DNA of 46,426 bases, from contig DATJSI010000088.1 in NCBI GenBank assembly GCA_035504215.1, positions 1 to 46,426 of the forward strand, written 5' to 3'. Positions 1-46,426 of the stretch are shown here, one piece after another. The translations under genes were made by a program, and so were the position numbers. Source of the stretch: Mycobacteriales bacterium. Lineage in GTDB: Bacteria; Actinomycetota; Actinomycetes; JAFAQI01. The notes under the pieces are model-generated. The model saw nothing but the letters and a program-made list of their open reading frames with translations. It searched no databases and had not been told where the DNA came from. The stretch's first letter is position 1; every line of letters starts with the position of its first letter.

Positions 1-306
1 AGCACACAGCTACGGCGGATCATCACCGCCCGGGACCGGACCTGCCGGTTCCCCGGCTGCTCCCGCCCCGCCCGGCACTGCGACATCGACCACGACCAGG
101 AATGGACCGACCACGGGATCACCGCGACCTGCAACCTGCGCAGCCTGTGCCGCATGCACCACCAGATGAAAACCAAGAAACACTGGACCTCACACACCCA
201 GCCCGACCAGACCACGATCTGGACCAGCCCCCTCGGCTACACCACGCGACAGCCACCCGCCAGCTACCCCACCCCCACCGACCCACCCACCGAAACCGCC
301 GCGTGA
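1..306 (+). CDS. HNH endonuclease (DUF222/13E12 type), C-terminal fragment
   Basis: Reading frame 1 is open from the window edge to a TGA at 304-306, giving 101 codons; the N-terminal part lies outside the window. The visible part reads LRRIITARDRTCRFPGC, then CDIDHDQEW, then NLRSLCRMHHQMK. This is the layout of the C-terminal HNH nuclease domain of actinobacterial DUF222/13E12-repeat proteins: Cys pairs that bind zinc, a DH motif, and a final HH. A low-complexity Pro/Thr tail follows. Such genes are multicopy in many actinobacteria and their role is not established. Being truncated only by the window edge, it may be intact. The family call is good; the function is unknown. Confidence 0.85.
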   Translation, partial: STQLRRIITARDRTCRFPGCSRPARHCDIDHDQEWTDHGITATCNLRSLCRMHHQMKTKKHWTSHTQPDQTTIWTSPLGYTTRQPPASYPTPTDPPTETAA

Positions 307-328
307 ATACCGTTCGGCCCGGTGAGCC

Positions 329-751
329 TCAGCCCTTGGCTTGTCGGCCCCGTCGCGCATCGCGTTCGGCGCGGCTGCTCCCGATGCAGAACTCGTTGCC
401 CTCGGGGTCGGCGAAGACCACCCAACCCGGGCCGTCGGGTCGACGGTGGTCGGCGACTACCTCGGCACCGAGGTACACCGCGCGTTCGACCTGCGTGTCC
501 CGGACACTGAGCGTTGGCCACAGGTCGAGATGCATGCGGTTCTTCACCGTCTTCGACTCCGGTACCCGCATGAACAGCAAGCCCGGCTGGCCCGAACGTT
601 CGAGCACGAGGACCGAGTCGTCGCCGGCCGAGTCTCCGGGGCGGATCGGCCGATCCAGCAGCTGCGACCAGAACGTCGCAAGGGTGAAGGGATCAAGGGC
701 GTCGAAGGTGATCTCATGGATCTCGACCGGAGCAGGCTCGGTCTCGTGCAT
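329..751 (-). CDS. VOC-superfamily (glyoxalase-like) protein
   Basis: A 140-aa protein starting at the ATG at 751, preceded by a purine-rich AGAGAGG ribosome site. It opens with an IHEITFDALDP strand and contains MHLDLWP near the middle and VVFADPEGNEFCIG near the end. This is the pattern of a glyoxalase/bleomycin-resistance (VOC) fold, here of the two-module glyoxalase-like kind common in actinobacteria. The final Glu of EGNEFC is a usual metal ligand position. The substrate cannot be told from sequence. The gene lies 41 bp downstream of the kinase gene on the same strand and might be cotranscribed with it. A longer open frame upstream runs antisense to the kinase and is not used. Confidence 0.8.
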   Translation of the reverse strand: MHETEPAPVEIHEITFDALDPFTLATFWSQLLDRPIRPGDSAGDDSVLVLERSGQPGLLFMRVPESKTVKNRMHLDLWPTLSVRDTQVERAVYLGAEVVADHRRPDGPGWVVFADPEGNEFCIGSSRAERDARRGRQAKG

Positions 752-792
752 CACGGCCTCTCTGCGGCTGCACCCGGTCCTGGTCGGCCCGC

Positions 793-2673
793 TTAGAAGT
801 AGTACAGGACGATCGTCGTTCCCTTGGCCTGCGGGCTCGACGGGCTGTAGCGCAGCACCCGGCCGGGACCGCCGGGCAGCACCTGACGCGGGTCCGGGTT
901 GAAGCCGGCCTGATGGATCGCCTTGACCGCGTCGCTGATCGAGTCGCCGTCCACGTCTGGCACGGGGAACAGCTTCGGCCCGCGCGAGATGACGATCGTG
1001 ACCGTCGAGCCCTTGACCGCCGACGTGCCGGCAGTCGGGTCCGAGGAGATGATCCAGCCCTTCTGCACGGTCGAGCTGTACGCCTGGGTCGCGTTGATCT
1101 GGAAGCCGGCGTCCTTCAATGCGTTGCGGGCGTCCGCCGCGGACATGTTCGTGTCCGGCGGCACCTGAACCATCTGCTGGCCCTTGCTGACGATCAACGT
1201 GACGCTCGATCCCGCGTCGACGGTCTTCCCCGACGGCGGGTGGGTCCCGACCACATTGCCCTTCGGCACCGAGCTGAAGTGGTGCTCGATGCCGGAGACC
1301 TTGATCTGCAGCGCGTTGAGCGCCGCGGTCGCCTCGGACACCGACTCGCCGCGGACCGAGGGCAACTGGTGCTGGACCGGGCCGGACGAGAGCTGCAGCG
1401 ACACGGTTCCGCCGTGCTCGATCCGCCCGCTCGGCGACTCGCCGGCGACCAGGCCGGAGGCGATCGTCGCGCTGTGCACCGAAGACAACCACCGGTAGTG
1501 CAGACCGGCCGACTTCAGCTTCGCCTCGGCGGCGGACCTGGTCAGCCGCAGGACATTCGGTGCGTGGGTGTACCGGCCGTCCGCGAGCCACCAGCCGAGC
1601 ACCGCGGCGAGTACGGCGATTACCGCAACGAGCGCGGTCGCGATCAGTCCACGCCGGCGGCGGCGGCGCGGCGCGGTCGCGACCGCGGGACGTTTCGGCG
1701 GCCGTCCGGGCGAGGTGGGGCGGCCGGACGGCACCGGCCGGGTGAGGTCGTTGGGCCGCGCACCGTTCGGAGTGAGCACCCGCGTCGTCGAGGTCATCGG
1801 CATCGCGGGGACCGCGCCGTGCAGTCCCAGCCGGTCTCGCACATCGAGCAACGAGGCGTGCAGCTCGCCCGCGTCAGCGGGTCGCTGCCGCGGATCCCTC
1901 GACGCCGCCCAGGTGACCAGCGCATCGAGCTGCGGCGGGATCCCGGACACCTGGCTGCTCGGTGCGGGGATGTCCTGGTTGGCGTGCTGCTTCAGCAGTG
2001 CGTAGGCGCTGTCGGCCTGGAACGGAGGGCGCCCGGTCAGCAGCTCGAAGAACAGAATGCCGGCCGAGTACACGTCCGAACGAGCGTCCGCGTGGCCATG
2101 CTCGAACTGCTCGGGCGCGAGGTACGCCGCAGTGCCGAGCAGCACCGAACCGGTGGTCGTGACCGTCGTGCCGGCGACCGCTCGGGCCAGCCCGAAGTCG
2201 GCAACCTTCACCCGGCCGTCAACCGTCACGAGGACGTTCTCCGGCTTGACGTCGCGGTGCACGAGCCCCGCCGCGTGCGCGGTGGCGAGCGCCGAGAGCA
2301 CGTGGTCCATGACCGCGACCGCCTCGGCCGGACTGAGCCGACCCCGGTCCCGCATGACCTGCCGGAGGTTGGACCCCGGGACGAACTCCATGACCAGGTA
2401 GGCGCGGCCGTTGTCGGTGCCCTGGTCGTAGACGGCGACGACATCCGGGCTGGACAGGCGGGCCGCGGAGCGTGCCTCGCGTTCGAACCGCGCGAGCGTC
2501 TCGGCATCGTCGGACAGGTGGGCGTGCAGGACCTTGACCGCCACGCGCCGATCCAGCCGGGTGTCGGTGGCGAGGTAGACGGACGCCATTCCGCCGTGCG
2601 CGATGAACGCCTCGACGGCGTAGCGCCCTTCGAGTAGCCGACCGACCATCGGGTCGCTCAGCGTCGCGTCCAT
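793..2673 (-). CDS. pknL: PASTA-domain Ser/Thr protein kinase (PknL/PknB-like)
   Basis: A 626-aa transmembrane kinase. The catalytic domain (about 12-280) has the glycine loop HGGMAS, ATP-binding Lys47 in VAVKVL, the catalytic loop HRDVKPEN (Asp141), DFGLA (Asp159) and the APEQ motif, so it should be active. A Pro/Arg-rich linker leads to one membrane helix (about 342-364) and then about four PASTA repeats that would sit outside the cell and sense peptidoglycan fragments. The start at ATG 2673 is chosen because a TAGACT -10 element ends 7 nt upstream, which fits a leaderless mRNA; a GTG six bases further upstream is possible. Its proximity to the Rv2175c-like gene, crtE/idsA-type gene and metF matches the Mycobacterium pknL neighbourhood. 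Mycobacterial PknL lacks PASTA repeats, so the symbol reflects synteny rather than identical architecture. Confidence 0.9.
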   Translation of the reverse strand: MDATLSDPMVGRLLEGRYAVEAFIAHGGMASVYLATDTRLDRRVAVKVLHAHLSDDAETLARFEREARSAARLSSPDVVAVYDQGTDNGRAYLVMEFVPGSNLRQVMRDRGRLSPAEAVAVMDHVLSALATAHAAGLVHRDVKPENVLVTVDGRVKVADFGLARAVAGTTVTTTGSVLLGTAAYLAPEQFEHGHADARSDVYSAGILFFELLTGRPPFQADSAYALLKQHANQDIPAPSSQVSGIPPQLDALVTWAASRDPRQRPADAGELHASLLDVRDRLGLHGAVPAMPMTSTTRVLTPNGARPNDLTRPVPSGRPTSPGRPPKRPAVATAPRRRRRRGLIATALVAVIAVLAAVLGWWLADGRYTHAPNVLRLTRSAAEAKLKSAGLHYRWLSSVHSATIASGLVAGESPSGRIEHGGTVSLQLSSGPVQHQLPSVRGESVSEATAALNALQIKVSGIEHHFSSVPKGNVVGTHPPSGKTVDAGSSVTLIVSKGQQMVQVPPDTNMSAADARNALKDAGFQINATQAYSSTVQKGWIISSDPTAGTSAVKGSTVTIVISRGPKLFPVPDVDGDSISDAVKAIHQAGFNPDPRQVLPGGPGRVLRYSPSSPQAKGTTIVLYYF

Positions 2674-2680
2674 TACCACG

Positions 2681-2686
2681 AGTCTA
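2681..2686 (-). promoter_or_regulatory. -10 element of the kinase gene (leaderless type)
   Basis: The minus strand reads TAGACT, a TANNNT-type -10 hexamer, with 7 nt to the ATG at 2673. Transcription would begin at or next to the start codon. No convincing -35 was seen. Confidence 0.55.
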
Positions 2687-2756
2687 GGTGGCGGACCTGA
2701 AGCCGGCGGTCAGGCATGACCGGCGCCGAACCGGTGATCTCGGCCCGTTTTCGCGC

Positions 2757-3605
2757 TCATTGCAGGTAGTGCGCGCGCAGCGACATGACGTCGGCGACGT
2801 ACTGCTTGGTAGCGGCGAACATTCCGTGCTCGCGGACCGACTGGAGACCTTGGTAGTACCCCGCCACGGCCTGCGAGGTCGAGCTCGCCTCATGGGTGAG
2901 CAGCGAGAGCATCGCGACGCCGGCGGTGACGTTGTCCTGCGCGTCCCCCAAGTCGAGCCGGCGGTGCAGGACGTCGTCGGACAGGAAGACGCCGGTGGCG
3001 GGCATGACCTGCATGGCGCCGATCGCCCCCACCGGGGAGATCTCCCGCATGTTCCACCCCGACTCCTGCCATGAGATCGCGAGCGCCAGGGCGGGGTCCA
3101 GCCGCCACTTCGCCGCCGTGGCGCGGATCATCTCGGCGATCTGGTCCTGGGAAGGCTCCGGGCGGGTGGCAAGCGACCCGAGCCGCGAGCGGTGCGTAGC
3201 GACCCGCTGCGGGATCGCCAGCCGGGCGCCGAGCACCACGACGGTCGAGGACCCCAGATGGTTGCGGCGCGCGATCGCTGCCGGGCTGACGTGGTAGCGG
3301 GCCGCGAGCCCGTCGAGGGTGTCGCCGGCAACGACGGTGTGGAACACGACGTGCGTCTTCGCGTGAGCCGGCCCCGAGCCCGGCACCTTGAGCTCCTGTC
3401 CGGCGTAGATGAGGTCGCCGTCGCCGGGCAGGTGGTTCAGCGCGACCAGCCGCGCGACCGTGGTGTGGTAGCGCAGCGCGATCGCGGACAGGGTGTCGCC
3501 GGGGTGCACGCGGATCAGCGCGACCGCGGACGCGGAGCCGGTGATGACCGCGGCGAGCGCGATCGGGACAGCGAGCGCGCGGACGGGCCGGCCGAAGAGC
3601 GCCAT
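2757..3605 (-). CDS. Secreted LysM-LysM-lytic transglycosylase
   Basis: A 282-aa protein. Residues 1-28 form a signal peptide or anchor (AVPIALAAVITGSASA). Two LysM domains follow, the first with VHPGDTLSAIALRYHTT and the second with VVAGDTLDGLAARYHVS; both bind glycan. The C-terminal half is a lysozyme-like transglycosylase (SLT) domain: ISWQESGWN supplies the catalytic Glu, and GAIGAMQVMP is the usual second motif. It should cleave peptidoglycan glycan strands outside the membrane. It lies 83 bp upstream of the PASTA kinase gene on the same strand, a natural pairing because PASTA repeats recognise muropeptides. A TACCGT -10 ends 8 nt before the ATG, and four GTCACA-like 9-mers lie just upstream, suggesting activation by an MtrA-type regulator. 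Confidence 0.9.
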   Translation of the reverse strand: MALFGRPVRALAVPIALAAVITGSASAVALIRVHPGDTLSAIALRYHTTVARLVALNHLPGDGDLIYAGQELKVPGSGPAHAKTHVVFHTVVAGDTLDGLAARYHVSPAAIARRNHLGSSTVVVLGARLAIPQRVATHRSRLGSLATRPEPSQDQIAEMIRATAAKWRLDPALALAISWQESGWNMREISPVGAIGAMQVMPATGVFLSDDVLHRRLDLGDAQDNVTAGVAMLSLLTHEASSTSQAVAGYYQGLQSVREHGMFAATKQYVADVMSLRAHYLQ

Positions 3606-3613
3606 GACCGGTC

Positions 3614-3619
3614 ACGGTA
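3614..3619 (-). promoter_or_regulatory. -10 element of the transglycosylase gene
   Basis: The minus strand reads TACCGT, 8 nt before the ATG at 3605. There is no -35 of good quality; that position is occupied by the tandem 9-mers at 3627-3662, which is what an activator-dependent promoter would look like. Confidence 0.55.
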
Positions 3620-3626
3620 GTCGTCC

Positions 3627-3662
3627 TGTGACGGGTGTGACAAGTGTTACGGATGTGACGAA
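3627..3662 (-). promoter_or_regulatory. Four tandem 9-bp repeats, MtrA-like binding array
   Basis: On the plus strand the units are TGTGACGGG, TGTGACAAG, TGTTACGGA and TGTGACGAA, in perfect 9-bp register. On the strand of the transglycosylase gene each contains GTCACA or GTAACA followed by three bases. This resembles the direct repeats bound by the response regulator MtrA in mycobacteria and relatives, whose targets include cell wall hydrolases. The array would cover roughly -21 to -57 of that promoter. It also lies 26 bp upstream of the divergent dehydrogenase gene. The repeats are seen directly; the MtrA link is inference. Confidence 0.65.
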
Positions 3663-3688
3663 GTGGCGTGTCTGGCAGGATCGGCCGT

Positions 3689-4693
3689 ATGGCCGGCTCC
3701 GATCCGTGGACGATGCTCGCGCTCCCGCCGCTGGAGCGTCAGGGGATCGAGGCGCTGTTCGCGGGCCTGCCGCTGGACATCGTTGTGCCCCGCGAGCGCA
3801 CACCGGCCGGCGTACTCGAGGTCTGCGAGTCCGCCGAGGTCGTCTTCGGCGACTGGAACGGCGCCCTGCGAGTGACGGCGGAGGTGGTCGAGCACGCGCC
3901 ACGGCTGGCGTTCGTCCAGCAGCCGAGCTCGGGCGTCGACTGCATCGACGTACCCGCATGTACGGCGGCCGGCATCCCGGTCGCGAACTCCGGCAGCGCG
4001 AATGCCGTGAGCGTCGCTGAGTGGTGTCTCGGTGCCGCGCTCGCCGCGATGCGCTCGTTGGCGTGGGGGGACAGCGAGGTGCGTGCCGGGCGCTGGCCGC
4101 AGTTCGAGATCCCGGCCCGCGGCGGTGGTGAGCTGTTCGGCCGCCGGGTCGGCATCGTCGGCATGGGCCTGATCGGCCGCGAGTGCGCCACCAGGTTCGC
4201 AGCCCTCGGTTGCGACGTCGCGCACTGGAGCCGCACGAAACGGGAGCCCGCCGCGGCCGGCGGCGCCCCGTGGATGGAGCTTGACGAGCTGCTGCGCCGC
4301 TCGGACGTCTTGGTCATCGTGGTCGCGCTGACCGAGCAGACCAGGGGCATGTTCGGTGCGGCACAGCTCGCGCTGCTGCCGCCGGGCGCGTTCGTCGTCA
4401 ACGCGGCGCGTGGCGGTCTGCTGAGTGAGGACGCGCTGCTCGCCGCTGTTCGCAGCGGCGCGCTCGCCGGCGCCGCTCTGGACGTCTACGCGACCGAGCC
4501 GCTCGCCGACGGCTCGCCGCTGCGCGAGGAGGACCGGATCCTGCTCTCACCGCATGCGGCGGCCGCGACCCGTGAGGCGATGGGGCGGCTGATCAGCTCG
4601 GTGGTCGACAACGTGCGGCGTGCGACCGCTGGTGAGGCGCCGCTCGAGGTGGTCAACGGCCTGCCAGGTCCGATCAAGCGCCGGCTCGGCTGA
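3689..4693 (+). CDS. D-isomer-specific 2-hydroxyacid dehydrogenase family protein
   Basis: A 334-aa NAD(P)-dependent oxidoreductase of the D-lactate/phosphoglycerate/glyoxylate reductase family. The nucleotide-binding domain has GIVGMGLIG, and the strand that follows ends HWSRTKR, where the Ser-Arg pair favours NADP. The catalytic triad is present: Arg in NAARGGLL, Glu in YATEPL, and His in LSPHAAAA. No ACT domain is present, so it is not a typical SerA; a hydroxypyruvate or glyoxylate reductase role is possible but unproven. The ATG at 3689 is preceded 6 nt upstream by CAGGAT, a weak leaderless -10. Its last 20 bases overlap the 3-prime end of the convergent Rieske gene. Confidence 0.85.
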   Translation: MAGSDPWTMLALPPLERQGIEALFAGLPLDIVVPRERTPAGVLEVCESAEVVFGDWNGALRVTAEVVEHAPRLAFVQQPSSGVDCIDVPACTAAGIPVANSGSANAVSVAEWCLGAALAAMRSLAWGDSEVRAGRWPQFEIPARGGGELFGRRVGIVGMGLIGRECATRFAALGCDVAHWSRTKREPAAAGGAPWMELDELLRRSDVLVIVVALTEQTRGMFGAAQLALLPPGAFVVNAARGGLLSEDALLAAVRSGALAGAALDVYATEPLADGSPLREEDRILLSPHAAAATREAMGRLISSVVDNVRRATAGEAPLEVVNGLPGPIKRRLG

Positions 4694-5552
4694 CCTCTAC
4701 GTCGCCGTCGACGATCCGGGTCGCGAACCGCGGCACCGGCGCGGTCGCCGGGCCGTGCACGACTGCGCCATCCGAGAGCCGGAACGTCGAGCCGTGCCAG
4801 GGACACACCACGCAGCCCTGCCCGTCCTTGGCGGCGAAGCTGCCCTCCGACAGCATGCCGGCGAGATGCGGGCAGGTATCGGCCAGCACGTCGACATGTC
4901 GCCCTCTGCGCACAGCGACCAGCGCGATGCCTTCCACCGCGCGCTGGACCAGGGCGCCGTCGGGAAGGTCCTCGAGGTGCCCGATCGAGTGCCAGCCGTC
5001 GGGGAAGACGTGCGGGATCGCCTCGGAGTGGTTCACTCCCGCTGCTTGCCGGAAGGCTAGGTGCCCACCCAGATAGCCCGTGACCGACACCAGCGCGAGG
5101 CCGGCGTACGACCAGACCTTGCCACGCGCGTGCCGCCCGCGCGCCCGGGCAGCGAGCGACGCCGCGTAGCAGCTGAATGCGATGGCGCCGGTGGCCGCGT
5201 GCACGAGCCCGACCCGTTGCTGCTGCTCGTGCAGCTCGGCCCAGTCCGCCCAGCCGGCGAGGATGGTCGGGACATAGGCGGCGCAGCCGGTCGCGATCAT
5301 TGCGGATGCCGCGCCACCCGAGCCCGGGATGGCGTCGAGCACACCGGCCGAGGTCCACGCACCGATCGGTACGTCGGTCAGCACCGGGTGCAGGGGATGG
5401 CCGAGCCAGACCCCGTGCAGCGCGTCGCGAACCGACTGGCGGCGCAGCGCCGAACGGACCACCGTGCGGACCGCGGCGACCACGGGGTCGAGAGTGCCGG
5501 CGTTCTCGAGTCGGTCAACCGCATCGGTGACCCCGCTGGCGTTCACGGGCAT
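4674..5552 (-). CDS. Rieske 2Fe-2S protein fused to a DUF2231 membrane domain
   Basis: A 292-aa protein. The N-terminal half (about 45-185) is a DUF2231-type membrane domain, opening with the family's HGVWLGHPLHPVLTDVPIGAW and followed by several hydrophobic helices. The C-terminal half (about 190-290) is a Rieske domain with CPHLAG and CPWHGS, which supply the two Cys and two His ligands of a 2Fe-2S cluster. The start at ATG 5552 has a GAGGGAGG ribosome site. This fusion is common in actinobacteria and is taken to be a membrane electron-transfer protein with unknown partners. It lies 70 bp downstream of thiG on the same strand and may be the last gene of that transcript. Confidence 0.85.
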   Translation of the reverse strand: MPVNASGVTDAVDRLENAGTLDPVVAAVRTVVRSALRRQSVRDALHGVWLGHPLHPVLTDVPIGAWTSAGVLDAIPGSGGAASAMIATGCAAYVPTILAGWADWAELHEQQQRVGLVHAATGAIAFSCYAASLAARARGRHARGKVWSYAGLALVSVTGYLGGHLAFRQAAGVNHSEAIPHVFPDGWHSIGHLEDLPDGALVQRAVEGIALVAVRRGRHVDVLADTCPHLAGMLSEGSFAAKDGQGCVVCPWHGSTFRLSDGAVVHGPATAPVPRFATRIVDGDVEVSRAGA

Positions 5553-5622
5553 CGTTCGCCTCCCTCGGCACAGGGGAAGCCAACCCCTACTGTCGACCAA
5601 ACGCGGCCGATCCGCCAGAGGT

Positions 5623-7768
<2,146 letters not shown>

Positions 7769-7780
7769 CGGTTGGCCTCC

Positions 7781-7864
7781 AGCTCCCTTCGCCGGCATGA
7801 CCCGGATCAGGTTCAACGGTCGGTGGCCGCGCCACCCTCTCAGCCCTCGCGGACTCCCGTGCGC
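7781..7864 (-). promoter_or_regulatory. TPP riboswitch (THI element)
   Basis: The minus strand carries the conserved TPP aptamer parts in order: ACGGGAGTCC, GGGCTGAGAGG, then GACCGTTGAACCTGATCCGG, then GTCATGCCGGCGAAGGGA. The stem pairs between these blocks are visible. The aptamer ends 1 nt before the thiO ribosome site (GGAGG at 7780-7776), and no terminator with a U-run follows. Control is probably at translation initiation, repressing thiO-thiS-thiG when thiamine pyrophosphate is plentiful. Confidence 0.97.
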
Positions 7865-7869
7865 TGTCC

Positions 7870-7895
7870 AGAGTACGCCCGGGGCGAATTACGCT
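7870..7895. promoter_or_regulatory. Back-to-back -10 elements for the thi operon and the Rv2175c-like gene
   Basis: On the minus strand TACTCT (7875-7870) would start a transcript at about 7863, exactly where the riboswitch begins. On the plus strand TACGCT (7890-7895) lies 6 nt before the GTG at 7902. The two promoters would share less than 40 bp, so occupancy of one could affect the other. Confidence 0.5.
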
Positions 7896-7901
7896 GCAGG
7901 C

Positions 7902-8252
7902 GTGGACCTCGAGGATCTCGCCTCCGGGTGGCTCACCCTTCCTGACCTTGCCGAAGCACTGGACGAGCCGTTGTCCAAGGTGCGCGACTGGATCCGCGAG
8001 CGACGGCTCGTGGCGATCGAGCGCGGCGTGCCGCCGGTCAAGTGCGTGCCGGTGGAGTTCGTGCACGAGGGCGTGCTGCTCAAAGGACTGATGGGCGCGC
8101 TGACGGTGCTTGCCGATGCCGGGTACTCACCCGAGGAGGCCATGCGATGGATGCTGACCGACGAGCCGTCGCTTCCCGGCCGCCCGGTCGATGTCATGGC
8201 CGCGGGCATGCACCACGCAGTGAAGCGTCGCGCGATGACGTTGGCGTTCTGA
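7902..8252 (+). CDS. Rv2175c-family DNA-binding protein
   Basis: A 116-aa winged helix-turn-helix protein. [29 protein letters not shown] forms the DNA-binding helices, and the C-terminal part ([27 protein letters not shown]) matches the dimer region of mycobacterial Rv2175c. That protein is a substrate of PknL and binds DNA weakly. The GTG start at 7902 is supported by a leaderless -10 (TACGCT) and by the TPP riboswitch promoter occupying the sequence upstream. With this start the protein lacks the N-terminal tail that carries the known phosphorylated threonine in mycobacteria. thiE follows after 7 bp, probably in the same transcript. Confidence 0.85.
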
Positions 8253-8259
8253 CCGGCCG

Positions 8260-8907
8260 ATGACCGGAGCGCAACGGCGTGCGCGGCTCGCGGACGCGCG
8301 CCTGTACCTGTGCACCGATGCGCGCAGCCGGCAAGGCGACCTGCCCGAGTTCCTCGACGCCGTGCTCGGCGGCGGGGTCGACATCGTGCAGCTACGCGAG
8401 AAGGGGATGGAGGCGCGCCAGGAGATCGAGGCCGCCGAGGTCTTCGCGGCGGCGGCGCGCCGGCACGGCGCACTGTTCAGCGTCAACGACCGCGCCGACA
8501 TTGCGTACGCCGTACAACCCGATGTGCTGCATCTCGGTCAGGACGACCTGCCGGTCGGCATCGCCCGTGACCTCCTGGGCGACGACATCGTGATCGGGCG
8601 TTCCACCCACGCCGTTGCCGAAGTGGACGAGGCACGGGCGCAGGCCGGCGTCGACTACTTCTGCGTCGGACCGACTTGGCCCACGCCGACGAAGCCCGGC
8701 CGGCCGGCGCCCGGTCTGCCACTGACCGAGCACGCGGCATCGTCGGTAACGGATCGTCCGTGGTTCGCCATCGGCGGGATCGACGAGGGCAACCTGGACC
8801 AGGTACTGGCGGCGGGTGCGACCCGCATCGTGGTGGTCCGGGCGATCACCGACGCCGACGACCCGGGCGCGGCGGCGGCATCGCTCGCCGCTCGGTTGCG
8901 GCGCTGA
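8260..8907 (+). CDS. thiE: Thiamine phosphate synthase ThiE
   Basis: A 215-aa TIM barrel joining the pyrimidine and thiazole moieties to give thiamine phosphate. Family motifs are seen: [62 protein letters not shown] and RIVVVRAIT. The ATG at 8260 follows the Rv2175c-like stop by 7 bp. It is divergent from thiO-thiS-thiG and has no riboswitch of its own, so it may not be controlled by TPP. Its stop codon shares one base with the crtYc start, so a thiamine gene is translationally linked to a carotenoid gene. Confidence 0.95.
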
Positions 8908-9221
8908 TGCGCTACCTCGCGGTCATGGCCGGGTGCGTGGTCGTGACCTTGCCGCTCGAGGTCGTCATCGGCGCACGGGTCTACCGCCGCTGGCGTCGGC
9001 TGGTCGCCACCTTGATGCCGGTGCTTGCCGTCTTCGTCACCTGGGACGTGCTCGCCATTCACGCGCATGACTGGTCCTACCGGCATCTGACCGGCGCGCA
9101 CATCGGCGATCTCCCGGTGGAGGAGCTGGTGTTCTTCCTCGTGATCCCGACGTGCGCGGTCCTGACGATGGAAGCGGTTCGCCGGCTGCGTCCGTCGTGG
9201 CGGACGGGCGACGAGCCGTGA
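8907..9221 (+). CDS. crtYc: Lycopene cyclase subunit CrtYc
   Basis: A 104-aa membrane protein with about three hydrophobic helices and the lycopene cyclase domain signature PVEELVFFLVIPTCAVL near its end; the PxEE motif is the expected catalytic region. Together with the next gene it makes the heterodimeric CrtYc/CrtYd lycopene cyclase of actinobacteria, which closes the ends of lycopene. Its ATG shares a base with the thiE stop, and its TGA overlaps the crtYd GTG. Confidence 0.9.
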   Translation: MRYLAVMAGCVVVTLPLEVVIGARVYRRWRRLVATLMPVLAVFVTWDVLAIHAHDWSYRHLTGAHIGDLPVEELVFFLVIPTCAVLTMEAVRRLRPSWRTGDEP

Positions 9222-9517
9222 CCTACACGGCGGCCGCGGTGCTGGGCGTCGTCTTCGCGATGACCCTCGACCTCGGCGTCCTGCGCACGAACCTGTTGCG
9301 GCGCAAGCTGTTCTGGGCGTCGTACGCCGTGATCTTCTGCTTCCAGCTTCTGGTCAACGGCATCCTCACCGGCCAGCGCCTGGTGGTCTACTCGTCGTCC
9401 GAGATCATTGGCTGGCGCTTCGTCTACGCGCCGGTGGAGGACCTGCTGTTCGGCTTCTCGCTCGTGCTGCAGACCTTGGCGTGGTGGACATGGTGGGGGC
9501 GCCGAGGCGTGTCCTAG
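9218..9517 (+). CDS. crtYd: Lycopene cyclase subunit CrtYd
   Basis: A 99-aa membrane protein beginning at GTG 9218, which overlaps the crtYc stop by 4 nt. It contains RRKLFWASYAVIFCFQLLVNG and the second copy of the cyclase motif, YAPVEDLLFGFSLVLQ. It is the partner subunit of CrtYc. The stop TAG (9515-9517) overlaps the stop of convergent crtB within a single CTAG, so the two transcripts must overlap unless they terminate inside coding sequence. Whether the ring product is beta- or epsilon-type cannot be read from sequence. Confidence 0.9.
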   Translation: MTYTAAAVLGVVFAMTLDLGVLRTNLLRRKLFWASYAVIFCFQLLVNGILTGQRLVVYSSSEIIGWRFVYAPVEDLLFGFSLVLQTLAWWTWWGRRGVS

Positions 9518-10458
9518 CGCCGGCGGTCCCGCCGAGCGCGGACCAGACCGGGCACGACGACGGCAGCCCGTCGTGCGAGCCCGACGCTGACCCGTCGGTC
9601 GAGCACGCGGTAGTCAGCGGCCTCGACCGCGTCGAGAATCCCGCCGTACAGGATCCGGGCGCGCAGGACGCACTCTCGGCTCTGTGGGGAGAGCAGCCTG
9701 ATGCCCGGCTCCGCCGATCGCAACAGCTCCCGGGCACGGGCGATCTGAAAGGCGAGCAGCCGCCGGAATCCCGCCGACACCACGCCGCGCGCGAGGTCGT
9801 CGCGCGTCACACCGAACGCCGCCAGCTCGTCCTTCGGCAGGTACACCCGATCCCGGCGGATGTCCTCGCCGACGTCGCGGATGAAGTTGGTCAGCTGGAA
9901 CGCAACTCCCAGATCTCGCGCGTACGGCGCGGCGGCGGCCGACATTCCGGGAACGGTGCCGAGCACGCGCAGCATCTGCAGGCCGATCACCGCCGCGGAG
10001 CCGTAGGTGTAGTCCTGCAGGTCGTCCCAGCTCGGGTACTCGCTCTGCACGAGGTCCATCCGCATCGAGGTCAGGAAGTCCTCGAAGTAACGGACCGGGA
10101 TCGCGTAGCGGTCGATGGTGTCGAGAACTGCCGGTAAGACCGGCCCGTCGCCGTCGCCGGCGAGGAACCGCGCCGACCATCGCGCCAGCTCGCGTTCCCG
10201 CTGCTCGATGCTCGCGGTGGGGTTGAACGCGTCGACGATGTCATCGGCGTGCCGGGCGAAGCCGTAGAGCGCATGCACCGCGGGGCGCTTCGCCGCGGGC
10301 AGCAACAAGGTCGAGAGGTAGAACGTGCGGCCGTGCGCGGCGTTGATCCGACGGCAGGCGGCGTACGACGACCGCAGAGCGGGATCGACGATCCCGGCGG
10401 CATCGAGCTCGCGGCTTCCGATCGGACTGATCGGACCCACTGGACTCGTCGGACTCAT
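9514..10458 (-). CDS. crtB: Phytoene synthase CrtB
   Basis: A 314-aa trans-prenyl head-to-head synthase that condenses two geranylgeranyl diphosphates into phytoene. Both Asp-rich Mg2+ motifs are present: ARHADDIVD near residue 70, and FIRDVGEDIRRDRVYLP near residue 195. YGSAAVIGLQML and the FYLST region also fit the family. A Pro/Ser-rich N-terminus (SPTSPVGPISPIG) precedes the core. It is the last gene of crtE-crtI-crtB; its ATG overlaps the crtI stop by 4 nt. Confidence 0.95.
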   Translation of the reverse strand: MSPTSPVGPISPIGSRELDAAGIVDPALRSSYAACRRINAAHGRTFYLSTLLLPAAKRPAVHALYGFARHADDIVDAFNPTASIEQRERELARWSARFLAGDGDGPVLPAVLDTIDRYAIPVRYFEDFLTSMRMDLVQSEYPSWDDLQDYTYGSAAVIGLQMLRVLGTVPGMSAAAAPYARDLGVAFQLTNFIRDVGEDIRRDRVYLPKDELAAFGVTRDDLARGVVSAGFRRLLAFQIARARELLRSAEPGIRLLSPQSRECVLRARILYGGILDAVEAADYRVLDRRVSVGLARRAAVVVPGLVRARRDRRR

Positions 10459-11939
10459 CGGGCTGCGGCGCCGACGATGCGCTCGGCCGCGAGCCGCCCC
10501 GAGACGAGAACCATCGGCACCCCTATTCCCGGTTGCGTTCCTGACCCCACGAACACCACATTGTCGAACGCGAGGTTGCCCGGGCGGAACGGGCCGGTCT
10601 GGGCGAACGTGTGCGCGGCCCCGAACGGCGTACCCCGCTCATAGCCCAGCCGCGCCCAGTCGGCCGGCGTGATCATCGACTCGACCTCTATCGAGTCCGC
10701 GAACCCGGCGTAGCCGAGTCGCTCCAGCCTGGCGACGGTTTCGTCCCGGAAGCGGCCGCCGATGCGGTCCCAGTCGAGCCGCCCGTCCAGGTTCGGCGTC
10801 GGGACGAGGACGTAGCGCACCGAACGCTCCGGCGGCGCGAGCGAGGGATCCGTCACCGTCGGTGTGCTCAGCAACAGGGACGGTTCGGTCGGGAGGGAGT
10901 GGTCGCGAGTGAGCTCCCTGAACGTGGCTCGCCAGGGCGCCCCGAAGTGGATCGTGTGGTGCACCTGCCGGCCGTGCGGCAGCGTCGAGCCGGCGAGCAG
11001 CACCACGCATGAGGGTGAGTAACGCATCGCCGGCCACCGCCGTGGCTCCGCGGTCAGGCCGAGCAGGTCCCTGCGCGCGACCGGGAGGTCCGCGTTCAGC
11101 ACCACGACATCGGCCGCGATGCGGTCTCCGTCGGCGGTGTGCACGGCAACCGCGCGCGAGCCCGACCGCTCGACGCGTGAGACCTCGACGCCGTAGCGGA
11201 TGTCGACACCGTGCTTCGTTGCCGCTGCCGCAAGGGCGCTCGGAACGGCGTGGATGCCACCCACCGGAAACCACACTCCATCGACGCAGTCGAGATAGGA
11301 GATGACGGCGTACAGCGCCCTGGCGTCGTACGGCGAAAGACCGGCGTACAGCGCCTGGAAGCTGAAGATCCGGCGGAGCCGGTCGTCGTCGAAGAAGGTC
11401 GCGACCTTGCCGGCCAGGGAGCGGAAGCCGCCGAGCACTGCGAGCGTGGCCAGATCGACGCCGACAATGTCGCGAACGCCGTCGTAGTTGCGGTCGATGA
11501 AGCGGTCCCACTCGAGGTGGTAGAGCCGGCTGGCGAAGCCCACGAACCGGCGGTAGCCGTCGGCGTCGCGCGGACCGGCGACCTGCGCTACCTGCTCTGC
11601 CATCGCGTCGACGTCGGCGAGGACATCGAGCTGCGTGCCGTCGGCGAAGACCGCGCGGTACGCCGGGTCGAGCCGGCGAAGTGACAGCCAGTCCTCGAGT
11701 GACTCGCCGACGGCCGCGAGTGCATCGCCGATCAGCCGCGGCATGGTGAGCACAGTGGGGCCGGTGTCGAACCGGTAGCCGCCGAGGAAGAGCCGTCCCG
11801 CGCGCCCGCCGGGAACCGGCTCGCGTTCCACGATGATGACGTGACGACCGGCGCCGGCCAGCCGCAACGCTGCGGAGAGTCCGCCGAGCCCGGCACCGAC
11901 CACGACCACACGGTCGGTCCGCCCGACCACGGTTCGCAT
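10455..11939 (-). CDS. crtI: Phytoene desaturase CrtI
   Basis: A 494-aa FAD-dependent carotenoid desaturase that converts phytoene to lycopene. The N-terminus has the dinucleotide-binding motif VVVVGAGLGGLSAALRLA, then PGGRAGRLFLGGYRFDTGPTV. The C-terminus has the CrtI signature GSGTQPGIGVPMVLVSGRLAAE, with FAQTGPFRPGNL shortly before it. It starts 9 bp after crtE and overlaps crtB by 4 nt. Length is normal for bacterial CrtI. Confidence 0.95.
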   Translation of the reverse strand: MRTVVGRTDRVVVVGAGLGGLSAALRLAGAGRHVIIVEREPVPGGRAGRLFLGGYRFDTGPTVLTMPRLIGDALAAVGESLEDWLSLRRLDPAYRAVFADGTQLDVLADVDAMAEQVAQVAGPRDADGYRRFVGFASRLYHLEWDRFIDRNYDGVRDIVGVDLATLAVLGGFRSLAGKVATFFDDDRLRRIFSFQALYAGLSPYDARALYAVISYLDCVDGVWFPVGGIHAVPSALAAAATKHGVDIRYGVEVSRVERSGSRAVAVHTADGDRIAADVVVLNADLPVARRDLLGLTAEPRRWPAMRYSPSCVVLLAGSTLPHGRQVHHTIHFGAPWRATFRELTRDHSLPTEPSLLLSTPTVTDPSLAPPERSVRYVLVPTPNLDGRLDWDRIGGRFRDETVARLERLGYAGFADSIEVESMITPADWARLGYERGTPFGAAHTFAQTGPFRPGNLAFDNVVFVGSGTQPGIGVPMVLVSGRLAAERIVGAAAR

Positions 11940-11948
11940 GCGCTTCGC

Positions 11949-13070
11949 TCAGCCGTCGCGTCGCGTCGCCGCGCTCGCGAGCTGCACCAGCGCGACTCTG
12001 GCCTCGGAGTCGATGTCGGCGGTGGCCAACGCATCGATCGCGGCCGCGAGCCGGGTCGTGATGAGGTGCTCGATCGTCTTGACCGCGCCGGTCGCAGAGA
12101 CGACGTCGAGCAGGGCGGAGACTCCGTCGTCGTCGAGGTTCGGGTTGCCGAGATCGCGTTCGAGCAGTGCGCGCCCGGTCGGTGATGCCGCCTCGAGGGT
12201 CAGTGCGATCAGGACGGTGCGCTTGCCTTCGCGCAGATCGTCACCTGCCGGCTTGCCGGTCACGTCGGGATCCCCGAACGCTCCGAGCAGGTCGTCGCGG
12301 AGCTGGAAGGCCTCGCCGAGCGGTACGCCATACGCAGAGAGCGCCTCGATCGTGTCGGGTTGCGCGTCGCCGATCGCGGCGCCGAGATGAAGTGGGCCCT
12401 CGACGGTGTAGGTCGCCGCCTTGTAGCGCGCGACGCGAAGCGCGCGCTCCACCGAGCCGCCGCCTCGAGCCTGCTCGACGATGTCGAGATACTGCCCGGC
12501 CATCAGCTCGGTTCGCATCCGCTCCGCCACCGGCCTTGCGCGGGCAAGCGCGGTCGGGTCGAGCCCGCTCGCTGCAAACATGGCATCCGACCAGACCAGC
12601 AAGAGGTCGCCGAGCAGGATGGCGGTGGCCCGGCCGAACTCCGCAGGATCGCCGCGCCAGTGGTGCTCGGAGTGCAGCTGTGCGAACCGCTCGTGTGCCG
12701 AGGAGCTCCCACGGCGAGTGGCACTGCGGTCGATCACGTCGTCGTGCACCAACGCGCACGCGTGGAGAAGCTCCAGGCTCGCGGCCGCGCGCACGAGCGC
12801 GTCGTCGTCCGCACGCCCGGCTGCTCGCGCGCCCCAGTAGCAGAATGCCGGCCGCAGGCGCTTGCCGCCACCGAGCACGGTGTCGGCTGCGGCCTCGGCG
12901 AGCGGCTCGAGTTCCGCACCAATCGCTTCGATCTCCGCGCGTGCCGGCTCGAGAAAGGCGACCAGCGCGTCCTCGATCCGATCGCGCAGCTCCGCGGCCA
13001 TGCCGTCGAGCATCTCCCACGTCCGTCGCTGCCCGCGAACCGGTCGGCCATCGTCAATACTGAAGACCAT
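11949..13070 (-). CDS. crtE: Geranylgeranyl diphosphate synthase (polyprenyl synthetase)
   Basis: A 373-aa trans-prenyltransferase feeding the carotenoid genes. The first Asp-rich motif is [15 protein letters not shown] and the second is [20 protein letters not shown] and [14 protein letters not shown] also match. The residues just before the first motif ([11 protein letters not shown]) are small, consistent with a C20 or longer product. The start at ATG 13070 overlaps the metF start on the other strand. A shorter start at 13013 is possible and would free a promoter region. In Mycobacterium the equivalent position holds an idsA-type gene. Confidence 0.92.
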
Positions 13071-13995
13071 GTCCGCACCGGCGCCCCGCGTGGTCGAGCG
13101 CATGACCGCGGCGCGTACGACGATCCGCGAGCTGCTCGCCCGCGGCCACCGGTCCTACTCCTTCGAGTTCTTCCCGCCGAAGACCCCCGAGGGCGAGCGT
13201 CACCTCTGGCACGCGCTTCGCCAGCTCGAGCCGTTGCATCCGAACTTCGTTTCGGTGACCTACGGTGCGGGTGGCTCGACCAGGGACCACACCGTGTCGA
13301 TCACCGAGCGGATCGGGGCAGAGACCACGCTCACACCGCTGGGACATCTCACCGCGGTCGACCATTCGGTGGCCGAGCTTCGCCGGGTGGTCGGGCAGTA
13401 CGCCGCAGCCGGGATCCGCAACGTGCTCGCGCTGCGCGGTGACCCGCCCGGCGACCCGCAGGGGGAGTGGACCGCGCATCCGGCTGGCCTGACCTACGCC
13501 GCCGAGCTGGTGCGTCTGGTCAAGGAGTCTGGTGACTTCTGCGTCGGGGTCGCGGCCTTCCCGGAGAAACACCCGCGGTCGCCGGACCTGGACTCCGACA
13601 CGGCGTACTTCGTCGAGAAGTGCCGGGCCGGGGCAGATTTCGCCATCACGCAGATGTTCTTCCGCGCCGAGGACTACCTCCGGCTGCGCGACCGGGTTGC
13701 CGCGGCGGGCTGCGACACCCCGATCCTGCCGGGAATCATGCCGGTGACGAATGTCTCGCAGATCGAGCGGTTCGCCGTCCTGGTCGGCGCGGCGCTCCCT
13801 GCGCAGCTCGCGGACCGGCTTCGCGCGGTGGCCGACGATGCGGACGCGGTCCGTGAGATCGGTGTCGAGGCGGCAACCGAGCTGTGCGAGACGCTGCTGT
13901 CCGAAGGGGCGCCCGGGTTGCACTTCATCACCCTGAACCGCTCGACGTCGTCGCGCGAGATCTACCAGCGGCTCGGCCTGGCGGACCGGGGGTGA
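13069..13995 (+). CDS. metF: Methylenetetrahydrofolate reductase MetF
   Basis: A 308-aa flavoprotein that reduces 5,10-methylene-THF to 5-methyl-THF for methionine synthesis. Motifs: [13 protein letters not shown] at the N-terminus, [44 protein letters not shown], and PGIMPVTN. The ATG at 13069 fits a leaderless promoter, with AATACT ending 7 nt upstream. An internal ATG at 13102 is an alternative. The start codon region is shared head to head with crtE, which is unusual. Its neighbours (crtE, Rv2175c-like) match the mycobacterial and Streptomyces order. Confidence 0.93.
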
Positions 13996-14002
13996 GGTCG
14001 CG

Positions 14003-14902
14003 ATGAAGAACACGCAGGCAGCGACGATCCGCCGGCGCCGGCTCACCCGAACGGTCTCGGTCGTCGGCGTCATCGCGATTGCGGCGGTGCTGTGGGCGAC
14101 CCTGCCGGCGCACTCGCACGACCGGCACCCGTCGCATCCGGGATCCGGCTCCACACCAACGCCGACCTCCACAGCGAACGTCGAGGCGGCGACGAAGTCA
14201 CTGCACAGCCTGCTGCTGCACTACGTCGACCAACGTCAAGGTTCGGTCGCGGTCGCGGTCTACGACGGGGTGGCGAAGAAGCTGATCGTCGTTCACCCGC
14301 GGGTGCGCGGCCGCACCGCGAGCATCGTCAAGGTCGACATCCTCGAGACGTTGCTGCACAAGACCGACGGTCACCTCACCGAGGACCAGCGTGAGACCGC
14401 CACGTCGATGATCGAGAACAGCAACAACGACTCCGCGACCGACCTGTGGAACCAGGACGGCGGTGCGCCAGGAGTGCACGCCTATAACAACGACGTCGGT
14501 CTGCAGCAGACGACACCGAACGTCGACTGGGGTCTCACCACCACCTCGGCGTCGGACCAGGTCACGCTGGTCCGCCTTCTGCTGCATCACAACGACCTGC
14601 TGACAAACGGCGGACGCAAGTTCCAGCGCACGCTGATGCGGCATGTCGAGGCCGACCAGCGCTGGGGGATCACCGGCGGCGTGCCGAAGACCGCCACCGT
14701 CGGGATCAAGAACGGTTGGTTGCCGGTCAGCGAGGACCACAACCTGTGGGCGGTCAACAGCATCGGCTGGGTACACGGCACCGATCGGCATTACGAGATC
14801 GCGGTCCTGACCCAGCATCAGCCCTACGAGGACTACGGCATCGACACGATCCAGCACGTCGCGCGGCTCGTGTGGAACCACGTGATGCGGACCACGAGCT
14901 AG
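14003..14902 (+). CDS. Secreted serine hydrolase with class A beta-lactamase fold
   Basis: A 299-aa protein with an Arg-rich start and one hydrophobic segment (about 17-34), so it is exported or membrane-anchored, followed by a Ser/Thr/Pro linker. The penicillin-binding motifs are in order: SIVK (Ser107, Lys110), SNN at 140-142 where class A enzymes have SDN, and KNG at 236-238 in place of KTG. The ExxLN motif that gives class A beta-lactamases their deacylating Glu is not visible between SNN and KNG. It is more likely a penicillin-interacting protein or peptidase-like enzyme than a resistance enzyme. It lies 7 bp after metF, with GGTGAGG as a ribosome site. Confidence 0.8.
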   Translation: MKNTQAATIRRRRLTRTVSVVGVIAIAAVLWATLPAHSHDRHPSHPGSGSTPTPTSTANVEAATKSLHSLLLHYVDQRQGSVAVAVYDGVAKKLIVVHPRVRGRTASIVKVDILETLLHKTDGHLTEDQRETATSMIENSNNDSATDLWNQDGGAPGVHAYNNDVGLQQTTPNVDWGLTTTSASDQVTLVRLLLHHNDLLTNGGRKFQRTLMRHVEADQRWGITGGVPKTATVGIKNGWLPVSEDHNLWAVNSIGWVHGTDRHYEIAVLTQHQPYEDYGIDTIQHVARLVWNHVMRTTS

Positions 14903-14906
14903 GAGC

Positions 14907-16439
14907 TCAGGTGCGGCGACCGCGGCGGTGGAGGTCGTGCTCGACGACGGCAGCAACCGATCGGCCGCTGGCGCCCCACACCCCGCCGCCGGGATGCGTG
15001 GACGCGCCGCACACGTAGACCCCTGGGTGCGGGCTGCGGTACGCCGACCAGCCCGGTGCCGGCCGCAGGCCGAACATCTGGTCCAGCTCCGGCTCGAGAT
15101 GCATCACGTTGCCGGCCGGAAGGGCCAGCTCGCGTTCGATTTCGGCCGGGGTCTGGACGTAGCGCTCCAGCACGGCGGCACCGAACCCCGGCGCCCATCG
15201 CTCGACCGTGGCGAGCGCCGCGTCGGCTGCCTCGTCCGCGCGCCCTTGCCAGCTGCCGCTGCGCAACCGGTACGGATGCCACTGCGCCCACACGGTGACC
15301 ACGTGGCGGCCGGCCGGCGCGAGCGTCCGATCCGACTCGCTCGGCGTCATGACGATGACCGGCGGGTCTGCGGCCGGCTCGCCGCGCAGGTAGTCGCCGT
15401 ACGCCTGTCGTAGCTGCGCGGTTGAGTCGACCAGAAGCTGCATCGACCGGTGCACGCCGTCGGCCTCGACCTGGTAGTGGGGAAGCTCGTCGGTGAGCAG
15501 GCGTACCGCGATTCCGATCCCGTTGCCGACGCGCACCGTCCGAGCGAGGTCCTGATCCGCGGTGAGCCGCGCCGTCTCGAGGATGTGGCACGCGCAGACG
15601 ACCGAACGAGCCGGCAACCGGTCGCCGTCCACGGTGTGCACCGCTAAGCCGCCCGGTCCGTTGTCAATCGAGGTGGCCGCTTCGCCGACGCGCACGGTCC
15701 CGCCGAAGGACTCGAGTCGCCGGGCCAATGCCTCTGTCAATCGACCGCTGCCACCCTTCGGCCGCCCTGGGCGGCGAAGGTGGAACAACGCAACCGTGCC
15801 GGCCATCGGCGCGGTGCCCACGGCGTGCGGTGGCGGTCCGGACTGGGCCGCCCACCACGCGATGGCCGCGCGAAGCCGTGGGTCGGCGAACCGCTGCTCG
15901 ACGACCGCTTCTGCGGGCGAGAGGTAGCTGCGAGCGAGCCGCGCGGCGCCTCGCCGACCCGGTCGGGAGCGGGTCGCGAAGCGCAGAAGTCCGGCCGGCG
16001 TCGGAGGTCGTTCGGCCGCATCGAGGAACGCACGCATTCGCGGTGTCCACTCGTTCACGAACCGCCGGTACGCCGTGGCGTCCTCTCCGCCGCACGATGC
16101 CTCGATCGATGCGCAGGTCAGGTCGAGGTCGTTGCTGAACCTGATCGCACCATCCGGATGCGGCAGCACGGCCCACGGCTCGACGTCGTCGTACTGCAGG
16201 CCGACTGACCCGAGGTCCAGGTCTTCGACGATGCCGGTATGCCGCACCATGACGTGGATGCTCGACCCGCGATCGACGCGGACGCCGGGCCAGCGCTCGA
16301 CCGTCGATACCGCGCCCCCGAGCACCGTGTCGCGCTCGACGAGTTCGACGTCGAGGCCGCTGCGGGCCAGGTAACACGCCGCCACCAGCCCGTTGTGACC
16401 GCCGCCGATGACGACGACGTCGCGGACCCGCGAGCTCAC
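14907..16439 (-). CDS. Phytoene-desaturase-like FAD oxidoreductase
   Basis: A 510-aa FAD protein starting at GTG 16439, which overlaps the GNAT stop by 4 nt. The FAD motif DVVVIGGGHNGLVAACYLARSG and the next LGGAVSTVE resemble CrtI/PYROXD2-type proteins. The C-terminus, GVYVCGASTHPGGGVWGASGRSVA, is the equivalent of the CrtI signature. It differs from the crtI in the carotenoid operon (GHNGL instead of GLGGL), so it may be a carotenoid-modifying or unrelated amine/retinol-type oxidoreductase. Only 4 bases separate it from the convergent hydrolase gene. Substrate unknown. Confidence 0.85.
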   Translation of the reverse strand: MSSRVRDVVVIGGGHNGLVAACYLARSGLDVELVERDTVLGGAVSTVERWPGVRVDRGSSIHVMVRHTGIVEDLDLGSVGLQYDDVEPWAVLPHPDGAIRFSNDLDLTCASIEASCGGEDATAYRRFVNEWTPRMRAFLDAAERPPTPAGLLRFATRSRPGRRGAARLARSYLSPAEAVVEQRFADPRLRAAIAWWAAQSGPPPHAVGTAPMAGTVALFHLRRPGRPKGGSGRLTEALARRLESFGGTVRVGEAATSIDNGPGGLAVHTVDGDRLPARSVVCACHILETARLTADQDLARTVRVGNGIGIAVRLLTDELPHYQVEADGVHRSMQLLVDSTAQLRQAYGDYLRGEPAADPPVIVMTPSESDRTLAPAGRHVVTVWAQWHPYRLRSGSWQGRADEAADAALATVERWAPGFGAAVLERYVQTPAEIERELALPAGNVMHLEPELDQMFGLRPAPGWSAYRSPHPGVYVCGASTHPGGGVWGASGRSVAAVVEHDLHRRGRRT

Positions 16440-16978
16440 AAGTCGACGCCCATGATCGCGTACGGCTCCGCGCTGCCGGGGAACGTGAAGCCGACACAGA
16501 GGTCGACGAAGCCGGCCGATCGGTACAGCCCGCGCGCCGGCGACTCGATGTCTGGCGTCGACAACACGACGTGTTGCGCGTTGGCGCGATCGAGCACGTC
16601 GGCGAGCAGGCGACGCCCGATGCCGCGACCCTGGTGATCGGGCCGGACATGCAGCTCGGCCAGCTCGAACCCATCGCGCAGCCAGCGCTTCGTACCGGAG
16701 CGACCGATCGCGTGCGCGACGATGTCGTGCCACCACTGACCGGGTGCTCCCGAGTAGCCGTAGCCGAAACCCACCAGCTCGTCGGCGTCCGCCGCGAGCG
16801 AGAAGGCGCCGGTTGCGAGGAAACCGGCGTATGTCACGTGCATCAGGATGATGTCGCGCCGCTGGATCACGACCTCCGGCGGGCGATCCATCGCCGCTCC
16901 GTAGACCGCAGCGGCTTCGCCGGCCAGGGCCTGGAACCGCGCGGCGTCGATCCGCTCGATTCTGATGTCGTCGGTCAT
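16436..16978 (-). CDS. GNAT-family N-acetyltransferase
   Basis: A 180-aa protein with the acetyl-CoA loop RPDHQGRGIGRRLLADVL near residue 115 and the following ALYR-like stretch ARGLYRSAGFVDL. This is a complete GNAT domain. The acceptor is unknown. The ATG at 16978 overlaps the preceding stop by one base (TGATG); a GTG at 16981 is also possible. It is in one tight unit with the YbaK gene and the FAD oxidoreductase. Confidence 0.88.
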   Translation of the reverse strand: MTDDIRIERIDAARFQALAGEAAAVYGAAMDRPPEVVIQRRDIILMHVTYAGFLATGAFSLAADADELVGFGYGYSGAPGQWWHDIVAHAIGRSGTKRWLRDGFELAELHVRPDHQGRGIGRRLLADVLDRANAQHVVLSTPDIESPARGLYRSAGFVDLCVGFTFPGSAEPYAIMGVDL

Positions 16979-17448
16979 CACGTCGCGGCAATCGGCGCGG
17001 GTCTTCCGCGGGTGATCGCCACCAGGTCGTCGTACGTGGTCGGAAAGACCGCGTGTGGTGTTCCGGCGGCCGCCCAGAGGACGTCGAACGACGCCAGGTG
17101 CTCATCGACGATCGTCGGCAGCGGTGTGGGGTGGCCGACCGGCGCGACGCCGCCGATCGGGAACCCGGTCGCCGACCGGACCAGCTCCGGGTCCGCCCGG
17201 CGGACCTGACCGGCCCCGAGCTGTGCGGCCACGAGTGACGTGTCGACCTGGTGGTCGCCGCTGGCCAGCACGAGAACGGGCGCACCGTCGGCCGCGAAGA
17301 TCAGCGATTTGACGATCGCTCCTACCGGTACGCCGAGCGCGGCAGCAGCGTCGGCAGCCGTGTGTGCCGAGTCGTCGAGCTCGCGGACCTCACCGGGCAC
17401 GCCCGCAGCGCGCAACGACTGCGCGACCCGTTCGGCGTTGGGATGCAT
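16978..17448 (-). CDS. YbaK/ProX-type aminoacyl-tRNA deacylase
   Basis: A 156-aa protein of the YbaK/prolyl-tRNA editing family. VGAIVKSLIF carries the conserved Lys, and FPIGGVAPVGH the conserved Gly-rich loop. Members hydrolyse mischarged Cys- or Ala-tRNA. TAACGT ends 7 nt before the ATG, again a leaderless pattern. It begins the three-gene minus-strand unit. Confidence 0.88.
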   Translation of the reverse strand: MHPNAERVAQSLRAAGVPGEVRELDDSAHTAADAAAALGVPVGAIVKSLIFAADGAPVLVLASGDHQVDTSLVAAQLGAGQVRRADPELVRSATGFPIGGVAPVGHPTPLPTIVDEHLASFDVLWAAAGTPHAVFPTTYDDLVAITRGRPAPIAAT

Positions 17449-17601
17449 GAGGCGGACGTTACTTCACCTACCCGAGCGATCGCCCGGCCCCGGTGCAGTG
17501 TTCGCGGGCGGCCGACCGAGTTCCCGGTTAGCCCTCGCGCCGCTCGCTTCGGGTGGTTATGCTCCGCCCGACGAGTCCGCGCCGATCTTGGGGGAGGCGC
17601 C

Positions 17602-19068
17602 ATGCGCCGGCCAACCGTCATCCGCCGCAGCGTTGCTGTGATCGCGATCACGACCGCCGCAGGGGCGGGAATCTGCCTCGCGTCCACGCCGTTGCTCGCG
17701 CATCCATCTGCGCCACACCCTGCACCGCGGGCGTTCTCGGCCACGAAGTGGCACGTCATCTCCTCGGGCAACATCAAGACGACCGGAACGACACCGTCGA
17801 TCGCGCGGTTCGGCAAGAACTTCGAGGTGGTCTGGGCCTCGGGCATCGGCACCACGTGGGCGCTGCATGCGCGAATTCTCGACGCGGCCGGCAAGCCGCT
17901 CGGCGCCCAGATCAACGTGCTCCCGACCAACTGGTCCGGCGTTGCGCTCGACCCGACCATCCTCAGCTTCGGTGGCAAGCGGACGATCGCGTTCGGTGGC
18001 AGTAAGACCGGAACGTCCGGGCCCTACGACACCAACGCCGAGTACATGACCACGAGCAGCGACGGAAAGTCCTGGAGCCTGTTCACCGGAAGTCTGTCGG
18101 CGGACGACGGTGCTTCGAACGGCAGCACAGCGGTGATTGCCGACGGCAGCGATCTAGCCGTCGGGCTGGCCCGCTCGGATGGCGTTGCGTATCACATCGG
18201 CGTGCCCTCCAGCGCGGATCCGCAGTCCGGTCCCGATCCGGTGACAAAGAACACGGGCAACTTCTCCTACGACCCGGGGCTCGGCAAGGATGAGAAGTCC
18301 GGCGATGTCTGGGCGCTGTGGTACTCGAACAGCAACCTCAAGGGCAAGGACGGCGTCGAAGCCCAGATGATCTCTCCGAGCAAAGGCTTGCTTCTGCACG
18401 GACCGGGCTCGTCGACGTCGTCGAACACCTCCGCCGGAGTGCAGCAAGACCTGCCGGCCGTGCAGCGCAGCGGTGGCGGCATCTACACGGCGTACCGGAT
18501 CCCTGACACATCGGCGATCGACGTGTGGAAGGTCGGCGCGAGCAAGCCGGTTGCGAAGATCCACGACGCGGCGGGCGCCGACTTCATCACCATGGCGGCG
18601 GGTCCGGGCGGCCGGCTCTGGTTGTTCTGGACCGACGGTCAGGGTTGGCGGGCGACGCGGAGCAACAAGGCCGCCACCAAGTTCGGGCCGGTCCTTGTGT
18701 CGAAGATCCCGGGGAGCTACTACGGGCACAGCGATGTCGCCGCCGATGGTGCGGCCGGGCCGCTCGAGGCGGTGGCCGTGGTCGCGAACGCGAAGAACGT
18801 CGACGAGATCGAGGTGCGACAGTTCCTGCCGAAGCTGACCGTCAAGGTGTCGCCGCACTCGGTGGCCGGCGGGAAGAAGTTCACGGTCAAGGTGACCGAT
18901 GCCGGTGACGCGGTGAAGGGAGCCACCGTGCACTTCGACGGCGCGAAGAAGAAGACCTCGAAGCACGGGACGGCGACCTTCAAGGCGGCACACAAGAAGG
19001 GCACCTTCTCGGTGACCGTCTCGCTCGGCGGGTACACCGGCGCCTCGACCACCGTCCACATCACCTGA
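17602..19068 (+). CDS. Large secreted protein, beta-propeller-like with C-terminal beta domain
   Basis: A 488-aa protein not recognised by name. GGGGGAGG lies 4 nt before the ATG. Residues 1-33 form a signal peptide (VIAITTAAGAGICLAS, then an Ala/Pro stretch). The body has repeated short strands with Trp and Gly-Asp turns (FEVVWASGIG, GDVWALWYSN, GRLWLFWTDGQGW), the look of a sialidase-like or other beta-propeller. The last 90 residues form a separate Ig-like or carboxypeptidase-regulatory-like domain (VKGATVHFDGAKKK...GTATFKA) rich in Lys. No catalytic motif was recognised. A TATGCT at 17558-17563 may be the -10. Confidence 0.75.
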   Translation: MRRPTVIRRSVAVIAITTAAGAGICLASTPLLAHPSAPHPAPRAFSATKWHVISSGNIKTTGTTPSIARFGKNFEVVWASGIGTTWALHARILDAAGKPLGAQINVLPTNWSGVALDPTILSFGGKRTIAFGGSKTGTSGPYDTNAEYMTTSSDGKSWSLFTGSLSADDGASNGSTAVIADGSDLAVGLARSDGVAYHIGVPSSADPQSGPDPVTKNTGNFSYDPGLGKDEKSGDVWALWYSNSNLKGKDGVEAQMISPSKGLLLHGPGSSTSSNTSAGVQQDLPAVQRSGGGIYTAYRIPDTSAIDVWKVGASKPVAKIHDAAGADFITMAAGPGGRLWLFWTDGQGWRATRSNKAATKFGPVLVSKIPGSYYGHSDVAADGAAGPLEAVAVVANAKNVDEIEVRQFLPKLTVKVSPHSVAGGKKFTVKVTDAGDAVKGATVHFDGAKKKTSKHGTATFKAAHKKGTFSVTVSLGGYTGASTTVHIT

Positions 19069-19108
19069 CCGGCGCCCGCCGCGCAGGGCGACTCCCGCGC
19101 GTGGGTGC

Positions 19109-19140
19109 TTGACGCCGGGTGGCATCGAACGTATGTTCGA
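19109..19140 (+). promoter_or_regulatory. LexA-controlled promoter (perfect SOS box over the -10)
   Basis: TTGACG (19109-19114) and TATGTT (19132-19137) form a -35/-10 pair with a 17-bp spacer. The 16 bases at 19125-19140, TCGAACGTATGTTCGA, are a perfect palindromic match to the actinobacterial LexA site TCGAAC-N4-GTTCGA and cover the -10. Transcription would begin at about the ATG at 19144, so the mRNA is leaderless. LexA bound here would block RNA polymerase, and DNA damage would release it. Confidence 0.92.
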
Positions 19141-19143
19141 GGC

Positions 19144-19635
19144 ATGACGGTCAGGACGCTGACCACGCACGGGGCCGGGTTGCCTGCTCGCCGCCCGGTG
19201 CGGCATCGAGCCGCGCCCGAATCCTTGCGCTTGGTGCACACCGCGCACCAGCTGCTCGCGGAGGCGGCAGCGGCGAGCAGCCCGCTCGAGCGGTACGCCG
19301 GCGCGCACCTGGCGGCGCTGCGGGCGGCGGCCGCGGTTCTGGCGGCGCGGACCGAGCCGGCTGCGGGTGGTCGCCGCCGGCGCCCGACCAGCGCCTGGTT
19401 GCTGTTGCCGGACGTGGCCCCGCAGCTGCGCCCGTGGGCGGACGCGTTCGCCGCCGGCGCCGGCCGCCGGGCCGCCGCCGAGGCCGGCCAGCGCGACGCC
19501 GTCACCGCAGCGCAGGCGGACCGGCTGGTCGCCGACGTGCGGGCGTTCATCGCGGTCGTCGAGACGACGCTCGGGATGCCGGCGCCGCTCGAACCGTACG
19601 GACCGCCGGCGAGCGTGGCCTCGACCCGGTCGTGA
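19144..19635 (+). CDS. SAV_6107-type HEPN domain protein, SOS-controlled
   Basis: A 163-aa Ala/Arg-rich helical protein matching the SAV_6107 HEPN family of actinobacteria. The core LRLVHTAHQLLAEA...SPLERYAGAHLAALRAAAAVLA contains an Arg50-X4-His55 pair, the Rx4-6H pattern of HEPN ribonucleases, though here it may be structural. The ATG at 19144 lies 4 bp after the SOS box. It begins a unit with the methyltransferase and dinB (47-bp gap, then a 4-nt overlap). The function of the family is unknown; the LexA box places it in the DNA damage response. Confidence 0.85.
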   Translation: MTVRTLTTHGAGLPARRPVRHRAAPESLRLVHTAHQLLAEAAAASSPLERYAGAHLAALRAAAAVLAARTEPAAGGRRRRPTSAWLLLPDVAPQLRPWADAFAAGAGRRAAAEAGQRDAVTAAQADRLVADVRAFIAVVETTLGMPAPLEPYGPPASVASTRS

Positions 19636-19682
19636 GCAGCCGCCGGGTTCCCCGCGTCCGAGCCGGCCAATAGGCTCGTCGC

Positions 19683-20435
19683 ATGCCGTCCGGGGAGACG
19701 CGACCGCGAAGCGCGGTGCGGACCGTGGTGGTGTGGGAGATCCTTCGCGATGCGCTCGCCGGACTCGTCGCCGGCTCTGACTCGGCCCGGGTTCTGGACA
19801 TCGGCGGCGGCTCGGGTGGATTCGCGGTGCCACTCGCCGAGCTCGGTCATCCGGTAGTCGTCGTCGACCCCAGTCCGAACGCGCTGGCGACGTTGGCCCG
19901 CCGGGCGGCCGAGACGGGGACCGCGCACTTGATCGAGGGGATCCAGGGCGACGCCCACACCGTGGTCGAGCTGCTCGGCGCCGACAGTGTCGACGCGGTC
20001 GTCTGTCACAGCGTTCTCGAGGTCGTCGACGACCCCGCCGAGGCGCTCGGCTCGATCGCCGCCGTACTCCGTCCGGGTGGGATCGCCAGCATCCTCGCCG
20101 CCAACCGGGTGGCCGCGGTCGTCGCACGGGTCGCCGCCGGGCGGCTGGCTGAGGCCCGCCGCCTGCTCGCCGACAGCGGTGGCTCGGCGGGCGCCGGAGA
20201 TCCCTTGCTGCGCCGGTTCTCGCTGCTCGAGCTGGAAGGGCTGATCACGGGAAGCGGGCTGCGTTGCCGGTCCGCGCACGGCGTGCGGGTCTTCGCCGAC
20301 ATGGCGCCCGCGTCGTTGCTGGACGTCGACCCGCGGGCTCTTGACGACCTCCTCGCGCTGGAACAGGCCGCATCCGACGATCCGGCCTTCACCGCGATCG
20401 CGACGATGCTGCACGTGCTCGCCGAAGCGCCGTGA
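19683..20435 (+). CDS. Class I SAM-dependent methyltransferase
   Basis: A 250-aa protein with motif I VLDIGGGSGGFAVPLAE, an acidic end to strand 2 (VVVVDPSP), and motif IV/VI-like stretches (VDAVVCHSVLEVVDDP, VLRPGGIASIL). A TAGGCT at 19671-19676 ends 6 nt before the ATG, so it may have its own leaderless promoter inside the SOS unit. The stop overlaps the dinB GTG by 4 nt, so the two are cotranslated. The substrate is unknown; linkage to Pol IV hints at a nucleic acid or damage-related role, which is inference. Confidence 0.87.
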   Translation: MPSGETRPRSAVRTVVVWEILRDALAGLVAGSDSARVLDIGGGSGGFAVPLAELGHPVVVVDPSPNALATLARRAAETGTAHLIEGIQGDAHTVVELLGADSVDAVVCHSVLEVVDDPAEALGSIAAVLRPGGIASILAANRVAAVVARVAAGRLAEARRLLADSGGSAGAGDPLLRRFSLLELEGLITGSGLRCRSAHGVRVFADMAPASLLDVDPRALDDLLALEQAASDDPAFTAIATMLHVLAEAP

Positions 20436-21724
20436 GCCGGCGTCAGCTCGAACGCGGCCGCAGCCGGCCCGCGCTGCCGGGCGACGACACCGGCTGCACG
20501 GTGCTGCACGCCGACATGGACGCGTTCTTCGCGAGCGTCGAGCTGCGCGAGCGCCCGGACCTGCGGGGCCGCCCCCTGGTCGTCGGCGGCAAAGGGGGCC
20601 GCTCCGTGGTTCTCGCGGCCACTTACGAGGCGCGCGAGTACGGCATTCACAGCGCGATGCCGATGGCCCGCGCGCGCCGGCTGTGTCCCGCACTGGTGAT
20701 CATCGAGCCCACCCGCGGCGCGTACGAACACGCGTCGCGGGCGGTGATGGACATCTTCCGGTCGATCACCCCGATCGTCGAACCGCTGTCCCTCGACGAG
20801 GCCTTTCTCGACGTCGGGGGAGCGGTTCGACGGCTGGGAAGTCCGGGCACGATCGCTGCCATGATCCGGGCTCGAGTCGCCGACGAGCAGCGGCTTCCGT
20901 GCTCGGTTGGAGTTGCGACGACGAAGTTCATCGCCAAGCTCGCCTCATCACAGGCAAAGCCCAACGGCATGCTCGTTGTCCCTGGCGAGGCGGTGTTGCA
21001 GTTCTTGCATCCGTTGCCGATCGGAGCGCTCTGGGGCGTGGGGGAGCGCACCGAGGAGGTCCTGCAGCGGCTCGGCCTTCGATGCATCGGGGACATCGCG
21101 CAGACGCCGGAGTCCACGTTGGTGTCGGCTCTCGGTCCCGCGGCGGGTGCGCACCTGCACGCGTTGGCGTGGGGTCGCGACGAACGCTCGGTCACTCCGA
21201 ACGAGCCGGAGCGCAGCATCGGATCGGAGGAGACCTTCGGCGCCGATGTCGGGGATGCGCCGACCATTCATCGCGAGCTGCTTCGGCTCTCCGAGCGCGG
21301 TGCGGCGCGGTTGCGCGCAACCGGCCAGGTCGGTCGCACGGTCAGCATCAAGGTGCGGTTCGCGGACTTCCGGACCATCACGCGGTCGCGGACCTTGTCC
21401 GAGCCGACCGACGTCGCGCGGGTGATCTACGACACCGCCCGCGGGTTGTTCGACGTACTCGACCGACGCGGTGCGCTGATCCGCCTGATAGGAGTGCGGA
21501 TCGAAGGCCTGGCGACCGCCGCCGCGACGCCGCACCAGCTCGACCTGTCCGGCGCGGACGACGAGTGGCGCGCGGCCGAGGCGGCCATGGACCAGGCCGT
21601 CGCGAGGTTCGGATCGGGTGCGGTCCGCCCGGCCGCACTCGTCCGGCCGCAACCGGTTCGGGACCGCGCCGCGGACGGCGAACCGGACGGTCAAGCCGCG
21701 CGTGCCAACTTTGGATCCAGGTAG
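20432..21724 (+). CDS. dinB: DNA polymerase IV (Y-family)
   Basis: A 430-aa translesion polymerase. The palm acidic residues are Asp28 in HADMDAFFAS, and Asp122-Glu123 in SLDEAFLDVGG. LAATYEAREYGI and CSVGVATTKFIAKLAS are further Y-family signatures, with helix-hairpin-helix (LWGVGERTEEVLQRLGL) and little-finger regions following. HQLDLSG near residue 370 may be the beta-clamp binding peptide. It starts at GTG 20432, coupled to the methyltransferase. It is probably SOS-induced through the box at 19125. Confidence 0.95.
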   Translation: MSRRQLERGRSRPALPGDDTGCTVLHADMDAFFASVELRERPDLRGRPLVVGGKGGRSVVLAATYEAREYGIHSAMPMARARRLCPALVIIEPTRGAYEHASRAVMDIFRSITPIVEPLSLDEAFLDVGGAVRRLGSPGTIAAMIRARVADEQRLPCSVGVATTKFIAKLASSQAKPNGMLVVPGEAVLQFLHPLPIGALWGVGERTEEVLQRLGLRCIGDIAQTPESTLVSALGPAAGAHLHALAWGRDERSVTPNEPERSIGSEETFGADVGDAPTIHRELLRLSERGAARLRATGQVGRTVSIKVRFADFRTITRSRTLSEPTDVARVIYDTARGLFDVLDRRGALIRLIGVRIEGLATAAATPHQLDLSGADDEWRAAEAAMDQAVARFGSGAVRPAALVRPQPVRDRAADGEPDGQAARANFGSR

Positions 21725-21816
21725 TCCAGCCGTGGCAAACGAACGTATCCTGAACAGCACGTCGCCTTCGCGGGTGGCGTCTGGCGCTGCGGGTGTGAGG
21801 TGTCCTAGGAGGCGTC

Positions 21817-22206
21817 GTGCCGCTGTCTGAGCACGAGCAACGGTTGCTCGACCAGATCGAGCAGGCGCTGTATGCCGAGGACCCGAAGTTCGCGAGCATC
21901 TACCAGGGCAGGAACATCCGTAGCCACTACCGGCGGCGGGTGATCCGGGCCGCAATCGGATTGGTCGTCGGTCTCGGGCTGCTGCTCGCCGGCGTCATCA
22001 TCCCGCTGGTGCCACTGGGAGTTGCGGGCTTCGTCGTGATGCTGGCCGCGGTGTCCTTCGGCGTCGCATCGTGGCAGCGGATGACCGGGCATCGCAAGAC
22101 CGCACCGGACGCTGCGCCCGGCCGGCGGACCGCCGACCGGGCACCCCGACGGTCGATCGTGCGGCGGCTCGAAGACCGCTGGCAGCGGCGGCAGGACGAC
22201 CAGTAG
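21817..22206 (+). CDS. DUF3040 small membrane protein
   Basis: A 129-aa protein with the DUF3040 start MPLSEHEQRLLDQIEQALYAEDPKF, two membrane helices (about 44-62 and 66-84) and a basic cytoplasmic tail. AGGAGG at 21807-21812 supports the GTG start. A TATCCT at 21746-21751 may be a -10. DUF3040 genes near dinB and the dcw cluster are common in actinobacteria; their role is not known. Confidence 0.9.
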   Translation: MPLSEHEQRLLDQIEQALYAEDPKFASIYQGRNIRSHYRRRVIRAAIGLVVGLGLLLAGVIIPLVPLGVAGFVVMLAAVSFGVASWQRMTGHRKTAPDAAPGRRTADRAPRRSIVRRLEDRWQRRQDDQ

Positions 22207-22246
22207 ACCGACGGACGACTGCTGCCGGTCGGGCAGTGCGCCCCGG

Positions 22247-24664
22247 TTAGCTTCGGGCGCTCGCGAGGGAATGGTCGCTTCGGCGCCATGACGACGTGTG
22301 CAAGGCTCGGGCCGTGGCCGCCCAGGCCCGGTCGATGACGTCGAGAATCACGCCGAGCCGGCTGAGCGCGTGGCGGACCTCGAGCAGCACGGACCGCGGC
22401 AGCGCCATCGCCATCAGGCGGGTCGCCGTGCCCTTACCGGCGGCGCTGGCGACGCGCACGATCTCGACGTCGGCGCGTAGTTCCTCGACCCCGGTCGCGG
22501 GCGTCGCGGCGTACCTCGCGTGTTCCTCGCACCGTGCGACCCGCCGCAGCGCCGCGGTCGCTCGCTCGTCGCGGGCCAGCGCGGTGCTCAGCGCAGCCGC
22601 GGTCTGCCGGGGTGTCAGCCCGTCGTCCCACGGCAGCCGCAGGTCGATCGCGGTGTCACGAAGCTCCGCCCACGCCGCCTCGGGGGCCTGCCTGGGATCG
22701 GTCAAGCGCCGCCACCGCCGCCGGCGGGCAACCGCCCGCGCGAGCGCCGGCGCGACGAGCAGCAGGACGAGGACGAGCACGACGATCAGCGCAACCAGCC
22801 CGCCGATGCTGCCGCCGCTGCTGCTGCCTGTGGAGTTCGAGCCGCCACCGAGGTTGCCGGCCGCGGCACCGCCCGCGCCGACGTGGCCGTACTGGCTCAG
22901 TGCCGAGGGGACCTTGCCCCTGCCGGTCGAGGGGGTCGGTGACGGCCCGCCACCACCCGTGCTCGGCTGGGTCGGGGCGTTCCGGGCATAGGACGGGGTG
23001 ACCGCCTGACCGTCACCGCGGGGGGTCGGCTCGAACGGCAGCCACCCGAAGCCCTGGAAGTACAACTCCGGCCAGGCGTGGGCGTCGTGTGTCGTCACGA
23101 GCCACGAGCCGTCTCTCTGCTGCGTGCCGCGGGTGAAGCCCACCGCGACCCGGGAGGGGATGCCGGACAGCCGGGCCATCACCGCCATCCCGGTAGCGAA
23201 CTGCTGGCAGAAACCGGTCCGGGTGCGAAGCAGGAAGTCGGCCAGCGCGTTGGGGCTGTTGTCCGCCGGGATGTTCGTGCTGTAGGTGAAGCGCCCGCCC
23301 TTGGTGAAGAAGTTCTCGATGTCGACCGCTGCCTCGTAGGCGTTGTTCGCGTGCGCCGTCACACGCCTGGTGAGGCTGCGAACCTGCGGCGAGAGGTGGG
23401 CGGGCACCGCCAGGTCGGCATCCTCGGCCTTGCTCGCCGCCGGTGCCGACGCAAGCTCGGCGGCGGTCGGGTCGTTGGCCACGCTGCGGGTGGTGTACCG
23501 GAGTCCGCCACCGGTCGCCGTGGCGGAGAAGATCGTCTGCGAGCCGGGGTCGTACCGCCAGGCGTTGCCGACGCTGATGCCGAGGGTGGTCGCGGGTGCC
23601 GGCAACCAGTGCAGTTTCTCCAGGCTGGTCGAGATGCTGATCTGGGTCGAGACGATCGGCCCGGACGGAGGGGCCACCGGAAGGTTCTCGCTCACCGTCG
23701 CACGCGATGACGCCTGCAGGGTCCGGGCGGAGAACGTGACGCCGTTGAACAGGTCGAGCGACGTGAGGCGGAGGTACGCCGGATCGTTCGACGACGACCG
23801 GTAGCTGATCAGCGGCTCGTTGGAGTGGTTGGTCAGGTCGTCGGCGACGGAGACGATCGGGTTCAGCACGACCTGGCTGCCGCCGCCGCTGCCGCTTCCC
23901 CCGGTGCCGGTGCCGTGCTTGTCGATCCCGGTGTGCAGGCCGGGGATGAACAGCGGGATCACGACACCCAGGCCGATCGCCGCGGCACCCACCCGCCGAC
24001 CCAGGGTGGCCGGCGCAGGTGCTGACGAAGCGTCGGTCGACCAGGCCGACGCCGGTCGTGCCCGGCTGCCGGTGCCCACCGCGGCCCCCCACCGCGCGAC
24101 TTTCTCGCGGTTGTCGGCGAACAGCAGCCACAGATAGCCGGTGGATGCGAGAACGAAGGGGAGCAGGCCGACGCCGTGATGTCCGGTGGCGGCGCAGACG
24201 GTGAACAGTGCCAGCAGCGGCAGGCCGGCAAGCGCCGCCCGGCGCAGCGTGACGGTCATCAGGTCCACGACGAGGGCTACCGCGGCCACCCCGACGACGG
24301 TGAGCAGCACCAAGCCGTGATGCGCCGGCGCAGGGGTCGGCAGCTTCTGGACCTCCGTGAAGCCGTGCCGCGCCGTATGCCCGAGATGCCGCAGCGCGAG
24401 CCGTCCCGGGATGAAGCCGAAGTGTGCCTTGGAGCGGGCGAACAGCAGCGTGACCCAGCAAAGGATCGCGATCGCGGAAAGGATCGGCTCGAGCGCCGAC
24501 GGCAGTGGCGAGGATCGGATCAGCGCGCAGCTGGCCGCAACCAGGACGATCGCGCCCATCACCGGCACCACCCACGCGGTGCTCTTGAACACCGAAAGGA
24601 AGCTGCTCGCGGTCGCGATGGTGGCGAGTGCGGCGTACGCCGTCAGTCGTAGCTGGGTGTTCAT
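22247..24664 (-). CDS. Membrane transglutaminase-like protein (TgpA family)
   Basis: An 805-aa protein. The N-terminal 230 residues contain about six membrane helices. An extracytoplasmic region follows, with a transglutaminase-like core: RTGFCQQFATGMAVMARLSGIPSRV carries the nucleophilic Cys, and WLVTTHDAHAWPELYFQGFGWLPFEPTP the catalytic His and an acidic partner. A Ser/Gly linker, another helix and a cytoplasmic DUF4129 tail (GLTPRQTAAAL) complete the usual TgpA layout. The ATG at 24664 overlaps the DUF58 stop. With MoxR and DUF58 it forms a conserved operon. The target of the transglutaminase is unknown. Confidence 0.9.
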   Translation of the reverse strand: MNTQLRLTAYAALATIATASSFLSVFKSTAWVVPVMGAIVLVAASCALIRSSPLPSALEPILSAIAILCWVTLLFARSKAHFGFIPGRLALRHLGHTARHGFTEVQKLPTPAPAHHGLVLLTVVGVAAVALVVDLMTVTLRRAALAGLPLLALFTVCAATGHHGVGLLPFVLASTGYLWLLFADNREKVARWGAAVGTGSRARPASAWSTDASSAPAPATLGRRVGAAAIGLGVVIPLFIPGLHTGIDKHGTGTGGSGSGGGSQVVLNPIVSVADDLTNHSNEPLISYRSSSNDPAYLRLTSLDLFNGVTFSARTLQASSRATVSENLPVAPPSGPIVSTQISISTSLEKLHWLPAPATTLGISVGNAWRYDPGSQTIFSATATGGGLRYTTRSVANDPTAAELASAPAASKAEDADLAVPAHLSPQVRSLTRRVTAHANNAYEAAVDIENFFTKGGRFTYSTNIPADNSPNALADFLLRTRTGFCQQFATGMAVMARLSGIPSRVAVGFTRGTQQRDGSWLVTTHDAHAWPELYFQGFGWLPFEPTPRGDGQAVTPSYARNAPTQPSTGGGGPSPTPSTGRGKVPSALSQYGHVGAGGAAAGNLGGGSNSTGSSSGGSIGGLVALIVVLVLVLLLVAPALARAVARRRRWRRLTDPRQAPEAAWAELRDTAIDLRLPWDDGLTPRQTAAALSTALARDERATAALRRVARCEEHARYAATPATGVEELRADVEIVRVASAAGKGTATRLMAMALPRSVLLEVRHALSRLGVILDVIDRAWAATARALHTSSWRRSDHSLASARS

Positions 24665-26025
24665 GCCGCGTCCCACGGCTGGTCCGGCCCGCTCGAACCG
24701 GCGACGGCGGCGGTGGCGGTGGCGGTGGCGGTGGCGATCCGGTTTGAGAACGCCTCGACCGATCCGCGGCCGGCCTGTGGCCAAAGCTGCGCGAGCGAGT
24801 CACCGCGCCGGACATCGATCGTGCGCCAGCCGGAGAGCGTCAGCAGCTCGCAGGCTTTCCGGTGCGCGGCCGCACTCGCCTCGGCGGCGGCCGGTGACTG
24901 GGTGATCCAGGTGTCGGCGTCGAGAACGAACACGATCCCGACGGTCGCGGCGCCGCTACGCATCCGGGCGAGGTTGTCGGCGTCCTCGGCGCTCAACGTT
25001 CCGACCACGGCGACCAGCAGACCTTCCGTACCCTGCCGGCGAACCGTCGCCATGCCGGTGTGCAGGCCGCGGCCGGCCGAGCTGCCGACGACTGCCAGGG
25101 CGTCCAACACCGTTCCGTCGAAGGACGCGCCACTCAGGCCGGCGGAGGACACTTCCTCGCCGGTGTCGGTGATGAGCCGGACCTCGAATCCGGTACGGGC
25201 GAGATGCAGGCTGATCGACGCCGCCGCGGACACGGCCCATTCGAGCGAGGAGGCCGGCCCGTCGCCTCGATGGGCCGCTGCGCGGGTGTCGAGAAGGACT
25301 GCTCCGCGGCTCTGCCACGGCTGTTCCTCACGGCGCACCGTGAGCTCGCCGCGCCGAGCCGTTGTCCGCCAGTGGATCCTTCGCAGGTCGTCTCCGTGGC
25401 GGTACTCCCGGGTCGCCACGTCGTCGTCGCCGTAGGTCGCAACCGACCGGGCCGTGCTGTGCCCCGCGCCGCCCCACTCGCCGCTGAGCGCCACCGTGGG
25501 CAACGTGACGACGTGCGGCGTGACTACAAGGGTGTCGGTGGTCGCGAAGGCACGGGGGAGCTCGCACAGGCCGAACGGGTCCATCAGCCGGACGGTGAGC
25601 GGCCCGACCCGGTAACGCCCGCGCAGCTCGCCGCTCACGTGGTAGCCGACATCGATCGGGCGACGGGGCGCCAGCCGGTCGAGCACCACCCGCGGCCGCC
25701 CACCGAGCAGGTAGGGGATGGTGTCCTCGATCAACAGCAGCCCGGTCGGCAGCCGGGAGATGTTCTCGATCCGCAGGACGACCCGGGCGCGGTCGCCGAT
25801 CGGGACGCGCGCGGGGTCGAGCCGCCTCGAGCAGGTGAGCCGGAACCGGGTCCGGGCCGCCATCGCGACCGCGACCACGGGCGCAGCCACGAGGAGGATC
25901 GCGACCCGCAGCAGGTCGCGTTCGTGCAGCACGATGCTGGCGATCAACGCGGTCACGCCGCCGGCCAGCACGCACCGCCCGCGCATGGTGAGCGGACGCA
26001 GCAGGCCGCCGATCAGGTTCGGCAT
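24661..26025 (-). CDS. DUF58 protein (vWA-like), MoxR partner
   Basis: A 454-aa protein with two N-terminal membrane helices (about 19-60), a beta-rich middle, and the DUF58 signature YRHGDDLRRIHWRTTARRGELTVRREE near residue 215. A vWA-like segment follows. Members work with MoxR AAA+ ATPases in assembling or regulating complexes. The C-terminus contains an Ala-Thr repeat encoded by a hexanucleotide tract. The stop overlaps the transglutaminase start by 4 nt. Confidence 0.9.
   Translation of the reverse strand: MPNLIGGLLRPLTMRGRCVLAGGVTALIASIVLHERDLLRVAILLVAAPVVAVAMAARTRFRLTCSRRLDPARVPIGDRARVVLRIENISRLPTGLLLIEDTIPYLLGGRPRVVLDRLAPRRPIDVGYHVSGELRGRYRVGPLTVRLMDPFGLCELPRAFATTDTLVVTPHVVTLPTVALSGEWGGAGHSTARSVATYGDDDVATREYRHGDDLRRIHWRTTARRGELTVRREEQPWQSRGAVLLDTRAAAHRGDGPASSLEWAVSAAASISLHLARTGFEVRLITDTGEEVSSAGLSGASFDGTVLDALAVVGSSAGRGLHTGMATVRRQGTEGLLVAVVGTLSAEDADNLARMRSGAATVGIVFVLDADTWITQSPAAAEASAAAHRKACELLTLSGWRTIDVRRGDSLAQLWPQAGRGSVEAFSNRIATATATATAAVAGSSGPDQPWDAA
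24709..24738. repeat. GGCGGT hexanucleotide tract
   Basis: Four perfect GGCGGT units (24709-24732) and one variant GGCGAT. Read on the minus strand they encode an Ala-Thr run in the tail of the DUF58 protein. Gain or loss of a unit keeps frame, so copy number may vary between strains without breaking the gene. Confidence 0.8.
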
Positions 26026-26056
26026 CAGGCGGGTCGGCTCACGTCGAGGTCCCGTC

Positions 26057-27046
26057 CTAGGCGGGTCGGCGGCTGGCCCGCGCCGGTACCGGAACGCTCG
26101 CGATGATGTCGGCGACCACGGCCGACGTCGTACGACGGGCGATCTGAGCCTCGGCCGAGAGCAGCAGGCGGTGCGACAGCACGCTGTCCGCCAACCCCTG
26201 CAGGTCGTCCGGGGTGACGTAGTCGCGGTCGTCGAGCGCGGCGGTCGCGCGCCCCGCGCGGAGCAGGTGCAGCGTCGCCCGGGGTGAGGCGCCGAGCCGC
26301 AGATCGGGGTGGGTGCGCGATGCGGTCACGATGTCGACGGCGTAGCGGCGGACGCCCTCGGCGACGTGAACGGTCCGGACCGCGCTGATCAGCCGCGCCA
26401 CCTCGACTCGGTCCGAGACCGGCTCGAGGTCGTCGAGCGGCGAGCGCACGCCGTGGGTGTCGATCATCAACAGCTCGGCCTCGGCGGACGGATAGCCGAG
26501 CGCGATTCGTGCGGTGAACCGGTCGCGCTGGGCCTCGGGCAGCGGGTAGGTGCCTTCCATCTCCACCGGGTTCTGGGTGGCGATGACCATGAACGGCGCC
26601 TCGAGCGGGTAGGTGATGCCGTCAACGGTCACCTGGCGCTCTTCCATGCACTCGAGCAGCGCCGACTGGGTCTTGGGGGACGCCCGGTTGATCTCGTCAC
26701 CGACGACGATGTTCGCGAAGATCGCGCCGGGCTTGAACTCGAAGTCACGGTTGATCTGGTTGTAGACCGATACGCCGGTGATGTCGCTCGGCAGCAGGTC
26801 GGGGGTGAACTGCACCCGGCGTACCGAACAATCGATCGAGCGGGCGAGCGCCTTGGCGAGCATCGTCTTGCCGACGCCCGGCACGTCCTCGACCAGCAGG
26901 TGCCCCTCGGCGAGCAGCACGGTGACGGCCAGCTTGACCTCGGCGCTCTTGCCCTCGATCACCGTGTCGACGGCGTCGGCGATGCGCGCAGCGGCGGTGG
27001 CGACCGCCTTGAGCTCCAGTTCCGGGGTCGCGGAGTGCGGGGTCAC
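26057..27046 (-). CDS. moxR: MoxR-family AAA+ ATPase
   Basis: A 329-aa ATPase with Walker A VEDVPGVGKTMLAKALA, Walker B IVVGDEINRASPKTQSALLECMEE, sensor 1 IATQNPVEMEGTYPLPEAQRDRF and the C-terminal lid. The GTG at 27046 is preferred because a perfect AGGAGG lies 8 nt upstream; an ATG at 27097 is in frame but has no such site. It heads the moxR-DUF58-transglutaminase operon, divergent from mraZ. Confidence 0.92.
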   Translation of the reverse strand: MTPHSATPELELKAVATAAARIADAVDTVIEGKSAEVKLAVTVLLAEGHLLVEDVPGVGKTMLAKALARSIDCSVRRVQFTPDLLPSDITGVSVYNQINRDFEFKPGAIFANIVVGDEINRASPKTQSALLECMEERQVTVDGITYPLEAPFMVIATQNPVEMEGTYPLPEAQRDRFTARIALGYPSAEAELLMIDTHGVRSPLDDLEPVSDRVEVARLISAVRTVHVAEGVRRYAVDIVTASRTHPDLRLGASPRATLHLLRAGRATAALDDRDYVTPDDLQGLADSVLSHRLLLSAEAQIARRTTSAVVADIIASVPVPARASRRPA

Positions 27047-27225
27047 TGGCGGGACCTCCTCGAGGCGGGCCGACGGCCCGACGGTGGCTGCAAACACGTG
27101 CTGATCAGTTTTACATCTCGTTCGCGAGTCCGTCTTGGCTCAACAGATAACGCCTGGGTGACGGGCCGGCAACAGCGACGACGGTGGATCCGCTCGCCCG
27201 GTTGGGTGAGACCGTGGCGAAATGG

Positions 27226-27285
27226 TTGACAGGGGAGCAAAGTGGAGTACGGTGGCGCGCTATGGGGAGTGATGTGGGGCAGTGG
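27226..27285 (+). promoter_or_regulatory. dcw cluster promoter with MraZ operator repeats
   Basis: TTGACA (27226-27231) and TACGGT (27248-27253), spaced 16 bp, make a strong promoter. GTGG occurs at 27242, 27252, 27274 and 27282, with ATGG at 27262, so the first three are exactly 10 bp apart. MraZ is known to bind short GTGGG-like direct repeats in its own promoter, and these cover the -10 and early transcribed region. Transcription should begin near 27260, giving a 5-prime leader of about 70 nt before mraZ. Confidence 0.8.
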
Positions 27286-27329
27286 CCCGCATCACCGCGG
27301 CGGTTCGGGGCGAAGTGGGGAGGCGAGGC

Positions 27330-27758
27330 ATGTTCCTCGGCACCTACACGCCCCGCCTGGATGACAAAGGCCGGCTGTTCCTGCCGGCAAAGTTCCGCGA
27401 AGGCCTGGCCGGTGGGCTCGTGATCACCAAGGGGCAGGAGCGCTGCCTTCGGGTCTTCCCGATCGCCGAGTTCACCCGGATCACCGAGCGGCTGCGCGAC
27501 GCACCGCTCACGACCAAGAGCACCCGCGACTACCAGCGGATGATCTTCGCCGGCGCCCATGACGAGGTGCCCGACCGGCAGGGCCGGGTGATGGTCCCGG
27601 CGCCGCTGCGCCAGTACGCCGGCCTCGACCGCGACTGCGCGGTCGTCGGCATGAACACCCATCTGGAGATCTGGGACTCGACGACCTGGTCGGCGTACGA
27701 AGCCAGCCAGGAAGAGCCGTTCTCGAGCCTGTCCGAGGAGGTGCCCGGCATCTTCTGA
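27330..27758 (+). CDS. mraZ: Transcriptional regulator MraZ
   Basis: A 142-aa protein with two AbrB-like SpoVT modules: the first carries [19 protein letters not shown] and the second [20 protein letters not shown]. It forms a ring-shaped oligomer that binds repeats in the dcw promoter. GGGGAGG lies 6 nt before the ATG at 27330. It is the first gene of the cluster and probably represses it through the repeats at 27242-27285. Confidence 0.97.
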
Positions 27759-27791
27759 CCCCGATCGCACGCCGTTGTCAGTCCGATTCGT

Positions 27792-27872
27792 ATGTGCGGC
27801 CCGGCCCCCGCCCGCGGCCCCTGACGCCACTTCCCCGGCGCCAGGTGTGGCGGAGGGGACCCGGCCGCACAT
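27792..27872 (+). ncRNA. mraW-type leader RNA structure
   Basis: The mraZ-rsmH gap can fold into a long hairpin. The outer arms ATGTGCGGCC (27792-27801) and GGCCGCACAT (27863-27872) are perfect complements. Nearer the tip CGCCAC (27825-27830) pairs with GTGGCG (27847-27852), flanked by CCCCT/AGGGG. CTTCCCC at 27830-27836 near the tip matches the conserved loop of the mraW RNA motif, known in actinobacteria just upstream of mraW (rsmH). Its ligand or partner is unknown. It ends about 14 nt before the rsmH ribosome site. Confidence 0.75.
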
Positions 27873-27903
27873 CCAGCACCACGCTCCGGAGGGCCTCACC
27901 GAG

Positions 27904-28869
27904 ATGACCGAGGACGGCCGAAACCCGCGCCATGTGCCGGTCATGCTCGACCGAGTTCTCGCCCTGCTCGACCCGGTGGCAAGCGCCCGCTCCGCGATCC
28001 TCGTCGACGCCACCGTCGGGCTCGGTGGGCACGCCGCCGCCCTGCTCGCCCGCCATCCCGATCTGCGGCTGATCGGGATCGACCGGGACGCCGATGCGCT
28101 CGCCCGCAGCCGTGCGCGCCTCGCCGCGCATCGGGACCGGGTCACCCTCGTGCACGGCGTCTACGACTCGCTTGCCGACATCCTCGCCGCGGCCGGCACC
28201 CCGCGCGTCGACGGCGTGCTGTTCGACCTCGGCGTCTCGTCGCTGCAGCTCGACGAAGACGAGCGCGGCTTTTCCTACTCGCGGGATACCGGACTCGACA
28301 TGCGCATGGACTCCAGCCGGGGCCACAGCGCGGCGGACGTCGTCAACACCTACCCGGTCGAGGAGCTGGCTCGGGTCCTTCGGGAGTACGGCGAGGAACG
28401 ATTCGCTCGACGGATCGCGCTCGCCATCGACAAGGAGCGCGCGATCCGGCCGTTGACATCGTCGCGGCGGCTGGCCGAGCTGGTGCGGGATGCGGTCCCC
28501 GCCGCGACCCGCAGGACCGGGGGCAACCCGGCGAAGCGCACGTTCCAGGCATTGCGCATCGAGGTCAACGACGAGCTCGGTGCACTGGAACGGGCGCTCC
28601 CCGCCGCGATCACCGCGCTGCGGCTGGGTGGCCGGCTGGTCGTGCTGGCCTACCACTCCCTCGAGGATCGGATCGTCAAGCGGACGTTTGTCGCGGGCGC
28701 GACCGCCTCGGCGCCTCCCGATCTTCCGGTCATTCCGGACGACGCCCGGCCGACGCTTCGCCTGCTGACCCGCGGCGCGGAGGTCCCCGGCGCCGCCGAG
28801 ATCGCGGACAACCCGCGCGCCGCATCGGCGCGGCTGCGCGCGGTCGAGCGGATCAGGGACGCGGCATGA
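27904..28869 (+). CDS. rsmH: 16S rRNA m4C1402 methyltransferase RsmH (MraW)
   Basis: A 321-aa SAM methyltransferase acting on C1402 of 16S rRNA. It opens [13 protein letters not shown], with motif [16 protein letters not shown], then [34 protein letters not shown] and [15 protein letters not shown]. The ATG at 27904 has GGAGGG upstream; a longer frame would run into the leader RNA. The stop overlaps the ftsL start by 4 nt (ATGA). Confidence 0.97.
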
Positions 28870-29537
28870 GCGCCGCCGCACCGCTGCGCCGCTCGGTCAT
28901 GGGTGCGCGCGCCGCCGTACTCGACCTGCCGGAGGCTCTGCAGATCCATCCGGCACCGCGGCCGCGGCCGGTCGCCGCCCGGCCACGGCCGCGGTTCGTC
29001 GTCGCGACCAGGCAAGGAGCGACCGCCGGGCGGATCGCGTTCCTCGCCCTCGTCGGTGCGCTGCTCGTCGGCGGCCTGGTCGCCGTCCTTCTGCTGCACA
29101 TGATGGCTGCCCAGGACGGGTTCCGGGTGACCGCGCTCCAGCAGCGGGTGGCCGCCCTGACCGACGAGGTGCAGGAACAGCAGCAGACGGTTGCGGCCGA
29201 CTCCTCGCCGACGGTGCTGCAGGCGCGAGCGAAGGCGCTGGGCATGGTGCCGAGCGCGATCACGTCCTTCCACCGGCGTCCGGACGGTCGCGCGGTCGGC
29301 ATCCAGACACCGGTGTACGTCGCGCCGCCGACCATCGTCGGCTCCGGCCTGCCCGGCTCGGCCTCCGGCACCAAGCAGTCCGCCTCCGGCACCAAGCAGT
29401 CGGCCTCCGGCACCAAGCAGTCAGCGCCGGGCAAGCAGTCCGGTACGGGCAAGCAGGCGACGAAGACCGGCAGCTCGCCGGCCCCGACCTCGTCGAAGCA
29501 ACCGTCGGGGCCCACGCACCACCACCACTCCCGGTGA
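28866..29537 (+). CDS. ftsL: FtsL-like cell division protein
   Basis: A 223-aa single-pass protein. A basic Pro/Arg-rich N-terminus (1-50) precedes one membrane helix (about 57-78). Then comes a short coiled coil ([22 protein letters not shown]) and a long low-complexity tail. Position between rsmH and pbpB and this layout identify FtsL/septum initiator type. The tail has three SASGTKQ units and ends in a His run. It should bridge the divisome in the periplasmic space; its usual partner FtsQ is not encoded in this cluster. Confidence 0.85.
29358..29420 (+). repeat. Three 21-bp in-frame repeats in ftsL
   Basis: The DNA coding for SASGTKQ occurs three times in tandem with only third-base changes (tcg/tcc for Ser). 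The near identity at DNA level suggests recent duplication, so copy number probably varies between related strains. Confidence 0.9.
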
Positions 29538-29592
29538 GCGCGGCGGTGTCTCGGCGCGGCAGCGGGGCTCGTACGTCGTCGCACGGCAGGCT

Positions 29593-31401
29593 GTGGTGGT
29601 GACTGCCACCGCACCGCCCCGACCACGGGGTGCGGTCCGCCGACCACCCCCACCACCGCGCCCGCCGGCCCGACGCCCGTCGCGGCGGCGACCGAGTCCT
29701 CGGCAACGCCTGCAGGTCGTCCTCATCATCACGCTGATGGTGCTGTCCCTGATCGGCGGGCGGTTGCTGCAGCTTCAAGGTGTGGACCGCTCGACGTACG
29801 CCGCCTCCGCACTGGACCAGCAGCTGCAGAGCCTGACCCTTACGGCGACTCGCGGATCCATCACCGATCGTGCGGGAGACGTGCTCGCCGCGAGCGTCGA
29901 CGCGCGCGATGTCGTCGCCGATCCCGAGCAGATCTCCGACCCGCTCGGCGTGGCGGGGCAGCTCGCGCCGCTGCTCAACGTCAAGGCGTTGAGGCTTTAC
30001 CAGGAGCTCAGTGCGCACAGCGAGTACGCGTTGCTCACGCGCACGCCGGTCTCGCCGTCGGTCGGCGACGCCGTGCTCGCCCTGAAGCTGCCGGGTATCA
30101 CGACCACCGACACCACTCGCCGGATCTACCCCGACGGTTCGCTCGGCGCCAACGTGATCGGCTTCGTCGGCGCTAACGGGCAGGGCGCCGGCGGTCTGGA
30201 GTACAGCTACCAGCGGGCACTCGCCGGGCGCAACGGGTCGGAGAGCTACCAGGTCGGAGCGGACGGCCAGCCGATTCCGGACGGCGAGACGGAGGACACG
30301 CCCGCCGTACCCGGCTCGACGATCAGGCTGACCTTGCAGCGCGACATCCAGTACGAGGCGCAGCAGCAGATCGACAAGCAGGTCAAGATCACCAAGTCGC
30401 TGTCCGGCACGGTCATCGTGATGAACCCGCGCAACGGGCAGATCCTCGCGCTTGCCACCGCTCCGACCTTCAACCCGAACCACCTTGCGAAGGCGCGAAA
30501 CAGTGACCTCGGCGACCCCGCGGTGAGCGTTCCGTTCGAGCCGGGCAGCGTGAACAAGGTCATCACGATGTCGGCTGCCCTCGAGGACGGTCTGGTCACC
30601 CCGAACTCGCGGTTCGTCATCCCGAACTCCTACGACGTCGCCGGGACGCCGTTCCACGATGCCGAGTACCACGGCACCGAACACCTCACCCTCACCGGCA
30701 TCCTCGCGAAGTCCAGCAACATCGGGGCGATCAAGGTTGCGCAGCGCCTCGGGCCGCAGCGGTTCGACTACTACCTGCACGCTTATGGGTTCGGGAAGCC
30801 GACGGGTGTCGGGCTGCCGGCCGAGAGTGCCGGTTTGCTGCCGCCGCGATCCGCCTGGTCGGGCACCACCCTCGCGACCATGTCGTTCGGCCAGGGCATC
30901 GACGTCACCGCAATGCAGGTGGCCAGCGTCTACTCGACGATCGCCAACAACGGCGTGCGCGTGACGCCCAACATCGTCGAGGGCACCGACGACCCGGGGC
31001 ACCCGTTCGTTCCTGCCCCTGCGCCCGCACGGCACCGGGTGATCAGCGTGAAGGTCGCGACCGAGCTTCGCAACATGCTCGAGTCCGTCACCTCCGACCA
31101 GGGCACGGCTCCGGCCGCGCGGATCAAGGGTTACTGGGTTGCGGGCAAGACCGGCACCGCCAACCGCTACAACGGCCACGGTGGCTACTCGGGCGCGGGC
31201 TACACCGCGACCTTCGTGGGCATGGTCCCCGCCGACAAACCCCAGCTGGTGTGCGAGGTCGTCCTCGACCGGCCGCTGCACAACCACTACGGCGGTGCGG
31301 TCGCAGCTCCGATCTTCCACGACGTCATGAGCTTCGCGCTGCGGACGCTGAAGATCGCGCCGACCTTCACGAAGCCTCCCAGGGCCAAGCTCACCTGGTG
31401 A
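29593..31401 (+). CDS. pbpB: Penicillin-binding protein 2 / FtsI (class B PBP)
   Basis: A 602-aa septal transpeptidase. A Pro/Arg-rich tail and one membrane helix (about 41-56) precede the dimerisation domain (ATRGSITDRAGDVLA) and the transpeptidase domain. Active-site motifs are SVNK (Ser319, Lys322), SSN (374-376) and KTG (519-521). No ATG is available; three GTG codons stand in a row at 29593, 29596 and 29599, so the exact start is uncertain. A GTG overlapping the ftsL stop is out of frame. It ends 22 bp before murE. Confidence 0.95.
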   Translation: MVVTATAPPRPRGAVRRPPPPPRPPARRPSRRRPSPRQRLQVVLIITLMVLSLIGGRLLQLQGVDRSTYAASALDQQLQSLTLTATRGSITDRAGDVLAASVDARDVVADPEQISDPLGVAGQLAPLLNVKALRLYQELSAHSEYALLTRTPVSPSVGDAVLALKLPGITTTDTTRRIYPDGSLGANVIGFVGANGQGAGGLEYSYQRALAGRNGSESYQVGADGQPIPDGETEDTPAVPGSTIRLTLQRDIQYEAQQQIDKQVKITKSLSGTVIVMNPRNGQILALATAPTFNPNHLAKARNSDLGDPAVSVPFEPGSVNKVITMSAALEDGLVTPNSRFVIPNSYDVAGTPFHDAEYHGTEHLTLTGILAKSSNIGAIKVAQRLGPQRFDYYLHAYGFGKPTGVGLPAESAGLLPPRSAWSGTTLATMSFGQGIDVTAMQVASVYSTIANNGVRVTPNIVEGTDDPGHPFVPAPAPARHRVISVKVATELRNMLESVTSDQGTAPAARIKGYWVAGKTGTANRYNGHGGYSGAGYTATFVGMVPADKPQLVCEVVLDRPLHNHYGGAVAAPIFHDVMSFALRTLKIAPTFTKPPRAKLTW

Positions 31402-31423
31402 GGTTTGGGTAGCGTGCCTCGCG

Positions 31424-32944
31424 ATGCCTGACCTCTCTGCGCGCCCGCAGTCCGTGCTGCCGCACCGGCTCGACGCGCTGCTCGCCCGGTTGCCCGGCGC
31501 CCGGCTGGAGGGCGACGGCTCGGTGCTGGTGACCGGCATCACCCACGACTCCCGCGCGGTGCAGCCCGGCGACCTGTACGTCGCCCGGGCCGGCGCCCGG
31601 ACTCATGGCATCGAGCACGTCACGGCGGCAGCGTCGGCGGGCGCGGTCGCCGTGCTCACCGATCCGCCGTCGGTGCCCGCCGCTCAGGCGGCGGGGTTGC
31701 CGGCGGTCGTCGTCGACGACGTCGCGGCGGCGATGGGTGCGGCGTCGGCCTGGGCCTACGGTGACCCGGCGCGGGAGCTGTTGCTGGTCGGCGTCACGGG
31801 CACGAACGGCAAGACGACGACGGCGTACCTCGTGGAGTCAGGGCTGCGCGCGGCCGGCCACACGACCGGCTTGCTGGGCACGATCGAGACCCGGGTCGGC
31901 AACTCGACCGTTGCGAGCGTCCGGACCACTCCGGAGGCGACCGACCTGCACGCCCTGTTCGCGGTGATGCGGGAGAGTGGCGTCGACGCGGTTGCGATGG
32001 AAGTGTCCAGCCACGCGCTCGCGCTCGGGCGCGTCGACGGCATCGTCTTCGACGTCGCCTCGTTCACGAATCTCTCGCAGGACCACCTCGACTTCCACGG
32101 CGACATGGAGTCCTACTTCGGCGCAAAGGCGGTGCTGTTCACCCCGGAGCGAGCCAAGCGCGGCGTGGTGTGCATCGACGACGAATGGGGTCGACGGTTG
32201 GCCGGGCAGGCGACCGTCCCGGTCGCGACGACCGGTGTCCCGGTCGATGCCGACTGGCGCCGGGTGGACGACGTCGAGGGGCGAGGCGGCATCGGGCACA
32301 CCACGGTGATCGATCCCGACGGTGCGCGGCACCAGGTGACCTGCCGGCTGCTCGGCGCGGTCAATTTGTCCAACGCCGCACTCGCCTACGTCTCCTTGGT
32401 CCGCGCGGGCGTCGACGGCCCGGCGGCGCTGAAGGGCATCGGTGCGCTCGCCGCGGTTCCCGGCCGGATGGAGCCGGTCGATGCCGGCCAGGACTTCCTG
32501 GCACTCGTGGACTATGCGCATACTCCGGAGGCGGTAGCCGCCGCGCTCGAGGCGGCGCGCGGGCTGGCCGGGACGGGACGGGTGATCGTGGTGCTCGGCT
32601 GCGGCGGCGACCGCGACCGGGCCAAGCGCCCACAGATGGGGGCCGCTGCCGCCACCGGTGCCGACCTTGCGGTCTTCACCAACGACAACCCGCGGTCGGA
32701 GGACCCTGACGCGATCATCGCGGCGATGGTCGAGGGAGCGGACGACCGGGGGGAGATCATCGTCGAGCCGGACCGGCGCCGAGCCATCGACCGGGCGGTT
32801 GTCAACGCGCGTGCCGGTGACGTCGTCGTGATAGCAGGGAAAGGGCATGAGCCAGGGCAGGAGGTCGCCGGCGTGATCACGCCGTTCGACGACCGGACCG
32901 CGTTGCGGGATGCCCTGCTCCTGCACGGGGCGGAGTCCCGATGA
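31424..32944 (+). CDS. murE: UDP-MurNAc-tripeptide synthetase MurE
   Basis: A 506-aa Mur ligase adding the third amino acid to UDP-MurNAc-dipeptide. [16 protein letters not shown] is the ATP loop; EVSSHALALGRV and DYAHTPEAVAAAL are family motifs. TNDNPRSEDP near the end is the DNPR motif diagnostic of meso-diaminopimelate as substrate. TAGCGT at 31410-31415 ends 8 nt before the ATG, suggesting an internal leaderless promoter within the cluster. The stop overlaps murF by 4 nt. Confidence 0.97.
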   Translation: MPDLSARPQSVLPHRLDALLARLPGARLEGDGSVLVTGITHDSRAVQPGDLYVARAGARTHGIEHVTAAASAGAVAVLTDPPSVPAAQAAGLPAVVVDDVAAAMGAASAWAYGDPARELLLVGVTGTNGKTTTAYLVESGLRAAGHTTGLLGTIETRVGNSTVASVRTTPEATDLHALFAVMRESGVDAVAMEVSSHALALGRVDGIVFDVASFTNLSQDHLDFHGDMESYFGAKAVLFTPERAKRGVVCIDDEWGRRLAGQATVPVATTGVPVDADWRRVDDVEGRGGIGHTTVIDPDGARHQVTCRLLGAVNLSNAALAYVSLVRAGVDGPAALKGIGALAAVPGRMEPVDAGQDFLALVDYAHTPEAVAAALEAARGLAGTGRVIVVLGCGGDRDRAKRPQMGAAAATGADLAVFTNDNPRSEDPDAIIAAMVEGADDRGEIIVEPDRRRAIDRAVVNARAGDVVVIAGKGHEPGQEVAGVITPFDDRTALRDALLLHGAESR

Positions 32945-34356
32945 TCGCGATGACGGTCGGTGACGTCGCAGCGCTGACCGGGGGTCACCTCGACGGCGTG
33001 GCTCCGGACGTGCAGGTCTACGGGCCGGTTGTGGTCGACTCGCGACTGTGCACCGCAGGGTCGCTGTTCGCGTGCCTTCCCGGAGAGCAGGTCGACGGGC
33101 ACGAGTTCGTCGCGGACGCCTACCGGCGCGGCGCCGTGGCGGCCCTGTCCGTTCGTGCGGTCGACGGACCGTCGATCGTGGTCGACGATCCCGTGCGCTC
33201 GCTCGGTTTTCTGGCCGGCGGCGTGCTCCGGCGTACGTCGCAGTGCACCGTCGTCGGAGTCACGGGATCGTCCGGCAAGACCTCGACGAAGGATCTTCTC
33301 GCCGGCGTGCTGGCCTTCGCCGGCCCGACCGTCGCGCCCCGCGCATCGTTGAACAACGAGATCGGGTTGCCGCTGACCGTGCTCGGCGTCGAGGAGTCGA
33401 CGCGCTACCTCGTGCTGGAGTACAGCGCCAGAGGTGTGGGGCACATCGAATACCTCTGCCGGATCGCGCGGCCGGCGATCGGCGTCGTACTCAACGTCGG
33501 CACCGCGCATCTCGGTGAGTTCGGGTCGCGCGAGGTCGTCGCCGCTGCGAAGGGCGAACTGGTGGAGGCGTTGCCTCCTGACGGTGTCGCGGTGCTCAAC
33601 GTCGACGACCCGCTCGTGAGCGGCATGCGTTCGCGGACGGCAGCTCGGGTGATCGGGTTCGGAACCTCCGCCGATGCGGACGTGCGACTCGACGCGGTCC
33701 AGCTCGATCCGCAGGCCCGCCCCTCCTTCCGGCTGGTGACCCCGCGTGGCTCGATCTCAGTCCAGCTGCAGCTCGTGGGCGCGCACCACGCGATGAACGC
33801 GGCCGCAACGGCCGCGGTGGCGCTGGAGATCGGACTCGGCCCCGACGAGGTGGGCGAGGCGCTCGACAGCCTGACTGCTGTGAGTGCCCATCGCATGCAG
33901 GTCGGTTCGCGGGCGGACGGTTTGCTCGTCGTGGACGACGCCTACAACGCCAACCCGGAGTCGGTTCGTGCGGCGCTGGATGCGCTGTCGACGCTGTCGA
34001 AGGATCGTGCGGGTTCGAGCTGGGCGGTGCTCGGCGAGATGAGAGAGCTCGGTGCCGACGGCGAGGCACTGCACACCGACGTCGGGCGGCACGCAGCAGA
34101 GCTGGGCATCGACCACCTCGTCGTCGTCGGGCCAGGTGCCGACCCGGTCGCGGCTGGGGCAGAGTCGGTCGCGAGCTGGCGCGGCGAGGCGATCGTGGTT
34201 GCGGAACCGGAGGCGGCCGTCGAGCTGCTCCGAAACCGGCTCGGCAGCGACGACGTCGTACTCGTCAAGGCGTCGAACGCGCTGCAGTACTGGCGGATCG
34301 CCGAGGCGCTGCTCGAGCCGATCGCGGCGGAGCGTGGTTCGGGGGCAACGGCATGA
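32941..34356 (+). CDS. murF: UDP-MurNAc-pentapeptide synthetase MurF
   Basis: A 471-aa Mur ligase that adds D-Ala-D-Ala. The ATP loop is [40 protein letters not shown] and [16 protein letters not shown] are typical. Stop and start overlap both neighbours by 4 nt. Length is normal. Confidence 0.97.
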
Positions 34357-35411
34357 GAACCGTTCTCGTCGCCGCGTTGGTCGCGTTGCTGGTGTCGTTG
34401 TTCGCCACACCCGGTGCGATCCGGTTCTTGAGTCGGCAGGGTTACGGCCAGCTGATTCGCGACGACGGCCCCACCAGCCACCACGTGAAGCGGGGTACGC
34501 CGACGATGGGCGGCGCGATCATCATGATCGCGATCCTGTTCGGCTATCTCGCCGCCCACCTGCTCGCTCTGCGCGGCGTCACCGCTACCGGCCTGCTGGT
34601 CCTCGGTCTCATGACCGGGCTCGGGATGATCGGCTTCATCGACGACTTCACCAAGATCCGCAAGCAGCGGAGTCTCGGGCTGACGAAGACCGCAAAGCTC
34701 GCCGGTCAGGCCGTCGTGGCGGTGGTGTTCGGAATCCTGGTGATCCACTTCCGCAACAGCCACGGGCTGACGCCCGCCTCCACCCACCTGTCCTTCACGC
34801 ACGACTACTCGCTCGACTTCACCACCGTCGGTTTCGTCGTGTGGGCCTACATCGTGGTCGCGGCGACGTCCAACGGGGTGAACCTGACCGATGGGCTCGA
34901 CGGCCTCGCGGCCGGGGCATCGTGCATGGTGTTCGGTGCGTACGTGATCATCGCCTACTGGCAGTTCCGCAACAACTGCGTCAGCAGCCCGATTCACAAC
35001 TGCTACGTCGTGCGCGACCCGCTCGACATCACGACCATCGCCGCCGCCGCGATGGGTGCCTGTTTCGGTTTCCTGTGGTGGAACGCGCCACCCGCGAAGA
35101 TCTTCATGGGAGACACGGGATCGCTGGCCCTCGGTGGGCTGTTCGCCGGCATCGCTATCACGACGCGTACCGAGTTGCTTCTGCTCCTGCTCGGTGGGTT
35201 GTTCGTGTTGGAGGCACTGTCCGTGATCATTCAGATCGCCGCGTTCCGCGGTTTCGGCCGGCGGGTCTTCAAGATTGCGCCGTTCCACCATCACTTCGAG
35301 GTCGCGGGCTGGGAGGAGATCACCGTCCTGGTCCGGTTCTGGATCATCGCCGGTCTGCTCGTCGCGTTCGGCCTCGGTGTGTTCTACGCCGCGTTCCTTT
35401 CACACTCATGA
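34353..35411 (+). CDS. mraY: Phospho-MurNAc-pentapeptide translocase MraY
   Basis: A 352-aa membrane enzyme with about ten helices that makes lipid I. The catalytic acidic motifs are present: [28 protein letters not shown] and [23 protein letters not shown] supplies the conserved His triad. It overlaps murF and murD by 4 nt each. Confidence 0.98.
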
Positions 35412-36772
35412 CCGACTTCGCCGGCCGACGAGTCGCCGTTGCCGGCATCGGGATCTCCGGCGTCGCGGCGGCCGTCGCATTGCTGCGCAACGGCGCCGAT
35501 GTGGTCGTCGTCGACGCTGCCGAAGGCGAGCGGGTCGAGAGCGAGGCGGATCGACTACGAGGGCTCGGCGCGACGGTTCGCCTGGGGGACGCGACCACCG
35601 CGGTCGATGCCGATCTCGTCGTCACCTCACCCGGCTGGCGTCCCGACCAACCGCTCCTCGCGGCCGCACTAGGCGCGGGTGTCGAGGTGATCGGCGAGCC
35701 GGAGCTCGCCTGGCGGCTGCGCCCCGAAGGGTCGCCCGACTGGCTCGGTGTCACGGGCACCAACGGCAAGACGACAACCGTCGGGATGCTGGCGTCGATC
35801 CTGTCCGCCGGAGGACTGCGCACCGTCGCCGCGGGCAACGTCGGACTGCCACTCGTGGACGCGGTGCTCGAGCATCCGCCGTATGACGTTCTTGCCGTCG
35901 AGCTGTCCAGCTTTCAGCTGCACTGGTCATCGACGCTGACCTGTGCTGCCGCCGCGGTGCTCAACATCGCGGACGATCACACCGACTGGCACGGGTCGTT
36001 CGACGCGTACTCCGCGGACAAGGCGAAGATTCTTCGCGGCGACCCGTTAGCCGTCGTGAACCTCGACGATGCGGGATCGGTGGCGGTCAGCGCCGCCTGC
36101 ACCCACCGGATCGGCTTCACCCTCGATGATCCGCAACCCGGTGTGCTCGGTGTGCGGTCGTCCGAGCTGATCGACGCCGACGGCTCGGTCCTTGCCGCGC
36201 AGGAGGACATCCAGCTCTCCGGTCGCCACAACATCGCGAACGCCCTTGCTGCAGCGGCGCTTGCCAGGGCTCGTGGCGTTGCTCCGGCCGCCGTACGAGC
36301 CGGGCTTCGCGACTATGCGCCCGACCATCACCGCAACGAGCTCGTCGCGGTCGGCGGAGGAGTCCGGTGGATCGACGACTCCAAGGCCACCAACCCGCAC
36401 GCGGCGGCGGCCAGCCTGGCCGGCTACGACTCGGTCGTGTGGATCGCCGGCGGTCTGCTCAAGGGGGCAAGGGTGGACGAGCTGGTCGCCGGTGTGGCCG
36501 GCCGGCTGCGGGCGGCCGTGGTGCTGGGTCAGGACCGCGCGACGATCGCGCAGGCGCTGAAGCGACACGCGCCGGATGTGCCGGTTGTGACGATAGATAC
36601 AGCAGACACTGATGGGATGAATGAGGCAGTGCGCGCCGCGGACCGGCTGGCCGAGCCGGGAGACGCGGTGGTGCTTGCCCCAGCGGCCGCGAGCATGGAC
36701 ATGTTCCGCAACTACGCCGAGCGCGGCGATCGGTTCGCCGCGGCGGCGCGCGACGCCGCACGGAACCGATGA
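35408..36772 (+). CDS. murD: UDP-MurNAc-L-Ala-D-Glu ligase MurD
   Basis: A 454-aa Mur ligase. The N-terminal Rossmann-like domain starts [32 protein letters not shown] is the ATP loop; ELSSFQLHW and [17 protein letters not shown] are MurD signatures. The ATG at 35408 overlaps the mraY stop, and its stop overlaps ftsW. Confidence 0.97.
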
Positions 36773-38025
36773 GCTCGATCGCCTCGGGCTCGGCACGCCC
36801 GGCCCGGCCGGCGCGCGCCGAGCAACGACGGTCCCTCGTGCTGGCCTTCCTGGACCGGCCGCTGACGTCGTACTACCTCGTCATCGGTGCGACCGCGCTG
36901 CTGCTGGGCCTCGGCCTGGTCATGGTGCTGTCGGCCTCGAGCGTCACGTCGTTCACATCGTCGGGCTCTTCGTTCACGATCGCCGAGCGGCAGGGAGTCT
37001 GGGTGGCCATCGGTCTGCCTGCGCTCTGGCTCGGTGCGCGGCTTCCGGTGCGTGTCTATCGCCTGCTCGGGTACCCGTTGTTGCTGCTGTCCTTCGCGTT
37101 GCTCGTGCTCGTGCTGGTTCCCGGGATCGGCGTCAACGTGTCCGGCGCGACCCGGTGGATCGACCTGCCCGGTGGACTGCAGCTTCAGCCGTCGGAGCCG
37201 GCCAAGCTGGCACTTGTCCTGTGGGGCGCGGATTTGTTGGCGCGTAAGGAAAAGAGCCTCGACAAGACGAAACACCTGTTGATCCCGCTCGTGCCGGTCG
37301 CGCTCGCCATGGGCCTGCTCGTGATGAAGCAGCCCGACATGGGCACCACGATCGTGTTGTTGCTGGTCATGCTGGCGTTGCTGTTCACTGCCGGGGCGCC
37401 ATGGGGGGCCTTCGCGCGCATCGGAGTCGGGCTCGGCGTGGGACTGGGTGCTCTCGCCGTCACCGAGCCCTACCGGTTGCAGCGGTTGACCGGGTTCCGC
37501 AACCCGTGCTCGGCGAAGATCGCCCAGAGCATCGGCTACCAGGCGTGCCAAGGTCTGTATGCACTGTCCTCCGGCGGCTGGTTCGGGCTGGGGCTCGGTG
37601 CCAGCCGGGAGAAGTTCGGCTACCTGCCGAACCAGTACACCGACTACATCTTCGCCATCATCGGCGAGGAGCTCGGCCTGCTCGGCACCCTTCTCGTGCT
37701 CGGACTGTTCGCGTTGCTGGGCTTTGCCGGCATCCGGATCGCACAACGGTGCACCGACCGGTTCAGCCAGCTCGCGGCCGCCGGCGTGACCGCGTGGCTG
37801 TTGGGGCAAGCGCTGGTGAACATGGGAGCCGTGGTCGGGCTCCTGCCGATCACCGGAATCCCGCTTCCCCTCGTCTCCTTCGGTGGGTCCGCGTTGGTTC
37901 CCACCATGTTCGGCATCGGGATGCTGATCTCGTTCGCCCGCCGCGAGCCCGCGACCGCAAAGGCGCTCGCCGCCCGCAAAGCCGCGCGCGGCTCCTGGCG
38001 TGCCAAGGTCGCCTGGAGTCGCTGA
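36769..38025 (+). CDS. ftsW: SEDS glycosyltransferase FtsW
   Basis: A 418-aa protein with about ten membrane helices that polymerises septal glycan with PbpB. SGATRWIDL, QPSEPAKLALVLW and PDMGTT are typical, as are the C-terminal YTDYIFAIIGEELGLLG and GIPLPLVSFGGSALVP. The stop TGA at 38023-38025 shares a base with the ATG of a 13-codon frame that leads to murG. Confidence 0.97.
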   Translation: MSSIASGSARPARPARAEQRRSLVLAFLDRPLTSYYLVIGATALLLGLGLVMVLSASSVTSFTSSGSSFTIAERQGVWVAIGLPALWLGARLPVRVYRLLGYPLLLLSFALLVLVLVPGIGVNVSGATRWIDLPGGLQLQPSEPAKLALVLWGADLLARKEKSLDKTKHLLIPLVPVALAMGLLVMKQPDMGTTIVLLLVMLALLFTAGAPWGAFARIGVGLGVGLGALAVTEPYRLQRLTGFRNPCSAKIAQSIGYQACQGLYALSSGGWFGLGLGASREKFGYLPNQYTDYIFAIIGEELGLLGTLLVLGLFALLGFAGIRIAQRCTDRFSQLAAAGVTAWLLGQALVNMGAVVGLLPITGIPLPLVSFGGSALVPTMFGIGMLISFARREPATAKALAARKAARGSWRAKVAWSR

Positions 38026-38066
38026 TGGCCGCGCGCCGGACGGCGACGGTTGCGGGTCGACGATGA
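38025..38066 (+). CDS. Possible 13-aa coupling mini-ORF between ftsW and murG
   Basis: An ATG at 38025 overlaps the ftsW stop (TGATG). The frame encodes MAARRTATVAGRR and stops at TGA 38064-38066, which overlaps the murG ATG at 38063 (ATGA). Ribosomes finishing ftsW could restart here and be delivered to murG, whose own ribosome site is weak. The peptide itself is unlikely to have a function. The overlaps are seen; the coupling role is inference. Confidence 0.35.
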   Translation: MAARRTATVAGRR

Positions 38067-39139
38067 ACGTGCTGCTGGCCGGCGGCGGCACCGCGGGGCA
38101 CGTGTCGCCATTGCTGGCCCTCGCCGACCGGCTGGTCAGTGACGATCCGTCGACTCGGGTCCTTGCTTTGGGTACGGCGACCGGGATCGAGGCGCGGGTG
38201 GTGCCTGCGCGCGGCTACTCGCTGTACGAGATTCCGCGCGTTCCCTTGCCTCGACGCCCATCGCTGCGCCTGGTCCGGCTGCCCGGGGACCTGGCTGCGG
38301 CGGTGCGCGGCGCGCGCGCCGCGATGGCCGAGGTGCAGGCCGATGTCGTCGTGGGGTTCGGTGGATACGTCGCCGCTCCCGCGTATCTCGCTGCGCGGCG
38401 CGCGCGCATCCCGATCGTCGTACACGAGCAGAACAGCCGGCCCGGCCTCGCCAACCGGCTGGGCGCCCGGCTGACCCCTTGGGTCGCCGTGACGTTTCCG
38501 GCCACCCGGCTGCCGCACGCCGTGCGTACCGGGCTGCCGCTGCGCGCAGAGATCACCGGGCTCGACCGCGCGGCAGAACGCGCGCCGGCACGTCGGTCCT
38601 TCGGGCTTGACCCCGACCGCACCACCGTTCTCGTCGTCGGTGGCTCGCTGGGTGCGCAGCGCCTCAATGACGTGTTCCCCTCGATCGAGGGGGACCTGGC
38701 TGCGCGAGCCGTGCAGGTGCTGCACATTTGCGGGACCGGAAAGTCGGTCCGGCTCGCGACACCGAACCCGGCATACGTTGTGCGGGAGTATGTGGACCGC
38801 ATGGACCTTGCCTACGCCGCGGCGGACGTCGTCGTCGGCCGGTCGGGCGCGAACACCGTGAGCGAGGTCACCGCCTTGGGCCTGCCGGCGGTGTTCGTGC
38901 CGCTGCCGATCGGCAACGGCGAGCAGCGGCTCAATGCCGAGCCGGTGCAGCAGGCGGGCGGCGCGTTGATCGTCGACAACGCGGAGTTCGGGCCGGACTG
39001 GCTGCGGGCGAACCTGTTGCCGTTGCTGGACGATCCGGCCCGGTTGCTCGCCATGGGCCGATCGGCCGCGACTTTCGGCCGGCTCGATGCCGACCGGGAG
39101 CTGGCAGAGCTGGTGCGCGTCGCTGCGGGCCGGCGATGA
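38063..39139 (+). CDS. murG: Lipid II synthase MurG
   Basis: A 358-aa GT28 glycosyltransferase adding GlcNAc to lipid I on the inner membrane face. MNVLLAGGGTAGHVSPLLALAD is the N-terminal signature, followed by VVGFGGYVAAP, VVHEQNSRPGLANRL, GGSLGAQRLND and GRSGANTVSEVTALGLP. Its length is normal. Its stop overlaps murC by 4 nt. Confidence 0.97.
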   Translation: MNVLLAGGGTAGHVSPLLALADRLVSDDPSTRVLALGTATGIEARVVPARGYSLYEIPRVPLPRRPSLRLVRLPGDLAAAVRGARAAMAEVQADVVVGFGGYVAAPAYLAARRARIPIVVHEQNSRPGLANRLGARLTPWVAVTFPATRLPHAVRTGLPLRAEITGLDRAAERAPARRSFGLDPDRTTVLVVGGSLGAQRLNDVFPSIEGDLAARAVQVLHICGTGKSVRLATPNPAYVVREYVDRMDLAYAAADVVVGRSGANTVSEVTALGLPAVFVPLPIGNGEQRLNAEPVQQAGGALIVDNAEFGPDWLRANLLPLLDDPARLLAMGRSAATFGRLDADRELAELVRVAAGRR

Positions 39140-40560
39140 CACTCGTCGAGCCGGTCCCCGACCTTCCCGCCGCCGAGCAGCTCGGCCGCGTGCACCTGAT
39201 GGGTGTGGGGGGAGCCGGCATGAGCGGTATCGCGCGGATCCTGCTGGCCCGCGGCGTCGCGGTCACCGGGTGCGATGCGAAGGAGTCCACGGTGCTCGCG
39301 CCGCTGCGGGCGCTCGGCGCGACGGTGGAGATCGGTCACGACCCGGCGCACCTGACCGGCATCGACACCTTGGTCGTGTCGAGCGCGATCCGCCAGGACA
39401 ACAGCGAGCTCGTGGCCGCGCGCGATCGCGGTGTTCGGGTGCTGCCCAGAGCCGCCGCGCTCGCCTCGGTGATGGCAGGAAGGACCGGGCTCGCCGTTGC
39501 GGGAACCCACGGCAAGACCACGACGACATCGATGCTCACCGTGGCAATGCATGCTTGCGGCCGTGACCCGAGCTACGCAATCGGCGGCGACCTGAACGAG
39601 CCGGGCTCCAACGCGCATCACGGGACGGGGATGTACTTCGTCGCCGAGGCGGATGAGAGCGACCGCTCGTTCCTCTTGCTCTCGCCGTACGCCGCGATCA
39701 TCACGAACGTCGAACCCGACCACCTCGACAACTACGGAGACCCGTCGGCCGTCGAGGCGGCATTCGCGGCGTTCGTCGAACGGATCGAGCCGGACGGGAT
39801 TCTGTTGGTCGGTGCGGACGATTCCGGCGCCCGCCGGCTCGTCGCGGTCGGGCGGCGTCGCGGGCTACACGTGCGAAGCTTCGGCCAGGCGGAAACGGCC
39901 GACATCCGGGTCGATGCGCTCGAGCTGTCGGGACCCGGATCGACCTTCGATGTGGTCGCCGACGGCCGGCGGCTGGGCAAGGTGGAACTCGCCGTTCCCG
40001 GTGCCTACAACGCCCTGAACGCGGCCGGTGCGCTCGGGCTCGGGCTGGCCCTCGACCTGCCGTTCGCGCAGATGGCCGCCGGCCTGGCCAACTTCGCCGG
40101 GGTCCGGCGCCGGTTCGAGCTCAAAGGAGTCGGGGGAGGCGTGCGGGTCTACGACGACTACGCCCACCACCCGACCGAGGTTGCCGCCGCGGCGCTGAGC
40201 GCGGCTCGGGGCGTCGCCGGCTCGGGCCGGGTGATCGCGGTCTTCCAGCCGCACTTGTACAGCCGGACCCAGATCTTCGCGGACCAGTTCGGCGCCGCGC
40301 TCGGCGCGGCCGACCTGGTGGTCGTGATGGACGTGTATCCGGCCCGCGAGGACCCCGTGCCCGGCGTCACCGGCGCGCTGGTCTCCCGAGCCGTGCCGCT
40401 TCCCGCCAACCAGGTGTTCTTCGAACCCTCCTGGTCGGCCGTCCCCGGGTTGGTGGCCGGCCTCGCCCGCTCGGGCGACGTCGTGGTGACGATCGGCGCG
40501 GGGGACGTCACGATGATCGGCCCGGCGCTGCTCGACCTGCTCTCGGCGGCGACCGGCTGA
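39136..40560 (+). CDS. murC: UDP-MurNAc-L-Ala ligase MurC
   Basis: A 474-aa Mur ligase. HLMGVGGAGMSGIARIL opens the Rossmann domain, VAGTHGKTTTTSML is the ATP loop, and AEADESDRSFL and YDDYAHHPTEVAAAL are MurC motifs. The C-terminus VTIGAGDVTMIGPALLDLL is complete, so the absence of ftsQ after it is not due to a truncated murC. It is the last gene before the 288-bp non-coding gap. Confidence 0.97.
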   Translation: MTLVEPVPDLPAAEQLGRVHLMGVGGAGMSGIARILLARGVAVTGCDAKESTVLAPLRALGATVEIGHDPAHLTGIDTLVVSSAIRQDNSELVAARDRGVRVLPRAAALASVMAGRTGLAVAGTHGKTTTTSMLTVAMHACGRDPSYAIGGDLNEPGSNAHHGTGMYFVAEADESDRSFLLLSPYAAIITNVEPDHLDNYGDPSAVEAAFAAFVERIEPDGILLVGADDSGARRLVAVGRRRGLHVRSFGQAETADIRVDALELSGPGSTFDVVADGRRLGKVELAVPGAYNALNAAGALGLGLALDLPFAQMAAGLANFAGVRRRFELKGVGGGVRVYDDYAHHPTEVAAAALSAARGVAGSGRVIAVFQPHLYSRTQIFADQFGAALGAADLVVVMDVYPAREDPVPGVTGALVSRAVPLPANQVFFEPSWSAVPGLVAGLARSGDVVVTIGAGDVTMIGPALLDLLSAATG

Positions 40561-40574
40561 CGCACGACCGAGCG

Positions 40575-40626
40575 AGATCACTCGGCCTTCTGCTGACATC
40601 GAGACTTCTGCAAGAGTGATCTTCTG
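40575..40626 (+). promoter_or_regulatory. Inverted repeat and CTTCTG direct repeats in the murC-ftsZ gap
   Basis: AGATCACTC (40575-40583) and GAGTGATCT (40614-40622) are perfect 9-bp complements separated by 30 bp. CTTCTG occurs three times, at 40587, 40605 and 40621, 18 and 16 bp apart. This could be an RNA hairpin, a terminator for the upstream transcript, or an operator near the ftsZ promoters. No coding frame was recognised here. The structure is seen; the role is unknown. Confidence 0.5.
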
Positions 40627-40656
40627 TAGGATTACGCGGGGATGAGGCTGGCCGCC

Positions 40657-40686
40657 TTGACCGCGCGGAAGCGTGCGGCTTAGTGT
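40657..40686 (+). promoter_or_regulatory. Likely ftsZ promoter
   Basis: TTGACC (40657-40662) and TAGTGT (40681-40686) with an 18-bp spacer. Transcription would start near 40693, leaving a leader of about 155 nt before ftsZ. This gives ftsZ expression independent of the mur genes, as known in other actinobacteria. Confidence 0.65.
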
Positions 40687-40705
40687 CCCCGCAGTTCAGG
40701 ACGGC

Positions 40706-40742
40706 ATAACTCCAACCATCTAGTAGAGCCTGAGGGTTGGGT
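40706..40742 (+). promoter_or_regulatory. ftsZ leader hairpin
   Basis: CATAACTCCAACC followed by GGGTTGGG forms a CCAACC/GGTTGG stem (40712-40717 with 40735-40740). A similar CATAACCC...GGGTT element precedes ftsZ in Streptomyces, as I recall it. It has no U-run, so it is not an obvious terminator; an mRNA stability or processing role is possible. Confidence 0.5.
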
Positions 40743-40848
40743 ACGAGCCGAAAGGCACCGCTCCACCCGTCACAACCGTCGATGACACCTTCCCCGGGTC
40801 ATCGGCGGTGGCGGTTCTCGCGCAGTACCGATGAAGGAAGGCACGCTC

Positions 40849-42021
40849 GTGGCAGCACCGCAGAACTACCTGGCCGTGATCAAGGTCGTCGGCATCGGCG
40901 GCGGCGGCGTCAACGCCGTCAACCGGATGATCGAGGTGGGCCTTCGGGGTGTCGAGTTCATCGCGGTGAACACCGACGCCCAGGCGCTGCTCATGAGCGA
41001 CGCCGACGTGAAGCTCGACATCGGTCGCGACCTGACCAGAGGGCTCGGCGCGGGAGCGGACCCGGCGATCGGACGCCAGGCGGCCGACGACAACACCGAT
41101 GAGATCGAAGAGGTGCTGAAGGGCGCCGACATGGTGTTCGTCACCGCCGGGGAAGGCGGTGGGACCGGCACCGGCGGAGCGCCGGTCGTCGCGCGGATCG
41201 CGCGAGAGCTCGGAGCGCTCACCATCGGTGTGGTCACCCGACCGTTCTCCTTCGAGGGCAAGCGGCGCGCCACCCAGGCAGAGGAAGGCATCGCCTCGCT
41301 GCGCGAGGAGGTCGACACGCTGATCGTCATTCCGAACGACCGGCTGCTCTCCATCAGCGACAAGCGAGTCAGCGTCCTGGATGCGTTCCGCTCTGCCGAC
41401 CAGGTCCTGCTGTCGGGCGTCCAGGGAATCACCGACCTGATCACCACACCGGGCCTGATCAACCTCGACTTCGCCGACGTGAAGTCGGTCATGTCCGAGG
41501 CAGGGTCCGCGCTGATGGGCATCGGCTCTTCGCGCGGCGACGACCGGGCGCTGGTCGCCGCCGAGAGCGCGATCGCCAGCCCGCTGCTCGAGGCGTCGAT
41601 CGAGGGTGCGCACGGCGTCCTGATGAACGTCTCGGGTGGCAGCGACCTCGGACTGTTCGAGATCCACGAGGCGGCGCAGCTGGTCGCGGATGCCGCACAC
41701 CCCGACGCCAACATCATCTTCGGTGCGGTCATCGACGACGCCCTCGGCGACGAGGTGCGGGTCACCGTCATCGCCGCCGGGTTCGACGGCGGCGCTCCTC
41801 GCGCGCGCACGACCGAACCCCGGCGGGCGTCAGTACGCGAGCCCAAGGTCGAGGTTGCGAACGAGGAGACCCCGGTCGAGCAGACCGTGGACATCACGGA
41901 CCCACCGGTCGCGGCGCGGGTGCCGGCGGCCAGCCGGGCCGGCGGGCGGGCGGAGCCGCCACGGCGCACCATCGTCTTCGACGACGGCGACGACCTCGAC
42001 GTCCCCGACTTCCTGAAGTAG
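40849..42021 (+). CDS. ftsZ: Cell division GTPase FtsZ
   Basis: A 390-aa tubulin homologue that forms the division ring. [14 protein letters not shown] opens the GTPase domain, GGGTGTG at 103-109 is the tubulin signature, and [11 protein letters not shown] is the T7 loop that completes the GTPase site in the next subunit. A variable linker leads to the C-terminal peptide DVPDFLK that binds SepF and membrane anchors. The GTG at 40849 is chosen because AAGGAAGG lies 7 nt upstream and actinobacterial FtsZ begins MAAPQNYL; an ATG 18 bases earlier is in frame but includes that ribosome site. Confidence 0.98.
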
Positions 42022-42060
42022 GGCCGCGGCGAGCCCTGACCGGCTCGCTAGCGTCGACCC

Positions 42061-42852
42061 GTGGCAGGCGCAGATATCGGTTCGGCCGGATCGGGTTCGA
42101 TCGGCGCCGGAGCGTTCGAGCCGGTGCTTGCCGAACTCCCCGCGGGCTTCGTCGGCGGTTTCACCACACGCGGCGGAGGCATCAGCTCGCAACCGTGGGC
42201 CGCGCTGAACCTCGGTCTGGGCGTGGGGGACGACCCAGCACTCGTCGGTGCCAACCGGCGCCTGGTTGCGAACTGGCTCGGAGTTCCGCGACTGGTCCTG
42301 CCACGCCAGCAACACGGCGCGGATGTACACCTCGCCCGCGTCGGCGATTCAAACGACGTTGGTGAGCCGGCCGTAGACGCGCTCGTGAGCGGTGCGGCCG
42401 GGCTGGCGGTCGGCGTCCTGGTCGCGGACTGCGTGCCCGTCCTTCTCGCCGATCCGCGCACGGGAATGTTCGGTGCGGTGCACGCCGGGCGACGCGGACT
42501 CGCTGCAGGGGTCATCCAAGCGGCGATGCAGACGATGGCCACAGCCGGCGCCCGCCCCGCCGACATGGTTGCGGTGGTCGGCCCGGCGGTGTGCGGAGGC
42601 TGCTACGAGGTGCCGCAGGAGATGCAGGCCGAGGTGGCTGCCGTCGTACCCGGCACTGCGAGTACGACGCGGTCTGGCACGCCCGCGCTCGACCTGCCCG
42701 CCGGCGCGGCCGAGATCCTTCGTGGCCTCGGAGTGGGCGCCGTCGCGGCGTCCCGTCTCTGCACCATTGAGGATCCGCGCTTCTACTCCTACCGCCGCGA
42801 TGGCCGCACCGGCCGGTTCGCCGCGGTGATCGCGCAGCAGGCAGTGCGATGA
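42061..42852 (+). CDS. pgeF: PgeF/YfiH-type peptidoglycan editing protein
   Basis: A 263-aa laccase-domain (DUF152) protein. GFTTRGGGISSQPWAALNL, LPRQQHGADVH, ADCVPVLLADP and AVHAGRRGLAAGV carry the conserved His and Cys metal ligands. E. coli YfiH keeps L-Ala rather than Ser as the first residue of the peptide stem. A TAGCGT at 42049-42054 ends 6 nt before the GTG, another leaderless promoter. Its stop overlaps yggS. Confidence 0.93.
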   Translation: MAGADIGSAGSGSIGAGAFEPVLAELPAGFVGGFTTRGGGISSQPWAALNLGLGVGDDPALVGANRRLVANWLGVPRLVLPRQQHGADVHLARVGDSNDVGEPAVDALVSGAAGLAVGVLVADCVPVLLADPRTGMFGAVHAGRRGLAAGVIQAAMQTMATAGARPADMVAVVGPAVCGGCYEVPQEMQAEVAAVVPGTASTTRSGTPALDLPAGAAEILRGLGVGAVAASRLCTIEDPRFYSYRRDGRTGRFAAVIAQQAVR

Positions 42853-43577
42853 CCGGCCCGACGCCCGACCCGCGCCGTGCGGCCGAGATCGCCGCCAACC
42901 TCGCCGACGTCAACGCGCGCATCAGCGCGGCGTGCCTGGCCGCCGGACGGGACCCGGCAGAGCTGACTCTGATCGCGGTGACGAAGACGTTTCCGGCTAG
43001 TGACATCGCGATCCTCGCCGGCCTCGGCGTCACGGATATCGGAGAGAACCGCGATCAGGAGGCCGCACCGAAGCATGACGAATGCGGCGGCCTCGGTCTG
43101 CGCTGGCACTTCGTCGGCCAGTTGCAGCGGCGCAAGAGCGGGTCGGTCGCGAAGTACGCCGACGTCGTGCACTCGGTCGACCGGCTCGAGCTGGCCGACG
43201 CGTTGGCGCGGGCCGCCGACAGCGCCGGGCGCAGCCTGACCGCCTTGATCCAGGTGTCGCTCGACCCCTCGGCGGCCGAGCACGAGGGTCGAGGTGGTGC
43301 TTCGCCGCGCGCGGTTGCGGAGCTCGCCGACCGGATCGCCGGCGTCGAGCCGCTCCGCCTCGGCGGGGTGATGGGGGTCGCTCCGCTCGGTGGGTCCAGC
43401 GATGACGCGTTCGAGCAACTTGCGCAGGTGTCACGGCAGCTGCGACGAACTCATCCGGCCGCAACGATCGTCTCGGCGGGGATGACCGGTGACTTCGAGT
43501 CCGCGATCCGGCACGGCGCGACACACCTTCGGATCGGATCGGCGTTGCTCGGCCCGCGCAGCGGGGTGGTCGGCTAG
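42849..43577 (+). CDS. yggS: YggS-family PLP homeostasis protein
   Basis: A 242-aa alanine-racemase-fold protein binding pyridoxal phosphate. [13 protein letters not shown] carries the PLP Lys; [57 protein letters not shown] are diagnostic. The ATG overlaps the pgeF stop by 4 nt. In the family the GENR motif is usually followed by VQE; here it reads DQE. Confidence 0.95.
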
Positions 43578-43642
43578 CCTTCCTCACAGGTCTGCCGGGC
43601 ACCGCAGGCCGTCGAGCGACCCGAGAAACCGGAGGACGTCAC

Positions 43643-44140
43643 ATGGCCGGCGCGATGCGCAAGATGGCCGTCTACCTGGGGCTCGTGGAGGACGAAGAGC
43701 TCGATGGCGCCTACGACGACGGCTACGAGGATGGTGCTGCGTTCGATGACCGGACTCACGTGGTCCGGCGACAAGAGGAGCCGACGCTTCGCGTGACCCG
43801 CCCCGACGAAGTGATGGAGCGTCAGCCGGTCGCCCGGCACGAGCCGGTCGACACGCTGGATGCCTACCGCATCACGACGGTGCATCCGCGCAACTACAAC
43901 GAGGCCCGCATCATCGGCGAGCACTTCAGGGACGGCACTCCGGTGATCATGAACCTCACCGACATGGACGACTCGGACGCCAAACGGCTGGTCGACTTCG
44001 CCGCCGGCTTGGTCTTCGGCCGGCGCGGAAGCATCGAGCGGGTCACGCAAAAGGTGTTCCTGCTCACTCCCGCCAATGTGGAGATCACCGCCGAGGACAA
44101 GTCGCGCATCGCCGGAGCCGGCTTCTTCAATCAGAGCTGA
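43643..44140 (+). CDS. sepF: Cell division protein SepF
   Basis: A 165-aa FtsZ membrane anchor. The amphipathic N-terminal helix is [15 protein letters not shown], then an acidic linker, then the SepF core [28 protein letters not shown] and [19 protein letters not shown] lies shortly before the ATG. TAGCCT at 43575-43580 may be a -10 for a promoter of its own. Confidence 0.97.
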
Positions 44141-44176
44141 CCGCGTCCACATCGGCCATCGACGTTTGGCGGCACC

Positions 44177-44461
44177 GTGATTGCGGCAATCATCGCGATC
44201 TATGTGCTCTACGCGTTCGTCGCGTTGCTGCTGCTGCGGCTCATCATCGACTACGTCATGTACTTCGCGCGGAGCTTCCGTCCCACCGGGATCTGGGCCG
44301 CGTTGCTCGAGCTCGCCTACAGCGTGACCGACCCGCCGCTTCGTGCGCTTCGCCGGGTGATCCCGCCGCTTCGGCTCGGCCGGTTCGCGCTCGACCTGTC
44401 CTTCATCGTGTTGTTCATATCCGCGTATGTTCTTATCGACGTCATCTCGTCGTACACCTGA
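44177..44461 (+). CDS. yggT: YggT-family membrane protein
   Basis: A 94-aa protein with two membrane segments (about 3-30 and 70-90) and the YggT pattern YSVTDPPLRALRRVIPPLRLGRFALDLSF. GTG at 44177 is the start; its ribosome site is weak. Conserved between sepF and divIVA in actinobacteria; exact role unknown. Confidence 0.93.
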   Translation: MIAAIIAIYVLYAFVALLLLRLIIDYVMYFARSFRPTGIWAALLELAYSVTDPPLRALRRVIPPLRLGRFALDLSFIVLFISAYVLIDVISSYT

Positions 44462-44506
44462 TGCCGGACCCGACCATGACGCTCCCACCACTTGAGGTGA
44501 CCATCG

Positions 44507-45445
44507 ATGCCGCTCACTCCTGAAGACGTTCAGAACAAGAGGTTCACGACCACGCGGCTGAAGGCCGGTTACGACGAGGATGAGGTCGACGGTTTCCTCG
44601 ACGAGGTCGAGGCGGAGCTGCGGCGCCTGCTCGCCGAGAACCAGGCGCTGCGCTCTGCACCCCCGGCCGCGGCGGCACCGGCACCGGCGGCGCCGGAACC
44701 TCCGCGCGAGGACCCGAACGAAGCGGCGCTGCGGACGCTCTCGATGGCCCAGCGGACGGCGGAGGAGGCGGTTGCGCAGGCACGAGCAGAGGCTGACCAG
44801 CTGCTGACCTCGGCGCGGTCACACGCGGCAACGCTGGAACGCGACGCGAAGACCGAGCACGCCGCGAAGCTCGCCGAGTTCGAGCGCAGCCGCTCGGCCC
44901 TTGAGGCGAAGCTCAACGAGCTGCGTGGCTTCGAGCGTGACCACCTCACCCGCATCCGGGCCTATCTCGAGGGCCAGCTCAAGGAGGTCGACAAGCTGGA
45001 GAGCGCGGCCTCGCCCTTGCTCAGCGCGCCCTCGCGACCCGGCGCTGCGCCTACCGGTACGTCGTCGCCGGCTGCGCCGGCGGCCGCGAGTGCACCGGGC
45101 GGCGCGACCCCGGCTGCGCCGGATACCGGTGCGCTCGGTGTCCCGCGGGTTGCGACCCCGTCAGCCGGCGCCACCGGCACGTCGGCGGCTACGCCACCCA
45201 CGCCGCCTGCTCCGGCCGCTCCGCCGGCGGCGCCTCCTGCGCCACCGGCATCGGGTTCCGCACCGGGTGGACCGTTCAGCTCGGCACCGGTGCCGGCCTC
45301 ACCCCAGGACTCACCGGAGCTGTTCACACCCCCGGCCGGTGCGTCAGGTGAGCCGTTCTCGACCGACGTGGACGCCGACAGCGACGTGCCGTCGGGTCCG
45401 CCTTCGCAGGCCGACGATGGCGAGACCGACGACTCCGCGCACTGA
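44507..45445 (+). CDS. wag31: Polar growth protein DivIVA (Wag31)
   Basis: A 312-aa coiled-coil scaffold. The membrane-binding N-terminal domain is [38 protein letters not shown]; coiled coil regions (about 20-47 and 72-165) are separated by an Ala/Pro linker. A long Pro/Ala/Ser-rich tail (165-312) follows and is longer than in mycobacterial Wag31. It marks curved membrane at cell poles and septa and directs apical growth. GAGGTGA lies 6 nt before the ATG. Confidence 0.95.
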
Positions 45446-45586
45446 ACACCTCGGCCGCGCGGGCCATTCACGCACCGGAGCCGATCAACTCCCGCTGACT
45501 AGAATCGCTCGTGCGGGTGCCAAGTCGTCGGCGACGTTGCGGCCTGATCGTGCGCCCGACCGCACCACCGAAACGGAGCTGACCAC

Positions 45587-46426
45587 GTGATCGTCGCCAG
45601 CGGGGTGCTGCTGTTCGTCGCGGTCATCTTGCTGATCGTCGGCTTGCTGCCGTCGATGAGCCTGCACTGGGTGTGGGCGTCGATCGCGGCCAGCATTCCC
45701 GCCATCATCACGCTGTGGCTGTCGGTCCGGCACCGGATCGAGCTGCCCGCCGACGTCGCGGACGCGGGCGAGCCGACGGGCGGCGTTCGGCCCGGAGCCG
45801 GACGCTTCACCGACGAGGGCGAGTCCGATGTCGTCGTCGTTCCGATGGTCAACGAACCATCCGGCGAGCAGATCACCGAACCGCTCGCGCGGCCCGCCCG
45901 GCCGCCGGAGCCTTCGACGGGGGTCAGCGAGGCCCCCGTGCCGGCGCCTGCGGTCCCCGTGATCGAGCCGGCCTCAGACCTGCCGCCCGGCAGTGAAGCG
46001 CAGGAGTCCGGGCCTGCCGACAGCGCGATCGAGCGGCTGCGCTCCGGATCGTCGCTCAGCGCCACGCCGATGACGCCGGTCGCGCGGCCGGCGCCCGCGC
46101 CGCAGCCCGCACCGGACCGGCAATCCGAGCGAGCCACCCCGGCGCCGGTCAAGAAGGCCGCGCCGGCTGCGAAGGCCGCGCCGGTGAAGGCTGCACCGAT
46201 CAAGAAGGCCGCGCCGGCTGCGAAGAAGGCAGCGCCGACCAAGAAGGCAGCGCCGACCAAGCAGGCGGCTGCCAAGAAGGCAGCACCGGCGAAGACGGCT
46301 GCCAAGAAGGCGGCACCGGCGAAGACGGCTGCCAAGAAGAAGGCGCCGCGATCGGCTCCGGCCGGCGCGCAGGCTCGCAGGACCAACCCGCCGAGCCGCC
46401 CGGCGCAGCGCTCGACTCCGGCGGCA
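45587..46426 (+). CDS. Membrane protein with Lys/Ala/Pro-rich tail, cut by the window edge
   Basis: The frame opens at GTG 45587 and stays open for 280 codons to the end. Two membrane helices (about 3-21 and 28-46) are followed by an acidic/Pro-rich linker and, from about codon 184, repeats of the KKAAPAKTAAKK kind. Such tails resemble histone H1-like DNA-binding regions and also precede zinc-finger DksA-type domains in some actinobacterial proteins. Nothing here proves either. A TAGAAT at 45500-45505 may be its -10. I do not recognise the gene. Confidence 0.7.
   Translation, partial: MIVASGVLLFVAVILLIVGLLPSMSLHWVWASIAASIPAIITLWLSVRHRIELPADVADAGEPTGGVRPGAGRFTDEGESDVVVVPMVNEPSGEQITEPLARPARPPEPSTGVSEAPVPAPAVPVIEPASDLPPGSEAQESGPADSAIERLRSGSSLSATPMTPVARPAPAPQPAPDRQSERATPAPVKKAAPAAKAAPVKAAPIKKAAPAAKKAAPTKKAAPTKQAAAKKAAPAKTAAKKAAPAKTAAKKKAPRSAPAGAQARRTNPPSRPAQRSTPAA
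46138..46345 (+). repeat. Lys/Ala/Pro codon repeat tract
   Basis: Irregular repeats of AAG-AAG-GC(A/G)-GC(A/G)-CCG and GCG-AAG-ACG-GCT-GCC run through this stretch. They encode the basic tail of the edge gene. The units are similar enough at DNA level to recombine, so tail length may vary. Confidence 0.8.

Follow-up and report, generated by a model that had tools for sequence, protein, structure and literature searches.

Actinobacteria must hold their own wall-cutting enzymes tightly in check during growth and division, and the joint regulation of these enzymes is incompletely known. The window analysed here (the whole stretch of DNA, 46,426 nucleotides) carries a row of GTCACA-type direct repeats in front of a gene for a LysM-SLT lytic transglycosylase, which raises the question of what this element is, which other genes share it and which protein reads it. 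Two clues conflict: the set of genes that carry the element resembles the MtrA regulon, but its spacing is unlike that of MtrA sites. Our analysis arrives at a well-supported prediction of an operator array and of a wall/division regulon, whose binder would be either MtrA in an undescribed 9-bp mode or another regulator.

The array and its promoter

The array consists of four GTMACA units at exact 9-bp steps on the minus strand, starting at positions 3659, 3650, 3641 and 3632, so that the GTMACA units span 3659-3627 and the array proper, with its spacers, takes up 3624-3659 (Table 1). In minus-strand order it reads GTCACATCC GTAACACTT GTCACACCC GTCACAGGA, followed by CGAC, TACCGT, GACCGGTC and the ATG at 3605. 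The sequence-only reading had described four GTCACA/GTAACA units in exact 9-bp register before the LysM/transglycosylase gene, and this description is confirmed; the span that it gave, 3606-3688, does contain the array, but also takes in the -10 hexamer and the divergent start. All spacers within the array differ from one another. The pattern GTNACA-N3-GTNACA has three matches in the window, all of them inside this array, against an expectation of 0.03, and none of 100 dinucleotide-preserving shuffles of the window yielded three matches.

Table 1. Features of the array region, in window coordinates
Feature	Position	Strand	Remarks
LysM-LysM-SLT lytic transglycosylase, 282 aa, signal-like N-terminus	2757..3605	-	Pfam LysM (two stretches) and SLT
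Putative -10-like hexamer TACCGT, 18 bp from the -35	3614..3619	-	TANNNT at N18 in 14/15 aligned orthologues, at N17 in one
Repeat unit 4, GTCACAGGA	3624..3632	-	between -35 and -10
Repeat unit 3, GTCACACCC	3633..3641	-	overlaps the -35; GTCACA invariant in 15/15 aligned orthologous promoters
Putative -35-like hexamer TTGTCA	3638..3643	-	kept in 15/15 aligned orthologous promoters
Repeat unit 2, GTAACACTT	3642..3650	-	9-bp register
Repeat unit 1, GTCACATCC	3651..3659	-	9-bp register
Divergent D-2-hydroxyacid dehydrogenase	3668..4693	+	Pfam 2-Hacid_dh; ATG at 3690 is an alternative start
TCTGGCAGGATC, conserved promoter-like motif just upstream of the dehydrogenase start	3671..3682	+	conserved in relatives; distance to the array varies

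A consensus promoter scan called no promoter at threshold for the LysM-SLT gene, and TTGTCA scores below that threshold; we infer the -35 and -10 of this promoter from their conservation among orthologues (see below). The next gene along encodes a PASTA kinase. On the other side, the dehydrogenase gene is divergent from LysM-SLT in relatives too, and a TCTGGCACGAT-like motif before its start, found both at 3671-3682 of the window and in the relatives, is possibly a leaderless promoter. Across relatives this motif lies anywhere between about 0 and 20 bp from the array, while the register to the LysM-SLT promoter is fixed, and the suggestion that the array also regulates the dehydrogenase is therefore unsupported.

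Conservation of the 9-bp register

Orthologues of the LysM-SLT gene were drawn from two named Frankiales-type MAGs and 118 related genomes, and the best four-unit array upstream of each of 25 orthologues was rated with a simple unit score (maximum 24; the promoters of related genomes are not independent). The mean best score was 20.0 at period 9, compared with 13.2-13.8 at periods 7, 8, 10, 11 and 12 and with 13.2 for shuffles. A score of at least 18 was reached by 22 of the 25 promoters at period 9 and by none of the 25 at period 7, 8, 10, 11 or 12. The repeats are thus conserved in orthologous promoters, one of the two points on which the sequence-only reading had declared beforehand that it would stand or fall. 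The array is probably an anciently conserved control element.

The register relative to the core promoter, which played no part in the scoring of arrays, can be stated for the 15 aligned promoters that have a recognisable TTGTCA -35 and a TANNNT (arrays are also present at loci L022 and L029, which are absent from the 15-promoter table). The array is locked to TTGTCA-N18-TANNNT in 14 of them, with N17 in the remaining one, and the placement of unit 3 on the -35 and of unit 4 in the spacer is common to all 15. Unit 3 is invariant, whereas units 1, 2 and 4 vary: their C5 and A6 are nearly invariant, G1 is strongly preserved, and C frequently replaces T2 and A4, which amounts to a unit preference G-Y-M-M-C-A, unlike GTnAC. 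The positions between the units are mostly C or G.

We picture the array as a row of equal binding sites inside a housekeeping-type promoter, with one protein subunit per 9-bp unit, in which unit 3 would cover the -35, unit 4 would fill the spacer, and units 1 and 2 would reach upstream. A step that is always 9 bp points to a row of identical subunits, whose binding would presumably be head-to-tail and cooperative. Since units lie over the -35 and the spacer, the bound protein would have to meet region 4 of sigma, which it would either block or assist. Sites of SARP and OmpR-class activators are likewise direct repeats that lie over the -35 and end with a unit 7-8 bp from the -10, and the array shares this placement over the -35 and near the -10; those sites recur every 11 bp, in contrast to the 9-bp step seen here. 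According to the MtrA literature, repression is exerted from sites near the -10 and activation from sites upstream of the -35, and the LysM-SLT array spans both zones. We consider repression of this potentially lethal hydrolase somewhat likelier than its activation.

Other loci with the same element

The sequence-only reading had proposed to look for GTNACA-N3-GTNACA at other hydrolase genes of the genome, and they are indeed found there. The whole 3.47-Mb genome contains 8 matches, compared with 0 for the reversed control pattern, and further 9-bp pairs stand 20 bp before ftsK (L007), in the region that separates the divergent LCP and SpoIID genes of L006, and upstream of the NlpC/P60 gene of L001. 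Another pair lies near an HTH_67 gene (L005), and one inside the start of a short-chain dehydrogenase gene (L008) is probably due to chance. Exact GTCACA pairs of this genome are separated by a gap of 3 in five cases, of 6 in one and of 5 in none; among the matches listed in relatives, and with the repeated element of genome G008 excluded, the gaps are 3 (55 matches), 5 (28) and 6 (13), any other gap occurring at most 7 times. The excluded element, GTCACAACACCTATGTCACA, is present in about a dozen copies on many contigs of G008 and is probably a repeated mobile element.

Across the class, 52 of 394 genomes contain three-unit arrays, with 64 matches in all, compared with 4 for the reversed control, some of the three-unit matches being coding or simple tandem repeats. 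Where spacing was left free and the spacers are unlike, the matches listed have the gaps 3+3 in 24 cases, 6+6 in six and 5+5 in one, and arrays elsewhere comprise two to five units. Genome G201 has, at locus L143, a pair of three-unit GTAACA arrays in inverted orientation that point towards each other across about 40 bp.

The genes that adjoin arrays (Pfam names; gene calls at these loci are heuristic) encode, among others, NLPC_P60 (five loci), Amidase_2 (two), SpoIID, LytR_cpsA_psr, LytR_C, Peptidase_M23, polysaccharide deacetylase, SteA-like_C, FtsK and antigen 85-type esterase domains, as well as a Transglycosylas domain combined with G5 and DUF348 in an rpfB-like gene that follows tatD. 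Among the individual loci L138 is ripA-like, L141 is of the antigen 85 type, and L063 and L064 are rpfB-like. A count made by hand, which includes eight glpR-type loci and has no matched random background, finds a gene of wall or division function no more than 350 bp away at about 26 of about 41 loci with at least three non-identical units.

Two groups of loci add detail. In five genomes of family f1 (L007, L159, L161, L163, L164) ftsK is preceded, about 20 bp before its start, by two reversed 9-bp units at N8 from a TANNNT, which places the upstream unit over the -35; both orientations of the array thus occur at equivalent promoter positions. In genus g11, the array gene next to moeA and rimJ fits by its context the published McdR target Rv0996/MSMEG_5468. 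Seven glpR (Rv0996-type) promoters of family f5 (L098, L101, L102, L104, L106, L107, L140) carry both the exact McdR palindrome AATnACAnnnnTGTnATT and, separately from it, a 9-bp array.

The element is therefore both conserved in orthologous promoters and common to several hydrolase genes, and the view of the repeats as an operator-type array at a peptidoglycan hydrolase promoter is supported by its recurrence at other muralytic genes. We think it probable, arguing from sequence, that the array is a conserved operator of equal sites in the LysM-SLT promoter and that a regulon of peptidoglycan hydrolase and division genes across the class bears this element. A motif kept in fixed register at such genes from mycobacteria-like to Frankiales-like genomes is a well-defined DNA bait for isolating its regulator.

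Candidate binders

The reading that survives best, by a narrow margin over MtrA and itself short of probable, is that the array is bound by a conserved regulator of actinobacteria that has so far no link with this motif; it would tile 9-bp direct repeats and act on wall and division genes beside MtrA. It is suggested by the strict 9-bp period and the departure of the unit preference from GTnAC, by the presence of three or more units and of both orientations at equivalent promoter positions, and by the coexistence of arrays with separate MtrA-like and McdR sites. Against it stands the lack of a candidate protein: no recurrent autoregulated regulator gene was found at the arrays, where regulator genes occur as scattered cases (HTH_67 at L005, a McdR-like MerR at L097, a BldC-like gene at L155). 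The open-access literature contained no description of such a 9-bp element that we could find, and an earlier description is possible in subscription papers, including the original MtrA footprint work. On balance we mildly favour a class-wide hydrolase and division regulon that would be governed either by a regulator new to 9-bp arrays beside MtrA or by MtrA itself in head-to-tail rows.

That MtrA is the binder, applying its GTCACA half-site specificity but placing its subunits at 9-bp intervals in arrays of two to five units, would be an undescribed mode and an exception to the family's 11-bp rule; we regard it as quite possible, if short of probable. The unit matches the core GTCACAgcg of the published M. 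tuberculosis MtrA box, and MtrA boxes are, like the array, direct repeats of GTCACA/GTAACA that occur in the promoters of peptidoglycan hydrolase, rpf and antigen 85 genes. The genome encodes an MtrA that scores 383 bits, above the family cut-off; it can be aligned over its full length with M. tuberculosis MtrA (2gwr), from which its DNA-binding domain differs very little, and mtrB follows mtrA. Every one of the 38 array-bearing genomes tested likewise has an MtrA that passes the family cut-off, a co-occurrence of little power since MtrA is so universal. The LysM-SLT gene, coding for a muralytic enzyme, is a target of the known type, and the published MtrA targets ripA, rpfA-E, fbpB and fbpC overlap with array genes (L138; L141; L063 and L064). 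For MtrA control of muralytic genes, as originally proposed, the encoded MtrA/MtrB pair and the target overlap at ripA, rpfB and antigen 85 speak in favour, and the spacing speaks against.

The difficulty lies in the geometry. All the published MtrA consensus sites examined have an 11-bp period (8+3, 7+4 or 6+5), and the length of the linker has been reported to be important for binding, whereas the 25 orthologous LysM-SLT promoters are periodic at 9 bp only. GTNAC-N6-GTNAC has no match in the window, and the best 11-bp pair at the LysM-SLT promoter reaches only 6/8. The best 11-bp pair likewise scores only 6/8, against 8/8 for the 9-bp pair, at L138, L141, L063, L064, L006, L007, L098 and L139. 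The four GTMACA units do provide half-sites of the GTnAC type, but T2 and A4, which are core bases in MtrA sites, vary in the array, where G1, C5 and A6 are conserved instead. An MtrA box has two half-sites, in contrast to the four units here; the remark that four copies exceed the usual two holds when set against published MtrA boxes, although the half-sites of the latter step by 11 bp and not by 9. In view of the 11-bp period with its critical linker, the identification of the units with MtrA boxes as published is unsupported.

The leader of the genome's own NlpC/P60 gene (L001:1501-1802) combines a 9-bp pair with a TAGTGT -10-like box, with GTTACCACTTCGTTAC, which is an exact 11-bp pair, and with a c-di-AMP riboswitch that directly follows the 11-bp pair. 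The perfect 11-bp pair, GTTACC-N5-GTTAC, lies about 100 bp from the 9-bp array, which suggests two separate elements and argues against MtrA as the reader of the 9-bp units. Only 3 of 10 genomes had the exact GTTACC-N5-GTTAC pair, a number too small for an MtrA regulon to be defined from it here. The combination of a 9-bp pair, an 11-bp pair and a riboswitch in one leader indicates that several inputs may meet on a single hydrolase gene.

A coat of BldC, or of a BldC-like small MerR-type protein, laid head to tail on the array seems improbable to us. Published BldC operators do resemble the array in being 9-bp direct repeats in variable number and in both orientations, with some targets in wall synthesis and division; the genome's own BldC shares 89% identity with the Streptomyces protein and is accompanied by paralogues, and at L155:1173-1421, in the small genome G091, a three-unit array is followed 80 bp downstream by a BldC-like gene. 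BldC nevertheless needs an AT-rich tetrad in each unit (a change of AATT to GGCC abolishes binding), whereas the units here are sharply defined and not AT-rich, and the spacers are C- or G-rich. Moreover, the BldC search left 12 of the 38 array-bearing genomes without a match at E 1e-3; all seven genomes of genus g11 (family f5) are among them, and 11 of the 12 are listed as 100% complete. This search used a single query (its named residues agree with the paper, and matches reach 96% identity), and distant BldC-like proteins are possible.

It is very improbable that another known regulator, CRP, MraZ, McdR or FtsR, reads the array. The CRP half-site TCACA is contained in GTCACA, but CRP needs the inverted pair TGTGA-N6-TCACA and all units of the array are direct. 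MraZ also controls division genes through short direct repeats; its boxes, though, are GTGG-type at 10-bp steps, and repeats of that form are seen upstream of mraZ in the window and are absent at the array. McdR acts at the glpR promoter, itself an array carrier, but its site is a palindrome that is intact in all seven glpR-type promoters and separate from the array, and the published FtsR site is a 25-bp inverted repeat.

A functionless tandem repeat made by chance or slippage has next to no likelihood: some GTCACA-N3 arrays are indeed identical tandem repeats inside coding sequence (L084, L085, L087), but the spacers of the LysM-SLT array all differ, conservation of register and position across families refutes a functionless repeat, and the window and genome counts, the reversed controls and the conservation at period 9 only rule out chance.

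Elsewhere in the window, the region upstream of mraZ (27180-27300) holds GTGG-type repeats in steps of about 10 bp that resemble MraZ boxes; an mraW RNA comes next (27786-27882), and after it FtsI- and Mur-type genes. A TPP riboswitch lies at 7767-7870, upstream of thiO/thiG-type genes.
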